Assembly (NCBI RefSeq): GCF_003115775.1
Contig: NZ_QEES01000002.1
Location: forward strand, 2,232,001 to 2,296,000
DNA from: Cellulomonas sp. WB94
GTDB taxonomy: Bacteria > Actinomycetota > Actinomycetes > Actinomycetales > Cellulomonadaceae
Direction of reading: 5' to 3'
DNA length: 64,000 bases
Made by a program: the position numbers and the translations under genes. Numbering within the stretch: position 1 is the stretch's first letter; each line of letters begins with the position of its first letter. The notes under the pieces are model-generated. The model had not been told where the DNA came from. It saw only the letters and a program-made list of their open reading frames with translations, and ran no database searches. Of the stretch, positions 1 through 64,000 are shown piece after piece.

Positions 1-255
1 GTCGCGTCGTTCGAGTGGAACGACGAGCTCGGTCAGCGCGTCCTGCCGGGCGGCGTCGCGCCGCGGACCCCGCCGCGCCCGTTCGCCAAGGCGCCCGCGG
101 TCACGCTCCCGGGTTCCACCACGTCCGGCGCGACTGCCGGCGCGACAACGGTCACGACTCCCGGCGCGACGACCGGCCCGACGGTCGGCGCGACGAACGG
201 CCCGGCCGCAGCAGTGCCCGACGCGGCGTCGCCTGCCCCGACGAGCACGCCATGA
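1..255 (+). CDS. C-terminal part of an unknown protein, cut by the window edge
   Basis: The first reading frame is open from base 1 to a TGA at 253-255. Its third codon positions are almost all G or C, which argues that it is coding. The visible 84 residues begin with an ordinary folded-looking stretch (FEWNDELGQRV) and then become a low-complexity tail rich in Thr, Ala, Pro and Gly, with repeated GAT-like steps. Such tails are common as linkers at the ends of actinobacterial secreted or membrane proteins, but no signal or domain is visible here. I do not recognise the family. The start lies outside the window. Confidence 0.5.
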   Translation, partial: VASFEWNDELGQRVLPGGVAPRTPPRPFAKAPAVTLPGSTTSGATAGATTVTTPGATTGPTVGATNGPAAAVPDAASPAPTSTP

Positions 256-279
256 CCCCGAGATGTGGGTGGACGCTCC

Positions 280-285
280 TACGCT
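280..285 (+). promoter_or_regulatory. -10 hexamer of a probable leaderless promoter
   Basis: TACGCT lies exactly 6 nt before the ATG at 292 and no Shine-Dalgarno sequence is present. This matches the TANNNT -10 spacing known for leaderless mRNAs in actinobacteria. Confidence 0.5.
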
Positions 286-291
286 GACGCC

Positions 292-663
292 ATGCTGAAG
301 GGAACTCTCCTGGCGGAGAGCCTGCGCGTCGGGGCAGACCTGGTCGTGCCGGGCCTCCGGCTCGCGCGGCTGAGTCGCGTGGACGTGTCGACGAGCGTCC
401 TGGCGACCCAACCGGACGTGTGGACGTTCGTCGAGCTGGAGGGCGACGACGACCTGGCCGGGCCGCTCGCCGAGGCGCTCGCGGGTGCGCTGCTGACCGA
501 GGGTGGCTGGTACGCCGACTTCTCTGTCGGCGGCGATCATGTGGTCGTCTTCGCGGGCCGCATCTTCCGGTACCGCCGCGGCGATGCGGAGGCTCGCGCC
601 GAGGTCGTCGCGTACGGCGCGAGCGTGGGAGTGCCCGCCCACCAGCTGGACTGGACCGACTGA
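292..663 (+). CDS. small conserved-looking hypothetical protein
   Basis: The frame encodes 123 residues. The start is placed at ATG 292, which has no ribosome binding site but sits 6 nt after a TACGCT hexamer, so a leaderless message is likely. The sequence is soluble in character, with alternating hydrophobic and acidic segments (DVWTFVELEGDDD near residues 42-54, then GGWYADFSVGGDHVVVFAGRIFRY near 71-94) that suggest an alpha/beta fold. It has no signal peptide or membrane segment. I do not recognise the family. It stands alone between the truncated upstream gene and the beta-glucosidase gene. Confidence 0.7.
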   Translation: MLKGTLLAESLRVGADLVVPGLRLARLSRVDVSTSVLATQPDVWTFVELEGDDDLAGPLAEALAGALLTEGGWYADFSVGGDHVVVFAGRIFRYRRGDAEARAEVVAYGASVGVPAHQLDWTD

Positions 664-806
664 CGGGTCCGCGCGCCCGGGCCGCGAAGACCCAGGGCGC
701 CCTCGCGTGGGGCGTCCTCATCCAGGCCGTCCATTCGTCGGCGGGGTGAGCGCGCCTGATGACAGGATCGGCGGTGCCTGAGCGCGCCGCCCGAGGAGGA
801 GCTGGG

Positions 807-2369
807 ATGTCCCACCACGCACGGCCCACCGAGGCCGCTGCCCGGCGACCCGCGGACCCGTCCGCCATGAGCCTCGACCGGCGCACCCTGCTGCAGGCCG
901 GCGGCTGGATCGTCGGCGCATCGGGCCTCGCTCTCGCTGCGGGCTGCACGCGGACGCCTTCGCCCTCCCCGACGACCGGTACGACGGCGACCGCAGGGGG
1001 CGCGGCGACCGCACCCTGGGCGCCTCCGAGCGAGCCGATGGCCTTCCCCGAGGGCTTTCGGTGGGGTGCTGCGACGTCCGCGTTCCAGGTCGAGGGCTCC
1101 ACGACGGCCGACGGGCGGGGACCCTCGATCTGGGACACGTTCGCGGCGTTGCCCGGGACGATCGACGGCGGGGCGACCGGCGACCCGGCCGCGGACCACT
1201 ACCGCCGCTGGCGGTCGGACCTCGAGCTGATGTCGTCGCTCGGGCTCGGTGCGTACCGGTTCTCTGTCGCGTGGCCGCGGGTCCAGCCGACGGGTTCGGG
1301 AGCCGCGAACGCCCGCGGGCTCGACTTCTACAAGAACCTCGTCGACGGCCTGCTCGAACGCAACATCCATCCGGCCGTCACGCTCTACCACTGGGACCTG
1401 CCGCAGCCGCTGCAGGACGCCGGCGGCTGGCCCGCGCGCGACACGGCCGCCCGGTTCGCGGACTACGCCGCGATCGTCTTCGACGCGCTGGGTGACCGCC
1501 CGGCGGACTGGTTCACGATCAACGAGCCGAAGACGACCGCGTACGTCGGGTACCTGTACGGCTCGCACGCCCCGGGACTGACCGACCCCGAGGCCGCGGT
1601 GCGCGCGGTCCACCACCAGCTCCTCGCACACGGCCTCGCGGTCCAGGCGTTCCGGGCACGGCGTGCGGCCGATGCCGACGCGGGGATCGGCATCGCGCTC
1701 AACCTGCAGCCGGTGTACGCGGCGATCGGCGCCGAGGCCGCCGCCACGAGGGCCGACGCCGTCGAGAACCGGCTGTTCCTCGACCCCGTGCTGCGCGGGG
1801 AGTACCCGACGGACGCGATCGGGAAGCTGGCGGGCCAGCTCCGCGCGGATCCGGCGGCGCTCGAGACGGCCGTCCACGACGGCGACCTGGCGACGATCGC
1901 GGCGCCGTGCGACCACCTCGGTGTGCAGTACTACGGCGTCACCGCCGTGGACCGCTCAGGCGGGAACGTCGAGATGTACCCGAAGTCGGAGGCGTCGTGG
2001 CAGCAGGTGCACGCGGAGGGGTTCTACGAGACGCTCACGCGGATCCGGGACGACTACCCCGCGATCCCGCTCGTCGTCACCGAGAACGGCATCCCCGACC
2101 GCGGCCCGGACGGCACGTTGGCGGACGTCGAGCGGCGCGAGTACCTGCGTACCCACCTGCAGCAGGCGGCGCGCGCGATCGACGACGGCGTCGACCTGCG
2201 CGGCTACTACGCGTGGTCGCTGCTGGACAACTTCGAGTGGGCGCGCGGGTACACCCAGCGGTGGGGGCTCGTGCACGTCGACTTCGACACCCAGGAGCGC
2301 ATCGCGAAGGACAGCGCCGCGTGGTACCGCAGCGTGATCGAGGCGAACGCGGTCGCACCCGGCGAATGA
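807..2369 (+). CDS. GH1 beta-glucosidase, Tat-type lipoprotein
   Basis: This is a glycoside hydrolase family 1 enzyme of 520 residues, expected to hydrolyse terminal beta-glucosides such as cello-oligosaccharides. The acid/base glutamate is E240 in TINEP and the nucleophile is E426 in VTENG; the C-terminal family block SLLDNFEWARGY is present. The N-terminus carries a twin-arginine motif (SLDRRTLLQ, residues 22-30), a hydrophobic stretch and a lipobox ending at C47 (LAAGC), followed by a Ser/Thr/Pro linker. It is therefore predicted to be exported folded and lipid-anchored outside the membrane. That is unusual, because most bacterial GH1 enzymes are cytoplasmic. Start ATG 807 follows a strong GAGGAGG; an internal ATG at 867 would also keep the Tat signal. 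Confidence 0.93.
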   Translation: MSHHARPTEAAARRPADPSAMSLDRRTLLQAGGWIVGASGLALAAGCTRTPSPSPTTGTTATAGGAATAPWAPPSEPMAFPEGFRWGAATSAFQVEGSTTADGRGPSIWDTFAALPGTIDGGATGDPAADHYRRWRSDLELMSSLGLGAYRFSVAWPRVQPTGSGAANARGLDFYKNLVDGLLERNIHPAVTLYHWDLPQPLQDAGGWPARDTAARFADYAAIVFDALGDRPADWFTINEPKTTAYVGYLYGSHAPGLTDPEAAVRAVHHQLLAHGLAVQAFRARRAADADAGIGIALNLQPVYAAIGAEAAATRADAVENRLFLDPVLRGEYPTDAIGKLAGQLRADPAALETAVHDGDLATIAAPCDHLGVQYYGVTAVDRSGGNVEMYPKSEASWQQVHAEGFYETLTRIRDDYPAIPLVVTENGIPDRGPDGTLADVERREYLRTHLQQAARAIDDGVDLRGYYAWSLLDNFEWARGYTQRWGLVHVDFDTQERIAKDSAAWYRSVIEANAVAPGE

Positions 2370-2498
2370 GTCGCGCACGTGCCTGTGCCGACCGACCGTG
2401 CCCCGTTCTGACTGCGCCTGGACTGACCGCCCCGGTGCCCACCGTCGCCTGTGCCCACCGTCACGCCCCGCCCCGTCGCCGGGTCCGGATCGTCCGGT

Positions 2499-2504
2499 TA
2501 CCGT
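2499..2504 (+). promoter_or_regulatory. -10 hexamer of a probable leaderless promoter
   Basis: TACCGT stands 6 nt before ATG 2511. A GAAGG lies within the gap, so a leadered start cannot be fully excluded. Confidence 0.4.
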
Positions 2505-2510
2505 GAAGGC

Positions 2511-3968
2511 ATGCCTGACTCCGCTGCCGACCCCGTCGTCGAGCCGACCGCCGCCGCGCCCTCGCCGCTCCGTGCGGTGACCGCGCCCGCGCCGTCGGGC
2601 AAGCCCCGCAAGGTGCCCCGCATCATCGTCCTCGGCGGCGGGAGCGTCGGTCTCTACGCGGCCCACCGGCTGCGCCGGCGGCTCGGCAAGCGCGAGGCCG
2701 CGATCGTCATCGTCGACCCCCGCGCCTACATGACGTACGCGCCGTTCCTGCCCGAGGCGGCGGCCGGGTCGATCGACCCCCGCCACGTCGTCGCCCCGCT
2801 GCGCCGCGCGCTCAAGCACGTCGACGTGCTGCAGGGCAAGGTCACCGAGATCCGCCACGCCGAGCGCACCGTCCAGGTGACGCCCGAGGAGGGTGCCTCG
2901 TACTGGGTCACCTACGACCACCTGATCGTCGGCCTCGGCTCGGTCGCCCGTACGCTGCCCATCCCCGGGCTGGCCGAGGTCGGGATCGGGTTCAAGAACA
3001 TCGAGGAGGCCATCGCGGTCCGCAACCAGGTCCTCGGCCGGATCGACCGCGCCGCGAGCACCTGGGACCCGGACCTGCGCAAGCGGATGCTCACGTTCAC
3101 GTTCGTCGGCGGCGGCTTCGCGGGGGTCGAGGCCATCGCCGAGGTCGAGGACATGGCGCGGGCAGCGGTCCGGTACTACGGCGGCATCGAGCAGTCGGAG
3201 CTGCGGTTCGTGCTCGTCGAGGGCTCGGCGCGCATCCTGCCCGAGGTCAACGCAGAGCTCGGCCAGTACACGCTCGAGGAGCTCCGGAAGCGGGACATCG
3301 ACATCTACCTGTCGACCTTCCTCAGCTCGTGCGTCGACGGGCACGTCGTGCTCTCCGACGGGACAGAGTTCGACTCCGAGACGATCGTGTGGACCGCCGG
3401 CGTCAAGGCCAACCCGGTCCTCGCGAGCTCCGACCTGCCGCTCGACAAGCAGGGCCGCGTCACCTGCCTCGCGACGCTCCAGGTCGTGACGGCCGATGGC
3501 GTCGTCGTGCCCGACGCGTATGCGGCCGGCGACTGCGCCGCGGTGCCGGACCTGTACAACCCAGGCACGTTCTGCCCGCCCAACGCCCAGCACGCGATCC
3601 GTGAGGCCAAGCACCTGGCCGACAACCTCGCACGGGTCCTGCGGAGCGACCCCCCGACGGACTACAAGCACCGCAACGTCGGCGCTGTCGCGTCACTCGG
3701 CATGTACAAGGGCGTCGCGCAGATGTTCGGCCGGTTCAAGGTGCGCGGCTTCCTCGCCTGGGTGCTGCACCGCACGTACCACGTGTTCGCGATGCCGACC
3801 CCGAACCGCAAGATCCGCATCATGGCGGGCTGGACCGCGGCTCTGCTCCTGCGCCGCGAGGTGGTCGCGCTGGGCACGCTGCACGACCCGCGGGCGGAGT
3901 TCCGTGCGGCCGCGGTGCCGCCTCGGGCCCGACCCGTCGAGGAGCCGGCGCCGCCCGCCGCTGGGTGA
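2511..3968 (+). CDS. ndh: type II NADH dehydrogenase (NAD(P)/FAD-dependent)
   Basis: This is a 485-residue flavoprotein of the NDH-2 family, which passes electrons from NADH to menaquinone at the inner face of the membrane without pumping protons. After an Ala/Pro-rich extension of about 35 residues comes the FAD-binding Rossmann motif LGGGSVGLYAA (residues 41-51). The second nucleotide-binding motif TFVGGGFAGVE follows near residue 200, then AAGDCAAVPD, which binds the flavin, and a C-terminal amphipathic region typical of the membrane-anchoring part. The length is close to that of mycobacterial NDH. It is monocistronic by spacing and is followed by a hairpin and then the tRNA gene. Confidence 0.92.
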   Translation: MPDSAADPVVEPTAAAPSPLRAVTAPAPSGKPRKVPRIIVLGGGSVGLYAAHRLRRRLGKREAAIVIVDPRAYMTYAPFLPEAAAGSIDPRHVVAPLRRALKHVDVLQGKVTEIRHAERTVQVTPEEGASYWVTYDHLIVGLGSVARTLPIPGLAEVGIGFKNIEEAIAVRNQVLGRIDRAASTWDPDLRKRMLTFTFVGGGFAGVEAIAEVEDMARAAVRYYGGIEQSELRFVLVEGSARILPEVNAELGQYTLEELRKRDIDIYLSTFLSSCVDGHVVLSDGTEFDSETIVWTAGVKANPVLASSDLPLDKQGRVTCLATLQVVTADGVVVPDAYAAGDCAAVPDLYNPGTFCPPNAQHAIREAKHLADNLARVLRSDPPTDYKHRNVGAVASLGMYKGVAQMFGRFKVRGFLAWVLHRTYHVFAMPTPNRKIRIMAGWTAALLLRREVVALGTLHDPRAEFRAAAVPPRARPVEEPAPPAAG

Positions 3969-3975
3969 CGACGAC

Positions 3976-4003
3976 GCGGTGACTGTGGCGAAGCTGTCAC
4001 TGC
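3976..4003 (+). terminator. hairpin after ndh
   Basis: GCGGTGAC pairs with GTCACTGC (one G-U pair) across a 12-nt loop, just downstream of the ndh stop. There is no T tract, as is usual at this GC content. Confidence 0.4.
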
Positions 4004-4038
4004 GACGCGGTGACCCGCGCCCTGGCAGGATGGGCGCG

Positions 4039-4112
4039 GCCCCCGTAGCCCAACCGGCAGAGGCAACCGGCTTAAAACCGGTCCAGCGCGGGTTCGAACC
4101 CCGCCGGGGGCA
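4039..4112 (+). tRNA. tRNA with UAA anticodon (Leu, UUA codon), short variable loop
   Basis: A full cloverleaf of 74 nt can be folded. The acceptor stem is GCCCCCG/CGGGGGC with discriminator A. The D-arm has a 3-bp stem (GCC/GGC) and GG in the loop. The anticodon stem is ACCGG/CCGGT around loop CTTAAAA, giving anticodon TAA, and the T arm is GCGGG/CCCGC around TTCGAAC. CCA is not encoded. The anticodon reads UUA leucine codons, but the variable region is only 5 nt (CCAGC), whereas bacterial tRNA-Leu is class II with a long variable arm. The 3-bp D stem does resemble a class II tRNA. It may be a divergent second tRNA-Leu(UAA) or a tRNA with another role. Confidence 0.85.
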
Positions 4113-4118
4113 CGCGCG

Positions 4119-4550
4119 TTACGACGCTGCCGGTCGTGGCGGTGCGTCGGTGCCGTCGTCCGGCTCGGCGTCGGCCTCGCGCAGCTTCGCCTCGCGCTCG
4201 CGGAGGTCCGCCTCCCACTGCGCGAGGAGCCTGCGGTCCGAGGAGTCGGAGGCGGCGAGACGTGCGAGGAACTCGGGGTCGTCGTCGGGCGCCACGCTCC
4301 GCGGGCGCTCGTACTCCGGGAAGCCGGCGGTCTGCGTGGACGGCCACGGCACCTGGCGCCCGGCGCTCGTCATGGACGGGCGACCGGCGACGAGCCAGGC
4401 GACCGGACCCACGTACGGGATGAAGAGGATGAGCAGGATCCAGGCCCACTTGGGCAGGTTGCGGATGTGACCTTCCGGCGCCTGGATCGCCTCGATCAGG
4501 CACCACACGATGAGCCCGATCTCCAGCAGGGCCCCCAGGTAGCGGGGCAC
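4119..4550 (-). CDS. PLDc_N-type small membrane protein
   Basis: The product has 143 residues. Residues 1-55 hold two hydrophobic helices (LGALLEIGLIVWCLIEAI and WAWILLILFIPYVGPVAWLVAG), the second with the WxxxxxxFxPxVGPxxWxxxG pattern of the phospholipase D-nuclease N-terminal (PLDc_N) domain. In actinobacteria this domain often occurs alone as a membrane protein of unknown function. The rest is hydrophilic, with a charged probable coiled coil (ALLAQWEADLREREAKLRE region) and an Asp/Pro tail. The start was set at GTG 4550 because GGGAGG lies 5 nt upstream; an ATG at 4568 is the alternative. It ends 6 nt from the tRNA. Confidence 0.8.
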   Translation of the reverse strand: MPRYLGALLEIGLIVWCLIEAIQAPEGHIRNLPKWAWILLILFIPYVGPVAWLVAGRPSMTSAGRQVPWPSTQTAGFPEYERPRSVAPDDDPEFLARLAASDSSDRRLLAQWEADLREREAKLREADAEPDDGTDAPPRPAAS

Positions 4551-4649
4551 GGCGCCTCCCTCGTCCATGTGCGGGCGCTGCAGGAGCAGCGTCAGCTCGA
4601 ACCGTACGTCAGCCGGTCACCTCGTGTCAGGGACTTGCGCCGATCCGGG

Positions 4650-5534
4650 TCAGATCAGGCCCGCGGCCTGCTCGTCGTGCTCGATCGACCGGTTCCAGTC
4701 GCGCTTGACGGCCCGCCACTCCTCGTCGTCGGCCCCCAGACGCCAGTAGCCGGAGATCGACAGCAGCTCGCGGGACAGCGCCCGATCGACGCGCAGGAGG
4801 TGCCGCAGCTCCTTGACCGCGCCGGCCTCGCCGTGCACGAACGCGTGCACGCGGCCGGCGGGCCACGGCAGGTCGCGGACCGCCTCGACGAGGCCGAGGC
4901 CGGCGACGGCGATGCCCTGGTGGACCCATCGGACGCTCAGGCCGGCCGGGGCCGTGAGCGCGATCTCGTCGTCGGGACCGTGCACCTCGATGACAGCCGT
5001 GCCCTGGGCGGCCGGAGCGGTGGCCGCGAGCCGTTCGAGCGCGACGGCGATCGCGGGCAGCGCGCTCGCGTCGCCGACGAGCAGGTGGTGGTCGGCCGAG
5101 GGGTCGGGGGAGTAGTCGCCGCCCGGGCCGAGCAGGAGCACCTCGTCGCCGGGCGCGGCGCGGTCGGCCCACGGACCCGCGAGCCCCTCGTCCCCGTGCA
5201 CGACGAGGTCGAGCGTGATCTGGTGCGTGGCCGGGTCGAACGCGCGCACGGTGTAGCTGCGGCGACGCAGCTGGTCGCCGGGCGCCAGCGTGGCGGTGAT
5301 CGCGTCGAGGTCGACCCGGCCGTCGTCGAGCAGGGGGCGGGCGTCGCCCGCTGAGGGCGGGAGGAACACGAGCTTGACGTAGGAGTCGGCGTGCTCGGAC
5401 GGTGCGAAGTCGCGCATGCCGTCACCGCCGACGACGACGCGCACCATGGACGCGCTGATCCGCTCAGCGGCGACCACGACGCCGCGGAGCGCGCCGGACG
5501 CGGGCCGCGGCGGGCGAGCTGCCGGGGCCGTCAC
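4650..5534 (-). CDS. siderophore-interacting protein (FAD-dependent ferric reductase)
   Basis: This 294-residue protein belongs to the SIP/ViuB family, which releases iron from imported ferric siderophores by reduction in the cytoplasm. The FAD-binding half contains the flavin motif RRRSYTVRAFD (around residue 92) and a long beta-barrel segment. The C-terminal half has the SIP NAD(P)H-binding features (LLVGDASALPAI, then FVHGEAGAVKELRHLLR) and the usual ending SGYWRLGADDEEW. Start GTG 5534 overlaps the stop of the marR gene as GTGA, so the two genes are translationally coupled. Coupling to a MarR regulator beside an exporter suggests control by iron or a siderophore-like ligand, which is inference. 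Confidence 0.9.
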   Translation of the reverse strand: MTAPAARPPRPASGALRGVVVAAERISASMVRVVVGGDGMRDFAPSEHADSYVKLVFLPPSAGDARPLLDDGRVDLDAITATLAPGDQLRRRSYTVRAFDPATHQITLDLVVHGDEGLAGPWADRAAPGDEVLLLGPGGDYSPDPSADHHLLVGDASALPAIAVALERLAATAPAAQGTAVIEVHGPDDEIALTAPAGLSVRWVHQGIAVAGLGLVEAVRDLPWPAGRVHAFVHGEAGAVKELRHLLRVDRALSRELLSISGYWRLGADDEEWRAVKRDWNRSIEHDEQAAGLI

Positions 5535-6016
5535 GCGTTGCTCAGGTGGGCGGACTGACGGCCTGACCGCGCGCTCACCCGGCGGGCCCGGTCGTCGAGC
5601 GAGGAGTTGAGCCGCGCGAGCAGCGCGGCAAGGGTCTGCCGGTCGGCAGGGGTCCAGTCGGCGAGGACGTCGTCGTAGACGACCGAGCGGGCGGCACGGG
5701 TCGCAGCGAGCGCCGCGAGCCCGGCGGGCGTCGGTTCGACGATGGTCGACCTGCCGTCGTCGGTGCACCGCCGGCGCGTCACGTGCCCCGCGGCCTCGAG
5801 CGCGATGACCTGGCGGGTCACGGTCGAGGCGTCCAGGCGCAGGCGGTCGGCGATCGCGTTGACGCTCTCGCTGTGCTCGACCAGGAGCAGTCGCAGGATG
5901 AGGTACGCCGAGCGGTCGAGGGTCCCGTCGAGCTCGGACGACGGCCGCGTCGGCCGACCTGCGAGCCGGAGCAGCATCGCCACCTCGGTCTCGATGGCAG
6001 CGGCCGTCTCATCCAT
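5531..6016 (-). CDS. MarR-family transcriptional regulator
   Basis: This is a 161-residue winged-helix regulator. The central part shows the MarR pattern: a recognition region SVNAIADRLRLDASTVTRQVIALEAAGHVTR, followed by the wing DDGRSTIVEPTPAGLA. It is the first gene of an operon with the siderophore-interacting protein, which it overlaps by four bases. Start ATG 6016 is preceded by GGAAGGA. The intergenic region to the divergent MFS gene contains two inverted repeats one above the other, so the protein probably represses both directions and responds to a small ligand. Confidence 0.9.
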   Translation of the reverse strand: MDETAAAIETEVAMLLRLAGRPTRPSSELDGTLDRSAYLILRLLLVEHSESVNAIADRLRLDASTVTRQVIALEAAGHVTRRRCTDDGRSTIVEPTPAGLAALAATRAARSVVYDDVLADWTPADRQTLAALLARLNSSLDDRARRVSARSGRQSAHLSNA

Positions 6017-6045
6017 CGGGCGTCCTTCCGTGGGCAGGTCATTGA

Positions 6046-6060
6046 TGTATGTACTATACA
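6046..6060. promoter_or_regulatory. inverted-repeat operator 1 (MarR candidate)
   Basis: TGTAT-N5-ATACA forms a perfect 5-bp inverted repeat. It also contains TATAGT on the minus strand, a good -10 for marR. Its centre is 21 bp from that of the second repeat. Confidence 0.55.
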
Positions 6061-6066
6061 GGCGAA

Positions 6067-6081
6067 GTATCTGCCTGATAC
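6067..6081. promoter_or_regulatory. inverted-repeat operator 2 (MarR candidate)
   Basis: GTATC-N5-GATAC is a perfect inverted repeat. A second, overlapping one (TATCTG-N7-CAGATA) spans 6068-6086. The 21-bp phasing with operator 1 places two dimers on the same DNA face. Confidence 0.55.
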
Positions 6082-6144
6082 AGATAGATCGGGCGGACGA
6101 CGACGCGGCCCGTGCGAGGTCGCAGCTCCCAGCGAAGGACTCCG

Positions 6145-7416
6145 ATGGCCAGCACACGCCCCGAACCGCACCGCGCCGCGATCTACTCGACCGCGTTCAC
6201 GGCCTTCTTCGCGATCGCGGGTATCGCCGTCGTCGACCCCATTCTGCCCGTCATCGGCGCGGAGATCGGCGCGAGCACCTGGCAGATCGAGCTGCTCTTC
6301 ACGGCCTACATCGCGGTGATGGCCCTCGGCATGATCCCGGCGGTGATCGCGACCGGACGGTTCGGCTACAAGGCAGTCCTGTCCGCCGGCGTCAGTGTCG
6401 TGGCGGTCGCCGCGATCCTCGCCTCGCTGTCGACGGGCATCGGGCAGCTCGCCGCCCTGCGCGGCCTGTGGGGGCTCGGCAACGCGATGTTCTTCGCGAC
6501 CGCCATGGTCCTGCTGATCTCGCTCGCAGCCGACCGGGAGTGGGCGGTTGAGCTGTTCGAGACCTGCCTCGGCCTCGGGTTCGCGGTCGGCCCGCTCATC
6601 GGGGGGCTGCTGGGCCAGATCAGCTGGCGGGTGCCGTTCTTCGTGTGCGGCGCGCTCATGGTCGTCGCGCTCGCCGTGGCGCTCACCCGGCTCAAGGACC
6701 CCGAGGAGATGCCCGCGCCGCTGCGGGTCGGCGAGGTCTTCGCGCTGTTCCGTCGCCCGGCGTTCCGCACGATCTGCCTCATCACCGCGACGTACAACTT
6801 CGTCTTCTTCGTCGTGCTCGGCTACACGCCGGTGTTCCTCGGCCTCGGCGTGATCCCGCTCGGGTTCACGTTCACCGCCTGGGGCGTCGGGCTGGCGTTC
6901 GGGATCCTCGTCGTCGGGCACCGGATGGCCCTGCGGCTCGGCGCGGTGCAGACGGTCGCGTTGGCGGTCGTCGGGCTCGTGGTCGCACTCGTCCTGCTGG
7001 CGACGTCGGTCGGCACGGCCGAGTCGGTCGTGGTCCTCGTGCTCGCCGGGATCTGCATGGGCATCAACAACGCCAACCTCACGGACCTCGCGCTCGGCCT
7101 CGGTTCGCCGGACCGCCGCGTCACGACGGGTGCCTTCAACCTCGTGCGGTGGGGCTTCGCGGCCCCGGCGCCGGTCATCGCCGGGCTGATCGCGCCGTCG
7201 AGCGCGAGGGCGCCGTTCTGGCTGGCCGCCGGGGTGCTGCTCATCGGCGTCGTCACGTTCGCGTGGAAGGGGTCGGCGATGGCGGCCGAGCTCGGCGAGC
7301 ACGTCGTGTGGTCGCGGCGAGGGGTGTCGGCGCGGGCCGACGCCGCGGTGGCACGCGCCGCGGTCGACGCAGCCGCAGCAGCCGACGTCCCGGCTGAGGC
7401 GCTCACCGGCGCCTGA
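6145..7416 (+). CDS. MFS transporter
   Basis: This is a 423-residue major facilitator with about twelve hydrophobic helices. The first (FTAFFAIAGIAVVDPILPVIGAEIG) is typical of the DHA1-like drug/metabolite exporters, and a loop 2-3 region (ATGRFGYKAVL) is present. The N-terminus is short and cytoplasmic; the C-terminus is Ala-rich. Start ATG 6145 follows GAAGGA. The gene is divergent from marR with two phased inverted repeats between them, which is the usual layout for a MarR-controlled exporter. Because a siderophore-interacting protein shares the regulator, siderophore or xenobiotic export are both possible. The gene runs to within 5 bp of the convergent response-regulator gene. Confidence 0.88.
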   Translation: MASTRPEPHRAAIYSTAFTAFFAIAGIAVVDPILPVIGAEIGASTWQIELLFTAYIAVMALGMIPAVIATGRFGYKAVLSAGVSVVAVAAILASLSTGIGQLAALRGLWGLGNAMFFATAMVLLISLAADREWAVELFETCLGLGFAVGPLIGGLLGQISWRVPFFVCGALMVVALAVALTRLKDPEEMPAPLRVGEVFALFRRPAFRTICLITATYNFVFFVVLGYTPVFLGLGVIPLGFTFTAWGVGLAFGILVVGHRMALRLGAVQTVALAVVGLVVALVLLATSVGTAESVVVLVLAGICMGINNANLTDLALGLGSPDRRVTTGAFNLVRWGFAAPAPVIAGLIAPSSARAPFWLAAGVLLIGVVTFAWKGSAMAAELGEHVVWSRRGVSARADAAVARAAVDAAAAADVPAEALTGA

Positions 7417-7421
7417 CCGGC

Positions 7422-8108
7422 TCAGCTCCCGACGAGCCCGGTCTCGTAGGCGAGCACGACCGCCTGCACCCGGTCACGGACGCCGAGCTTGGCCAGGATG
7501 CGCCCGACGTGCGTCTTGACGGTGGCCTCCGAGAGCACGAAGCGCTGGGCGATCTCGCAGTTCGACAGCCCCTCGGCGACCGCGAGCAGGACCTCCACCT
7601 CGCGGGGCGTGAGCTGCGCGATGCGTGGGTCGAGCCCGCCCGGTGCGGGTTCGCCGGCCGCGGGCAGGCTCCCCGAGAACAGCTCGAGCATGCGACGGGT
7701 CACCCGCGGGGAGACGACGGCGTCGCCCGTCGCGACGGCCCGGATCGCGCCGACGAGCTCGGCGGGCCGGGCGTCCTTGAGGAGGAACCCGCTCGCGCCG
7801 ACCCGGAGCGCGGCGAACGCGTACTCGTCGAGGTCGAACGTCGTCAGGATGAGCACACGCGCCCCCGAGCCCGACGCGACGATCTGCTCGGTCGCGTCGA
7901 TCCCGTTCAGGCCGGGCATCCGCACGTCCATGAGGACGACGTCGGGCGCGAGCTCGGCCGCCAGCCGCACACCTTCGGCGCCGTCGGCCGCCTCGCCGAC
8001 CACCTCGAGGTCGTCCTCCGCCTGCAGGACGAGGCGGAACCCCATGCGCAGCAGCGCCTGGTCGTCGACGAGCAGCACCCTCGTCCGTGCCGCAGCCACC
8101 TCGCTCAC
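7422..8108 (-). CDS. NarL/LuxR-type response regulator
   Basis: The product has 228 residues. It has a receiver domain ([14 protein letters not shown], residues 11-24; phosphoacceptor D61 in LMDVRMPG; late LLKDA with the conserved Lys) and a LuxR helix-turn-helix at the C-terminus ([22 protein letters not shown], then [19 protein letters not shown]). The GTG start overlaps the kinase stop as GTGA. It is the last gene of a four-gene operon, ABC ATPase, ABC permease, kinase, regulator. The kinase probably senses envelope or drug stress and the regulator probably controls the ABC exporter; this is inference from the order. Confidence 0.93.
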
Positions 8109-9370
8109 GTGTCCTCCTCGTCCCAGTGCAGGTCGGCCCGCACGCGCCAGCTCCCCGCGGACGGCCCGGCGTCCACGGAGCCACCGTAGATCGCTGCGCG
8201 CTCGCGCATGCCGATGATGCCGCGACCGCCGGGTCGGGGCGGCCGGTTCGCCGGCGCGGCGAGCGGCGACGCGACGACGATGCCGACTCCGCCGGGCTCG
8301 CGCGCGACCTCGACCGTGACCGGTCCGGAACGGCTCGAGTGCCGCAACGCGTTCGTGAGCGACTCCTGCACGATGCGGTACACGCTGAGCTGCAGGCCGA
8401 CGTCCGCCGGCAGCGACGCCCCCGAGACGGTCAGGGTCACGGGCAGACCCGCGGAACGGTACGACTGCACGAGGCGGTCGAGGTCCGGGCCGCCCGGCGG
8501 CGGTGAGAACGTCGCGTCGCCGTCGCTGAGCACACCCAGGACGCGGCGCATGTCGGCCAGCGCAGCCCGACCGGTCTCCGCGACCCGGTCGACCGCGGCG
8601 CGCGCGGAGTCAGGGGAACGGTCGATCGCGGCCCCGGCGCCGTCGGCGAGCGCGATCATGACGGACAGGCTGTGCGCGACGACGTCGTGCATCTCGCGGG
8701 CGATCCGCGCCCGCTCCTCCGCCGTGGCGAGCTGCGCGCGCTGCTCGGTCTCGCGTGCGAGCGCGTTGGCACGCTCGACGAGCTGGGCCACGTGGGCGCG
8801 CCGGCTGCGGGTGTTCATGCCGATCGCAAGTGCCACGAGCACGAGGAAGAGGAGGTTCGAGAGCTGTTCGGTCGTGTTCGCGGTCCCCGCTCGCACCACG
8901 ATCGCGACGGCCATCACCGTCGTCGCGGTGAGCACCCCGGTCCACGTGGCCCGTGCGGGCCGGTTCGTCGCGACCGCGTAGACCGCGCAGGCGATCGCGA
9001 AGTCGAACCCGTTCCCGGTCGACCCGAGCGCCACCGCGACCAGGGCGAGCGCCGTCACCGACGCCAGCACGACCAGGGGCGCCCGGCGTCGGGCAAGGAG
9101 GGCGGCCGTCGTCGCGACAACCACGGGGAGAAGCTGCAGGTGCAGGGGTCGCGAGACAGCGAGCCCGATCACCCCCGGGACGCCGAACAGCAGCGCGACG
9201 ATCCAGTCCATCGTGACCGGGTGCCGCCACAGCCACAGGCGCAGCGGGCCGAGCCGGCGCGCGTCCTGCTCGCTGAACGCCGTGGGTGCAGGCGGCAGGG
9301 GACGCACGGCAGGGAGCGCCGGACCGGGGCTGACCCGGTCCGGCGCTCCTGGTGGCGCCGTGTCGCTCAG
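8105..9370 (-). CDS. NarL-cognate sensor histidine kinase
   Basis: A histidine kinase of the HisKA_3 class. The N-terminal half has about five to six membrane helices, including a DUF7134-like actinobacterial sensor region. The dimerisation/phosphoacceptor motif [15 protein letters not shown] follows a short coiled coil, and the ATPase domain ends with [17 protein letters not shown]. Start choice: GGAGGGA lies just upstream of CTG 9370, and that CTG overlaps the permease stop as CTGA, matching the coupled spacing of the other genes. The same frame is open upstream to 9424, so an ATG/GTG start inside the permease gene, or the in-frame GTG about 70 nt downstream, are alternatives. Confidence 0.88.
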
Positions 9371-10269
9371 GCGTCCCTCCGACGCAGCAGCACGGCAGCG
9401 AGGGCCAGCAGCACGACGACCCACAGCATCATGACGCCGTAGCCCTGCCAGGGGTCGAGGATGGCTGCCGTCCTGCCGGCCGCCGTGGCGACCTCACGCG
9501 CCTGGTCGATCGACGCCTGGGTGGACGTGATCCGCTGGCCGGCGGTCGACGGGAGGAACGGGCTGACCGTCCGGAAGAACGTCGCCGGGATCGCCGCGAA
9601 GACGTTCTCGACGACGAGGAGCAGCCCGAGGACGGTGGCGAGGGCGGCCGCGGAGTGCCGCAGCAGGGCGCCGATCGCGAAGGCGAGCAGCGCGATGCCG
9701 ACCAGGTAGAGCACCCCGCCCAACAGGATGCGCTGGGTCTCGGCGTCGCCGAGGTCGAGCGCGGCGTCGTTGGCTCGCATGGTCGGCAGCGTGACGGCCC
9801 AGGAGAGGGCGATCGCGACGACCGCGGTCAACGCGGTGACGACCGTGAGCACGATCGCCTTGGCCCACAGCGCGGGCAGCCGCTTCGGGACGGCCGTCAG
9901 CGTCGAGCGGATCATCCCGGTCGAGTACTCGCCCGTGATGACCAGGACGCCCAGGACGGCCACGGCGAGCTGCGCCATGATCGACCCCACGAGGATGATC
10001 GACGGGTCGTGGATGATGCCCGCGGGCGGACCGCCCCGGTCCTCGCCGATGTTCTGGGAGATCGCCTGTGCCGTGAAGAACACGGTCAGGAAGCCGAACC
10101 CGGCCATCACGACGATGGCGGACCCGATCGTCCATATCGTCGAGCGCAGGGTCCAGAACTTGATCCACTCCGAGCGCAGGACGTTCGGGAAGGTCACGTG
10201 GTACGGGCTGACGCTCGCCTGGGTGGCCGAGGCCGAGGAGGTCGCCGAGGGGGTCGTGAGGGTGCTCAT
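9367..10269 (-). CDS. ABC-2 type transporter permease
   Basis: This is a 300-residue membrane protein with about six helices. After a Ser/Thr/Ala-rich N-terminal tail it has the family start NVLRSEWIKFWTLRST and the loop ITGEYSTGMIRSTLTAVPKR, a hallmark of ABC-2 permeases of the NatB/bacitracin-exporter kind. It overlaps the ATPase gene as ATGA and its stop overlaps the presumed kinase start. It pairs with the ATPase to form an exporter, probably for a lipid-like or peptide compound. Confidence 0.9.
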   Translation of the reverse strand: MSTLTTPSATSSASATQASVSPYHVTFPNVLRSEWIKFWTLRSTIWTIGSAIVVMAGFGFLTVFFTAQAISQNIGEDRGGPPAGIIHDPSIILVGSIMAQLAVAVLGVLVITGEYSTGMIRSTLTAVPKRLPALWAKAIVLTVVTALTAVVAIALSWAVTLPTMRANDAALDLGDAETQRILLGGVLYLVGIALLAFAIGALLRHSAAALATVLGLLLVVENVFAAIPATFFRTVSPFLPSTAGQRITSTQASIDQAREVATAAGRTAAILDPWQGYGVMMLWVVVLLALAAVLLRRRDA

Positions 10270-11225
10270 CGTGCCTGCTCCTGGGGGACGGTGCCGGCCG
10301 CAGCCAACGGGTGCTCGGCGGCGGACGTGGAGTGGTACTCGATCGAGTCGGCGGTCAGGGACATGTACGCGTCCTCGAGCGACCCCTTGACCGGCGTGAG
10401 CTCGTGCAGCACGATCTGCGCGGCCGCTGCGGCCTCGCCGATCGCCTCCGCGGTCGTGCCGGTGATCTCGAGCAGGCCGGGCTCGCTCGACGTGACGGTG
10501 ACGGCCGGGCCGCGCATGAGCTCGACGAGCTGGGTCGCCTGCGGGCTGCGCACGACGACCGTCGTGCCGGCGGACCGGGCCACGATGTCGGTGACCGAGG
10601 CGTCGGCGATGATGCGGCCGCGACCGATGACGATGACGTTGTCGGCCGTGAGGGCCATCTCGCTCATGAGGTGCGACGAGATGAAGACCGTGCGGCCCTC
10701 CGATGCGAGGTAGCGCACCAGCGTGCGGACCCAGAGCACGCCCTCGGGGTCGAGACCGTTGACCGGCTCGTCGAGGATGAGCGTCCGGGGGTCGCCGAGC
10801 AGCGCGACCGCGATGCCGAGCCGCTGACCCATGCCGAGGGAGAAGCCACCGACCCGCTTGCGGGCGACGGTCTGCAGACCGGTCATCTCGATGACCTCGT
10901 CGACACGCTTGCGCTCGATGCCGTGCGTCGCCGCGACGGCCCGCAGGTGGTTGGTCGCCGAGCGGCCCGTGTGGACCGCCTTGGCCTCGAGCAGGGCGCC
11001 GACCTCGGTGAGGGGTGAGCGGTGCTGGGCGTAGGGCCGGCCGTTGACGGTGACGTGGCCGTGCGTCGGGCGGTCGAGCCCGACGATCATGCGCATCGTG
11101 GTGGACTTGCCTGCGCCGTTGGGGCCCAGGAAGCCCGTGACCTTGCCTGGCTGCACGGTGAAAGAGACGCCGTCGACGGCGACCTTCTGCCCGTACTTCT
11201 TGGTGAGGTTGGTGGCCTCGATCAT
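10266..11225 (-). CDS. ABC transporter ATP-binding protein
   Basis: This is a 319-residue ATPase. The Walker A motif is GPNGAGKST with K40, the signature is FSLGMGQRLGIA (a variant of LSGGQ common in ABC-2 partners), and Walker B is LILDEPVNGLDPEG. The C-terminal 90 residues form the regulatory tail of antibiotic-type exporters, with ATQLVELMRGPAVTVTS and ending in ...LEDAYMSLT. Start ATG 11225 is the first gene of the operon. The 279-bp gap to the divergent membrane-protein gene must hold both promoters; I saw no clear operator there. Confidence 0.92.
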   Translation of the reverse strand: MIEATNLTKKYGQKVAVDGVSFTVQPGKVTGFLGPNGAGKSTTMRMIVGLDRPTHGHVTVNGRPYAQHRSPLTEVGALLEAKAVHTGRSATNHLRAVAATHGIERKRVDEVIEMTGLQTVARKRVGGFSLGMGQRLGIAVALLGDPRTLILDEPVNGLDPEGVLWVRTLVRYLASEGRTVFISSHLMSEMALTADNVIVIGRGRIIADASVTDIVARSAGTTVVVRSPQATQLVELMRGPAVTVTSSEPGLLEITGTTAEAIGEAAAAAQIVLHELTPVKGSLEDAYMSLTADSIEYHSTSAAEHPLAAAGTVPQEQAR

Positions 11226-11504
11226 GGTGCGGTCCTCAGGTGGGCTGGGGTGGACAGGTATGAACCTAGGCCCCCGCTGTGACACCGGGAACGCCCCACG
11301 GGTGGATCTGTGCGAGGCGTCCGCGTACGCCGCAAGGACGACGACCCGGGCCCCGACCCTGAGGCCGACCCTAAGAGACCCCTGGTCTTCGTCGTCCGAG
11401 GCCACCATCGGGAACGATCCCCGGGCCGACCACGTTGGCCTGGGTGAGGCAAGCCGTCGACGACGGTGCCGGGACCTTCCCCGATCGCCCCGACAGGAGC
11501 ACCC

Positions 11505-12356
11505 ATGAGCAACCCAGTCTTCGACAACAGCGTCATCTTCGGCGACCCGCGCAAGCAGCGCCGCACGCAGGGCACCGGTCCCCAGGCCACCGTGCTGCGC
11601 GGCTACCCGCAGGCGGGCACCGCGGGTGCCCCGACCATCGATGCCGTGACGCTCGAGCAGATGTACGGCGGACCGACGGCAACGACGCGCGACACGGGCC
11701 GGCTCACGTACGACGACGTCATCGTCAAGACGGGTGGCCTGCTCGCGCTGCTCGTCGTCGTGGCCGCGGCGACGTGGCAGCTCGCGCCGGGTCTGTGGAT
11801 CCTTGGCGCGATCGTCGGGCTGGGCCTCGGCCTGGTCAACGCGTTCAAGAAGAGCCCGAGCCCCGCGCTGATCACGGCGTACGTGGTCGCGCAGGGGGTG
11901 TTCCTCGGCGGCATCAGCGCGTTCTACGCCCAGGCGTTCCGCCCCGGCGTCGTCCCGCAGGCAGTCCTCGCGACCTTCTCGGTCTTCGGCGTCGCGCTCT
12001 TCCTGTTCCGCTCGGGCCGCGTCCGCGTGACCCCGAAGTTCACGAAGTTCCTGCTCATCGCCATGGGCGGCTACCTGGTGTTCTCGCTGCTCAACTTCGT
12101 CCTGTCGTTCGTGCTGCCCAGCGCCGGTGCCTTCGGCCCGCTGCGGGGCGGCCTGCTGGGGGTCGTCGTCGGGCTCGTCGCGGTCGGGCTCGCCGCTGCG
12201 TCGCTCATCGTCGACTTCGACTCCATCAAGCGCGGCGTCGAGCAGGGCGTGCCCGCCAAGTTCGCGTGGTCGGCGGCGTTCGGCCTCATCGTGACGCTCG
12301 TGTGGCTCTACCTCGAGCTGCTGCGCCTCGCGGCGATGTTCAGCGGCAGGAACTGA
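11505..12356 (+). CDS. Bax inhibitor-1/YccA family membrane protein
   Basis: The product has 283 residues. The first 75 are hydrophilic, and then seven membrane helices follow from about residue 85 to the end. The last segments (SLIVDFDSIKRGVEQGVPAKFAW... LVWLYLELLRLAAMFSGRN) carry the Asp-containing loop and terminal helix typical of BI-1/YccA proteins, which act as pH-sensitive calcium-leak channels or protease modulators. The function in actinobacteria is not established. Start ATG 11505 follows ACAGGAG. It ends just before two strong tandem hairpins. Confidence 0.88.
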   Translation: MSNPVFDNSVIFGDPRKQRRTQGTGPQATVLRGYPQAGTAGAPTIDAVTLEQMYGGPTATTRDTGRLTYDDVIVKTGGLLALLVVVAAATWQLAPGLWILGAIVGLGLGLVNAFKKSPSPALITAYVVAQGVFLGGISAFYAQAFRPGVVPQAVLATFSVFGVALFLFRSGRVRVTPKFTKFLLIAMGGYLVFSLLNFVLSFVLPSAGAFGPLRGGLLGVVVGLVAVGLAAASLIVDFDSIKRGVEQGVPAKFAWSAAFGLIVTLVWLYLELLRLAAMFSGRN

Positions 12357-12361
12357 CGCCC

Positions 12362-12390
12362 GACCGTCGGCCCACGGAGGGCTGACGGTC
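12362..12390 (+). terminator. hairpin downstream of the BI-1-like gene
   Basis: Arms of 11 nt (GACCGTCGGCC and GGCTGACGGTC, one mismatch) around a 7-nt loop start 5 nt after the stop codon. Confidence 0.55.
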
Positions 12391-12399
12391 AGCGGTGCC

Positions 12400-12434
12400 G
12401 ACCGCCCGGGTGCGATGATCGCACCCGGGCGGTC
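12400..12434 (+). terminator. strong 17-bp hairpin terminator
   Basis: A perfect 17-bp inverted repeat, GACCGCCCGGGTGCGAT and its complement, is separated by one base. It follows the previous hairpin and separates the BI-1-like gene from cbs. No T tract follows, consistent with actinobacterial terminators. Confidence 0.75.
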
Positions 12435-12502
12435 GTGCGTCTGGGCACGTCGGCACGCCCGTCCGTCACCGCCCGTCGTCGTCGCCTGGGAGCACCCGCA
12501 TC

Positions 12503-13909
12503 GTGAAGTACGCGCAGCACATCTCGGACCTCGTCGGGAACACGCCGCTCGTCAAGCTCTCGTCGGTCACGGCCGGGCTGTCGGCGACGGTCCTCGCCAA
12601 GGTCGAGTACCTCAACCCCGGCGGCTCGATCAAGGACCGGATCGCGCTCAAGATGATCGAGGCGGCCGAGGCGAGCGGTGAGCTGCGTCCCGGCGGCACG
12701 ATCGTGGAGCCGACGAGCGGCAACACCGGCGTCGGGCTCGCGCTCGTCGCGCAGCGCAAGGGTTACCGCTGCGTGTTCGTCTGCCCCGACAAGGTCAGCC
12801 AGGACAAGCGTGACGTGCTGCGCGCGTACGGCGCCGAGGTCGTCGTCACCCCGACCGCCGTCCCGCCGGACCACCCCGACTCGTACTACGCGGTCTCCGA
12901 CCGGCTCGCGCGCGAGATCGAGGGCGCCTGGAAGCCGAACCAGTACGCGAACCCGAACGGCCCAGCGAGCCACTACGAGACGACAGGTCCGGAGATCTGG
13001 GCCGACACCGACGGGCTCGTCACGCACCTCGTCGCCGGGGTCGGCACGGGCGGCACCATCACGGGCACGGGACGGTTCCTGAAGGACGCCTCGGCCGCTC
13101 GTCCCGCGGAGCGCGGCGGGCGCGTCGTCGTCGTCGGCGCGGACCCGGCCGGCTCGGTGTACTCAGGTGGTGACGGCCGTCCGTACCTCGTCGAGGGCGT
13201 CGGGGAGGACTTCTGGCCCGCGGCGTACGACCCGTCGGTGCCCGACGAGATCCTCGCGGTCTCCGACGCCGACTCGTTCGCGATGACCCGCCGGCTCGCG
13301 CGCGAGGAGGGCCTGCTCGTCGGAGGCTCGTGCGGCATGGCGGTCGTCGCGGCGCTCCGGCTCGCGCAGCGGCTCGAGGACGAGGACCCTGCGGCCGCCG
13401 AGCAGGCCGTGATCGTGGTCCTGCTGCCCGACGGGGGCCGCGGCTACCTGTCGAAGATCTTCAACGACTCCTGGATGCGCTCGTACGGGTTCCTGGCGGC
13501 CGAGGAGGGGGCGTCGGTCGCCGACGTGCTGCGCGGCAAGAGCGGAGAGCTGCCGACGCTCGTGCACACGCACCCGAACGAGTCGGTCCGCGACGCGATC
13601 GAGATCCTGCGCGAGTACGGCGTCTCCCAGATGCCGGTCGTCGTCGCCGAGCCGCCCGTCATGATCGGCGAGGTCGCCGGCTCGGTCAGCGAGCGCGTGC
13701 TCCTCGACGCGGTGTTCTCGGGGGCCGCGGCGCTCGCGGACCGCATCGACCGGCACATGTCGCCGCCGCTGCCGCTCATCGGCTCGGGCGAGAGCGTCGA
13801 GGCGGCCCGCGCGGCCCTGCAGGAGTCGGACGCGCTCATGGTGGTCGACGACGGCAACCCCGTCGGCGTCCTCACCCGGCACGACCTCCTGGGCTTCCTG
13901 GCCCGCTGA
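12503..13909 (+). CDS. cbs: cystathionine beta-synthase
   Basis: This is a 468-residue PLP enzyme that condenses serine and homocysteine to cystathionine. The catalytic lysine is K44 in NPGGSIKDRIA, followed by TSGNTGVGLAL for substrate carboxylate binding and GVGTGGTITGTG for PLP phosphate. Residues about 335-468 form two CBS (Bateman) domains (LRGKSGELPTLVHTHPNESVRDAI and MSPPLPLIGSGESVEAARAAL...GVLTRHDLL), which usually bind adenosyl ligands. There is no N-terminal haem-binding extension. With metB at 21.7 kb the window encodes both transsulfuration steps, though in separate transcription units. GTG start with a weak GGGAG upstream. Confidence 0.93.
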   Translation: MKYAQHISDLVGNTPLVKLSSVTAGLSATVLAKVEYLNPGGSIKDRIALKMIEAAEASGELRPGGTIVEPTSGNTGVGLALVAQRKGYRCVFVCPDKVSQDKRDVLRAYGAEVVVTPTAVPPDHPDSYYAVSDRLAREIEGAWKPNQYANPNGPASHYETTGPEIWADTDGLVTHLVAGVGTGGTITGTGRFLKDASAARPAERGGRVVVVGADPAGSVYSGGDGRPYLVEGVGEDFWPAAYDPSVPDEILAVSDADSFAMTRRLAREEGLLVGGSCGMAVVAALRLAQRLEDEDPAAAEQAVIVVLLPDGGRGYLSKIFNDSWMRSYGFLAAEEGASVADVLRGKSGELPTLVHTHPNESVRDAIEILREYGVSQMPVVVAEPPVMIGEVAGSVSERVLLDAVFSGAAALADRIDRHMSPPLPLIGSGESVEAARAALQESDALMVVDDGNPVGVLTRHDLLGFLAR

Positions 13910-13985
13910 GCTTTCGCCGTACCCGTCCCTACCGGCCCAGAACCTCGCCCCCACCCAACCCACCCTGCACCCGAGAAGGAACACG

Positions 13986-14978
13986 ATGGCCCTGTTCGAC
14001 CTGCCCCTCGCCGAGCTCACCACCTACCGCCCCGAGCTCGACGAGCCGTCCGATCTCGACGCATTCTGGGACGCGACCCTGGCCGAGGCCCGCACCTTCG
14101 ACCTGAACGTGTCGGTCGTCCCGGTCGACGAGGGCCTGACGCTCGTCGAGACGGCCGACCTCACGTTCGCGGGCTTCGGCGGGCACCCGATCCACGCGTG
14201 GCTGACCCGCCCCGCGGGCGTGACCGGGCCGCTGCCGGCGGTCGTGGAGTTCATCGGGTACGGCGGGGGGCGAGGGTTCGCGCACGAGCACCTCGGCTGG
14301 GCGTCCGCCGGGTACGTGCACCTGCTCATGGACACGCGCGGCCAGGGCTCCGGGTGGGGCACAGGCGGTCACACCGCTGACCCGGGGGGCAGCGGACCCG
14401 CGTCGTCCGGCTACATGACGCGCGGCATCGAGGACCCGGCCGACCACTTCTACCGCCGGGTCATCACCGACGGCGTGCGCGCGGTCGAGGCCGTGCGGTC
14501 TCTGCCGGGCGTCGATCCTGCGCGGGTCACGATCACCGGGACCAGCCAGGGCGGGGGCCTCGCGCTCGCGGTCGGCGGGCTGGTCGACGGGCTCGTCGCG
14601 GTCATGCCCGACGTGCCGTTCCTGTGCCACTACCGCCGGGCCGTCGAGATCACGGACTCGTTCCCGTACGGCGAGATCACGACGTACCTGTCGGTGCACC
14701 GGGGCAGCGAGGAGCGGGTCTTCCGCACGCTCTCGTACCTCGACGGCGTGCACTTCGCGCGGCGCGCGACCGCTCCGGCGCTGTTCTCGACCGCCCTCAT
14801 GGACGGCACCTGCCCGCCCTCGACGGTCTTCGCGGCCTACAACCGCTACGGCGAGCTCGCGGGCGTCACGGACAAGGAGATCGAGGTCTACCCGTTCAAC
14901 CAGCACGAGGGCGGCCAGGGCTACCAGTTCGTCCGTCAGCTGGCCTGGCTCGCACCGCGGGTCGCGCTCACGGAGTGA
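13986..14978 (+). CDS. acetylxylan esterase (CE7 / AXE1 family)
   Basis: This is a 330-residue alpha/beta hydrolase of carbohydrate esterase family 7, which removes acetyl groups from xylo-oligosaccharides and related acetylated compounds, including cephalosporin C in some members. The catalytic serine is S187 in TGTSQGGGLAL, the acid is D273 in TALMDGTCPP and the base is H307 in FNQHEGGQ. The RGQG oxyanion loop is present at 118-121 (MDTRGQGSGW). There is no signal peptide, so it acts in the cytoplasm on imported oligosaccharides. A run of GAGAAGGA precedes the start. The 3' end overlaps that of the convergent TetR gene by 11 bp. Confidence 0.93.
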   Translation: MALFDLPLAELTTYRPELDEPSDLDAFWDATLAEARTFDLNVSVVPVDEGLTLVETADLTFAGFGGHPIHAWLTRPAGVTGPLPAVVEFIGYGGGRGFAHEHLGWASAGYVHLLMDTRGQGSGWGTGGHTADPGGSGPASSGYMTRGIEDPADHFYRRVITDGVRAVEAVRSLPGVDPARVTITGTSQGGGLALAVGGLVDGLVAVMPDVPFLCHYRRAVEITDSFPYGEITTYLSVHRGSEERVFRTLSYLDGVHFARRATAPALFSTALMDGTCPPSTVFAAYNRYGELAGVTDKEIEVYPFNQHEGGQGYQFVRQLAWLAPRVALTE

Positions 14979-15552
14979 GGCGTGCGGGCAGAGCCGTGAC
15001 GAGCAGCTCGACCGCATAGGCGAAGCTCTCGTCGACGTCGCGGGGCATGCCGAAGCCGCCGGCCAGCTCGAGCGTGACGAAGCCGTGCAGGGTCGACCGG
15101 AACGCGCGCACCGCGTCGATCGTGCGCGCCGGGTCGACGCCGAGGGTCGTGACGGCGTCGGCGATGACGGCGACGGTCCGGGCCCCCGCGGCCTGCACGG
15201 CCGTCGCCGTCGGATCCTGCGCCCAGGCGCCCTGCGTGGCCTGGTAGCGGCCCGGTTGGGCGTGGGCGAAGGCGCGCGTGGCGTGCATGATCGCGCGGAC
15301 TGCCGGCGCTCCGGCGAGGCCGCGACCCGCGTCGGCGAGTGCCGCCGTGAGGTCGTCGACGCAGAGGCGCGCGACCTCGAGCCGCAGGGCTGACAGTCCG
15401 CCGACGTGCTTGTAGAGGCTCGGCACGGCCACGCCGGCGCGGGCCGCGACCGCGGCGAGGGTCAGGTCCTCGAAGCCGCGCGGACCGCCGGCGTCGACGA
15501 CGTCGAGCGCGAGGGACACGACGACGTCGGTCGTCAGCCCGGCCCTAGGCAC
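14968..15552 (-). CDS. TetR-family regulator, co-transcribed with an alpha/beta hydrolase
   Basis: This is a 194-residue TetR repressor. The helix-turn-helix is at residues about 25-48 (LTLAAVAARAGVAVPSLYKHVGG), and a ligand-binding region of the WHG type follows (MHATRAFAHAQPGRYQATQ, FRSTLHGFVTLELAGGF). The GTG start overlaps the hydrolase stop by 8 nt, so both are made from the hydrolase promoter. A perfect 17-bp palindrome overlaps that promoter's -10, so autorepression is likely. The ligand is unknown but probably a substrate or product of the hydrolase. Confidence 0.9.
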   Translation of the reverse strand: MPRAGLTTDVVVSLALDVVDAGGPRGFEDLTLAAVAARAGVAVPSLYKHVGGLSALRLEVARLCVDDLTAALADAGRGLAGAPAVRAIMHATRAFAHAQPGRYQATQGAWAQDPTATAVQAAGARTVAVIADAVTTLGVDPARTIDAVRAFRSTLHGFVTLELAGGFGMPRDVDESFAYAVELLVTALPARLTP

Positions 15553-16423
15553 CGTGCGGCGCCGGTGCGACCCAGGAGGTCTCGGTGCGCGGGAGTCCCG
15601 CGAGGAACGTGAGCGTCGCCGGGACGGTGACCTCGGGGGCCTGGTGCTGCGCGTAGTGCGCGACGCCCGGCAGCAGCACCCCCTGGGCGTCCAGGGCTGT
15701 CGTGGTCCAGTCGAGCTCGGCCGCGGGGTCGGGGTAGTCCGGGTCGAGCGCGCCGACGACGACGAGCGCCGGCGCGTGGACCTCGCCGAGCCGTACCTCG
15801 GCGACCGAGTGGTCGAGCGCGAGCGTGAGCTCCCGGAACGACCGCAGCCCGCCGGGTCGACGCATGCTCGCGCGGAGGGCCCGCACGTGCTCGTCGAGCC
15901 ACGGGGCCTTCGCGCCCTTGTTCAGGACCGTGCGGTAGTAGGTGGCCCAGACCGCGACACCCCAGGGGCGGGCGAAGAGCACGCGGTACAGGAGGTGGAT
16001 GAGCGGGCGCAGCCGGCTCGAGGCACCGGGCTCGCGCAGCATGGGCGAGACGAGCACGAGGCCGCTGACGAGCTCCGGCCGCTCGGACGCGGCCCACGCC
16101 GCGGCGCTCGTGCCCATCGAGTTCCCGATCACGACGGCCGGGCCGCCGAGGTGCTCGATCAGCGCGAGCAGGTCCTGGGCCGTGACGACGTCGCCGTGCT
16201 CGGTGAAGGTCGTGTCGGAGCCGCCGTGCCCGCGCAGGTCGAGCGCGGCGACGCGGTACCCCGCGCCGTTGAGCGGCCCGACGAGCTCGCGCCAGGTCGA
16301 GCGGAGGTCGCCCATGCCGGGGACGAGGACGACGAGTGGTCCGTCACCTGCGACGGCGTAGGCGATGCGGCCCTCGGGCCGGGTGAGGTACCGACTTTCT
16401 CGGAGCAGGTCGATGGTGTCCAT
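15545..16423 (-). CDS. alpha/beta hydrolase
   Basis: This is a 292-residue alpha/beta hydrolase. The nucleophile is S102 in VIGNSMGTS, the oxyanion loop is LVPGMGDLRSTW, RGHGGSD follows at 64-70, the acid is probably the first Asp in VGALDPDYPD, and the base is the His in PGVAHYAQHQ. The substrate is not evident; lipid esters, lactones or epoxides are all possible in this family. It is the first gene of a two-gene operon with a TetR regulator and starts at ATG 16423, 6 nt after a TAGCTT hexamer, so it is probably translated from a leaderless message. Confidence 0.9.
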   Translation of the reverse strand: MDTIDLLRESRYLTRPEGRIAYAVAGDGPLVVLVPGMGDLRSTWRELVGPLNGAGYRVAALDLRGHGGSDTTFTEHGDVVTAQDLLALIEHLGGPAVVIGNSMGTSAAAWAASERPELVSGLVLVSPMLREPGASSRLRPLIHLLYRVLFARPWGVAVWATYYRTVLNKGAKAPWLDEHVRALRASMRRPGGLRSFRELTLALDHSVAEVRLGEVHAPALVVVGALDPDYPDPAAELDWTTTALDAQGVLLPGVAHYAQHQAPEVTVPATLTFLAGLPRTETSWVAPAPHGA

Positions 16424-16429
16424 GCGCCA

Positions 16430-16435
16430 AAGCTA
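16430..16435 (-). promoter_or_regulatory. -10 hexamer inside the TetR operator
   Basis: On the minus strand TAGCTT ends 6 nt before ATG 16423. It overlaps the palindrome at 16431-16447, so a bound repressor would block the promoter directly. Confidence 0.5.
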
Positions 16436-16447
16436 ATGCCATTAGCT
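16431..16447. promoter_or_regulatory. 17-bp palindromic TetR operator
   Basis: AGCTAATG-C-CATTAGCT is a perfect palindrome with 8-bp arms. It is AT-rich in a GC-rich region and sits over the promoter of the hydrolase-tetR operon. Confidence 0.7.
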
Positions 16448-16533
16448 AGAGCGGTCAAGGTCTCGAGGCGCGCTCCGCGACCCGGCTCAGGCAGGATGGT
16501 CCGGTACTGACAACGATCCGAGGAGACATCCCC

Positions 16534-16938
16534 ATGACCGCACAGCTCCCCGAGGCCACCGGCTCGTTCGGCGAGAAGCCCACCCTGACGTTCCCGGACG
16601 CGGCCGCGCCGGCCGAGCTCGAGGTGCTCGTGCTCAGCCGCGGCGACGGCGACCTCGTCGAGGCCGGTGACGACCTCGTCGTGCACTACCTCGGCCAGAC
16701 CTGGGCCGGCCACGTGTTCGACAACTCCTACGACCGCGGCTCGTCGATCAACTTCCCGATCGGTGTCGGGTCGGTCATCGCCGGGTGGGACGAGGGTCTC
16801 GTCGGCCAGCAGATCGGCTCGCGCGTGCTGCTCTCGATCCCGTCGCACCTGGGCTACGGCGACCGCGGTGTCCCTGCCGCCGGCATCAAGGGCGGCGACA
16901 CGCTCGTGTTCGTCGTCGACATCGTCGGCGTCGGCTGA
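16534..16938 (+). CDS. FKBP-type peptidyl-prolyl cis-trans isomerase
   Basis: This is a 134-residue single-domain FKBP, cytoplasmic, which speeds prolyl-bond rotation during folding. The FKBP core spans residues 30-134 and includes VHYLGQTWAGHVFDNSY, the active-site VIAGWDEGLVGQ with its conserved Trp, and LGYGDRGVPAAGIKGGDTLVF. The length matches small actinobacterial FKBPs. Start ATG 16534 has GAGGAG upstream. A perfect hairpin follows the gene. Confidence 0.93.
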   Translation: MTAQLPEATGSFGEKPTLTFPDAAAPAELEVLVLSRGDGDLVEAGDDLVVHYLGQTWAGHVFDNSYDRGSSINFPIGVGSVIAGWDEGLVGQQIGSRVLLSIPSHLGYGDRGVPAAGIKGGDTLVFVVDIVGVG

Positions 16939-16958
16939 GCTTCGCACGACCGCATGCG

Positions 16959-16993
16959 CGAAGGGTCGCGACGAATCTCGTCGCGACCCTTCG
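16959..16993 (+). terminator. 16-bp perfect hairpin terminator after FKBP
   Basis: CGAAGGGTCGCGACGA and its complement are separated by the 3-nt loop ATC. It begins about 20 nt after the FKBP stop codon. Confidence 0.75.
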
Positions 16994-17048
16994 TCGTGCC
17001 CGGCCCGGAGCGTGGTCCCTGGCGTGCGCACGCCAGGGCGCCCGAGCG

Positions 17049-17054
17049 TAGGTT
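17049..17054 (+). promoter_or_regulatory. -10 hexamer of a probable leaderless promoter
   Basis: TAGGTT lies 6 nt before ATG 17061; no Shine-Dalgarno sequence is visible. Confidence 0.5.
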
Positions 17055-17060
17055 GCTCGG

Positions 17061-17516
17061 ATGGGACTCGCCCGACGCCTGATGCACCTCGCCACCCACG
17101 CCCACGCGCGTGTCTACCGGTGGACCGGCGGGCGCGTGCTCGGCCGGCTGGGCCACCTCGAGCAGGTCCTGCTCACGACGACGGGCCGCCGCACCGGGGC
17201 GCCGCGCACCGTCCCGCTCGCCGCGACACCCGTCGGGTCGTCCGTCGTGCTCGTGGCCTCGGACGGCGGCGCACCGGGCCACCCCGCGTGGTACCTCAAC
17301 CTGACCGCGCACCCCGAGGTCGTCGTCCAGCGCGGACGACGCGCCGTGCCCATGCTCACCCGCGTGGCGGTCGGCCCCGAGCGGGACGTCCTGTGGGCGG
17401 CGGTCGTCAAGAACAACCCGGGCTACGCGCGCTACCAGGAGAAGACCCCGCGCCAGATCCCGGTCGTGATCTGCGAACCCGCGAGCCCGCAGACCCGAAC
17501 CGCCCCCGCGCCCTAG
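17061..17516 (+). CDS. deazaflavin (F420)-dependent nitroreductase family protein
   Basis: This 151-residue protein of the Ddn/DUF385 family uses reduced F420 to reduce quinones or nitro compounds near the membrane. Family features seen are an N-terminal amphipathic segment, LLTTTGRRTGAPRTVPL (the cofactor-phosphate loop), VLVASDGGAPGHPAWYLNLTAHPEV and the ending VVKNNPGYARYQEKTPRQIPVVICEP. The length is normal. The gene has its own promoter and converges with the disrupted MFS gene, with an 18-bp hairpin between them. Confidence 0.9.
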   Translation: MGLARRLMHLATHAHARVYRWTGGRVLGRLGHLEQVLLTTTGRRTGAPRTVPLAATPVGSSVVLVASDGGAPGHPAWYLNLTAHPEVVVQRGRRAVPMLTRVAVGPERDVLWAAVVKNNPGYARYQEKTPRQIPVVICEPASPQTRTAPAP

Positions 17517-17530
17517 CCCGCCCAACCCGC

Positions 17531-17588
17531 CGAGACTGCACCGATGGCCGGTCCGCGGGCTCCTGAGCCAGCCATCGGTGCAGTCTCG
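17531..17588. terminator. 18-bp inverted repeat between convergent genes
   Basis: CGAGACTGCACCGATGGC at 17531-17548 is perfectly complementary to 17571-17588, with a 22-nt spacer. It is placed as a bidirectional terminator between the nitroreductase stop (17516) and the original MFS stop (17604). Confidence 0.7.
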
Positions 17589-17603
17589 CGGGGCGTTGGC
17601 TGG

Positions 17604-19063
17604 TCAGGGCTGGGCGGTCGCGCGGGACCTGCGGCGGTCGCGGGGTGTGCGGGGGAGCGGTGCGGCGTCGGCGGGGAGCGGCGGGAGCGGCGGGAGCGCG
17701 AGCGTCGCGGCCAGGCCGATCGCGAGGACGCCCGCGGCGATACCCGTCGTGATCTTGCTGGCGTGCACGAGCGCCTGCTCGGCGTCCACCGCAGCGCGAC
17801 GCCCAGCGCGGACCCGAGCTGGCGGACGGTGGTCTGGAAGCCCGACGCCTGCCCGCTCTCGGCCAGCGGCACCTCGACGAGGATGACGCTCGTGAGCTGC
17901 GCGGTCGCCATGCCGACGCCGACGCCGTACACGAACAGCCACCCGCCGATGACGACGCCGGGCACGGCCGTGCTGAGGGTGAGTGCCAGACCGGCGATCG
18001 CGACGGTCTCGAGCCCCAGGCCGACGCGCACCACGGCCCGCTGACCGATCCGCGCGGTGAGCTGCGGGGTCGCCCCCGAGACGAGGAACGTGCCGACCGC
18101 GAGCCACAGCACGAGGAAGCCCGTGCCGAGCGCCGAGTAGCCGAGCGCGCCCTGCAGCAGGAGCGGCAGGGTGAACAGCAGGCCGAACTCACCGAGCGCC
18201 ACGATGAGCGCGGCGATGATGCCGAACCGGAACGAGCGGATCCGCAGCAGCCCGAGGTCGACGAGGGCGACCTTGCCGGTGAGGACGCGCCGCCGCTCGA
18301 CGACGACGAACGCCGCGACGAGCCCCACGCCGCCGATGAGCGCGAACGGGACCGGTGAGGCCGTGCCCGAGTCCTGCTGCCACCACCCGTAGTACTGGCC
18401 CTCGATCAGCCCGAACACGATGCCGGCGAGCCCGAGGCTCGACAGGAGCACGCCGGGCACGTCGGCGCCGCGGCGCAGCGTCGTGTCACGGGTCTCGTCG
18501 ATGTACCGCGCGATGCCGACGAGCGCGAGCAGACCGAACGGGATGTTGAGCCAGAACGCCCAGCGCCAGCTGACGTCGGTCGCGAGCCAGCCGCCGAGGA
18601 GCGGGCCGACCGCGGCCATGCCGCCGATCGTCGAGCCCCAGATCGCGAACGCGATACCGCGCTCGCGGCCCTGGAACATCGCGTTGAGGGTCGAGAGCGT
18701 ACTCGGCAGGACCATGGCGGCACCCAGACCCTGGACCAGGCGAGAGCCGATGAGCATCGCGGGGTTGACCGAGGCACCCGCGAACAGGCTCGCCGCCATG
18801 AACAGGACGAGCCCGGCGGTGAACAACCGCTTGCGGCCGTAGAGGTCGCCGAACCGGCCGACCGTGAGCATGAGGGAGGCGAACACCAGTGAGTAGATGG
18901 CGTTCATCCACTGGGCGCCCGACGAGTCGAGCCCGAGGTCCTCGATGACGACCGGGAGCGCGACGTTGACGATCGTGGCGTCCATGATGACCAGCGAGAC
19001 CCCGAGCGCGAGCGTCCCCATCGCGAGCCAGTGACGGCGGGGGATCGGTGCGGCAGCGGTCAT
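17604..19063 (-). pseudogene. DHA2-type MFS drug exporter, C-terminal deletion and frameshift
   Basis: From ATG 19063 (GAGGAG upstream) the frame reads as a normal 14-helix DHA2 (EmrB/QacA-like) exporter: SLVIMDATIVNVALPVVIEDL, LMLTVGRFGDLYGRKRLF, LVQGLGAAMVLPSTLSTL and further helices up to QLGSALGVAL. At about 17787-17800 the frame is lost. The family sequence resumes in another frame as DAEQALVHASKITTGIAAGVLAIGLAATLAL and ends at TGA 17604. About 40-70 codons that normally lie between these blocks (helix 13 and the last external loop) are missing, so this looks like a deletion with a frameshift. Staying in the first frame would run on to 17513 through the terminator hairpin with an Arg/Pro-rich tail. 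The gene is probably inactive, unless the assembly collapsed here. Confidence 0.75.
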
Positions 19064-19110
19064 GGTGCGTCTCCTCGGTGGCCCGGAGCGCTGAGTGGCC
19101 GGGGCAGGTA

Positions 19111-19151
19111 CCCGACACAACTGACGGTAACATCCCGACACAACCGTCGGG
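19111..19151. promoter_or_regulatory. paired operator-like repeats between MFS and tetR
   Basis: CCCGACACAAC occurs at 19111 and again at 19134, 23 bp apart. The second copy is part of an inverted repeat CCCGAC-N6-GTCGGG (19134-19151). The position between divergent exporter and TetR genes suggests TetR binding sites. Confidence 0.5.
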
Positions 19152-19190
19152 AACTAGTCAGTCGACCGGACGTGCGTGACAATGGACCCC

Positions 19191-19769
19191 ATGCCCCGCA
19201 TCGACGCACCGACCGTGGCCGAGCACCACGTCATGCGCCGCGACGCCATCATCGCGGCCGCACGCGACCTGCTCGGGACCGCGGGCGCGTCTGCGGTCAC
19301 TCCTGCGGCGGTCGCGGGCCGGTCCGGTCTGGCCCGCACGAGCGTCTACCAGTACTTCCCGTCGACCGGCGCGCTGCTGGCCGCCGCGGTCGAGGCCACG
19401 TTCACCGACTCGAGCGCGGCCCTCGCGGCCGGCGTCGAGCAGGCGGGCGACCCCAGGTCCCACATCCATGCGTACGTGCGCGACGCGCTGCGCCTCGCCG
19501 CCCGGGACCACAGCCCGTTCCACCAGCTGACGCTCTCCGACCTGCCGCCCGAGTGCGTCGCCCGCGTCCGCGAGCTGCATGACGAGCTGGTCGCCCCGCT
19601 GCGGTCAGCGGTCGACGCCTTCGGGGTACGCGACACCGAGGTGGTCACCGGGATCGTGTTCGGCGCCATCTCCGCGGCCGTGCAGCTCGTCGACCACGGA
19701 CGTGACCTGGACGAGACGACGACGGCGACGCTGGGCTTCATCGACGCAGGGCTCGACGCGGCGCGCTGA
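19191..19769 (+). CDS. TetR-family regulator, divergent from the MFS exporter
   Basis: This is a TetR repressor of about 192 residues. The helix-turn-helix covers ASAVTPAAVAGRSGLARTSVYQYFPSTGAL near residues 38-67. The C-terminal region (VTGIVFGAISAAVQLVDHGRDLD) is ligand-binding. Three in-frame starts exist: GTG 19176, ATG 19182 and ATG 19191. The last was chosen because GACAAT sits 7 nt upstream as a plausible -10 for a leaderless message. The gene it presumably controls is now disrupted, which may leave the regulator without a target. Confidence 0.88.
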   Translation: MPRIDAPTVAEHHVMRRDAIIAAARDLLGTAGASAVTPAAVAGRSGLARTSVYQYFPSTGALLAAAVEATFTDSSAALAAGVEQAGDPRSHIHAYVRDALRLAARDHSPFHQLTLSDLPPECVARVRELHDELVAPLRSAVDAFGVRDTEVVTGIVFGAISAAVQLVDHGRDLDETTTATLGFIDAGLDAAR

Positions 19770-19785
19770 GCAGCCACGCTCGACC

Positions 19786-20511
19786 TCAGTCGCCGAGCAC
19801 GTCGCCGGGAGCGTCGTCGAGAACTCGGCGCAGGCGCACCTTGCGCAGGTTCTCCCGGACGATCCACACGACGTCGGGGTCGGTCTGTCCGCGCAGCGTC
19901 GCGAACGCCGCGAGCCCGCCGGCCGGCTCGGCCGCGACCGCGACGCTCCAGCAGTATCCGAGGGCCTGCCGCAGCGTCCGCACGTCGGTGTGACGACGCT
20001 CGTCCGCGGGCACAGCCAGCAGCCCCGCCGTCGCCGTCGCGCACGCCTCGAGCGCTGCGGCCGCAGTCGTCGGGTCCGTCAGGAGGCGCGGCTCGCAGAT
20101 CGCCGCGATCGCCGCGCGTCGGACCAGCGGCCGCTCGTCCGCGGCCCAGTCGGCCACGATCGCCCGCAGCCGTGCCCGGTCGGCGTCGCCGAGGCGCTGC
20201 AACGCGATCGCGACCGCCTCCCGGGCCCGCCACGAGGGATCGCACGCATGCTCGCGCAGCTCGCCGCCGAGCTCGGCAGCACCCTGGGTGAGCAGGCGCC
20301 CGAGGCCGACGATGCCGCAGCACCGCAGGTACTCGTCCGGGTCCGTCGCGAGCCGTCGCACGAGGCCTGCGTCGCCCACGTCCCCGAAGGCGTCGAGCAG
20401 CTCGAGGTTGCCACGCGGTCCCGGGAGCCCCGAGTGGGCCGTCAGGTAGCCCGGGACCTCGTCCGGGCTGAGCGACTGCAGCGCCGCCCGATGCTCGTCG
20501 CGTCGGCTCAT
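19786..20511 (-). CDS. HEAT-repeat protein
   Basis: This 241-residue all-helical protein is made of repeated helix pairs, such as AFGDVGDAGLVRRLATDPDEYLRCCGIVGLGRLL, CDPSWRAREAVAIALQRLGDADRARLRAIVADWA and DERPLVRRAAIAAI. This is the spacing of HEAT or PBS-lyase-like repeats used as protein-interaction scaffolds. No catalytic motif is visible. It is probably cytoplasmic. It starts at ATG 20511, divergent from the ychJ-like gene with only 29 bp between them, and is probably leaderless. Confidence 0.8.
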   Translation of the reverse strand: MSRRDEHRAALQSLSPDEVPGYLTAHSGLPGPRGNLELLDAFGDVGDAGLVRRLATDPDEYLRCCGIVGLGRLLTQGAAELGGELREHACDPSWRAREAVAIALQRLGDADRARLRAIVADWAADERPLVRRAAIAAICEPRLLTDPTTAAAALEACATATAGLLAVPADERRHTDVRTLRQALGYCWSVAVAAEPAGGLAAFATLRGQTDPDVVWIVRENLRKVRLRRVLDDAPGDVLGD

Positions 20512-20517
20512 CTCGCC

Positions 20518-20523
20518 AGGCTA
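20518..20523 (-). promoter_or_regulatory. -10 hexamer for the HEAT-repeat gene
   Basis: TAGCCT on the minus strand ends 6 nt before ATG 20511. It faces the GATACT of the divergent gene, 5 bp away. Confidence 0.5.
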
Positions 20524-20528
20524 GGGCC

Positions 20529-20534
20529 GATACT
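20529..20534 (+). promoter_or_regulatory. possible -10 hexamer for the YchJ-like gene
   Basis: GATACT lies 6 nt before GTG 20541. It departs from TANNNT at the first base, so this is a weaker call. Confidence 0.3.
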
Positions 20535-20540
20535 GGGCCC

Positions 20541-20921
20541 GTGTCCTCGACTCGCTGCCCCTGCCTGAGCGGACAGGCCTACGACGAGTGCTGCGGGGCG
20601 CTCCACCGCGGCGACGAGGCACCGGCGACCGCCGAGCGCCTGATGCGCTCGCGCTACAGCGCCTTCGCGGTCGGCGACGCCGCGTACCTGCTGCGGACGT
20701 GGCACCCCAGCACGCGGCCCGGCACCCTGGCGCTCGACGACGACGTCCGCTGGTACCGGCTCGACGTCCTCGGCGGGTCGCTCGGCGGCCCGGGCGACAC
20801 GACGGGCACCGTCGAGTTCCGCGCCTTCTTCCGCTCGGGCGACGGCGCCGGCAGCCAGCACGAGGTGAGCCGGTTCGTGCGCGACCACGGGCGCTGGGCG
20901 TACCTCGACGCCGTCGGTTGA
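20541..20921 (+). CDS. YchJ family protein with SEC-C motif
   Basis: This is a 126-residue protein of the UPF0225/YchJ family. The N-terminus is a SEC-C zinc motif (CPCLSGQAYDECCG, residues 6-19), followed by the YchJ block TAERLMRSRYSAFAVGDAAYLLRTWHPS and an NTF2-like C-terminal half (TVEFRAFFRSGDG... EVSRFVRDHGRWAYLD). The function is unknown; related SEC-C motifs bind zinc in SecA. It converges with msrA 5 bp away. Confidence 0.9.
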   Translation: MSSTRCPCLSGQAYDECCGALHRGDEAPATAERLMRSRYSAFAVGDAAYLLRTWHPSTRPGTLALDDDVRWYRLDVLGGSLGGPGDTTGTVEFRAFFRSGDGAGSQHEVSRFVRDHGRWAYLDAVG

Positions 20922-20926
20922 GCTCC

Positions 20927-21589
20927 TCAGTCGACCGGGCAGGCCACGCCCGTCGAGTGCACCGGGCAGTACCCGTTCGGGACCTTGTGCAGGTACTGCT
21001 GGTGGTACTCCTCGGCGTAGTAGAACGGCCCGGCCTCCGCGGCGGGGCGGATCTCGGTCGTGATCTCGCCGTAGCCGTTGCGGGCGAGCTCGGGGGCGTA
21101 GAGCGCGCGCGTCGCCGCCGCCGCCTCGGCCTGCTCGGGCGTCGTCGTGAAGATCGCGGAGCGGTACTGCGTGCCCACGTCGTTGCCCTGCCGGAACCCC
21201 TGCGTCGGGTCGTGCAGCGTCCAGAACGTGCGCAGCAGCTCGGCCGTGGGCAGCACCGTCGGGTCGTAGGCGACCAGGACGGTCTCGGCGTGCCCGGTCA
21301 TGCCCGTGCACGTCTCGTCGTACGTCGGGTAGGGCGTGAGGCCGCCCTGGTAGCCGACCGCGGTCGTGACGACCCCGGGCAGCTGCCACATCTCCTTCTC
21401 GGCGCCCCAGAAGCAGCCCAGCGCGAGGTAGATCACCTGCGTGCCCTCGGGCCACGGTCCACGCAGCGGGGTCCCGAGGACGGCGTGCGTCGTCGGGACG
21501 GAGTACGGGTAGCCGTCGCGACCGCGCAGGGCGCGCTCGGGCGTCACCATCGTCGACTTCAGTGCAGATCCGAACAGCCAGCCCGCCAC
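20927..21589 (-). CDS. msrA: peptide-methionine (S)-S-oxide reductase
   Basis: This is a 220-residue cytoplasmic MsrA that repairs methionine-S-sulfoxide in proteins. The catalytic cysteine is C59 in LALGCFWGAEKEMW, with the family blocks TAVGYQGGLTPYPTYDETCTGMTGHAE and EEYHQQYL. Resolving cysteines C208 and C217 are near the end (GYCPVHSTGVACPVD). An N-terminal extension of about 50 residues matches the E. coli-type long MsrA. GTG 21589 was chosen for the GAGGTGG upstream; ATG 21550 is in frame as an alternative. Confidence 0.93.
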   Translation of the reverse strand: MAGWLFGSALKSTMVTPERALRGRDGYPYSVPTTHAVLGTPLRGPWPEGTQVIYLALGCFWGAEKEMWQLPGVVTTAVGYQGGLTPYPTYDETCTGMTGHAETVLVAYDPTVLPTAELLRTFWTLHDPTQGFRQGNDVGTQYRSAIFTTTPEQAEAAAATRALYAPELARNGYGEITTEIRPAAEAGPFYYAEEYHQQYLHKVPNGYCPVHSTGVACPVD

Positions 21590-21706
21590 AGGACACCACC
21601 TCTCGACGCGCACGCGCACGCCCGACGGACCCGGACGCGTCCCTGCTCGACGCAGGAGGAACAGCGGGCGGGTGCGCCCTGTTCCCGCATCGGACCGGCG
21701 GACGCA

Positions 21707-21712
21707 TAGCCT
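21707..21712 (+). promoter_or_regulatory. -10 hexamer of a probable leaderless promoter (metB operon)
   Basis: TAGCCT lies 6 nt before GTG 21719; there is no Shine-Dalgarno sequence. Confidence 0.5.
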
Positions 21713-21718
21713 GTGCAC

Positions 21719-22939
21719 GTGACTACGTCTCCTGATCTGCCCGGCTCCCACGACTGGTCCGAGGCGGGGTTCTCGACGCGCGCGATCCACGCCGGTCAGG
21801 ACCCGGACGCCGGAACGGGCGCCGTCGTGCCGCCCATCTACCAGGTGTCGACCTACAAGCAGGACGGCGTCGGCGGGCTGCGCGGCGGGTACGAGTACTC
21901 GCGCTCGGGCAACCCGACGCGCGCCGCGCTCGAGGAGGCCCTGCGTGCGGCCGAGGGTGGCGCCGCGGGGTTCGCGTTCGCCTCGGGCCTCGCGGCCGAG
22001 GACACGCTGCTGCGCGCGACGCTGCGGCCCGGCGACCACGTCGTCGTGCCCAACGACGCGTACGGCGGCACGTACCGGCTGATCGCGCGCGTGTTCGGGC
22101 CGTGGGGGATCGAGCACACGCCGGTCGACCTCACGAACACCGATGCCGTGCTCGACGCGATCCAGCCCGGCCGGACCAAGCTCGTGTGGGTCGAGACGCC
22201 CACGAACCCGATGCTCACCATCGCCGACATCGGCGCGATCGCCGCCCACGCGCGCTCGGCCGGAGCAGTCCTCGCGGTCGACAACACGTTCGCGACGCCG
22301 TACCTGCAGCAGCCGATCGCGCTCGGCGCCGACGTCGTGGTGCACTCGACGACCAAGTACATCGGCGGTCACAGCGACGTCGTGGGCGGCGCGCTCGTCG
22401 TCGCGGACGGCGCGCAGCTGCCCGTCGGACTCGACGGACCGACCGGTGGGACGTCGCTCGCGGACGCCGTGCGGTTCCACCAGAACTCGTCCGGGGCGGT
22501 CGCCGGCCCGTTCGACGCGTGGCTCACGCTGCGCGGCCTCAAGACCCTCGCGGTGCGCATGGACCGGCACTGCGCCAACGCCGCGGCGGTCGCGGAGTTC
22601 CTCGCGGGCCACCCGCGCGTGACGCAGGTGATCTACCCCGGCCTCGAGTCCCACCCCGGCCACGAGCTCGCGGCGCGCCAGCAGCGCGGGTTCGGCGGCA
22701 TGATCTCGTTCCGGACCGGCAGCGTGGACAGCGCGCTCGCGGTCTGCGCCGCGACCCGCGTCTTCACGCTCGCCGAGTCGCTCGGCGGCGTCGAGTCACT
22801 CATCGAGCACCCCGCGCGGATGACGCACGGCTCGGTCGCCGGGACCGCGCTCGAGGTGCCCGACGACCTCGTCCGGCTGTCGGTCGGCATCGAGGACGTC
22901 GCCGACCTGATCGCCGACCTCGCCGGCGCCCTCGCATGA
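21719..22939 (+). CDS. metB: cystathionine gamma-synthase
   Basis: This is a 406-residue PLP enzyme of the Cys/Met metabolism family. The PLP lysine is K213 in HSTTKYIGGHSDVVGG; other blocks are YEYSRSGNPTR, AFASGLAAEDTLL, and LGGVESLIEHPARMTH near the end. It joins an activated homoserine to cysteine in methionine synthesis; a gamma-lyase activity is also known in this subfamily. Its stop overlaps the start of the AI-2E permease gene (ATGA), beginning a three-gene coupled operon with ilvA. Confidence 0.93.
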   Translation: MTTSPDLPGSHDWSEAGFSTRAIHAGQDPDAGTGAVVPPIYQVSTYKQDGVGGLRGGYEYSRSGNPTRAALEEALRAAEGGAAGFAFASGLAAEDTLLRATLRPGDHVVVPNDAYGGTYRLIARVFGPWGIEHTPVDLTNTDAVLDAIQPGRTKLVWVETPTNPMLTIADIGAIAAHARSAGAVLAVDNTFATPYLQQPIALGADVVVHSTTKYIGGHSDVVGGALVVADGAQLPVGLDGPTGGTSLADAVRFHQNSSGAVAGPFDAWLTLRGLKTLAVRMDRHCANAAAVAEFLAGHPRVTQVIYPGLESHPGHELAARQQRGFGGMISFRTGSVDSALAVCAATRVFTLAESLGGVESLIEHPARMTHGSVAGTALEVPDDLVRLSVGIEDVADLIADLAGALA

Positions 22940-24066
22940 CGGACGACGTCACGACGGCGGTCCCCCGTCCCGTCCGGGTCTCGGCTGCGTGGTCGTGGCG
23001 GCTGCTGCTGATGGCCGCGGCCGTGGCGGTGCTGTTCTGGGTGATCGCGGTGCTCAAGACGGTCATCGTGCCCGTCGCGATCGCGCTGCTCGTCACGATC
23101 GTGCTCACACCCGTCGTCAGGTGGCTGCAGCGCCGCGCCCGCCTCCCTCGCGCGGCAGCGTCAGGGGTGGCCCTGCTGTCCCTGCTCGCCGTGGTCGGGC
23201 TGCTGATCGGGCTCGCGGGCAGCTCGATCGCGAGCGGGATCACCGAGCTGTGGCAGGAGGCCGGCGAGGGCATAGGTAAGGTGACGGCCTGGCTCGCGCA
23301 GGGCCCGCTGCACCTGTCGGCAGCGCAGGTCGACGACTACGTCAGCCGGATCGGGTCGTCGATCAGCAAGGACAGCGGCGGTCTCGTCACGGGGGCGCTG
23401 TCGGTCACGACGACCGTCGGGCACGTCGCGGCCGGGACGCTCATCGCGATCTTCTGCACGTTCTTCTTCCTGCTCGACGGTCGCGCGATCTGGGCCTGGG
23501 TCGCCGGTCTGCTCCCGTTGGCCGCGCGTGAGCCCGTCCACCAGGCGGGGCGTCGGGCGCTCGTCACGCTGGGCGCGTACACGCGCACCCAGATCCTCGT
23601 CGCGTTCGTCGACGCGGTCGGGATCGGCGTCGGGGCCGCGGTCCTTCGCGTCCCGCTCGCGCTCCCGCTGGGCATCATCGTGTTCGTCGGGTCGTTCATC
23701 CCGATCGTGGGTGCCGTCCTGACCGGTTCGATCGCGATCCTCGTCGCGCTCGTCGCACAGGGACCCGCGGCGGCCGTCTTCATGCTCATCGTGGTGCTGG
23801 CCGTCCAGCAGCTCGAGGGCCACGTCCTGCAGCCGTTCCTCATGGGGCACGCCGTGTCGATGCACCCCGTCGCGGTCCTGCTCGTCGTGGCCACGGGCTC
23901 CCTCGTGGCCGGCGTCGTCGGCGCGCTGTTCGCGGTGCCCGTGGCGGCGGTCCTCAACACCGTCGTGCTCTACCTGCACGGCCACGACAAGTTCCCCGCC
24001 CTCGGCGACGAGGACCACGTGCAGATCCGCGGGCAGGTCCCCGCCGTGAAGGAGGAGCTCGCGTGA
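22936..24066 (+). CDS. AI-2E family transporter (TqsA/PerM-like membrane protein)
   Basis: The product is a 376-residue membrane protein with about eight helices. It has the family's double-helix N-terminus (LLMAAAVAVLFWVIAVLKTVIVPVAIALLVTIVLTPVV), a long extracytoplasmic loop (residues ~95-150), and the conserved C-terminal blocks IPIVGAVLTGSIAILVALV and VQQLEGHVLQPFLMG. Members are described as exporters of autoinducer-2 or as antiporters; the substrate here is unknown. It overlaps metB (ATGA) and ilvA (GTGA), so all three are translationally coupled. The link with amino-acid synthesis may only be positional. Confidence 0.9.
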   Translation: MTDDVTTAVPRPVRVSAAWSWRLLLMAAAVAVLFWVIAVLKTVIVPVAIALLVTIVLTPVVRWLQRRARLPRAAASGVALLSLLAVVGLLIGLAGSSIASGITELWQEAGEGIGKVTAWLAQGPLHLSAAQVDDYVSRIGSSISKDSGGLVTGALSVTTTVGHVAAGTLIAIFCTFFFLLDGRAIWAWVAGLLPLAAREPVHQAGRRALVTLGAYTRTQILVAFVDAVGIGVGAAVLRVPLALPLGIIVFVGSFIPIVGAVLTGSIAILVALVAQGPAAAVFMLIVVLAVQQLEGHVLQPFLMGHAVSMHPVAVLLVVATGSLVAGVVGALFAVPVAAVLNTVVLYLHGHDKFPALGDEDHVQIRGQVPAVKEELA

Positions 24067-25265
24067 GCTGGCTGACTGAGGTCCGGGCAGCCGCGGCCCT
24101 GCTCGAGGGCGTCGCGACCCGCACGCCCGTGCAGGACTCGCGTGCGCTCTCGCAGATCGCCGGCGTCGAGGTCTGGCTCAAGTGCGAGAACCTCCAGCGG
24201 GCCGGGTCGTTCAAGCTGCGCGGCGCGTACGTGCGGATGGCTCGACTGACGCAGGCCGAGCGGGCCCGCGGTGTCGTCGCCGCGAGCGCCGGCAACCACG
24301 CGCAGGGCGTCGCGCTCGCCGCTCGGCTGCTCGGCATCGACGCGGTCGTCTACATGCCGGTCGACGCTGCGCTGCCCAAGCTCGCGGCCACGCGCGAGTA
24401 CGGCGCCGAGGTGCGGCTCGTCGGCACGAGCGTCGACGAGGCCCTCGCCGCCGCCCTGGCCGAGTCCGAGCGCACCGGCGCCGTGCTGATCCACCCGTAC
24501 GACCACCGCGACGTGGTCGCCGGCCAGGGGACCGTCGCACTCGAGATCCTCGAGCAGGTGCCCGACGTCGCGACCATCCTCGTGCCGGTGGGTGGCGGCG
24601 GCCTCGCCGCGGGGATCGCGGCGACCGTCGCCGAGCTTCGCCCGGACGTGAAGGTCATCGGCGTGCAGGCGGCCCGGGCCGCCGCCTACCCGCCGTCACT
24701 CGCTGCCGGGCACCCGGTGCGTGCGACGGAGCTGCACACGATGGCGGACGGGATCGCCGTCGGGATGCCCGGCGTCGTGCCGTTCGACGTGATCCGGCAG
24801 ACCGGGTGCGAGATCCGGACGGTGGGGGAGGAGGACCTCTCCCGGGCGCTGCTCCTCGTCGCCGAGCGCGCGAAGCTGCTCGTCGAGCCGTCGGGAGCGG
24901 CCGGGGTCGCGGCGCTCATGGCGGCGCCAGGTGCGTTCGCCGGCCCGGTCGTGGCCGTCCTGTCCGGCGGCAACATCGACCCGCTCGTGCTGCTGCGCGT
25001 CGTGCGTCACGGGCTCGCGTCGGCGGGGCGGTATCTCCAGCTGCGGGTCGTCATCACCGACGCCCCCGGTGCGCTCGCCGGCCTGCTCGCGGCGCTGGCG
25101 GCCACGGGTGGCAACGTCGCGCACGTGCAGCACGTCCGCACGGGTACCGACCTCGCGATCGACGAGGTCGAGATCGAGGTGCAGGTCGAGACGAAGGGCC
25201 CCGAGCACTGCACGCAGGTGCTCGAGCAGCTGCGCGGCGCAGGGTTCCGGGTCCAGAACGCCTGA
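24063..25265 (+). CDS. ilvA: threonine ammonia-lyase (threonine dehydratase)
   Basis: This is a 400-residue PLP enzyme that deaminates threonine to 2-oxobutanoate, the first step toward isoleucine. The PLP lysine is K51 in AGSFKLRGAY; the blocks ASAGNHAQGVALAA, VPVGGGGLAAGIA and LSGGNIDPLVL follow. Residues ~325-400 form a single ACT domain (LRVVITDAPGALAGLLAALAATGGNVAHVQHVR). This short form with one ACT domain is the common actinobacterial type. GTG start overlaps the upstream gene by four bases. A hairpin follows. Confidence 0.93.
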   Translation: MSWLTEVRAAAALLEGVATRTPVQDSRALSQIAGVEVWLKCENLQRAGSFKLRGAYVRMARLTQAERARGVVAASAGNHAQGVALAARLLGIDAVVYMPVDAALPKLAATREYGAEVRLVGTSVDEALAAALAESERTGAVLIHPYDHRDVVAGQGTVALEILEQVPDVATILVPVGGGGLAAGIAATVAELRPDVKVIGVQAARAAAYPPSLAAGHPVRATELHTMADGIAVGMPGVVPFDVIRQTGCEIRTVGEEDLSRALLLVAERAKLLVEPSGAAGVAALMAAPGAFAGPVVAVLSGGNIDPLVLLRVVRHGLASAGRYLQLRVVITDAPGALAGLLAALAATGGNVAHVQHVRTGTDLAIDEVEIEVQVETKGPEHCTQVLEQLRGAGFRVQNA

Positions 25266-25283
25266 CGCCGGCTCCCGCAACGA

Positions 25284-25324
25284 CTGACGCCGCCTCGCAC
25301 CGGGTGGGCGGGAGGCGGCGTCAG
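25284..25324. terminator. hairpin between ilvA and greA
   Basis: A 13-bp stem (CTGACGCCGCCTC and its complement) with a 15-nt loop lies between the convergent genes and can serve both. Confidence 0.7.
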
Positions 25325-25365
25325 GAAGCTGCGGCGGGTGGCCGCGGCGTCGGACCGGGGGGTCG

Positions 25366-25851
25366 TCAGCCGATGAACGGCTTCGCGCCCGAGATCACCA
25401 CCGTGATCTCGGCGCCGGTGGGCGTCGTGTACGTCACGGTGTCGCCGACCGTGCACCCGTTGATCGCGGCACCGAGCGGGGACGTCGGGGAGAACACGTC
25501 GATGTCCGCCGAGCCGGCGATCTCGCGGGAGCCGAGCAGGAACACGAGCTCCTCACCGGCGACCGTGGCCGTCACGACCATGCCGGGCTCGACGACGCCG
25601 TCGTCGAGCGGCACGCCGACCTGGACGTTGCGCAGCTTCACCTTGAGCTCGCGGATGCGGGCCTCCTGCTTGGCCTGCTCCTCGCGGGCTGCGTGGTAGC
25701 CGCCGTTCTCCTTGAGGTCGCCCTCGTCGCGGGCCGTCGCGATGCGCTCGGTGACCTCGGCGCGTCCTTCGCCCTCGAGTCGCGCCAGCTCGTCCTTGAG
25801 CCTGTCGAAGGCCTCCTGGGTCAACCAGGTCACCTGGGTCGTCTCGCTCAC
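25366..25851 (-). CDS. greA: transcription elongation factor GreA
   Basis: This 161-residue factor rescues backtracked RNA polymerase by stimulating cleavage of the nascent RNA. The N-terminal coiled coil has at its tip DEGDLKENGGYHAAREEQ (around residues 43-60), with the acidic pair that reaches the active site. The C-terminal FKBP-like domain includes FSPTSPLGAAINGCTVGDTVTYTTPTG. Start GTG 25851 is supported by AAGGAG 7 nt upstream. It is co-directional with the DUF4307 gene behind a 294-bp leader region. Confidence 0.95.
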   Translation of the reverse strand: MSETTQVTWLTQEAFDRLKDELARLEGEGRAEVTERIATARDEGDLKENGGYHAAREEQAKQEARIRELKVKLRNVQVGVPLDDGVVEPGMVVTATVAGEELVFLLGSREIAGSADIDVFSPTSPLGAAINGCTVGDTVTYTTPTGAEITVVISGAKPFIG

Positions 25852-26145
25852 GATCGCTCCTTCCTTGCTCACATCACGCTCACAGCAATCGGCGCGCATC
25901 TCTCCATGCGCACACGGTCACGCGAGGTCGGTGCTCGGGTACGCCGCCGTTCCCTCACGGACCGGTGACCTCGCGGTCACACCGGGCCGGGGGCGGCGCT
26001 GAATCGACAAGACTAGCAAAATGCTCCCCCTTGTGTGACCGGAACGGCCTTTGCCGCATGGACAAGTACGGACAACACGGACAGAACGACGCCGGGGCCG
26101 TTCTTCTTCCGGGGTGTTCCGTGGTGGCGGTGGCCTCGCTCGCTA
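25852..26145. other. greA upstream region, no gene seen
   Basis: This stretch is relatively AT-rich around 25990-26060. It holds a perfect GTGACC-TCGC-GGTCAC hairpin (25965-25980) in the presumed greA leader, a TAGTCT that could be the greA -10 near 26015, and a weak stem (GAACGGC/GTCGTTC on the minus strand, 26084-26103) that may terminate the DUF4307 transcript. A 43-codon frame starting at 26059 encodes a short GQ-rich peptide but has no supporting site. Confidence 0.4.
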
Positions 26146-26556
26146 CTAGCTGCCCGCGACGACCACGCACGTGTCGACCGTGCCCGTGACGGCAAGCTCC
26201 GCCGTCGCGACCGGGACCGTGACGCGCTGGACCCGGTCGGCCGACGGCCCGAGCTCGACGGACCCGACGCCCACCTCCGCGAAGCTCCGGCTCAACGCCG
26301 TGACGTCGCACCGGACGGTCGCCGCGGGGTCCTTGGTCACCTCGAAGGTCACGTCGATGCGCTCGGGCCCGGCGATCGAGAAGCCGACGTCCTGCCACTG
26401 GACGGGGTCGCGCAGGGCGCTCGCCCCGAGCCAGACGATGACGACCGCCGCGATCAGCGCGACGACCGCAGCGGGGACGAGCCAGGCCGGGCGCCGCGCC
26501 GCCCGGTCGGGCCCGTAACGACCAGCAGGCGGCTGGGTCACGCTCGGCTGGCTCAC
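26146..26556 (-). CDS. DUF4307 family membrane protein
   Basis: This is a 136-residue protein. After about 22 hydrophilic residues it has one membrane helix ([23 protein letters not shown]), followed by an outside beta-rich domain ([33 protein letters not shown]). This layout matches the actinobacterial DUF4307 family, whose function is unknown and which is often found near greA and mca, as here. Start GTG 26556 has AAGGAG upstream, within a triplicated 18-bp repeat. Confidence 0.85.
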
Positions 26557-26564
26557 GGGACTGC

Positions 26565-26618
26565 TCCTTCGGGTACGGCGGGTCCTTCGGGTACTGCGGG
26601 TCCTTCGGGTATGGCGGG
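26565..26618. repeat. three tandem 18-bp repeats upstream of the DUF4307 gene
   Basis: Units begin at 26565, 26583 and 26601 (TCCTTCGGGTACGGCGGG with one or two changes each). On the minus strand each carries CCGAAGGA, so the last copy supplies the Shine-Dalgarno sequence of the DUF4307 gene and the other two are decoys or spare copies. Confidence 0.8.
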
Positions 26619-26749
26619 CCGGCGGGCCCGGATCGAGCTCTCGTCCGTGCCCGGGGGGCGTGCATGCGGTGTCCGGCCCTGGCGTGCGGTTTCATTGTCT
26701 CTCGTGCCGGGTGCTGATGTGCCCGGTCTCGATCCACAGGAGGCCTGAC

Positions 26750-27631
26750 GTGACCGGAGAGCGGCTGCGGCTGTTGGCGGTGCACGCGCACCCGGACGAC
26801 GAGGCGAGCAAGGGCGCCGCGTCGATGGCGAGGTACGTGTCCGAGGGGGTCGACGTCCTCGTCGTGACCTGCACGGGTGGTGAGCGCGGTGACGTGCTGA
26901 ACCCGAGCTACCCGCCCGTCACCGGGGGGATCGAGCAGATGCGCGAGATCCGCCGCGGAGAGATGGCAGCGTCCGCGCGTGCGCTCGGCGTGCAGCACCG
27001 CTGGCTCGGCTTCGTCGACTCGGGCCTGCCGGAGGGCGACCCGCTCCCACCGCTGCCCGACGGCTGCTTCGCGCTCGTCCCGCTCGAGGAGGCGGCCGCG
27101 CCGCTCGTGGCCGTCATGCGGGAGTTCCGTCCGCACGTCGTGACGACGTACGACCCGACGGGCGGCTACCCGCACCCGGATCACGTCATGACCCATCACG
27201 TGTCGGTCGAGGCGTTCGCCGCGGCGGGTGATCCGTCGCGCTACCCGGGAGCGGGCGAGCCCTGGGCGCCGCTCAAGCTGTACTACAACCACGGCTTCTC
27301 GATGGCGCGCATCCGCGCGGTGCACGAGGCGCTGCTCGAGCGCGGCCTCGAGTCGCCGTTCGGCGAGTGGGTCGAGTCGCGGGCAGCCCGCGAGATGCCC
27401 GAGCGTGAGGTCACGACGCACGTCGAGTGCGCCGACTGGTTCGACGCCCGCGACGAGGCCCTGCGCGCGCACGCCACGCAGATCGACCCGGACGGGTTCT
27501 TCTTCGCGGTGCCGCGCGAGCTCGAGCGCGAGGTCTGGACGCACGAGGAGTACGAGCTCGCGGAGTCACGCGTGCCGACGACGCTGCCCGAGGACGACCT
27601 GTTCGCCGGGCTGCGCGAGGTGGTCCGATGA
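26750..27631 (+). CDS. mca: mycothiol S-conjugate amidase
   Basis: This is a 293-residue zinc-dependent deacetylase-like amidase (LmbE/PIG-L fold). It cleaves mycothiol conjugates so that toxins leave the cell as mercapturic acids. The metal ligands are in [10 protein letters not shown] (H14, D17 region) and PHPDH (H142-H145); [10 protein letters not shown], the LmbE second motif, is also present. The length and C-terminus ([30 protein letters not shown]) fit Mca better than the biosynthetic deacetylase MshB. Start GTG 26750 follows a perfect AGGAGG. It is coupled to the next gene by ATGA. Confidence 0.9.
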
Positions 27632-27987
27632 GCGCCGTGTCCGCAATGCTGGCCGGGGTGTCGGGGCTCGTCGTCGCCGTGACCCCGACGCCGTCGCCGT
27701 CCGCGACAGGGGCGGCGGCGACGAGCCTCGGCTCCCCGGGGATCACCGGGTTCGTCGTGACGTTCGTCCTCGCGGTCGCCCTCATCGGGTTGTTCCTGTC
27801 CCTCACGCGCCACCTGCGCATCGTCGACCGGCGCTCGCGTCAGCGCGAGGAGCAGGACGAGGCGGACGCTTCCGCACCGGGCGCCGAGGAGGGTGTCGTG
27901 CCGCCTGCGCCGGCCGCGGACGACGGGGCCGGGTCTGACGAGGCCGGGTCTGACGGGGCCGGGGACGCCGGGGCCGGGCCACGGTGA
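27628..27987 (+). CDS. small single-pass membrane protein downstream of mca
   Basis: This is a 119-residue protein with a hydrophobic N-terminus (residues 8-19), a Thr/Pro/Ser-rich linker, one clear membrane helix ([17 protein letters not shown], about residues 43-59), a basic stretch ([12 protein letters not shown]) and an acidic, low-complexity tail. No family is assigned with certainty; such proteins regularly follow mca in Micrococcales. It overlaps mca by ATGA and the hydrolase gene by GTGA, so the three genes form one coupled operon. Confidence 0.8.
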
Positions 27988-28808
27988 GCTCCGGCGACGC
28001 GCAGGTCACGACGGTGCGCGTCACCCTCGGACAGCTGCAGGTGGTGCCCGACCGCGCCGCGAACCGCGCGTCGGTGGTCGATGCGTTCGCGGCGGCCGCC
28101 CGCCAGCGTGCGGACCTGCTCGTGCTGCCCGAGTACGCCTCGGCCTACGACCCCCACGGTGTCGGTCCCGAGCACGCCGAGCCGCTCACGGGGCCGTTCG
28201 TCGAGACGCTGCGTGCGCAGGCGGCACGGACGGGGGTCGCGGTGATCGCGGGGACGACGCTGCCGGGCGCATCGGCGCAGCGTGCCGTCAACGCGGTCGT
28301 CGCGGTCGACCCGGCGGGCGAGCTGGTCGGCGTCTACCGCAAGGTGCACCTGTACGACGCGTTCGGGACGCGCGAGTCGGACCGCCTCGAGCCCGGACCT
28401 CCCGAGGCCGCGCCGCTCGTCCTGGACGTCGGCGGGCTGCGGTTCGGGGTGCTGACGTGCTACGACCTGCGCTTCCCGGAGTCGGCCCGGCGCGTGGTCG
28501 ACGCCGGCGCCCAGGTCCTCGTCGTGCCCGCGGCATGGGCCGCGGGGGACCGCAAGGAGCTGCACTGGCGAGCGCTGGCCGTTGCGCGCGCGATCGAGAA
28601 CACGTGCGCGGTGGTGGCCGTCGGGCAGGCCGGTCCCGGTGTCGTGGGACGCTCGCTCGTCGTCGGGCCCGACGGTGTCGTCGACCTCGAGCTCGGCGCG
28701 GCCCCTGAGATCGGCAGCACCGACGTCGACCTCGCGCGGATCGCCCGCGAGCGCGAACGCAACCCGTCGCTCCGGAACCGTCGCTACACGACGTCGCCGT
28801 TGCTCTGA
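27984..28808 (+). CDS. carbon-nitrogen (nitrilase superfamily) hydrolase
   Basis: This is a 274-residue amidase of the nitrilase superfamily. The catalytic triad is E50 (LPEYAS), K120 (YRKVHLYD) and C159 (LTCYDLRFPE). The sequence fits the Nit-like/omega-amidase branch, which hydrolyses small deaminated amides such as deaminated glutathione. Placement after mca in a mycothiol organism suggests a detoxification or repair role, which is inference. GTG start with GTGA overlap. It ends before a small hairpin and the convergent hly gene. Confidence 0.9.
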   Translation: MSSGDAQVTTVRVTLGQLQVVPDRAANRASVVDAFAAAARQRADLLVLPEYASAYDPHGVGPEHAEPLTGPFVETLRAQAARTGVAVIAGTTLPGASAQRAVNAVVAVDPAGELVGVYRKVHLYDAFGTRESDRLEPGPPEAAPLVLDVGGLRFGVLTCYDLRFPESARRVVDAGAQVLVVPAAWAAGDRKELHWRALAVARAIENTCAVVAVGQAGPGVVGRSLVVGPDGVVDLELGAAPEIGSTDVDLARIARERERNPSLRNRRYTTSPLL

Positions 28809-28832
28809 GCGGCCGACCGCCCGGCCCGGAGG

Positions 28833-28882
28833 GTCACCGCGAGGTGACGGTCGAGCCGGCGGTCACCGCGAGCTGACGGTCG
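28833..28882. repeat. 22-bp direct duplication at the 3' end of the hemolysin III gene
   Basis: GGTCACCGCGAG(G/C)TGACGGTCG occurs at 28833-28854 and 28861-28882. The second copy is the last codons and stop of the hly gene, and the first lies just beyond the stop. The first copy forms a perfect GTCACC-GCGA-GGTGAC hairpin (28834-28849) and could act as a terminator. Confidence 0.7.
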
Positions 28883-29549
28883 CGATCGCGACGGCGACGA
28901 ACGTGCACGTGTAGCCGATGACCGTGAGCGAGTGGAACACCTCGTGGAACCCGAACCAGCGCGGGCTCGGGTTCGGCCACTTCGTGGCGTAGACGGCCGC
29001 GCCGATCACGTAGGCGACCCCGCAGCCGGCGATGAGCCAGACGATGACCGGGCCGCCCGCGGCGGCGCGCGCGAACTGCGGGAGGTAGCCGAGCGCGGCC
29101 ATCCCGAGGATCACGTACAGGGGCGTGTACAGCCAGCGGGGGGCACCGAGCCACAGGACGCGCGCCAGCAGGCCGATGACCGCCCCGATCCAGACGGTCC
29201 ACAGCAGGACCGTGGCGGTGTGAGCGGGCAGCAGGAGCACCGCGAGCGGGGTGTAGGTGCCCGCGATGATGAGGAAGATGTTCGAGTGGTCGAGGCGGCG
29301 GAGCACGCCCGTGACCCGCGGCGACCAGGTCCCGAGGTGGTACACGGCGCTCGTCCCGAAGAGCATCGCGGCAGTCAGGCCGAAGACCGTGTTCGCGATG
29401 CGCGCGCTCTGCGTGGGCGCGAGCGCGACCAGGACGATGCTCCCGGCGACCGCGAGCGGGAACATCCCGGCGTGGAGCCAGCCGCGCAGACGAGGCTTGA
29501 CGTTGGCAGCGGCCGCAGCGGCGTGCTGGGAGAGGCTGGTCCGTGCCAC
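28863..29549 (-). CDS. hemolysin III / PAQR family membrane protein
   Basis: This is a 228-residue, seven-helix protein. Conserved metal-site histidines are in SAVYHLG near residue 70 and in the last helices HEVFHSLTVIGYTCTF. The LDHSNIFLIIAGTYTPL block is diagnostic. Despite the name, the cellular role is probably membrane-lipid hydrolysis or homeostasis, as for PAQR receptors. The GTG start is backed by AAGGAGG. It is divergent from uppS; an inverted repeat TAACCT-N10-AGGTTA (29624-29645) lies between them. Confidence 0.92.
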   Translation of the reverse strand: MARTSLSQHAAAAAANVKPRLRGWLHAGMFPLAVAGSIVLVALAPTQSARIANTVFGLTAAMLFGTSAVYHLGTWSPRVTGVLRRLDHSNIFLIIAGTYTPLAVLLLPAHTATVLLWTVWIGAVIGLLARVLWLGAPRWLYTPLYVILGMAALGYLPQFARAAAGGPVIVWLIAGCGVAYVIGAAVYATKWPNPSPRWFGFHEVFHSLTVIGYTCTFVAVAIATVSSR

Positions 29550-29749
29550 GAAGGTCCTCCTTCTCGACGGCTCGACCGGTGGGCGCAGGGTGCGGACCGA
29601 CCGGGCATGACTGGCGTCAAGACTAACCTTCGCGGCCGTAGGTTACGGCTGCGTAGGTAGGAGGTCCCGCGCTTCGCGGAAAGCTCGTGCCCGCGGCGGG
29701 TAGCGTGGGCGCGACCGGTGTGCGATGGCCTGGAAGAGGAGCCTCGAGC

Positions 29750-30511
29750 GTGCGTCTGCCCCACCCGCTGTACGGGCTCTACGAGCGTCGGCTCGCCGCG
29801 TCGCTGCCCCGGACGCAGGTGCCGCGCCACGTCGGGGTGATCCTCGACGGCAACCGGCGGTGGGCGCGCAACGTCGGGGAGTCGGCGGCGACGGGTCATC
29901 GTCGCGGCGCCGACAAGATCTCCGAGCTGCTCACCTGGAGCGAGGAGATCGGCGTCGAGGTCGTCACGCTGTGGATGCTCTCGACCGACAACCTCTCGCG
30001 CACCCCTGAGGAGCTCGAGTCGCTGCTGGCCATCATCGAGGACGCCGTCCGCGACCTCGCCGCCACGCGCCGCTGGTGCGTGCAGGTCGTGGGATCGCTG
30101 GACCTGCTGCCGCCCGAGACCGCGGCGGCCCTGCTCGCCGCCCAGGAGAGCACGCGCGACATCACCGGCCTGCACGTCAACGTCGCCGTCGGGTACGGCG
30201 GTCGGCGCGAGATCGCCGACGCCGTCCGGTCGATGCTGCGCGAGCACGCCGAGGCGGGCACGAGCCTCGACGACCTCATCGAGGAGTTCGACGTCGAGCA
30301 CATCGCCGACCACCTCTACACGAAGGGGCAGCCGGACCCCGACCTGGTGATCCGCACCTCGGGCGAGCAGCGGCTGGGCGGCTTCCTGCTGTGGCAGAGC
30401 GCGCACTCCGAGTTCTACTTCTGCGAGGCGTACTGGCCGGACTTCCGCCGGGTCGACTTCCTGCGGGCCGTGCGCTCGTACGCCGCGCGCGAGCGTCGCC
30501 TCGGACGCTGA
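29750..30511 (+). CDS. uppS: cis-prenyltransferase (isoprenyl diphosphate synthase)
   Basis: This 253-residue enzyme adds isopentenyl units in cis configuration to make the polyprenyl phosphate carrier for cell-wall sugars. The catalytic aspartate is D33 in VILDGNRRWAR; other blocks are GHRRGADKISELL, TLWMLSTDNLSR, VAVGYGGRREI and the C-terminal IRTSGEQRLGGFLLWQSAHSEFYF...WPDF. Actinobacteria often have two such enzymes, a short-chain (Z-farnesyl) and a long-chain one, and the sequence alone does not tell which this is. Start GTG 29750 follows GAGGAG. Confidence 0.92.
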   Translation: MRLPHPLYGLYERRLAASLPRTQVPRHVGVILDGNRRWARNVGESAATGHRRGADKISELLTWSEEIGVEVVTLWMLSTDNLSRTPEELESLLAIIEDAVRDLAATRRWCVQVVGSLDLLPPETAAALLAAQESTRDITGLHVNVAVGYGGRREIADAVRSMLREHAEAGTSLDDLIEEFDVEHIADHLYTKGQPDPDLVIRTSGEQRLGGFLLWQSAHSEFYFCEAYWPDFRRVDFLRAVRSYAARERRLGR

Positions 30512-30643
30512 CTGCGCGTCCGTCGTGTGAAACGCGCGTGAACTCTGCGTGTCGCGGTGCGTGTCGGGTCTGCCGTGTCACCGGTGCCGCGTAGCGTCCT
30601 GGGACAACGGACGGCACGCCCGCCGTCCAGGGGAGGCCAGCCC

Positions 30644-30754
30644 ATGGAGCACCAGCTCCGGGAGGAGGGTCGGTCCCGGCCCCTCGTGGCCGGCCGCCCT
30701 CATCTCGTCGCCGCGCGCCGCATCACCCCGCAGCACCACGGGGCAGCGACGTGA
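30644..30754 (+). CDS. 36-codon small ORF with strong RBS upstream of phoH
   Basis: ATG 30644 follows GGGGAGG at ideal spacing (7 nt), and TAGCGT about 48 nt upstream could be a -10. The frame reads 36 residues, His- and Arg-rich ([13 protein letters not shown] start), and stops at TGA 30752-30754, 40 nt before the PhoH start. It could be a leader peptide controlling the downstream gene or a real small protein. No family is recognised. Confidence 0.4.
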
Positions 30755-30794
30755 GGCGGCCGGTGCGGCGCGCAGGCGCCGGAGGGAGTCAGCC

Positions 30795-32195
30795 GTGGTC
30801 ACGAAGGTGCTCGCAGTCCCCGACCCTGCCCCCGAGCTCGAGGGCCGCAGGACGCATGTCCTCGACACGTCCGTCCTCCTGTCGGACCCGAAGGCGATCT
30901 TCCGGTTCGCTGAGCACGACGTCGTCCTGCCGATCGTCGTGATCACCGAGCTCGAGGCGAAGCGCCACCACCCCGAGCTCGGCTACTTCGCCCGGTCGGC
31001 CCTGCGTCTGCTCGACGACCTGCGCATCGCCCACGGCGGTCTCGACACGCCGATCCCGCTCGGCACCGACGGTGGCTCCCTGCGGGTCGAGCTGGGCAAG
31101 ACCGACCCGGGCGCACTGCCCGAGGGGTTCCGCCTCGGCGACAACGACACCCGCATCCTCGCTGTCGCGGCGAACCTCGCGGCCGGCGGGGCGGACGTCA
31201 CCGTCGTGTCCAAGGACCTCCCGATGCGGGTGAAGGCCTCCGCCATCGGGCTGCGCGCCGAGGAGTACCGCGCGGAGCTCGCGGTCGACTCGGGCTGGAC
31301 CGGGATGGACGAGCTCGAGGTGACCGAGCAGCAGATGGCCCTGCTCTGGGAGCACGAGTCGCTTGCGCTCGCCGACCTCGAGACGAGCGAGGAGAGCCCG
31401 GCGATCGGCGTCGACGTGGCCCCCGGTGGCCCGCTGCGCGGCAGGTCGCTGCCCGTCCACACGGGTCTCGTCGTGCGCTCGTCGCGCGGGTCGGCGCTGG
31501 GTCGCGTGACGCCCGACAAGCACGTGCAGCTCGTGCGCGGCGACCAGGACGCGTTCGGGCTGCACGGACGCAGCGCCGAGCAACGGATCGCGATCGACCT
31601 CCTGCTCGACCCGGAGATCGGCATCGTCTCGCTCGGCGGTCGTGCCGGGACCGGCAAGTCGGCCCTCGCGCTGTGCGCGGGCCTCGAAGCGGTCCTCGAG
31701 CGTCGCCAGCACCGCAAGGTCATGGTGTTCCGGCCGCTGTACGCGGTCGGCGGCCAGGAGCTCGGCTACCTGCCCGGGAGCGAGGCCGAGAAGATGAACC
31801 CCTGGGCGCAGGCCGTCTTCGACACGCTCGGGGCCCTGGTGAGCAAGGAGGTCGTCGAGGAGATCATGGACCGCGACATCCTCGAGGTCCTGCCGCTCAC
31901 CCACATCCGGGGCCGGTCGCTGCACGACGCGTTCGTGATCGTCGACGAGGCCCAGTCGCTCGAGCGGAACGTGCTCCTCACGGTCCTGTCGCGGATCGGG
32001 GAGAGCTCACGCGTGGTCCTCACGCACGACGTGGCCCAGCGGGACAACCTCCGGGTCGGTCGGCACGACGGCGTCGCGGCGGTCATCGAGGCGCTCAAGG
32101 GTCACCCGCTGTTCGCGCACGTCACCCTGACCCGGTCCGAGCGGTCGCCCGTCGCGGCGCTCGTGACCGAGCTCTTCGAGGGCATCGAGGTCTGA
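30795..32195 (+). CDS. PhoH-family ATPase with N-terminal PIN domain (PhoH2)
   Basis: This is a 466-residue two-domain protein. The PIN ribonuclease domain (residues 20-160) shows its acidic set at D24 (VLDTSVLL), E52 (ITELEAKR), D118 (GDNDTRILA) and D141 (VSKDLPMR). After a linker of about 90 residues comes the PhoH ATPase with Walker [10 protein letters not shown] (K288), [20 protein letters not shown] and Walker [12 protein letters not shown]. Members unwind and cut RNA in an ATP-dependent way, and the family is sometimes paired with an antitoxin-like upstream ORF. Start GTG 30795 follows GGAGGGAG. The short ORF at 30644 is a candidate partner. Confidence 0.93.
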
Positions 32196-32231
32196 CCGCC
32201 GGGGAGCCGGCGGCGCGGGTCGCCCCGCGCC
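32196..32231 (+). terminator. two adjacent hairpins after phoH
   Basis: CCGCCGG-GGAG-CCGGCGG (32196-32213) is followed at once by GGCGCGGG-TCGC-CCCGCGCC (32212-32231), starting at the stop codon. Confidence 0.65.
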
Positions 32232-32250
32232 GCAGACCTGCAGCGGCCCG

Positions 32251-32295
32251 GCATCGACCGGTCGGGCGTCAACCGGTCAGGCGTCGACCAGTCGG
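32251..32295. repeat. three imperfect tandem 15-bp repeats
   Basis: Units start at 32251, 32266 and 32281 (GCGTCGACCAGTCGG-like). The third and part of the second encode the last residues and stop of the ATPase gene; the others extend beyond the stop, suggesting slippage duplication of the gene end. Confidence 0.7.
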
Positions 32296-33035
32296 CCGTC
32301 CGCCAACCGGACGACCCGGTCGGCGAGCTGGATCATGATCGGGTCGTGCGTCGAGACGATCGCCGTCATGCCCTCGGCCTGCACGACCGCCCGCAGCAGC
32401 GCCATGATCGCGAGCCCGGTCTCGGTGTCGAGCTGGCCGGTCGGCTCGTCGGCGATGAGCAGCCGCGGCGAGTTGGCCAGCGCCCGGGCGATCGCGACGC
32501 GCTGCTGCTGCCCGCCGGACATCTCGCCGGGTCGCTGGCGTGCGTGCGCACTCAGCCCGACGAGCTCGAGCAGGAGGGCGACCCGGGCCTCCCGCACGTC
32601 GGACGGAAGCGCGCGCAGCCGCAGCGGGATCCCGACGTTCTCGGTCGCGGAGAGTACGGGCACGAGGCCGAAGGTCTGGAACACGAACGAGACGACGTCC
32701 CGTCGGAGCGTGACCAGGCCCTTCTCCGTGAGCGCCGAGACCTCGTGACCGTCGACGGTCACGGTGCCGGCGTCCGGCCGGTCCAGGCCGCCGATCATGT
32801 TGAGCAGCGTCGTCTTGCCGGAGCCCGAGCGCCCGACGAGCGCGACGAGCTCCCCCGGCTGGATCGCGAACGAGACGTCCTGCACCGCGTGCACCGCCGC
32901 GGGGCCGGTGCCGTAGGTCTTGCCGACGTGGGAGACGACGACGATCGGTGGAACGTCGACCACGTCGCGGTCGTCGACGACGGTTCCCTGGGGTACGGCG
33001 CCGGGGGCGACCACGGGCTCAGCAGCGGTGCTCAC
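32277..33035 (-). CDS. MacB-type ABC transporter ATP-binding protein
   Basis: This is a 252-residue ATPase of the LolD/MacB/FtsE group. Walker A is GRSGSGKTT (K74), the Q-loop is FVFQTFGLVPVLSATENV, the signature is MSGGQQQRVAIARAL and Walker B is LLIADEPTGQLD. An N-terminal extension of about 30 residues is rich in Val, Asp and Pro. GTG start overlaps the stop of the preceding ATPase gene as GTGA. It is the last gene of the operon with two FtsX-like permeases. Such systems usually move lipids, peptides or drive envelope proteins mechanically rather than classical transport. Confidence 0.92.
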   Translation of the reverse strand: MSTAAEPVVAPGAVPQGTVVDDRDVVDVPPIVVVSHVGKTYGTGPAAVHAVQDVSFAIQPGELVALVGRSGSGKTTLLNMIGGLDRPDAGTVTVDGHEVSALTEKGLVTLRRDVVSFVFQTFGLVPVLSATENVGIPLRLRALPSDVREARVALLLELVGLSAHARQRPGEMSGGQQQRVAIARALANSPRLLIADEPTGQLDTETGLAIMALLRAVVQAEGMTAIVSTHDPIMIQLADRVVRLADGRLVDA

Positions 33036-34057
33036 GACGGCTCCTCGGAGGCGTTGACGAGACCGGCCGGGCGATCGGGCGAATCCGTCCGTGCATGGCG
33101 TGCGGCCTTCGGTGCGCGGTCAGGCCACACGGCGATGTGGCTCGCCTCGAGGGCGAGGCGGACCCGACCGGACAGCTCGAGCACCTCGAGGTACTCGCGC
33201 GGCAGCTGGACCCGGCCGGCGCGGTCGAGCATCGCGTACTCCTCGGCCACGACCCGCTCGGCTCCGTGCTCGTCGGTGTGCGTGCGTCGGACGACCTCCG
33301 AGCTCGTCCGGCCGTCCCGGATCGCCACGGTGCGCTCGACGTGCTCGCTCACGCCGGAGTCGTGCGTGACGATGACGACCGTCGCGCCCAGCTCGCGGTT
33401 CGCGGCACGCAGCGCGTCGAGCACCTCGTCCGACGACGCCGTGTCGAGCTCGCCGGTCGGCTCGTCGGCGAACAGGATCTGCGGCGAGTTGGCGAGGGCC
33501 ACGCCGATCGCGACCCGCTGCTGCTCCCCGCCGGACATCTGCCCGGGACGTCGGTCGGCGCAGTGGCCGATGCCGAGCGCATCGAGGAGCTCCGTCGAGC
33601 GCTGCCGCCGGGCCGTGCCGCGGACGCCGGCGAGCGCCTGCGGGAACGCGACGTTCTCGACCGCCGTGAGGTACGGCACGAGGTTGCGGGCCGTCTGCTG
33701 CCAGACGAAGCCGACCATGCTGCGCCGGTAGGCGACGCGCTCCCGTCCCGTCATCGCCATCAGGTCCCACTCGCCGACGCGGACGCGGCCCGCCGTGGGG
33801 ACGTCGAGACCGGACAGCACGGACAGCAACGTCGACTTCCCCGAGCCGGATGCTCCGACGATCGCGACGAGCTCCCCCGAGTCGATGAGCAGGTCGAGGC
33901 CCTGCAGCGCCTGCACCTCGATGCCCTCGGCCTGGTAGATCCGCACGAGGTTGTCGCAGGCGATGAGGGCATGCTCGCCGTACTCGCCCCGGCGCTGCCG
34001 GGCGCGACGCTCGAGCGAGTCGAGCGCCTCACGGTCGTCGGTCGACGTGCTCGTCAC
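33032..34057 (-). CDS. MacB-type ABC ATPase with C-terminal AbrB-like domain
   Basis: Residues 30-255 are a MacB-like ATPase: Walker A GASGSGKST (K74), VGFVWQQTARNLVPYLTAVENV, signature MSGGEQQRVAIGVAL and Walker B ILFADEPTGELD. The protein continues to 341 residues. Residues 272-313 read YAMLDRAGRVQLPREYLEVL...GRVRLALEASHIAVWP, which follows the AbrB/SpoVT swapped-hairpin pattern (D-x-x-GR-V-x-L/I-P, then a second beta hairpin). The last 28 residues are disordered. AbrB domains bind DNA or mediate dimerisation, so this ATPase may link transporter state to gene control; this is inference. GTG 34057 has AAGGAG upstream. Confidence 0.9.
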   Translation of the reverse strand: MTSTSTDDREALDSLERRARQRRGEYGEHALIACDNLVRIYQAEGIEVQALQGLDLLIDSGELVAIVGASGSGKSTLLSVLSGLDVPTAGRVRVGEWDLMAMTGRERVAYRRSMVGFVWQQTARNLVPYLTAVENVAFPQALAGVRGTARRQRSTELLDALGIGHCADRRPGQMSGGEQQRVAIGVALANSPQILFADEPTGELDTASSDEVLDALRAANRELGATVVIVTHDSGVSEHVERTVAIRDGRTSSEVVRRTHTDEHGAERVVAEEYAMLDRAGRVQLPREYLEVLELSGRVRLALEASHIAVWPDRAPKAARHARTDSPDRPAGLVNASEEPS

Positions 34058-34181
34058 GGGCGGGCTCCTTCTGGTCGTGCAGGTCGCGGCGGCAGGGGTG
34101 GGGTGGTGCGGGGCGCGGGGGAGCCGAGCGGGGCGGTGGCCGCCACGTGCGCGGGGGTGCGGAGGTCGCCGCCGGGAGTCG

Positions 34182-36935
34182 TCATCCCTCGCCCACCCTC
34201 AGGACCTCGCCGAGGTTCTCGCGGCGCCGCACGACCGCCTCGACGACGACGCTGACGGCCAGGGCGACGAGGCTGGCCCCGATCGCGAGCAGGAACGGCC
34301 CGGCAGTGACCGCGACCGTCGCGTCGCGGACCTCGCCCGTCAGGTGGTTGAGGCCCAGCGCGCCGCCGAGGGCCAGGGGGACGCCGAGCCCGATGAGAGC
34401 TCCGGCGAGCACGCCCGAGGTCGTCAACGGCGCCAGCTCGCCGAGCGTGATGCGCCAGGTGTCGCCCCGATCGAGACCGAGCGTGCGCAGCGACGACAGG
34501 GTGCGGCCGCGCTCGGTCGAGGTGGCGACGACGGTGAGGACAAGCGCCACCGCGGCGTAGAGCGCGAGCACGAGGGCGGCGACAGCGAGGAGCGCGACGA
34601 CGGACCGCACGAGGGGCGACTCGCGCAGGTGCTCGAGCCAGGCCTCGCGCTCCGTCACGACGACGCCCGGCAGTGCGCCGTCGGCACGCAGCGAGGCGAC
34701 CGCCCCCGCCGCCCCGGTGCCGTCGAGCCAGGTCAGGTCCGGCTCGACCGGGTCGGGCGTCGACGGAGCCAGCGCGGTGCGGTCCACGATCACGAGCGAC
34801 TCACCGGGGCGACCGATGTCGGTCGTGCCGACGACGTCGAGGTCGACGATCGCTCCCCCGACGGACACCGAGGCGCCGCGCGCAGCGACCTCGTCCGTCA
34901 ACGACCTGCTGACGACGGCTCGGGGTGGGGCGGCAGCGCTCGTCGTGCTGCCGAGGCCTGCGAGCTCACCTGCGTACCGCGAGTCCTGCGCCGCGGCGAT
35001 GGTGTCGAACGCTGCCGCGTCGAGTACGAGCAGCGTGACCTTGAGCCCGGAGTCGCCGTTGAACGTCCGACCTGTGAGCCGTGCCCCCGCGGCGAGCGCG
35101 GTCACCCCGTCGGCGGCCCGCAGTGTCGCGAGGGCGCCCGGCGGGACGACCCCGTCGAGGAGCACGTCGGCCCCGACTGCCTCGACGGCGGCGCGTTCCT
35201 CGCCGCGCTGCGCACTCGTGGCGGTGACGCCGGAGAACACCACCAGGCCGAGGGCGATCGTCAGGGCCAGGAGCGGGAGCCCGATGCTCCCGGTGCGGGT
35301 CGCGCGCGCCGTCGCGACGAGAGGGATGAGCCCGCGACGACGTGCGGCCGCCCGCGCCAGCACTCGGAGCACCGCCGGGAACAGGCGCAGGACGACGACG
35401 GTCGCCGCGCAGGCGAGCAGGACCGGGGTGCCGGCGAGCAGGAGGTCCACGCCCTGGGTCTGGGTCTGCTGCAACCCGCGGCCGCGGGCCGCCGACGTGG
35501 CGGCGAGCGCGAGCGCGACGACGGCAAGCTCGAGGACGGTGCGGCGGGCCCGGTGACGGCCACGGAGCCGGTCGCGGTCCTTGCGGTTGGCGGGGGAGCG
35601 CTGCCCCGTCCACGACGTCGACGCGACCCGGGCGCCACCGACCGGGACTGCGATCGCCGCGACGAGTCCCACGGCGATCCCCGGCCACCACGTCCACGGC
35701 GCGTCGCGGTCCACGAGCCACGAGCCGAGCGCGCCGAGACCGACGCCGGTCACCGCGAGGGGAACCGACTCGAGGACGAGCCGCAGCGCGACCGAGGCCA
35801 CGGAGGAGCCGCGTGCCCGTTCGGCCGCGAGCAGCGACTGTCGGCGCCCGACGACGAGGCGGGCGGCGAGCAGCAGGGCCAGGCCGCCAACGGTGACGAG
35901 GCCGACGAGCAGCACCGAGGCCAGCGCCTGGGCGCCGCGCAGCCGCACCTGGAAGTCGCCCAGGACGGCGTTGAGCTCGGTCCTCACGGCTGGCGTCGAG
36001 CTACCGGCGACGGTGAGGGGGGTCGGGTTGGCGACGACGGCGCTCACTCGAGCCCGGACACGTTCGACGTCGCCCGCCGTGAGCGAGCTCCCGTCGACAG
36101 GGAACCGGTAGCTCGTCGTGATCGCGCCGGGCTGGAGCGCGAGCGTGAGGTCGGGCAGCGACTCGTCGCTCAGCAGCAGCCCGATGCTGGGCAGCGACAC
36201 CACGGCGGAGCCGGGCGCCGTGGGTTCGAGGAGGCCGTCCACGGTCGTCCACAGCGGGTCGGTGCGGTCGACCGGGAGGTAGATCCCGCTCACGACGGCC
36301 TGGACGAGACCGCGGGTCGGACCCTTGAGGGTCAGGTGGTCGCCGACGTGGGCGTCGATCACGTCGGCCACCACGCGCGTCAGGCCGACCTCGACGAGGC
36401 GGGCAGGCGGCGGCGTGGGGTCCGAGGTCGTCGCGGTCGTCGCGGACGCGTCCGCCGGCGGCGGCGAGGCCTGCGGCGCCCCGCCCTCGACCCAGGTCAC
36501 CCCGGCGCCCGCCGCGCTCCAGAACCAGGCGAACCTCGCCACGGCGCTCGCGTCCGCGGACCGGAGCGTCAGGCGCCCGCTGCGCACCACGGCCGACGGC
36601 TCGCCGGTCAGGGCGCCGACCTCCTCGGGGAGTCGCGCCCGCATGTCGGTGGCCGCGGTGCGCAGCTTCGTCGCGGCTGCGTCGTCGCGCGACACCTTGC
36701 CGCTCGGGCGGATCGTCGAGCCGAGGTCGGCCACGATGTCGGCCCGCGCGCCGGCGTCCCGCACCGCCCCGCGCGCCCCCTCGTCGGCGGCCTCCCCCAC
36801 GAGACGGGGGCCGGTGAGGGCGAGGAACGCCGTGACCACGACCAGCACCAGCGCGCCGAGCAGGAGCCCGCGATCGGTGACGGCGCGGCGCCACGCGACA
36901 CGCACCGACCCGGCGACGAGGGCGCGGGGGTTCAT
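34182..36935 (-). CDS. FtsX-like ABC transporter permease
   Basis: This is a 917-residue membrane protein. An N-terminal helix (GLLLGALVLVVVTAFLALTG) is followed by a large extracytoplasmic region, then two sets of FtsX/MacB four-helix units; the last contains GVLAGALIGLGVPLALGGALGLN and ends ...VVVEAVVRRRENLGEVLRVGEG. A long open frame continues upstream of the start, but ATG 36935 was chosen because it overlaps the previous gene's stop as ATGA. With the 1100-residue partner it forms a hetero-permease for the two downstream ATPases. Confidence 0.88.
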   Translation of the reverse strand: MNPRALVAGSVRVAWRRAVTDRGLLLGALVLVVVTAFLALTGPRLVGEAADEGARGAVRDAGARADIVADLGSTIRPSGKVSRDDAAATKLRTAATDMRARLPEEVGALTGEPSAVVRSGRLTLRSADASAVARFAWFWSAAGAGVTWVEGGAPQASPPPADASATTATTSDPTPPPARLVEVGLTRVVADVIDAHVGDHLTLKGPTRGLVQAVVSGIYLPVDRTDPLWTTVDGLLEPTAPGSAVVSLPSIGLLLSDESLPDLTLALQPGAITTSYRFPVDGSSLTAGDVERVRARVSAVVANPTPLTVAGSSTPAVRTELNAVLGDFQVRLRGAQALASVLLVGLVTVGGLALLLAARLVVGRRQSLLAAERARGSSVASVALRLVLESVPLAVTGVGLGALGSWLVDRDAPWTWWPGIAVGLVAAIAVPVGGARVASTSWTGQRSPANRKDRDRLRGRHRARRTVLELAVVALALAATSAARGRGLQQTQTQGVDLLLAGTPVLLACAATVVVLRLFPAVLRVLARAAARRRGLIPLVATARATRTGSIGLPLLALTIALGLVVFSGVTATSAQRGEERAAVEAVGADVLLDGVVPPGALATLRAADGVTALAAGARLTGRTFNGDSGLKVTLLVLDAAAFDTIAAAQDSRYAGELAGLGSTTSAAAPPRAVVSRSLTDEVAARGASVSVGGAIVDLDVVGTTDIGRPGESLVIVDRTALAPSTPDPVEPDLTWLDGTGAAGAVASLRADGALPGVVVTEREAWLEHLRESPLVRSVVALLAVAALVLALYAAVALVLTVVATSTERGRTLSSLRTLGLDRGDTWRITLGELAPLTTSGVLAGALIGLGVPLALGGALGLNHLTGEVRDATVAVTAGPFLLAIGASLVALAVSVVVEAVVRRRENLGEVLRVGEG

Positions 36936-39900
36936 CGGTCGTCTCCGAGCCGCAGGAGAGAGGACGCCGCGGGACGGAGCAGAGCGACGGTCGCAGAAGT
37001 CACCGTGATGCAGATCAGCGTGACCATGAGGGCCAGCAGGGCGCCCTCGGCGGGCCAGGGCCAGCGCACGACGACGGCGGGCACGGGGCGTGCACCGTCC
37101 GCTGCGACCGTCAGCAGCGGGACGACGAGCCGGCCGAGCAGGGCGCCGAGCACGGCGCCGGCGCCGACCCCCAGCGTCCCGAGCAGCGTGTGCTCGGCGA
37201 GCACGGCCCGCAGGAGCGCCGGTCGGGACGCCCCGAGCGCCCCGAGCCGTGCGAGCTCGAGGCGCCGCAGGCGGACCGAGATCGTCGCGCTCATCGCGAA
37301 CCCTGCGACGGCGAGCAGGAGCGACGCGGCCGTGGCGGTCCACAGCGCGGCCTGGACCCCGATCCGCAGCGGGCCGTCGGTGAGCGACGCGCCGAGCTCG
37401 TACCGGCTGGTCGCGGTGGCGCTGAGCTCGGTGCGCGCCACGCTCGCCAGCGTGGGGGCCTGGTCGGCGCCGACGCCGATCCACCACTCGTCGAGCAGCG
37501 GGTTGGTCCACGCTGCGGCCACGAGCGAGCGGGTCAGCAGGTCCCGGTCGACGAGGAACCCGGCGCCACGCGGCATGGACGGCAGGTAGGGCACGCCGGC
37601 GGCGATCTCCGCCCTGACGGAGCTCCCGCCGACGTCGACGAGGATCCGGTCGCCGACCTGCACGGCGAGCTTGTCGAGGAGGGCGTCCGACGCGATGATG
37701 CGCATCGCGGGGTCCTGCGTGAACGACGTCATCGTGAGGCCGGCAGTGCCGCTCAGGATGTCCGCGCTCTCGATGTCGCTCAGGGTGCTCAGCGCCAGGT
37801 CGTCGCCCGAGGTCACCTCGACCAGCACGGACGGGCGCCACCGCGACGCGAGCGACCGCGCCTGCCAGGCCGACGGCTCGAGCGGCGACGTCGTCTGGGT
37901 GTCACCCTCGACGGCGCGCAGGTCGGCGATGCCGACGCGGAACTTGATCCTGTCGGGGAGCGACACGGTCGAGGCGACCGCTGGGTCGGGCTGGTCGATG
38001 AGCTGGGACAGGAACCCGACGACCGAGAGGGGAGCTGCGAGCGGGGCGTCGGGCGTCGTCGTGAGCGGGACCGTCACGTCGTGCGGGAGGCCGTCGACCG
38101 GGAGCGTGGGCAGCCGGAAGTTGACGCGTAGCCCGTGCGCGTCCTGCACGACGACGCTCCCGAGGAGTCGCACGGTGGGCGCCGTGGGGACCGCGGCCGC
38201 TGTGACGGACAGCCGCAGCGAGGTCGGCGTGCCGGCCAGCTCGGTGCCCGTGACGACATCGGTCGGGGCGATCGACTCGAGGAGCGTGCTCCAGTCGGTT
38301 CCCGCGGGAGCGCTCCCGCGCAGCAGGCCCGCACCCGCCCGCGTGTCGAGAGCGACCATCGTGACGTTGGTGGACCCGCTCGCGAGCATGCCCGGCGCGG
38401 GAGCCTGACCGAGGGCGACGGTGCGCGTGGCGACGGGCGTGAGCGCCGTGACGCCCGGGAGGGCAGCGACGGCGGCCGACTGCTCGAGGGGGGTGGTGGC
38501 GAGCCGGTCGATGCGCACGTCGGTGCCGACCTGGACGTCGGCCTGGTCGGTCTGGGAGGCGCGCCAGGTCGCCAGGAACGACTGGGAGAACAGTCCGACG
38601 GCCACGGCGAGGGTCAGCAGCAGGACGGCGCCGGAGGCGCGCCCGGGTCGGCGACCGACCTCCCACGCCGCGAGCGGAAGGACCAGGCGTCGGCTCCGGT
38701 CCGCCAAGCGCTCGGCGACGGCGGCGACCAGCGGCAGGGCGCGCAGGGCGACGGCAGCACCGGCGAGGAGGAACAGCGCCGGCCCGGCGACGAGCACCAC
38801 GTCGAGGCCGCCGCTCGCCAGCACCGGTGACTGGTACTCGCGCAGCTGCCCGTAGGCGACGACGGCGAGCACGACGAGCGCGAGGTCCAGGCCCGACCGG
38901 GTGAGCGCACCCCTGCGGTCCTGGCGCACCTGCTGCTGCTCGGCGTCCACGACGCTCGTCGACCGGCGCAGCAGCGGGCCGACGAGCACCGCCGCGAAGG
39001 CGATCGAGGCCGCCGCGCAGGTCGCCCACAGGACGCCCGGGAGGTGCGGGTCGGTGTCGAGGCCGGCGCGTCGGAAGATGCCCTGCGCGGTCGTCAGCCT
39101 GTACAGCAGCCGGGCGAGCACCGGCGCCACTGCCGTCGTCAGGCCCGCCACGAGCACGGCCTCGAGCCCGGCCAGGACGAGGACCTGGCGAGCCGTCGCA
39201 CCGCGGGAGGCCATCAACGACTGCTCGGTGGCGCGACGCTCGGCGAGCAGCCGCGCTGCGAGCAGCAGCACGGTGGTCGCGAGGACCGCGAGCATGAGGC
39301 CGACGACGACGAGACTGACGCGCGTCACCGCCAGCTGGCCCTGCCCCGAGTCGATCGTCCCGGCGAGCTCGGACACGAACGTCGAGCTCGTGACGTGCCG
39401 GTCGACCGCGACGGCCACATCACGGTCGGCCGAGTCCAGACGCGCTCGCAGGGCGTCGAGCGCCGCGTGCGACGTGCCATCGATCTGGGGGTGGAGGACG
39501 ACGTCGGCGCTCGTCACCTCGACGCCGCCGCCGAGCAGTGCGTCCGGGGTGGCGACGAACGGCCCGTACGCCGAGGTCAGCAGGAAGCCGAACGAACCCG
39601 GGACGGGGAAGTCGGGGTCGACGCCCGCGCCGGCGAGCAGGTCACGCGTCCACTGCGTGCGGTCGCTCGTGACGTCGTACACGCCGACGACGACGGCGCC
39701 GGCCGGTGCGAGCGTCGACGTGCTGACGAGCGGCACCTCGGTCCCGACGGCCCAGCCGAAGTGCTCGGCCGCGACGTTCGGCACGGCGACCTCGACGCGA
39801 CCGGCCGTGTCGGAGGCGGCGTCGGGCCACCGGCCGGCCCGCAGGGTGGCGACGGAGTCGACGTCCGGCACGGCCGCGACGTATCCGAGCGGCACGCTCG

Positions 39901-40234
39901 GGCCGCCGTCGGCGGGCAGCTCGTAGGGCGGTGAGACGACCCACTCGCTGCTCGTGGTCGGCACGTCGCCCGCGACCTGCGCCAGGGCGGCCCGCGCTGC
40001 CGCGACCGCGACGTTCGGATCGTTGCGACCGATCGACATCCGGATCTCGAGGTCGGTGGCCGACTGCGGGGAGCGCGTCAGCGTGACCTCGAGCGCTCGC
40101 TGCTCGCTCGACGACAGCAGGAGGGCGAAGGCGCCCAGGAGCGTGCTGCCGACCACGGCCACGGCGAGCACGGTCGCGAGGATCGTGCGCTGCGCGACCG
40201 CTCGGCGCAGCATGATCCGCACGGACCAGGACAC
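36932..40234 (-). CDS. FtsX-like ABC transporter permease, large
   Basis: This is an 1100-residue membrane protein and the first gene of the four-gene operon. It has helix 1 near residues 18-42 (TVLAVAVVGSTLLGAFALLLSS), an extracytoplasmic domain to about 300, an FtsX core (VVVGLMLAVLATTVLLLAARLLAERRATEQSLMASRGATARQVL), a central set of helices, a second large outside domain (~600-950), and a last FtsX unit (ISVRLRRLELARLGALGASRPALLRAVLAEHTLLG). The RRLEL..LGALG motif is typical of FtsX coupling loops. GTG start, divergent from the chemoreceptor gene across 252 bp. Confidence 0.88.
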   Translation of the reverse strand: MSWSVRIMLRRAVAQRTILATVLAVAVVGSTLLGAFALLLSSSEQRALEVTLTRSPQSATDLEIRMSIGRNDPNVAVAAARAALAQVAGDVPTTSSEWVVSPPYELPADGGPSVPLGYVAAVPDVDSVATLRAGRWPDAASDTAGRVEVAVPNVAAEHFGWAVGTEVPLVSTSTLAPAGAVVVGVYDVTSDRTQWTRDLLAGAGVDPDFPVPGSFGFLLTSAYGPFVATPDALLGGGVEVTSADVVLHPQIDGTSHAALDALRARLDSADRDVAVAVDRHVTSSTFVSELAGTIDSGQGQLAVTRVSLVVVGLMLAVLATTVLLLAARLLAERRATEQSLMASRGATARQVLVLAGLEAVLVAGLTTAVAPVLARLLYRLTTAQGIFRRAGLDTDPHLPGVLWATCAAASIAFAAVLVGPLLRRSTSVVDAEQQQVRQDRRGALTRSGLDLALVVLAVVAYGQLREYQSPVLASGGLDVVLVAGPALFLLAGAAVALRALPLVAAVAERLADRSRRLVLPLAAWEVGRRPGRASGAVLLLTLAVAVGLFSQSFLATWRASQTDQADVQVGTDVRIDRLATTPLEQSAAVAALPGVTALTPVATRTVALGQAPAPGMLASGSTNVTMVALDTRAGAGLLRGSAPAGTDWSTLLESIAPTDVVTGTELAGTPTSLRLSVTAAAVPTAPTVRLLGSVVVQDAHGLRVNFRLPTLPVDGLPHDVTVPLTTTPDAPLAAPLSVVGFLSQLIDQPDPAVASTVSLPDRIKFRVGIADLRAVEGDTQTTSPLEPSAWQARSLASRWRPSVLVEVTSGDDLALSTLSDIESADILSGTAGLTMTSFTQDPAMRIIASDALLDKLAVQVGDRILVDVGGSSVRAEIAAGVPYLPSMPRGAGFLVDRDLLTRSLVAAAWTNPLLDEWWIGVGADQAPTLASVARTELSATATSRYELGASLTDGPLRIGVQAALWTATAASLLLAVAGFAMSATISVRLRRLELARLGALGASRPALLRAVLAEHTLLGTLGVGAGAVLGALLGRLVVPLLTVAADGARPVPAVVVRWPWPAEGALLALMVTLICITVTSATVALLRPAASSLLRLGDDR

Positions 40235-40486
40235 CAGACCCCCGACGACGTCGTCACGCCCTCCGCCTGGAGGTTCGCTCGACCCTAACGGCGCCCCGAC
40301 GCTGATGGGGGTGCGTCACCGACGAGAGGTGGCCGTCCGCGGGATCGTTATCGCTTCGTGACTTCCGGGCGCGGTCGTGGGCGGACTCCTCACGATAGGG
40401 CCCGGCCGACCGATGGAGCTGGTGCAACGGAGGGCAGCTGTTGGCGATCGTCAGTCACGTCACAGCGCCGTCACCAGGAGTCGACC

Positions 40487-42601
40487 ATGCGTCGCGGATC
40501 AGCTCGGCTGGGCTCCAGCCTGCGTCTTCAGCTCGTCGCCACCGGAGCGGGCTCGGTCGTCCTGACCGCCGTGCTGCTCACCGCCATCGGGGGTCTGCAG
40601 GTGTCCGGCCTGGCCCGGACCGCGGGCGTCGACATCGACAAGCTCACCACCGCCTCGTTGCACCAGACGTCCGACCAGGCCATGACGCTGGTCGAGACGC
40701 AGGTCGCGACGGTCCAGGACCGGATGGAGTCCCAGCTGCGGGTCGCGCAGTCCGCCTTCGCGCTGCGCGGGCCCGTCACGTTCGGTGAGCCCGAGACCTG
40801 GTCCCTGAAGAACGCGACCACCGGCGAGACCTCCGACCTCGCGCTGCCGCGCATGCTGGTCGGTGGCGTGGGCTTCGGCCAGAACGCCGACCCCGCGACC
40901 CTCTCGCCGGTCGTCGACGGCATCGCCGACCTGCTGGGCGCCGCGACGACCGTCTTCCAGCGCGTCGACGAGGCCGGCACGATGCTGCGCGTCGCGACGA
41001 ACGTCAAGACGGCCGACGGCGCTCGGGCCATCGGCACCGTCATCAGCCCGGTCGCCGCCGACGGCACCCCCAACGCCGTCATCGCGGCGCTCCTGTCAGG
41101 CACGACGTACATCGGCAACGCCCAGGTCGTCGGGCAGCCGTACGTCACGGCGTACGCGCCCCTCATGGACGGCAGCAAGGTCGTCGGCGCGCTGTTCGTC
41201 GGGACACCCCAGTCGACCGTCGACGCTCCGCTGCGCACCGCGCTCGCGACCGTGAAGGTCAGCGACCACGGCTATCTGACGGTCCTCGCGGCCGACGGGT
41301 CCTGGGTCGTGCCGCCGCCCGGCGCGAGCGAGGGTCCGGCGCTCGACGCGGTCGACGCCGACGGAACGCCGTTCGCGCAGCGCCTCATCGACGCCGCAGC
41401 CGGGCTCGACGCCCACGCCGTGGCCGCCGAACGGGTCGACCTCGCCACCGGCGGTGCCGCGAAGGTCGAGGTCAGCCGCTACGCCCCGTGGGGCTGGACC
41501 ATCGCCGCGTGGGGGTTCGACGCGGACCTCCGGGCCGTGCCGGACCGCCTCGACGCGGGGACGTCACAGCTCGTGCGCACGCTGCTCCTCGCCGGGTTCA
41601 TCGTCGCCGCGCTGGCGATCGGGGTCGTGGTGCTGACGTCGGGACGCATCGTGGCGCGGGTCGGGCGGCTCACCCAGGCCCTGCGTCGTGTCGCGGCACG
41701 TGACCTGTCCTTCGACGTGCGCGGCGAGGGTCGCGACGAGATCGGGGTCATGGGCGACGCCGTCGGCGAGGCGATCGACGGCATGCGCGCCGCGATCGGT
41801 CGGATGCAGGCCGGTGCCGACGCGATGCAGGCCACGGCCGGTCGGCTCGAGGGCTCGAGCGGCACCCTCGAGGGGGTCGCCGGGCAGACGGTGGCCCAGG
41901 CCGACGAGGCCGCCCGCAGCGCGACCGTCGTGAGCTCCGAGCTGCAGGCGGTCACCGCCGCGATGACCGAGATGCGCGCGTCGATCGAGTCGGTGGCGCA
42001 CGACGTCAACGCGGCCTCGGGCGAGGCGGACCGCGCGGTCGGTGCGACGGCCGAGGCTGCGGTCATCGCGGCGCGGCTCGGCGACTCCTCGTCGCAGATA
42101 GCCGCCGTCCTGGACACCGTGACGTCGATCGCCACGCAGACGCACCTGCTCGCCCTCAACGCGACCATCGAGGCGGCCCGCGCGGGCACGGCGGGCCGGG
42201 GGTTCGCCGTCGTCGCCGGCGAGGTCAAGAAGCTGGCCGAGCAGACGTCCGCCGCGATCGGGACCATCGAGCCGGTGCTCGCAGCCGTCTCACGCGACGC
42301 GGCCGACGTCCGGTCCGCGGTCGAGCGGATCTCGCTGTCGATCGCGACCGTCGACGAGCACCAGTCGTCCATGTCGGTCGTCGTGGAGCAGCAGACCGCC
42401 ACGACCGGGGAGATCGAGCGCAACCTCATCGTCGCGGCCGACAGCTCCACCGACATCGCCCAGAGCGCCGGGGCCGTCGCTCAGGCCGCGTCGCAGTCGT
42501 TCGACAGCGCCGCCGAGGTGCGGCTCGTCGTCGGGGAGCTGAGCCGGGTCGCCACCGAGCTGAACGCGGGCGTCGAGGAGTTCACGCTCGTCTCCCGCTG
42601 A
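40487..42601 (+). CDS. methyl-accepting chemotaxis protein with Cache domain
   Basis: This is a 704-residue chemoreceptor. TM1 is at residues ~13-37, and an extracytoplasmic Cache-type sensor of about 320 residues includes a Cache_3/Cache_2-like block ([27 protein letters not shown]). TM2 is near 363-385 ([21 protein letters not shown]), followed by HAMP and the long signalling coiled coil. The kinase-contact tip reads [39 protein letters not shown], the most conserved part of the family. Typical ligands are organic acids or amino acids. The presence of a chemoreceptor suggests the organism is flagellated. Start ATG 40487 follows AGGAG. Confidence 0.93.
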
Positions 42602-42622
42602 CAGGCCGGGGCCGGGAGCGGC

Positions 42623-44035
42623 TCAGACCGGCTTGCGCGTCATGCTGAGCACGTCCAGGGCGCTGTCGAGCTGCGCCTCGGTCACCTCGCCGCGGGCGAC
42701 GTAGCCGAGGTCGACGACGGCCTCGCGCACGGTGATGCCCTGCTTCACGGAGTGCTTGGCGATCTTCGCGGCCGCCTCGTAGCCGATGACGCGGTTGAGC
42801 GGAGTGACGATCGACGGGGACGACTCGGCGAGCGCGCGGGCCCGCTCGACGTTGGCGGTGATGCCCGAGACCGTCTTGTCGGCGAGCAGCCGCGTCGCGC
42901 TGGCGAGCAGCCGGATCGACTCGAGCACGCCGAGCGCGATGACGGGGATCTGCACGTTGAGCTCGAACGAGCCGCTCGCGCCCGCCCACGCGACCGTCGC
43001 GTCGTTGCCGACGACCCGGGCGGCGACCATGAGCACGGCCTCGGGGATCACGGGGTTGACCTTGCCGGGCATGATCGACGAGCCCGGCTGCAGGTCGGGG
43101 ATCGAGATCTCACCGAGGCCCGTGTTGGGGCCCGAGCCCATCCAGCGCAGGTCGTTGCAGATCTTCGTCAGGCTCACCGCGATCGTGCGCAGCGCACCCG
43201 AGAGCTCGACGAGGCCGTCGCGCGCGCTCTGCGCCTCGAAGTGGTCGCGCGCCTCGGTCAGGGGCAGGCCGGTGTCCTCGACGAGCAGCGCGATGACCCG
43301 CTGCGGGAACCCGGCGGGGGTGTTGATGCCCGTGCCGACGGCCGTGCCGCCGAGGGGGACCTCGGCGGCCCGGGGGAGCGCGGACTCCAGGCGCTCGATC
43401 CCGTAGCGGACGGCCGCCGCGTAGCCGCCGAACTCCTGCCCGAGCGTGACCGGCGTCGCGTCCATGAGGTGCGTCCGACCGGACTTCACGACCTCCGCGA
43501 ACTCCGTCGACTTGGCGCCGAGCGCGCCCGCGAGGTGCTCCAGCGCCGGGATGAGGTCGCGGACGACGCCGGCCGTCGCGGCGACGTGCACCGAGGTCGG
43601 GAACACGTCGTTCGACGACTGCGAGGCGTTGACGTGGTCGTTCGGGTGGACCTCGCGGCCCAGGCGCGCGGTCGCGAGCGTCGCGATGACCTCGTTGGCG
43701 TTCATGTTCGACGACGTGCCGGAGCCCGTCTGGAAGACGTCGATCGGGAAGTCGCGGTCGTGCAGGCCCGCAGCGACCTCGTCTGCGGCGGCGACGATCG
43801 CGGCCGCGAGGTTCGCGTCCAGGACCCCGAGCTCGGCGTTGGCGAGGGCGGCGGCCTTCTTGATGCGGGCGAGGGCCTCGATGTGGCTGCGCTCGAGGCG
43901 CGTGCCCGAGATGGGGAAGTTCTCGACCGCCCGCTGCGTCTGCGCGCGGTACAGCGCGTCCGCCGGGACGCGCACCTCACCCATCGTGTCGTGCTCGATG
44001 CGGAAACCGGGACCCGTCGTTGCGTCGCTGCTCAT
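42623..44035 (-). CDS. fumC: class II fumarate hydratase
   Basis: This is a 470-residue oxygen-stable fumarase of the TCA cycle. Signature blocks are [52 protein letters not shown] and [12 protein letters not shown], the superfamily signature with the catalytic-loop serine. ATG 44035 was chosen; ATG 44044 is three codons upstream and neither has a good Shine-Dalgarno. It is the last gene in the minus-strand run from xseA, separated from the carbonic anhydrase gene by 92 bp, so it may also have its own promoter. Confidence 0.95.
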
Positions 44036-44127
44036 GGGCGGCATTCTTGCATCGCCTCGGGTCGCTGACTCGACGCGTCCCGCGACCGATGCCTCGGCGG
44101 GGTGGACGCAGGTCGGCCGCCTGCGGC

Positions 44128-44760
44128 TCAGGCGCCGATGTCCCCGAGCGTCTCGGCGAGGTGCACCCGACCGTCGGCGAGCGTGTACTCCAGGCCGATG
44201 ATTGCGCATCGGCCCTCGTCGACGGCGGCCGCGAGCGCAGCCGAGTAGCCCCGCAGCATCTCCACCGTGTGCCGCACGTGCTCGTGGCCGAGCTCCGCCG
44301 CGGAGAGCGAGGCGATGGCGCGCCGGTCCTCGCCGCCCGCGATGTTGACGATGCTCGGGATGACGCGGTCGACGATGGCGCGCACGAAGCCCCGCGGCAG
44401 CTCACCGGTGGTCAGCGCCGTGGTCGCTGCTGCGACGGCGCCACAGCTGTCGTGGCCGAGCACCACGACGAGCGACGCGCCGAGCAGCTCGACGCCGTAC
44501 TCGATCGAGCCGATGACCGTCGTGTCGAGCACGTGGCCCGCCGTCCGGACGACGAAGACGTCACCGAGCCCCTGGTCGAAGATGATCTCGGCGGCGACGC
44601 GGCTGTCGGAGCACCCGAAGATGACGGCGAACGGGTGCTGCTCCTCGCTGAGCGACGCCCGGTGGTCGATGCCCTGCGAGGGGTGCTCCATCGCCCCGCG
44701 GACGAACCGGTCGTTGCCGTCGCGCAGCGCGGCCCACGCCTGTGCCGGTGTGAGGGTCAT
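44128..44760 (-). CDS. beta-class carbonic anhydrase
   Basis: This is a 210-residue zinc enzyme that interconverts CO2 and bicarbonate. Zinc ligands are C50 (in CSDSR with catalytic D52/R54), H103 and C106 (LGHDSCGAV). The length is standard for a cytoplasmic beta-CA. Start ATG 44760 follows GGGAGAGGG and lies one base after the PfkB stop, so it is co-transcribed with the sugar kinase. Bicarbonate supply for carboxylations next to central-metabolism genes is plausible. Confidence 0.93.
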
Positions 44761-44761
44761 G

Positions 44762-45724
44762 TCAGCCCTCTCCCAGCTCGACCGACGAGGGCGGGTTCGC
44801 GCCCGCCCGCGACACGGTGATGGCCGCGATGCGCGCGCACCGGGCGAGCACGTGCTGGAGCGTGGCTGCGTTCACGTCGGCGAGGGCCCCGCGGCGGTCC
44901 GCGCCGAGCAGGCCGGCGGACCAGAGCCCGTCGATCAGGCCGGCCATGAACGAGTCGCCCGCGCCGACGGTGTCGGCGACCTCGACGCGCGGGGCCGGGA
45001 CGGCGAGCCGCACACCCGCGGCGGTGCAGGCGAACGCGCCGTCGCCGCCGTGCGTCACGACGACGAGGCCGGGCCCGAGGCGTGCCCACTCCTCGGCGAT
45101 GTCGCTCGGCGCGACACCGGGGTGCAGCCACTCGAGGTCCTCGTCGCTGACCTTGACGACGTCCGACAGCGCCACGAGCGCCTCCACTCGCGGACGTGTC
45201 GCCTCGGGTGTGCCCATGAGCGCGGGCCGCAGGTTGGGGTCGTAGGTGATGGTCGACGTCGTGCGGTGCTCCGCGACGAGCCGGAGGACTGCCGACCCTC
45301 CCGGCGCGAGCACCGCCGCGATCGAGCCCGTGTGCACGACGATCGGGGCGACGTCGGGTTCGTCCCAGTGCGTCGGCAGGTCCCAGACCAGGTCGAAGTC
45401 GTAGGTCGCGACGCCTGCCGCGTCGAGGTTCGCGGTCGCGACCGAGGTCGACGCCGGGGACGTGTCGCCCGTCAGGACCCGCACGGCGGAGGCCTCGAGG
45501 TGACGGCGCACCGCGTCGCCGCGGTCGTCGTCGCCGAGCCAGGTCAGCAGGTCGACACCGCGCCCGAGCCGGCCCAGCCCGATCGCGACGTTCATGGGGC
45601 TGCCGCCCGGGTGCTCCGCGACCGAGCCGTCGGTGCGGCGCACGACGTCGACGAGGGCCTCACCGACCACCAGCGCCCGGGGGCGACCGTTGCGTTCGCC
45701 GCGTCGTCGTGGGTCATCGCGCAC
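44762..45724 (-). CDS. PfkB-family carbohydrate kinase
   Basis: This is a sugar kinase of about 320 residues with the ribokinase fold, probably a fructokinase-type enzyme. The N-terminal motif is VGEALVDVV... [17 protein letters not shown], and the catalytic C-terminal motif [13 protein letters not shown] has its base in GAGDSF. The exact sugar is not evident. GTG 45724 overlaps the end of xseB by 11 nt; an ATG at 45748 is the other choice. The carbonic anhydrase gene follows after one base. Confidence 0.88.
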
Positions 45725-46091
45725 CGCCCGGCTGCTGCGCGTCGGCATCGGTGTCGGCTGCGTCGGCAGCGTCCTGCGTCGCGGAGCCGTCCCCGCGCGA
45801 CGAGTCCAGCCGTCGCCGCGCGCCGTCGAGCCACTCCTGGCAGCGGGCGGCGAGCGCCTCTCCGCGCTCCCACAGCTCGAGCGACTCCTCGAGGCTCGCG
45901 CCGCCCGCCTCGAGCCGGGCCACGACGGCCACGAGCTCGTCCCGGGCCTGCTCGTAGCTGAGCCCCGTGAGGTCGATGGCGTCAGGTCGCGGGCTCGTCG
46001 GCTCGCTGCGGACTGGCTGGGTGGGTGCGGGCTGGGATGCTCCCGCTGAAGGCTTCGTCGGCACGCGCACAGTCAACCAGTCGGCGCCCAC
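45714..46091 (-). CDS. xseB: exodeoxyribonuclease VII small subunit
   Basis: This 125-residue protein contains the XseB three-helix domain at about residues 41-95 ([52 protein letters not shown]). Flanking N- and C-terminal tails are disordered and Pro/Asp-rich, which makes it longer than E. coli XseB (80). It joins XseA to degrade single-stranded DNA. Start GTG 46091 has no clear ribosome site; in-frame GTGs at 46070 and 46064 are alternatives. Confidence 0.9.
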
Positions 46092-46147
46092 GCCGGGCGA
46101 CCCGGGCCGCGGTCGGCGCCGCCTCCCGCTGGCTTCCGGCGAGGTGG

Positions 46148-47392
46148 CTACCTCCCGGAGACCGTCGCGTGCAGCTCCCCGCGGGCGACCCGCACCCGGA
46201 GGGCGTCACCCGGGCTGACCTCGGCCGGGTCGCGCACCACCGCGCCGTTCGCCCGCTGGACGACCGCGTACCCGCGCTCGAGCGTCGCCGCCGGCGAGAG
46301 CGCACGGACCTGCGCGGCGAGCCGGCCGCACTGCCCCGCCGCACCGGTCAGGACCCGGTCGAGCGCGTTCCCGGCGGCGACCCGCAGGCGGTGCACCTCA
46401 CGCTCGCGTCCGTCGACGAGCGTGGCCGGTGTCGCGAGGACGGGTCGGCTGCGCAGCGCGTCGAGACCGGCCTGCTCGCGCGCGAACCGGTGCGTGAGTG
46501 CCGCTCGCATCCGCGACCTGGCCTGCACGAGCCGGGCCCGCTCCTCGGAGACGTCGGGCACGATGCGCTTGGCGGCGTCGGTCGGGGTCGACGCGCGGTA
46601 GTCCGCGACCAGGTCGAGCAGCGGCGTGTCGGTCTCGTGGCCGATGGCGCTGACCAGCGGCGTCCGGCACGCGGCGGCGACCCGGACGAGGGTCTCGTTG
46701 CTGAACGGCAGGAGGTCCTCGACTGCGCCGCCGCCGCGCGCCACGACGATGACCTCGACGCGCGGGTCGGCGTCCAGCTCCGCGATCGCGGCACTGACCT
46801 GCGGTACCGCGCCGACCCCCTGCACGGCGACCTCACGGATGACGAACTCGACCTGGGGCCAGCGGGCCCGGGCGTTGACGACCACGTCGTGCTCGGCCTT
46901 GGACTCGCGTCCGCACACGAGACCGACGACGCGGGGGAGGAACGGCAGGGGGACCTTGCGGTCGGCGTCGAACAGGCCCTCGGCGGCGAGGACCCGCTTC
47001 AGGTGCTCGATCCGGGCCAGCAGCTCGCCGACGCCGATCGCCCGGACGTCGTCCGCGCTGAGCTGCAGCGTCCCGCGCTTCGTCCAGAACACCGGCTTGG
47101 CGTGGACGACGACGTGGGCGCCCTCGGCGAGCGGCGTCGCGGCGGCCGCGAGGACGCCGGCCGTCATGGACACCGGGAGCGACATGTCGGCGTCGGTGTC
47201 CCGCAGCGTGAGGAACGCGATCCCCGCGCCGGGCCGCCGGTTGAGCTGGACGATCTGCCCCTCGACCCAGACAGGTGACATCCGAGCGACGTAGTCGGAG
47301 ATCTTCGCCGACAGCAGCCGGACCGGCCAGGGCCGCTCGGCGGTCGTCTCGATCGCCTTCTCGGGCAGCGCGCCCACCGTGTGATCCGTCAC
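46148..47392 (-). CDS. xseA: exodeoxyribonuclease VII large subunit
   Basis: This is the 414-residue catalytic subunit of ExoVII. The N-terminal OB domain is [24 protein letters not shown], and the nuclease core carries [41 protein letters not shown] and [27 protein letters not shown], the XseA hallmarks. The C-terminal part is helical, with the late motif [10 protein letters not shown]. It is co-directional with xseB, pfkB, the carbonic anhydrase gene and fumC, and divergent from ispH. Confidence 0.94.
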
Positions 47393-47485
47393 GCCCCCAC
47401 CCTGTCATGCGGGTGGGACAGCCCCTCGCCGGCCGCGTCGCCCGCCGAGGGCAAGGGTGGGGGAGGCCTCATCGGCACCGTTGTC

Positions 47486-47491
47486 TAGACT
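47486..47491 (+). promoter_or_regulatory. -10 hexamer of a probable leaderless promoter (ispH)
   Basis: TAGACT lies 6 nt before GTG 47498; the gap CAGGGG is not a well-placed Shine-Dalgarno. Confidence 0.5.
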
Positions 47492-47497
47492 CAGGGG

Positions 47498-48529
47498 GTG
47501 AACCCCGGTACCGAGCCCCTGCGCCGCAAGCGCGTCCTGCTGGCGGCACCGCGCGGCTACTGCGCCGGTGTCGACCGTGCGGTGATCGCCGTCGAGAAGG
47601 CGCTCGACCTGCACGGCGCACCGGTCTACGTGCGCAAGGAGATCGTCCACAACAAGTTCGTCGTCGAGACGCTCGCGGCGCGCGGCGCGATCTTCGTGGA
47701 CGACACCGACGAGGTGCCCGAGGGCGCGCGCGTCGTGTTCTCGGCCCACGGGGTCTCTCCGGCGGTCCACGCCGCCGCGGCCGCCCGGTCGCTCGTGACG
47801 ATCGACGCGACGTGCCCGCTCGTCACGAAGGTCCACAAGGAAGCGGTCCGGTTCGCGTCGGACGACTACGACATCCTGCTCATCGGTCACGCGGGCCACG
47901 AAGAGGTCGAAGGCACCCAGGGTGAGGCGCCCGCGCACATCCAGGTCGTCAACTCGCCCGACGAGGTCGACGCGGTGACGGTCCGCGACCCCGACAAGGT
48001 CGTGTGGATCTCCCAGACGACCCTGTCGGTCGACGAGACGATGGAGACCGTGCGTCGGCTGCGCGAGCGGTTCCCGACGCTGCAGGACCCGCCGAGCGAC
48101 GACATCTGCTACGCGACGCAGAACCGGCAGGTCGCGGTCAAGAAGCTCGCTCCGGAGTGCGACGTCGTGCTCACCGTCGGTTCTGCCAACTCGTCGAACT
48201 CGGTCCGCCTCGTCGAGGTGGCGCTCGACTCGGGCGCGCGCGCGTCGTACCGCATCGACACCGCCGCCGAGATCGACCCGGCCTGGCTCGAGGGCGCGAC
48301 GACGGTCGGTGTCACGTCCGGCGCGTCGGTCCCCGAGATCCTCGTGCGGGACGTCCTCGCGAGCCTCGCAACCCACGGCTTCGCCGACGTCGAAGAGGTT
48401 CGCACCGCGACCGAGGACCTCATGTTCTCGCTCCCGCGGGAGCTGCGGGCCGACCTCAAGAACGCCGGGACCCCCGTCGAGCGTCCGCGGCGCGAGTCCC
48501 GTGGCGAGCTGGGTGTCCAGCCCGTCTGA
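47498..48529 (+). CDS. ispH: 4-hydroxy-3-methylbut-2-enyl diphosphate reductase
   Basis: This is a 343-residue iron-sulfur enzyme, the last step of the MEP pathway to IPP and DMAPP. The three cluster cysteines are C22 ([12 protein letters not shown]), C106 ([14 protein letters not shown]) and C204 ([11 protein letters not shown]). [19 protein letters not shown] and the [12 protein letters not shown] block are also conserved. It feeds the cis-prenyltransferase at 29.8 kb. Monocistronic, divergent from xseA. Confidence 0.95.
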
Positions 48530-48533
48530 GGCG

Positions 48534-49763
48534 TCAGCCCATCAGCACCACCGTGTACCCACCGACGACGGCGCCCTGCTGCTGCGCTGTGACCCGGTAG
48601 ACGTGGGCCTGTCCGGGCGGTGGTGGCGCGTCGCCGGTCGCGAACATGACGTGCGCGTCGTCGCCGGTCGCGGTGATGGGGCCGGTCCCGCCGAGCTGGC
48701 CCGGAGCGCCGAGCGTGAGCGCGCCGGTCCCGACGGCCTGCCCGGGGAACTGGCCCCTGACACCGCCGTGCAGCTGGAGCCACGGCATCGTCGTCGGGGC
48801 GTGCCGCGCGACCGTGATCGTCGCCGCTTGCCCGAAGAGCTGCCCGACCGAGAGCTTGACCGGGCCGCCCTGCGACGTGCCGGCCGGCACCACGTGGATG
48901 TTGCGCTGGCCGAGGTGACGGTTGATCGACGCGTCCCACTCCGGAGTCGTCAGCGGGTCGGCGCACACGTCCCACGCGCGCACCAGCAGGCACTCGTGGC
49001 CGCCGTTGAGGTACGTCGCCGCCCAGCTCTCCGGGCACTTCACGACCTTGTGGCAGTCGGGCTCGCCGCGCTTGCCGAGCCAGGTGACGGTCGAGCCGAT
49101 CAGGTGCGCGCCGACAGGGTTGAAGCCCAGGGACGGGTCGCACCAGTAGAACTCGACGATCACCTCCCGCGCGGCCTGGTGGCCGAGGTTCCAGACGTGC
49201 GCGTACACGGTGTTGTCGGCGCCCGCGAGTGCGGTCTGGCCCAGCTGCGGCGGGATCGCCGGGGCCACGGCAGGGTGCACGCCCGCCAGGATGTAGACGT
49301 CCGGGCTCTCCCAGAACGGTCCGACGACCGGCCGGGTCCCGGTGTCGCCGGGGTGGGCCCGCAGGAACAGGTAGGGCAGCCCCATGTCCTTGCGGTCGCC
49401 GGGCCAGTGGCCCCTGCCGGGCGGGTGGTGCAGGTCGCCGGGCGTCAGGGGGTCCCCGAGACCGCCGTCGTTCGTCCCGGGGTGTCGCGTGGGGCGTCCG
49501 CCGGGTCCGTGCCCGCCGTGCCCGCCGCCGTGATCGTGACCGTGCCCGCAGCCACCGTGCCGAGCGTCATGGCCGCCGTGCCGGTGGCAGTCGCTGCACC
49601 CGCAGTCGCACGGGTCGCCGACGAGCTCGATGACGGCCTCGACGAGTCGGGTGACGGCCTGGGTGCGGCAGCCGCAGCGACACCCGTCGGGGTGCCGGTC
49701 GTCGTGCCCTCGGTGCTCGTGCTCGTGGTCGTGCTCGTGCGTGTCGTCGTCGTGGTGCGACAT
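48534..49763 (-). CDS. His/Cys-rich protein of unknown function with CARDB-like domain
   Basis: This is a 409-residue protein without a signal peptide. Residues 1-115 are extremely His-, Asp- and Gly-rich with clustered cysteines (CRCGC near 28-32, CDCGCSDC near 52-59), which looks like a metal-binding tail. After a linker comes a beta-rich region with ADNTVYAHVWNLGHQAAREVIVEFYWCDP, close to CARDB/Ig-like adhesion domains, and a region ending in a beta-sandwich-like VYRVTAQQQGAVVGGYTVVLMG. It directly follows the phospholipase-like gene (TGATG junction), so they are co-transcribed. The function is unknown. Zinc storage or delivery to the partner enzyme is a guess. Confidence 0.8.
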   Translation of the reverse strand: MSHHDDDTHEHDHEHEHRGHDDRHPDGCRCGCRTQAVTRLVEAVIELVGDPCDCGCSDCHRHGGHDARHGGCGHGHDHGGGHGGHGPGGRPTRHPGTNDGGLGDPLTPGDLHHPPGRGHWPGDRKDMGLPYLFLRAHPGDTGTRPVVGPFWESPDVYILAGVHPAVAPAIPPQLGQTALAGADNTVYAHVWNLGHQAAREVIVEFYWCDPSLGFNPVGAHLIGSTVTWLGKRGEPDCHKVVKCPESWAATYLNGGHECLLVRAWDVCADPLTTPEWDASINRHLGQRNIHVVPAGTSQGGPVKLSVGQLFGQAATITVARHAPTTMPWLQLHGGVRGQFPGQAVGTGALTLGAPGQLGGTGPITATGDDAHVMFATGDAPPPPGQAHVYRVTAQQQGAVVGGYTVVLMG

Positions 49764-52335
49764 CACTCGTCCCCCCTCGCGGTGTCGAGGTAGCGCGTGC
49801 GGATCGGCTGCTGCATGGCGTCGGGTGATGCGCCGTGCCAGTCGGGGCTGCCCTCGGACTCCACGACGGGCTTGGCGTACGGCTGGTGCCGCCCGTTCTC
49901 GCCGGTCGTGTCCCCGCGGATCCAGTCCCAGCAGCGGTAGCCGTACCCGCGGTCCGCGTCGAGGTTGAAGTCAGGGACAGGCCCGAGGTCGGGGTCGAGG
50001 ATGCGGCCCATCAGGTAGGCGCTGAAGGGGATGGCGTCACCGAGCGGGCTGTGGTCGGTCGCGGGGTCGCGCCCGATCGCCTGCTCGTTGAGCGCGTCGG
50101 TGACTGCGGGGGCCGTCGCGCGCTCGTACGCCGCGCGTTCGCCGGGTGCGACGGGCTTGTCGGTCCGGAAGAACACGTCGTGCGGCAGCGCGCCGCTCGG
50201 GTAGGGACCGGAGACGGTCCGACCCTCGTGGGTCCCGAGCAGCTTGTGCACCCGCGCCTGGGTCCGGCGGTCGACGCCGGCGTGGTCGAGCTCGGCCTGC
50301 ACGTCCGAGACCTCGGTGGGGGTGACGTAGAGCTGTCCGTCGGGTCGCCGGGACAGGATCGGGTAGGCCCACGGGCGGTGGAACTCGTCGGCGTCCTCGC
50401 TGCCGAGCTGGCGCGGGCGGACCGGCAGGAACGGGTACTGGTCGTTGCGCGGGTTGGTCGGCTCGATGATGAGAGACGGGTCGCGGTCGAGGTTGCCGAA
50501 CGGGTCGGTCGCGTCGGCGAGGGCCTGCAGGAACGCCTGGTCGACGGTGTTGCCGAGCTGGATGAGGGAGTGGTCGATCTCGTTCGGCTGGACGAGCTCG
50601 CCGTCCTTGCTGAGCTCCCCGTGCGGGAGCACGAACCCCGTGTGCGCCAGGATCTCGTGGGTGTTGTTGACGATGTCCCAGGCCCACATGGCCAGCTGGT
50701 ACAGGCCCCACCGGATCGGGTAGGTGCCGGGGCTCAGCACCGCCTTGATGAGGTCCCCGACGAGCTTGGCGATGGCCTCCGCCTCGTGCGCGAGCCAGTC
50801 GAAGAACGACTTGATCGCCGAGCAGACGTCCTGCAGCGGGTCGCCGCTGCTCGGCCCGAGAAGTCCGGCACGCTCGCGAGGTCCTCGAAGTCGCTCGCCG
50901 GAGGCCAGATGATGACGTCCGGCTTCGTGGGCTTGTCGAGGTCGAAGCCACCCCAGAAGGACAGCCGGTAGAAGCTGATCATGAACCGGTAGGACGTCTG
51001 GACCTGCCACGGCAGCGGGTAGCCGTGCGGCACGTCGAAGCCCGGGTCGGGGGCGACGGCCGCGAGCACGTCGTCGAGCGGCTTGTCGAGGTGGATGCCG
51101 GCGTCGTCGAGGATCTTCTGGAGCTTGCCCTTGATGCCGCCGAGCCCTGACTGGAACAGCCCGCCGCCGAGGTTCGCCGGCTCGGCGGAGTCGCCGTCGT
51201 GGTACGTCGCGATGAGGGCGCGCACGATGCCGTCGGCGAGCCAGGCAGGCATGAACCCGTCCTGGTCGACGGCGTCCTTCGCAGCCGCGTGGTCCTCGGG
51301 CAGCGTCGCCGGCCGCGTCCAGCCATTGGGGTTCTCGTCGTCGAGCGCGACCGCGTACACGAAGGCGCTGCGGGACAGGTCGGGGTACACCTCGTTCGCC
51401 GCGAGCGGGTCCGACGCCAGCAGGCCACCGTCGCCCGCCTGGCGGTAGTTCCAGGCGTCGATGTGGTTCTCGATGAGGTGGTGGCGCTGCCAGTGGGTGC
51501 GGAACGGGCCGCCGCACTGCTCGTTGACGAACGAGTGGTCGATGGTGTCGGTGCCGAGGTGGGCAACCCATCCGAGGTTGAACGCCTGGAACTGCTCGAG
51601 CTTCTCCGCGTCGCCGTCCTCGTCGAACTGGCGCTGGGCCTCGAGGAACAGGTTGCGCGCCATCTCGGTGGTCTTGCGGTAGTGCAGCATGTCGCTCCAC
51701 ACGAACGACTTCTCGTCCCAGCCGGCGCGCATCTTCAGCGAGAACCACGAGAAGATGTCCGCGAACGTGAGCAGCTCCTCCTCGGCGACCTGCGTGAGGG
51801 CGGTGATGAGCTCGTCGATCGCCTGTCCGGCGGCGCTGAGGATCCCGCCCGTGAGGTCGTCGAGGATCTCGGTCGCCGTGTCGACGATCGGACCGATCGT
51901 CTCGTCCCAGACCTTGACGAAGTCGTCCCAGATCTTCTTCAGCTTGACGAGCAGCCGGACGATGCGCGCGAACGTCTGGTCGACCTCGGCGAGGATCACC
52001 AGGAGCGGCTCCCACTCCTCGTCCTTGGCCTTGTCGACCCAGTAGTAGACGGCCATGGCGAGCATGATCAGGTCGTCCTGGAACTCGAACGCGGCCAGCG
52101 GTCCGCTGCCGTAGTCCTGGCAGAAGAAGAACAGGTCCGGGCCGATCGCACCGATGTTCGTGTAGACGGGCCACGTCGTCATCACCGCGCTGCAGCGGGC
52201 GGGATCCAGGCCCTGGAGGCCGCCGAAGATGCCGGGGACGTCCTCGCCGCTGTCGAGGGGGTTGAAGGACTCCTGGTGCGCGAGCCAGTCGGCCAGCTGT
52301 CGTGCGGTGTAGACGTGCGTGAAGTGTCCAGGCAC
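49763..52335 (-). pseudogene. zinc-dependent phospholipase C-like protein, frameshifted
   Basis: From GTG 52335 (GGAGG 5 nt upstream) the frame encodes a Zn-dependent PLC/P1-nuclease-like domain: HFTHVYTARQLADWLA at the start and LGWVAHLGTDTIDHSFVNEQCGGPFRTHWQRHHLIENH near residue 270, with several metal-ligand His/Asp residues. At about 50851-50860 the frame is lost (DLASVPDFSG becomes Arg/Ser-rich). The natural sequence continues in another frame as PSSGDPLQDVCSAIKSFFDWLAHEAEAIAKLV and ends at 49763. One missing base near the GGGCC run explains this. The combined protein would be about 858 residues. It is either a true frameshift, a phase-variable site or a base error. No signal peptide is seen. 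Confidence 0.75.
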
Positions 52336-52453
52336 AACGTCCTCCACTCATCGATGAGGTGGCCGTGCGCCGGACGAACCGGCGGACCGCCGTGCGACAA
52401 GGTGAAGGAGTGCCCGGACTGTCGACTGATACGTCGACCGACTCGCCCGACGG

Positions 52454-52873
52454 TCAGACGCGCCAGTCGTAGCTGTAGACGCCCACGAGCGTCAGGCCTG
52501 AACCCTTGCGGACACCGGGGCCGAGGCGCGCGTCGTGGTCGTACACGAGGACCAGGCCGGTGTGGTCGTCGTCGCGCAGCCGGCCGAGGTCGAGCGCAGC
52601 GGCGTCGGCGAACGACTCGCCCGCCGAGTAGCCGAGAAGCTCGGTGAGAGGGTCGTCGGGGTCCTCGGCGAAGCCGTCGACCTCGAGCACGTCGACGTCG
52701 ACCCCGACCAGCCCCGAATCGGCCTCGAGGGCGTTCGCATCGTCGCCCGCCTCGACCGGCACGCGGTACCGGTCGAGCTGGTCGACGGGGAGGGTGGTGA
52801 GGAACACGCTCACGACGCCGGGCGCCGCCGTGGTCCCGGCGGAGTCGGTGCCAGAGTCGGTGACATCGGTCAT
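52454..52873 (-). CDS. small acidic protein of unknown function
   Basis: This is a 139-residue, strongly acidic protein with no signal or membrane helix. It contains repeated Asp-rich stretches (GVDVDVLEVDGFAEDPDDPLTELLGYSAGESFADAAALDLGRLRDDDHTGLVLVYDHD) and a C-terminus TLVGVYSYDWRV. The acidic, compact character recalls immunity or inhibitor proteins, but no family is recognised. It lies upstream of and co-directional with the phospholipase-like gene, 118 bp away, so the three genes may be one unit. Confidence 0.65.
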   Translation of the reverse strand: MTDVTDSGTDSAGTTAAPGVVSVFLTTLPVDQLDRYRVPVEAGDDANALEADSGLVGVDVDVLEVDGFAEDPDDPLTELLGYSAGESFADAAALDLGRLRDDDHTGLVLVYDHDARLGPGVRKGSGLTLVGVYSYDWRV

Positions 52874-52915
52874 ACCACCATCATTGCGGGTAGAACGGGC
52901 ACTCAGGGTGCCTTC

Positions 52916-54253
52916 TCACGAGCCGGATGCGGCCGAGGTGCTGGGGGCGAGGTCGTCGAGCGCGACGACCTGCTCGGTCGCCGAGGCCACGAGCTCGGGC
53001 GCGCTCACCGCCGAGAGCTGGGGATTCGCGGTCGCCGGCGTGGGCAGGTCGCCGTCCACGACGTTGAGGTCGGCGAACCTCCGGGCGCTGACGAGCACGC
53101 GCGTCTCGAGCGACGAGACGGTCTGGTTGTACGCACCGGCTGCGGCATCGATCGCCCGTCCGAGCTTGGCGAGGTGCAGACCCATCGTCGCGAGCCGACC
53201 GTGCAGCTCCTTGCCGAGGGTCAGCACCGCCTGGGCGTTCGAGGCGAGCGCGTCCTGCCGCCACGCGTAGGCGATGGTGCGCAGCAGCGCGAGCAGCGTC
53301 ATCGGGGAGGCGATCACCACGTTGCGCTCGAACGCGTACTCGACGAGGCCGGGGTCCTGCTCGAGCGCCGCGTGCAGGAACGACTCGGCGGGGACGAACA
53401 TCACGACGAACTCGGGTGCCGGGGCGAACTGGTCCCAGTACCGCTTGCCCGCGAGGTCGTCGATGTGGGCGCGCATGTGGCGGGCGTGCGCAGCCAGCCG
53501 CTCGACGCGGACCCGCTCATCGGTCGTCTGCGTCGCCTCGAGGTAGCCCAGGAACGCCACCTTGGCGTCGACCACGACGTTCTTGCCGCCCGCGAGCCGC
53601 ACGACCATGTCGGGGCGCAGGAGCCCGTCGTCGGTCCGCACCTGGCTCTGCTCGACGAAGTCGACCTGTGCGAGCATCCCGGCCGACTCCACGACCCGGC
53701 GCAGCTGCAGCTCTCCCCACCGGCCGCGCACCTGGGACGAGCGCAGCGCCATCACGAGCTGCGCTGTCTCGCTGCGCAGGTGCTCGGACGACTCGCGCAT
53801 CGCGCGGACCTGCTCGCCGAGCGCCGCGTGCCCCTCGAGCCGAGCCTTCTCGGCGGTGGTGAGCTCGGTCCGCACCGCCTCGAGCGTCCGGGTCAGCGGC
53901 TCGACGAGGGCCTTGACCGCCTGCTCGCGCTGCGCGAGCTCCCCGACCTGGGTCTGCTGGCTCGCGGACAGCCGCTGATGGGCGAGCGCGAGGAACTGCT
54001 CGTTGTTGTTCGCGAGGGCGTCGGCGGCGAGCGCGCGGAACTGCTCCGACTGGCGCTCGTTGTCGGCGGCGAGGGCCGCCAGCCGTTCGGCGTGCGCGGC
54101 ACGCTCGGCGTCGAGCCGGGCTCGCGACTGCGCGGCGTCGACCTGGGCGGCGCGCAGCCGGTCGCTCGCCGCCGACGCCCGGGCCATCCAGCCGACGAGC
54201 ACGCCGACAGCGACCCCGATGAGCAGCGCGGCACCAGCAGTCCAGAGCTCCAT
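52916..54253 (-). CDS. rmuC: DNA recombination protein RmuC
   Basis: This is a 445-residue protein with one N-terminal membrane helix (AGAALLIGVAVGVLVGW, residues 6-22), a long coiled coil (~30-170) and the RmuC nuclease-like core: MALRSSQVRGRWGELQLRRVVE, SGM..DFVEQ, RPDMVVRLAGGKNVVVDAKVAFLGYLEA and VMFVPAESFLHAALEQDP. RmuC limits inversion at repeats and restrains phage in E. coli. Start ATG 54253; an ATG/GTG seven codons upstream is possible. Divergent from the ABC gene. Confidence 0.93.
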   Translation of the reverse strand: MELWTAGAALLIGVAVGVLVGWMARASAASDRLRAAQVDAAQSRARLDAERAAHAERLAALAADNERQSEQFRALAADALANNNEQFLALAHQRLSASQQTQVGELAQREQAVKALVEPLTRTLEAVRTELTTAEKARLEGHAALGEQVRAMRESSEHLRSETAQLVMALRSSQVRGRWGELQLRRVVESAGMLAQVDFVEQSQVRTDDGLLRPDMVVRLAGGKNVVVDAKVAFLGYLEATQTTDERVRVERLAAHARHMRAHIDDLAGKRYWDQFAPAPEFVVMFVPAESFLHAALEQDPGLVEYAFERNVVIASPMTLLALLRTIAYAWRQDALASNAQAVLTLGKELHGRLATMGLHLAKLGRAIDAAAGAYNQTVSSLETRVLVSARRFADLNVVDGDLPTPATANPQLSAVSAPELVASATEQVVALDDLAPSTSAASGS

Positions 54254-54345
54254 GCCACGCAGCCTGCCAGGCACGTCCGACAGCCACCCTGGTCAGCACC
54301 GACGAGCGGCACCGCGAATCGCCTCGCCTGGCAGGTCGGGCCGCC

Positions 54346-54351
54346 TATCCT
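54346..54351 (+). promoter_or_regulatory. -10 hexamer of a probable leaderless promoter
   Basis: TATCCT lies 6 nt before ATG 54358; no Shine-Dalgarno is visible. Confidence 0.5.
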
Positions 54352-54357
54352 GGCCCG

Positions 54358-55146
54358 ATGCCCCTTCCCGACGTCTCGGTGCCGCCCGCGCTCGAGGTCC
54401 GGGGCCTGTGGAAGAAGTTCGGCGACAAGATCGCGGTCGTGGGCGTGGACCTCGTCGTGCCGGTCGGGTCGTTCTACGGGCTCGTGGGCCCCAACGGCGC
54501 CGGCAAGACCACGACGCTGTCCATGGCGACCGGCCTGCTGCGTCCCGACTACGGCCAGGTCCTGGTCCAGGGCCGCGACCTGTGGGCGGACCCGATCGGG
54601 GTCAAGGCGCTGCTCGGCGTGCTCCCCGACGGCGTCAAGCTGTTCGACCGGCTCACCGGCGCGCAGCTCATCACGTACGCCGGCCTCCTGCGGGGCATAG
54701 ACCGCGAGACCGTCGCAGCACGCACGTCGGACCTCCTCGCGACGCTCGACCTCGCGGCGGATGCCGACACGCTCGTCGTCGACTACTCCGCGGGCATGTC
54801 GAAGAAGATCGCCCTCGCCTGCGCTCTCGTGCACGCGCCCCGCCTCCTCGTCCTCGACGAGCCGTTCGAGGCCGTCGACCCCATCTCGGCCGCCAACATC
54901 CGGGACATCCTCACGGACTACGCCCGCTCGGGCGGGACGGTCATCGTGTCCTCCCACGTCATGGACCTGGTCCAGCGCATGTGCGACCACGTCGCGGTGA
55001 TCGCCGCAGGTCACGTGCTCGCCGCCGGGCCGGTCGACGAGGTGCGTGCGGGCGAGACGCTCGAGGACCGGTTCGTCGAGCTCGTGGGCGGTCGCTCGAA
55101 CGGAGAGGGCCTCGCGTGGTTGCGCACCTCGTCCGACTCAAGCTGA
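54358..55146 (+). CDS. ABC transporter ATP-binding protein
   Basis: This is a 262-residue ATPase. Walker A is GPNGAGKTT (K50) and Walker B is LLVLDEPFEAVDPISA. The signature is degenerate (DYSAGMSKKIALA instead of LSGGQ), as seen in ABC-2 exporters of the same layout. It overlaps the membrane-protein gene by 31 bp, so the two make one complex. The substrate is unknown. Confidence 0.92.
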   Translation: MPLPDVSVPPALEVRGLWKKFGDKIAVVGVDLVVPVGSFYGLVGPNGAGKTTTLSMATGLLRPDYGQVLVQGRDLWADPIGVKALLGVLPDGVKLFDRLTGAQLITYAGLLRGIDRETVAARTSDLLATLDLAADADTLVVDYSAGMSKKIALACALVHAPRLLVLDEPFEAVDPISAANIRDILTDYARSGGTVIVSSHVMDLVQRMCDHVAVIAAGHVLAAGPVDEVRAGETLEDRFVELVGGRSNGEGLAWLRTSSDSS

Positions 55147-56678
55147 GGCTGCTCCTCAACGGTCTGCGACGCAGCGTCTGGCAGGTCGTCGGGCTCGTCG
55201 TCGCCGCGCTGTACGGGGTCGCGATCGTCACCGGCGCGCTCACGGGGCTGGTGGTGCTGAGCACGCAGGACGCGGAGTTCATCCGGACCGTCCTCGTGCT
55301 GGCAGGCGGGATGCTCGTCCTCGGCTGGTGGGTCCTGCCGGTGCTCGCGTTCGGCGTCGACGAGACGCTCGACCCGGCCCGGTTCGCCACGTTCCCGATC
55401 CCGCGCCGGCCCCTGCTCACGGGCCTCGCGCTCGCGGGCGTCGTGGGGGTGCCGGGTGTGACCACCGCCCTCGTCGCGCTCACGACGACCGTCACCTGGC
55501 GTCAGCACCCCGTCGCCGTGCCGTTCGCGCTCGTCGGCGCGGTGCTCGCGCTCGCGACGTGCGTCGTGGGCGCACGCGCGACGACGACGCTCCTCGCCCC
55601 GCTCGTGACCCGTCGGCGGTTCCGGGAGGTGGTCGCGGCCGTCGTGCTCCTGCCGCTCTTCCTGCTCGGCCCGATCCTCAACGTCCTGGCGCGGGGGATC
55701 GCCTCGGCCGAGGACGTGTGGCCGAGCATCGCCCGGGCGGCCGGGTGGACCCCGTTCGGCGCTCCGTGGGCACTGGCCGCCGACGCGGCCGACGGCGAAT
55801 GGGCCGCCGCCGGGCTCAAGGTCGTCATCAGCGCGGCGACCCTCACGGCGCTGGTGGTCGCGTGGTCGTGGGGTCTCGACGCGACGCTCGTCCGGGGGAC
55901 CGGGCGCGGCCGGACGCGCACCCGGACGCACGGCCTCGGCTTCTTCGGACGGCTTCCGGCGACCCCGACGTTCGCGGTCGCCGCGCGCAGCCTCACCTAC
56001 TGGGCGCGCGACCCCCGGTACGCGATCAGCGTCGCGTTCGTGCCCTTCGTGCCGGTCGTGCTGTGGTTCGCCTTCGGTGGCGGTTCGGCGATGCTCGCGG
56101 TCGGTCCGGTGGTCGCCTACATGCTCGGCTGGTCGATCTCCGCGGACGTGGCGTACGACGGGACGTCGTTCTGGATGCACGTCGCGGCCCCGATCCGCGG
56201 CCGGGTCGACCGGACCGGCAGGGTGCTGGCGGCCGGGCTGCTCGGCGTGCCCGTCGTGGTCGCGATGACCCTGCTGTCGATCGCCGTGGCCGGCCGGTGG
56301 GACGCGGCCGCTCCGATCCTCGGCGTCGCGCTCGGCCTGCAGACCTCGGCGCTCGGGGTCGCCAGCGTGATCTCGGCGCGCGTCGTCTACCAGGTCCCCC
56401 AGGTGGGGGAGAGCCCGTTCTCGTCCAAGCAGGGCGGCTCGACGGCCTCGCTCGTGACGCAGACCCTCGGCGGGCTGGTGCTCATCGTCCTGGTGCTGCC
56501 GGAGGTCGCCCTGGGCATCGCGGCGGTCGTGACCGGCTCGGCGCTGCTCGGTGTCCTGGCTCTCGTCGTCGGCGTCGGCCTCGGGGGGACCTTGCTCGTC
56601 GTGGGTGTGCGCCTGGGCGGCGACCTGTACGACCGACGCGCCCCGCAGCTCCTCCAGACGCTCGTCTCGTTCGCCTGA
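55116..56678 (+). CDS. multi-helix membrane protein, ABC exporter permease
   Basis: This is a 520-residue membrane protein with about twelve helices. It begins VVAHLVRLKLRLLLNGLRRSVWQVVGLVVAALYG and has a basic middle loop (RGTGRGRTRTRTHG) and the conserved-looking block YWARDPRYAISVAFVPFVPV. The sequence type is the actinobacterial transport permease that pairs with a degenerate-signature ATPase. Start GTG 55116 has GGAGAGGG 5 nt upstream and lies inside the ATPase gene, a strong sign of coupling. Confidence 0.88.
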   Translation: MVAHLVRLKLRLLLNGLRRSVWQVVGLVVAALYGVAIVTGALTGLVVLSTQDAEFIRTVLVLAGGMLVLGWWVLPVLAFGVDETLDPARFATFPIPRRPLLTGLALAGVVGVPGVTTALVALTTTVTWRQHPVAVPFALVGAVLALATCVVGARATTTLLAPLVTRRRFREVVAAVVLLPLFLLGPILNVLARGIASAEDVWPSIARAAGWTPFGAPWALAADAADGEWAAAGLKVVISAATLTALVVAWSWGLDATLVRGTGRGRTRTRTHGLGFFGRLPATPTFAVAARSLTYWARDPRYAISVAFVPFVPVVLWFAFGGGSAMLAVGPVVAYMLGWSISADVAYDGTSFWMHVAAPIRGRVDRTGRVLAAGLLGVPVVVAMTLLSIAVAGRWDAAAPILGVALGLQTSALGVASVISARVVYQVPQVGESPFSSKQGGSTASLVTQTLGGLVLIVLVLPEVALGIAAVVTGSALLGVLALVVGVGLGGTLLVVGVRLGGDLYDRRAPQLLQTLVSFA

Positions 56679-56704
56679 CGGCGGGCGGGCCCGCGGGCGC
56701 CCCG

Positions 56705-56710
56705 TAGAAT
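56705..56710 (+). promoter_or_regulatory. -10 hexamer of a probable leaderless promoter (ychF)
   Basis: TAGAAT lies 7 nt before GTG 56718. Confidence 0.5.
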
Positions 56711-56717
56711 TCGCGCC

Positions 56718-57803
56718 GTGGCACTCACCATCGGCATCGTCGGCCTGCCCAACGTCGGCAAGTCCACCCTCTTCAACGCCCTGACCCGGGCGCAGGTTCT
56801 CGCGGCGAACTACCCGTTCGCGACGATCGAGCCCAACGTGGGTGTGGTGCCGCTCCCGGACCCACGCCTAGAGGTCCTTGCGGGCATCTTCGGCAGCGAG
56901 CGCATCCTGCCGGCGACGGTGTCGTTCGTCGACATCGCGGGCATCGTCAAGGGCGCCAGCGAGGGGGAGGGGCTCGGCAACAAGTTCCTCGCGCACATCC
57001 GTGAGGCTGAGGCGATCTGCCAGGTCACGCGCGTCTTCCAGGACCCGGACGTCGTCCACGTGGACGGCCGCGTCTCGCCGAAGGACGACATCGAGACCGT
57101 CAACACCGAGCTGATCCTCGCAGACCTCCAGACGCTCGAGAAGGCCGTGCCTCGGCTCGAGAAGGACGTGCGCGCCAAGAAGGCCGACGCCGCACTGCTC
57201 GAGGCCGCCCAGCAGGCGCAGGCGCTCCTCGAGACCGGCCAGACCCTCGCCCAGGGTGCGGTCAAGGCGGGCATCGACCCGGAGCAGCTCGCTCGCCTCC
57301 AGCTCATGACGGCGAAGCCGTTCATCTACGTGTTCAACACCGACGACGCCGGTCTCGCCGACACCGCGTTGCAGGACGAGCTGCGTGCGTTCGTGGCCCC
57401 GGCCGACGCGATCTTCCTCGACGCCCAGTTCGAGTCCGAGCTCGTCGAGCTCGAGCCCGACGAGGCCAAGGAGATGCTCGCCGACAACGGCCAGGCCGAG
57501 CCCGGTCTCGACCAGCTCGCGCGCGTCGGCTTCCACACCCTCGGCCTCCAGACCTACCTGACCGCCGGGCCCAAGGAGACGCGCGCCTGGACGATCCACC
57601 AGGGCTGGACCGCCCCGCAGGCCGCGGGCGTCATCCACACCGACTTCCAGCGCGGCTTCATCAAGGCCGAGGTCATCGGCTTCGACGACCTGGTCGCGGC
57701 CGGCTCGATCGTCGCGGCGCGTGCGGCCGGCAAGGCGCGCATCGAGGGCAAGGACTACGTGATGCACGACGGCGACGTCGTGGAGTTCCGCTTCAACGTG
57801 TAG
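56718..57803 (+). CDS. ychF: redox-regulated ATPase YchF
   Basis: This is a 361-residue Obg-family NTPase that binds ATP rather than GTP and associates with ribosomes. The P-loop is GLPNVGKSTLFNALT (residues 8-22), switch region NYPFATIEPNVG, DIAGIVKGASEGEGLGN, a coiled-coil insertion (~130-185), and a C-terminal TGS domain (TWTIHQGWTAPQAAGVIHTDFQRGFIKAEV). The length is typical. It starts with GTG and is leaderless by position. Confidence 0.95.
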   Translation: MALTIGIVGLPNVGKSTLFNALTRAQVLAANYPFATIEPNVGVVPLPDPRLEVLAGIFGSERILPATVSFVDIAGIVKGASEGEGLGNKFLAHIREAEAICQVTRVFQDPDVVHVDGRVSPKDDIETVNTELILADLQTLEKAVPRLEKDVRAKKADAALLEAAQQAQALLETGQTLAQGAVKAGIDPEQLARLQLMTAKPFIYVFNTDDAGLADTALQDELRAFVAPADAIFLDAQFESELVELEPDEAKEMLADNGQAEPGLDQLARVGFHTLGLQTYLTAGPKETRAWTIHQGWTAPQAAGVIHTDFQRGFIKAEVIGFDDLVAAGSIVAARAAGKARIEGKDYVMHDGDVVEFRFNV

Positions 57804-57853
57804 CCGAGCTCCGGCCTGCCGTCGCGGGCATCATCGAGGCGGCGGGCTGCGTC

Positions 57854-58498
57854 CTACCGTCGGAATGTCAGGTGGACGGTGCCGCTCTCGGCGGTCTCAG
57901 CGGTGACGTCGTAGTCGGACTCCAGCCCGCGCAGGTCGTCCCAGAGGCGGATGCCGCGACCGAGGATCATCGGTGCGATCGCGACGTGGAGCTCGTCGAC
58001 GAGCCCTGCCCGCAGGAAGTCGCGCGCAACGGTGGCTCCGCCCCCGACACGGACGTCCTTGCCCGCGGCCGCTTCCAGCGCGCGGTCGAGCGCCACCTGT
58101 GGTGTGGCAGCGAGGAAATGAAAGGTCGTGCCGCCGGCCATCACGATCGATGGCCGTGGGGCGCTGTGTGTGAGAACGAACACCGGGACCCGGAACGGGG
58201 GTTCGTCGCCCCACCACCCTCGCCAGTCGGGGTCGTCAGGGAAGGTGTGCAGGCCGAACATCCCCGCACCCATGATCTCGGCGCCGATCTCAGCGAAGTA
58301 TGACCTCGCATACTCGTCGTCCACGCCTGTCGTGCCCTCGCCCGAGGTGTCGTGCAAGACGCGTTCACGGAAGGTCCTGGTCGCGACGTAGGCGCCGACA
58401 AGGCGCGGCCAGTCCTCGCCGAACGGGGTCTCGGGAGTCTGATCCGTCGTGGTCGCGAAACCGTCGAGCGAGATGTTGAGGTCGACACGTACTGCCAT
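57854..58498 (-). CDS. RibD C-terminal/dihydrofolate reductase-like protein
   Basis: This 214-residue single-domain protein has the DHFR-like fold of the RibD C-terminal family. It begins VRVDLNISLDGF, has the dinucleotide loop GAEIMGAGMFG, VFVLTH, KDVRVGGGATVARDFLRAGLVDELHVAIAPMILGRGIRLWDDL, and ends in a beta strand TVHLTFRR. Family members reduce pterins, riboflavin precursors or other substrates; the true one is unknown. ATG 58498 was chosen over GTG 58513. Confidence 0.9.
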   Translation of the reverse strand: MAVRVDLNISLDGFATTTDQTPETPFGEDWPRLVGAYVATRTFRERVLHDTSGEGTTGVDDEYARSYFAEIGAEIMGAGMFGLHTFPDDPDWRGWWGDEPPFRVPVFVLTHSAPRPSIVMAGGTTFHFLAATPQVALDRALEAAAGKDVRVGGGATVARDFLRAGLVDELHVAIAPMILGRGIRLWDDLRGLESDYDVTAETAESGTVHLTFRR

Positions 58499-58532
58499 CA
58501 GTGCCCCCGTCACGAGTGCTTGTGGAACGCGT

Positions 58533-59018
58533 TCACCCTACTGAAGGGTCCGGACCTGAGATTCGGCTGCGGGCGCGAGCCCGGTCTGCCGCCTCGAGCA
58601 CCCGGCGGAGGCCGGTGAAGTCGCGCCGCAGGATCCGCGCCAGCACGAACGTCGGCAGGAGCGCCACCAGCCGGAGCCCGGCCGCGACGTCACCGCCGTA
58701 GTCGGCATGGACGAGCGTGCCCCCGGCGTCGGGCGTGCAGACGTACTCGACGCGGGAGTTCCACGGCGACGTCGAGTGCCACACGACCCGCCGGTCGGGC
58801 TCGACGACCTCGAGCACGTCGGTGAACCGGATCCGGAACGGCCCGATGCGGTCGACGGCGGCCCGCCGGTTCCCCACCTGCAGCGGACCGCTGTCCAACG
58901 GGCGGCGGGTGTCGACCGCGGGCGCGAACTCGGGCCATCGACCCGGATCGGCGAAGTACGGGTAGACGCGCGACGGCGGGTGATCGAGGCGGACCTCGAG
59001 CGTCACGCGTCGCCACAT
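58533..59018 (-). CDS. SRPBCC (polyketide cyclase/dehydrase-like) protein
   Basis: This is a 161-residue START/Bet v1-fold protein with a hydrophobic ligand cavity. The N-terminus RVTLEVRLDHPPSRVYPYFADPGRWPEFAPAV is the typical first strand and loop, with the C-terminal helix (RRDFTGLRRVLEAADRARAR). Ligand unknown. The start has GGAGGAACTC before the ATG. It lies 28 bp downstream of the hemerythrin-like gene, co-directional. Confidence 0.85.
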   Translation of the reverse strand: MWRRVTLEVRLDHPPSRVYPYFADPGRWPEFAPAVDTRRPLDSGPLQVGNRRAAVDRIGPFRIRFTDVLEVVEPDRRVVWHSTSPWNSRVEYVCTPDAGGTLVHADYGGDVAAGLRLVALLPTFVLARILRRDFTGLRRVLEAADRARARSRISGPDPSVG

Positions 59019-59046
59019 GAGTTCCTCCGCGTCGGGGGTCGCTGCG

Positions 59047-59751
59047 TCACACCATCGTGGGCACGGGACGGTCGGGGTAGAGCTCCCGCATCGCGCTGTC
59101 GTACCTCCGCTTCATGAGCAGGAGGTAGAGGAGCCGGATCGGGGCGGGCACGTTGACGCGGACCCAGTTCTCTCGCTCGGCCTCGGGAACGCTCGCGATC
59201 AGCAGCCCGAGCTGCAGCGACAGGACGTCCTTCCCGAGCTCCTTGCGGTGCGCCATGAGGGTGGCGCGCGTGTGCTCCTCCATGAAGTCCCACTCCTGCT
59301 GCGACATCACGTCCCCCGCGACGGGGAGGATGTCGTCCTCCTCCTGCCCGAGATGCGCCGACAGCAGGTCGCGGAGCTCCTCGATGTCGGTGGCGAAGGC
59401 GTCGCGAAGCCGGGGATCGGCGGAGGCCACCCAGGGCTCCAGCTGGGGCTCGATCCGCGAGAGCCGCACCGCGACCTCGGCGTGCTGCGCTCGCATCTGA
59501 CCGACGTGCAGGGTGCAGGCGGGTTCGCGCGCGACCAGCCTGTCCCAGAGCACCATGTCCTCGGTCTCGTGGTGCATGTGCAGGGCGAAGAAGTCGAGGT
59601 GGGCGTAGCGGCCGACGACCGCCGAGCGCGCGGTGTCGCCGGGCTCGACCGCGCGCACCAGCTGGGGGAGCTCCCGATACAGCCAGCGGAAGATCCGATG
59701 GACGAGGATCATCCCCGAGGTGTCGCAGCCGGGGTGCTGTCCCGCGGGCAC
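59047..59751 (-). CDS. hemerythrin HHE domain protein
   Basis: This 234-residue protein has the hemerythrin four-helix bundle in residues ~15-150. The iron-ligand histidines are in HRIFRWLYREL, FFALHMHHETEDMVLWDRL, HVGQMRAQHAE and LLSAHLGQEEDDILP. The C-terminal 80 residues (MSQQEWDFMEEHTRATL and onward) resemble other actinobacterial HHE proteins that bind oxygen, nitric oxide or haem. The GTG start at 59751 has no clear ribosome site; ATG 59712 in frame is equally possible. Confidence 0.88.
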   Translation of the reverse strand: MPAGQHPGCDTSGMILVHRIFRWLYRELPQLVRAVEPGDTARSAVVGRYAHLDFFALHMHHETEDMVLWDRLVAREPACTLHVGQMRAQHAEVAVRLSRIEPQLEPWVASADPRLRDAFATDIEELRDLLSAHLGQEEDDILPVAGDVMSQQEWDFMEEHTRATLMAHRKELGKDVLSLQLGLLIASVPEAERENWVRVNVPAPIRLLYLLLMKRRYDSAMRELYPDRPVPTMV

Positions 59752-60344
59752 CGGCCCGGGGGAGGCAGTCTCTTGGCCATCGCGTCCTCCAGCCGATCAT
59801 CAACATCGACATCGCGGCGTTAGGCGAACCTTACTCCCACCCGCCGCGCGCCACATCCCCCGCGCCGGAGTCCGGCACCGCCGGCACCGGCCCCGAGCGC
59901 GTCTGCGAGGCCGGCGGGGCTTCGTCGGAAGGATCGACCTCGCCTGCCGTTGAGCACCGCCGAACGGAGGTCGAGCAGCCGACGCTGCTCGACCTGCTCA
60001 GGCGGGTGGTCGCGAACGTGGCGCGGTCCACCGACGAGCGCCGGCACGAGTCGGGCCGAAGCGGTCGATTCGTTGTCCAGCCAAACGTCACCGCCGGGTG
60101 GTGGCGTCGCCCGCGCGCGACGACGCTGCGGACGACCCAGGCGAACAGCGCGGGCTCCTGGGCCATCACGAGGCGTTCCGCTTCGACGGGGGAGCTCGGA
60201 CGAAGATGACACCCCAAGTCGCTCTCGCCTAGCATCGACGCGACTCGCTGGAGCCGCACGCGTGACCAGGGTTCCGCGCGGCACCCATGGCTGCGCTCGG
60301 CCGAGGCACACATGTGGGGGGCGCAGACCCCAGAGAGCGGCACA
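59752..60344. other. 593-bp region without a convincing gene
   Basis: Several open frames cross this stretch on both strands (for example 59831-60361 on the minus strand), but none gives a recognisable protein and their third positions are not consistently G/C. Ser/Arg-rich translations suggest non-coding or decayed sequence. It holds the promoter of the two-component operon and of the hemerythrin gene. No strong hairpin or repeat was noticed. Confidence 0.4.
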
Positions 60345-61054
60345 GTGATCAGCATCGGCATCGTCGAGGACGACCCCGCGAGCTCGGCGCTGCTCGTCGA
60401 CTACCTTCGCCGGTACGAGTACGAGCACGACGAGAAGTTCGCGGTGACGCAGTTCGCCGACGGCGCCGACCTCGTGGCGGGCTACCGCGCCGACATGGAC
60501 ATCCTGCTGCTCGACGTCGAGATGCCGGGGCTGGACGGGTTCAGCGCCGCGCAGCGGATCCGCCAGGTCGACCCTGACGTGCTGCTGATCTTCATCACGA
60601 ACATGACCCAGTACGCGATCCACGGCTACGAGGTCGACGCGCTGAGCTACGTGCTCAAGCCAGTGCCGTACTTCGCCTTCTCCCAGGAGATCAAGCGCTC
60701 GCTCGTCCGGCTGCGCCGTCGGACGGCCGACTACCTGCTGCTCACGGTGGACGGCGGGGTGGTCCGGGTCGCCACCGACGACATCGTGTTCCTGGAGAGC
60801 GTGAAGCACCGCACGGTCGTCCACACCGTGGACGGCAAGCACTCGGTGGTGGCCCCGCTGAAGGCGCTGGAGGCGGAGCTGGCGGGCCGGAGCTTCTTCC
60901 GCAGCAACAGCGGCTACGTGGTGAACCTGCGGCACGTGCTCGGCGTCCACGGCAGCAGCGCGCTCATGGTCGGCGGGCACGACCTGCTGATCAGCAGGCC
61001 GCGCAAGAAGGCGTTCCTGGCGGCCCTGACCGACTACCTCGGGGCGCGGGCGAC

Positions 61055-61058
<4 letters not shown>
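60345..61058 (+). CDS. LytTR-family response regulator
   Basis: This is a 237-residue regulator of the LytR/AgrA type. The receiver domain has VEDD (residues 7-10), phosphoacceptor D57 (LLLDVEMPGLDG) and the late K in YVLKPVPYF. The LytTR DNA-binding domain (from ~125) contains DDIVFLESVKHRTVVHTVDG and RSNSGYVVNLRHVLGVHG, and binds direct repeats rather than palindromes. GTG start with GAGAG upstream. Its stop overlaps the kinase ATG (ATGA). A direct-repeat site matching the LytTR consensus lies upstream of the gene at 63966. Confidence 0.93.
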
Positions 61059-63688
<2,630 letters not shown>

Positions 63689-63753
63689 CTAGGCCGCGGC
63701 CCCCACGAGGCCCGATTCTCGTGACCTCTCCGTGACCTGATGGCCCCCGCGCA

Positions 63754-63783
63754 ACAGTTCGTGCACCCAAAACGACGGTCCGT
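63754..63783 (+). promoter_or_regulatory. tandem LytTR-type binding site upstream of the gene at 63966
   Basis: ACAGTTCGT (63754-63762) matches all positions of the known LytTR consensus [TA][AC][CA]GTTN[AG][TG]. A degenerate copy ACGGTCCGT (63775-63783) follows after 12 bp, giving a 21-bp period, and both are followed by GCACCC. A third near-match TACGTTCAC (63817-63825) is in phase at two periods further. Confidence 0.6.
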
Positions 63784-63965
63784 GCACCCGGCGCCGGAGG
63801 CCCTGTCGGCCGTTGTTACGTTCACCGCACGGCCCCAGGACCACGACGTCCAGGACCGTGATCGGTTCGACAGTGTGAGCTGTTTCGCGCACCTACCGCT
63901 GGATCGCCCGACGACGGCGCGACACCGCGGGCGCGGGCATGGCCCTAGACGACAAGGGAAGGTCA

Positions 63966-64000
63966 ATGAAGACGACAACGACGGCTCGACGGCTCGATGG
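63966..64000 (+). CDS. start of a probable secreted protein, cut by the window end
   Basis: ATG 63966 is preceded by GGGAAGG at 5-nt spacing. Twelve residues are visible (MKTTTTARRLDG), a basic, Thr-rich N-terminus such as precedes a signal peptide. The gene is divergent from glf across 331 bp that contain LytTR-like direct repeats. Function cannot be determined. Confidence 0.5.
   Translation, partial: MKTTTTARRLD

Follow-up and report, generated by a model that had tools for sequence, protein, structure and literature searches.

The window, a 64,000-nucleotide stretch of Cellulomonas sp. WB94 DNA, contains two 15-bp direct repeats at 63754-63789 that, in our judgment, are highly likely to serve as operator for a LytTR response regulator whose gene lies at 60345-61058. 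Bound there, the regulator would activate an operon that runs from a secreted GH3 protein to a GT2 through a promoter without a -35 box. This regulatory link between the regulator and the repeats is predicted from sequence and is well supported by the conservation, spacing, promoter phase, and genomic context of the repeats, which are described below.

Repeat pair and promoter phase

The first half-site (63754-63768, + strand) consists of a 9-mer core (ACAGTTCGT, 63754-63762) followed by a GTGC-type extension, and the second (63775-63789, + strand), with core ACGGTCCGT (63775-63783), starts 21 bp after the first, leaving a gap of 12 bp between the two 9-mers. The copies are identical at 13 of 15 positions. 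Scored against the LytTR consensus, the cores fit at 9/9 and 7/9 positions, respectively. The initial annotation had claimed that the first 9-mer fits throughout and that a related copy follows after 12 bp in a 21-bp period, and both statements held on rescoring. LytTR direct-repeat operators consist of two imperfect 9-bp direct repeats, have a gap of 11-13 bp and a fixed phase to the -35/-10 region, and are conserved beside a cognate LytTR gene; here, two such repeats are separated by 12 bp, a probable -10 box follows at 42 bp, and the pair is conserved beside the LytTR gene.

By the broad consensus alone, the repeat pair is weak evidence and is ordinary in a 64-kb window. Three nine-of-nine words of this consensus occur on the two strands of the window, as do nine pairs with a summed score of at least 15 at 21 bp, and one pair combines a 9/9 with an at least 7/9 word at 21 bp compared to 0.5 expected. 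None of 60 order-1 resamplings contained such a pair that was also 13/15 identical. When scored with a half-site matrix built from relatives, with the window site left out, the site reaches 41.3; with all spacings of 15-30 bp allowed, the runner-up pair in the window reaches 10.0. The 9-mers at 63754 and 63775 are very probably the two halves of one predicted operator.

A probable -10 box (TACGTT, 63817-63822, + strand) follows half-site 2 at an offset of 42 bp from its start, a distance made up of the second repeat, 10 bp, the hexamer CCGGAG, and 17 bp. The hexamer (63794-63799, + strand) occupies the expected -35 place and is unlike TTGACA, as would be expected for an activator-dependent promoter. 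Among 30 actinobacterial operators, TANNNT occurs within 75 bp downstream in 18 and is absent in 12; its offset from the start of half-site 2 is 42 bp in 17 of the 18 and 41 bp in the other, and, because the loci are related, the 18 phased operators are not 18 independent cases. In further loci with TANNNT, the offset is 42 bp in L087, L092 (two sites), and L095, and 43 bp in L086. The passages available from the literature place the repeats of LytTR promoters 12 bp apart and about 10 bp upstream of the -35 region (PMC6193735) and AgrA sites about 60 bp before the transcription start (PMC4227749). The geometry in the window is consistent with that of these published promoters. A third near-match (TACGTTCAC) reported in the initial annotation is indeed present at 63817-63825, but relatives show TAnnnT, the probable -10 box, at that place, and we rejected this word as a third LytTR copy.

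A model of the operator (41 columns, trained on 19 sites including the window's own) matches the 3.87-Mb genome over its full length at a single place, 63752-63791 of the window (E 2e-10). The next match (E 9e-4), ≈0.4 Mb from there, spans positions 10-40 of the 41; it falls where long ORFs overlap and is probably a chance match in coding sequence. A larger regulon in this genome was considered and rejected, because there is a single full-length match and the next one takes in half of the operator and is far from the locus. Dedication of the operator to the GH3 operon forms part of the whole explanation proposed above and shares its high likelihood.

Conservation of the probable operator and its Firmicutes counterpart

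A regulator search of public genomes returned 62 loci, of which 16 were from Cellulomonas and relatives and 46 were from Firmicutes or so labelled. The 21-bp pair is found upstream of the first GH3 gene in all 16 actinobacterial loci examined for it (the window's own and L002-L016); L040, whose contig ends just past glf, was excluded from this set, and no operator was found there in a half-site matrix scan of both strands. In the 16 loci and the window, 21 pairs with a summed score of at least 16 occur at 21-bp spacing, compared to 0-11 pairs at each other spacing of 10-44 bp, where the 11 pairs are those at 42 bp. The half-site matrix scan of both strands ranks the pair top in all 16 loci, pointing towards GH3. 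The initial annotation had staked its proposal on conservation of the repeats in orthologous promoters, and the repeats are kept at the same place in the related loci.

Extra operators precede the permuted GH3 gene (described below) in 9 of the 15 named loci (L002, L003, L004, L006, L007, L008, L010, L012, and L015) and GH3c in one (L003). In four loci, a second 21-bp operator was noticed ≈85-160 bp upstream of the first and nearer glf (L002, 13313; L004, 13346; L006, 13371; L007, 13372), and these tandem operators might serve promoter tuning.

In a family sample, a LytTR orthologue was detected at E 1e-50 in 21 of 81 genomes. The strict operator model (E 1e-5) found sites in 5 of these genomes. 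All five belong to the 21 with the orthologue, and their sites lie 1.5-4.8 kb past the LytTR gene; none of the 60 genomes without the orthologue had a site, and 16 of the 21 genomes with the regulator missed the strict threshold. Twenty further LytTR neighbourhoods comprised 18 non-duplicate loci, since the LytTR-kinase protein rows equate L085 with L016 and L091 with L005. In 18 of the 20, the regulator has module genes (GH3, GtrA, GT2, or glf) as neighbours; the remaining two, L093 and L098, are short pieces. A broadened consensus, which was drawn up after the Firmicutes sites had been seen, gave 16 pairs at 21 bp on both strands of the 20 loci, compared to 0-5 at each other spacing of 14-29 bp. 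The 21-bp pair is present in 13 of the 18 non-duplicate loci, and in 12 of these 13 loci it lies, by inspection, ≈110-330 bp before a same-strand GH3, GtrA, or GT2 gene; the pair in L100 faces away from the module. No broadened-consensus pair was found in the other five (L093, L097, L098, L102, and L104), two of which are on short contigs. A scan of the distant actinobacterial copies L105-L108 was noisy: 16 pairs had the 21-bp spacing, and every other spacing of 14-29 bp had 3-10. One genome of another actinobacterial family (G157) has three diverged LytTR copies (L105, L106, and L107; 34-38% identical), each beside a GH3 gene.

The regulator-kinase-GH3 module also occurs in Firmicutes, with a 20-bp version of the operator. 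The Firmicutes loci examined are, by their organism labels, largely from gut-associated Lachnospiraceae. Recurrent ORF families in the 46 loci, some of which are short or cut, are the kinase (42), LytTR (38), GH3c (33), permuted GH3 (31), and GtrA-like (24) families; GT2, glf, and an ABC-type ATPase (5 each) and GH3a (3) are rarer, and other listed families occur in at most 3. The actinobacterial consensus letters alone, applied to Firmicutes, gave 19 pairs at 20 bp compared to 1-8 at each other spacing of 14-35 bp. A Firmicutes motif drawn up by eye gave 20-bp pairs upstream of 11 of 33 permuted GH3, 5 of 30 GH3c, 3 of 3 GH3a, and 0 of 43 LytTR genes, and, at the same spacing, in 3 of 660 and 4 of 600 shuffles. 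When TANNNT was required at 39-43 bp, 24 pairs occurred at 20 bp, 7 at 21 bp, and 0-6 at each other spacing. This 20-bp operator with a -10 box is present in 21 of the 46 loci (inside GH3c in L054) and absent from 25. In L017 (3058-3110), half-site 2 is followed by its inverted copy (GCAGTTTATGC ... GCATAAACTGC), which may form a hairpin or be an additional site. In loci of the L051/L054 type, the permuted GH3 gene is preceded by different short repeats (TTGCACTTCATGAAGA and TTTTGCATTTCATGCC), which may be a diverged operator.

In an unrooted FastTree of LytTR plus kinase (78 rows), 33 Cellulomonas-type rows form one side of a branch with support of 100, and 38 of 41 Firmicutes rows group on the opposite side. 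A phylum sample gave a match at E 1e-40 in 2 of 295 other genomes, with few candidates scored per genome. Together with the 21 of 81 genomes of the family sample, this distribution and the tree suggest one arrival in the family followed by spread or loss. L010, labelled Sphaerisporangium cinnabarinum, has a LytTR-kinase pair that falls tightly among Cellulosimicrobium, and its label or strain may be wrong.

Probable target operon, sensor kinase, and alternative explanations

The initial annotation had advised extending the sequence to identify the gene at 63966. This was done over the next 26 kb, and the gene encodes a secreted GH3 protein, an 807-aa lipoprotein (GH3a; 63966 to L064:8390, contig position C2:2298389; + strand) with the lipobox LTGC in its sequence and its first 35 bases in the window. 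Downstream of it on that strand come a small lipoprotein gene, a permuted GH3 gene (L064:9149-12112) whose product has a TM segment at each end, GH3c (a GH3 without TM; L064:12254-14653), a GtrA-like gene (L064:14676-15305), and a GT2 gene that begins at L064:15302 and ends 321 bases into L065. The shared strand and short gaps imply that the genes from the GH3 lipoprotein to GT2 form one operon. Some domain assignments are marginal: the C-terminal GH3 domain of GH3a matches Pfam weakly (22.9 compared to a cut-off of 31), as does GtrA (26.3 compared to 26.1). Against an alpha-L-arabinopyranosidase model whose cut-off is 1300, GH3c scores 720 bits, and many beta-glucosidase structures also match it; reading the GH3 substrate from family names was rejected, because GH3c falls far under that cut-off.

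In the permuted GH3, the C-terminal-type domain comes first and the N-terminal-type domain last, the reverse of the Pfam order; this arrangement is not unique, and PDB entries 5wug and 5k6l align likewise. D875, presumably the nucleophile, is kept in 61 of 62 sequences, and E222, presumably the acid/base, in 62 of 62, the roles being assigned from sequence motifs. TM-like segments are found near both ends in 57 of the 62. Conservation of both residues and of the terminal segments implies that the permuted GH3 is probably catalytically active and tethered on the outer face of the membrane.

About 1-14 kb downstream of the GT2 gene (in L065 of the same genome) are ABC-transporter-like ORFs (substrate-binding, permease, and ATPase). 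Polysaccharide utilisation loci combine glycosidases with a regulator and a sugar transporter. No transporter family occurs in more than 5 of the 46 Firmicutes loci, and none is among the 22 clusters listed for 35 actinobacterial loci; many loci end inside the module. The recurrent families among these clusters are the module genes, ORFs antisense to them, and one upstream ORF in 7 loci.

Upstream of the operator, the arrangement that the initial annotation had described was found in place: a LytTR regulator, an AgrC-class kinase, and glf between them and the repeats. The regulator (60345-61058, + strand) has a receiver and a LytTR DNA-binding domain, is the only LytTR protein found in the genome, and aligns through its LytTR domain to AgrA structures 3bs1 and 4xqj (E about 0.02). 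The GHKL histidine kinase (HATPase_c_5; 61055-62503, + strand) has six or seven TM-like segments within residues 16-221, and its His-263 is present in all 60 kinases compared. Mean identity to the window kinase is 79% in the sensor and 82% in the kinase part for 16 actinobacterial kinases, and 32% and 42%, respectively, for 43 Firmicutes kinases. Eighteen sensor positions, including R18, W26, E109, R207, and D211, are invariant in 41 kinases; E25, W116, Q117, S184, and N185 are also conserved in the sensor. This conservation of the sensor domain across phyla favors a conserved signal and disfavors a strain-specific peptide.

We propose that the membrane kinase perceives a signal and phosphorylates the LytTR regulator, two molecules of which would bind the two half-sites on one helix face, two turns apart. 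The bound regulator would then recruit RNA polymerase to the promoter without a -35 box, with its -10 box at 63817-63822, and switch on the operon from the secreted GH3 at 63966 through GT2. The signal may be a conserved small molecule, such as a glycan fragment, an envelope precursor, or a GH3 product, rather than a strain-specific peptide. There is no sign of feedback on the regulator gene through the operator: the half-site matrix scan of actinobacterial loci found no site before the LytTR gene, nor did a scan of 43 Firmicutes upstream regions at 20-21 bp, and autoregulation through this operator type was rejected on this basis.

With a HATPase_c_5 domain as in the Agr/ComD class and a sensor of several TM segments, the kinase looks as expected if it read a secreted peptide as AgrC does and turned the locus on at high cell density. 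We consider such peptide quorum sensing unlikely. AgrB was not found in the genome, which is a weak negative because 0 of 14 control genomes reached the cut-off, and no small-peptide family recurs among ORFs of at least 90 aa in the Firmicutes or actinobacterial loci. Agr-type systems are recognized by AgrB and AgrD genes and by a variable, strain-specific sensor; passages of one report extend the agr hypervariable region over agrB, agrD, and agrC (PMC10482373). Within the reach of the weak AgrB search and of ORFs of at least 90 aa, neither gene was seen here, and the sensor, with its 18 invariant positions, comes close to the kinase domain in conservation. Of the quorum- or signal-controlled surface or secreted locus first suggested, the secreted part is borne out by the protein at 63966, and the quorum part is disfavored by these AgrB, peptide, and sensor results.

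The location of the site in the glf-GH3 intergenic region raises the question of whether the operator instead serves the divergent glf gene (UDP-galactopyranose mutase; 62492-63634, - strand) for galactofuranose supply, with the GH3 operon incidental. The second pair nearer glf in L002, L004, L006, and L007 and the presence of glf in 5 of the 46 Firmicutes loci would fit such a role. However, the direct repeats are directional and face GH3 in every matrix-scan match with both strands scanned, the -10 box is on the GH3 side, and the site of L090 and L103, although located between GtrA and glf, points to GtrA. Moreover, the window and 9 of the 15 named loci have glf between the kinase and GH3; the other 6 lack it there. 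With sites pointing away and 6 of 16 site-keeping loci lacking glf, we rejected glf as the target, a reading that we regard as extremely unlikely. It is also very unlikely that a different 21-bp-phased regulator uses the repeats and that their linkage to LytTR is coincidental. Binding by the LytTR protein is predicted from sequence: the half-site fits the LytTR consensus, the geometry fits LytTR promoters, no other regulator family recurs among the clusters listed for the loci, and sites of the strict model are confined to genomes with the regulator (5 of 21 compared to 0 of 60 without it).

The locus may be a dedicated signalling and editing module of the surface that is shared between phyla, an interpretation that we put forward tentatively and with less than even confidence. 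A conserved sensor of a glycan or envelope metabolite would, by way of a single LytTR operator in phase with the -10 box, control sugar-adding and sugar-removing enzymes for on-demand remodelling rather than food uptake, with the circuit kept as the operator period changed from 20 to 21 bp. GT2, GtrA, and sometimes glf would add sugars, and the membrane-anchored permuted GH3 and lipoprotein GH3 would remove them. The identity of the signal would reveal what many gut bacteria sense with a kinase of this type. The module is of wider interest for its Agr-class sensor, which seems to respond to a conserved signal and not to a peptide specific to the strain, and for its operator, which is kept between two phyla and is easily scored.

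Comparison with known systems

BtsSR and YpdAB are metabolite-sensing LytTR systems, which share with the circuit proposed here a LytTR regulator, a small dedicated regulon, and a response to a small molecule, and differ from it in kinase class and target. DNA binding by YpdB is the subject of one report (PMC4847170). AgrA/ComE-type regulators likewise have direct 9-bp repeats 12 bp apart, similar -10 spacing, and a GHKL kinase. Compared to these, no AgrB was found and no peptide gene was seen here, the sensor is conserved across phyla, the predicted target is a GH3 operon, and no operator was found before the regulator's own gene. The LytTR Regulatory Systems HdrRM and BrsRM, as described in passages of PMC6193735, have the same 9-12-9 repeats about 10 bp from the -35 region, but they combine an inhibitory membrane protein partner with autoregulation. 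Here, the partner is a HATPase_c_5 histidine kinase with His-263 in 60 of 60 sequences rather than an inhibitory non-kinase protein, and no autoregulatory repeats were found before its own operon.

A precedent is from Butyrivibrio proteoclasticus, where LytTR regulators were reported in 2010 next to secreted GH3 proteins with a C-terminal TM helix in PUL7, 21, and 33 (PMC2914790, in part). Compared by description, this gene association is probably the same module; the passages concerned mention neither an operator nor conservation of the kinase, and they do not describe the association in other genomes. A LytTR regulator with a kinase is listed for a Roseburia locus (PMC5320581, in part). A description of the operator was not found in the literature covered, which lay mostly outside subscription journals. 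The association of LytTR and membrane GH3 genes was thus known before, and the operator is ordinary in kind; the present analysis turns this loose association into a specific, testable circuit composed of an operator, a promoter phase, a kinase, and a target operon.
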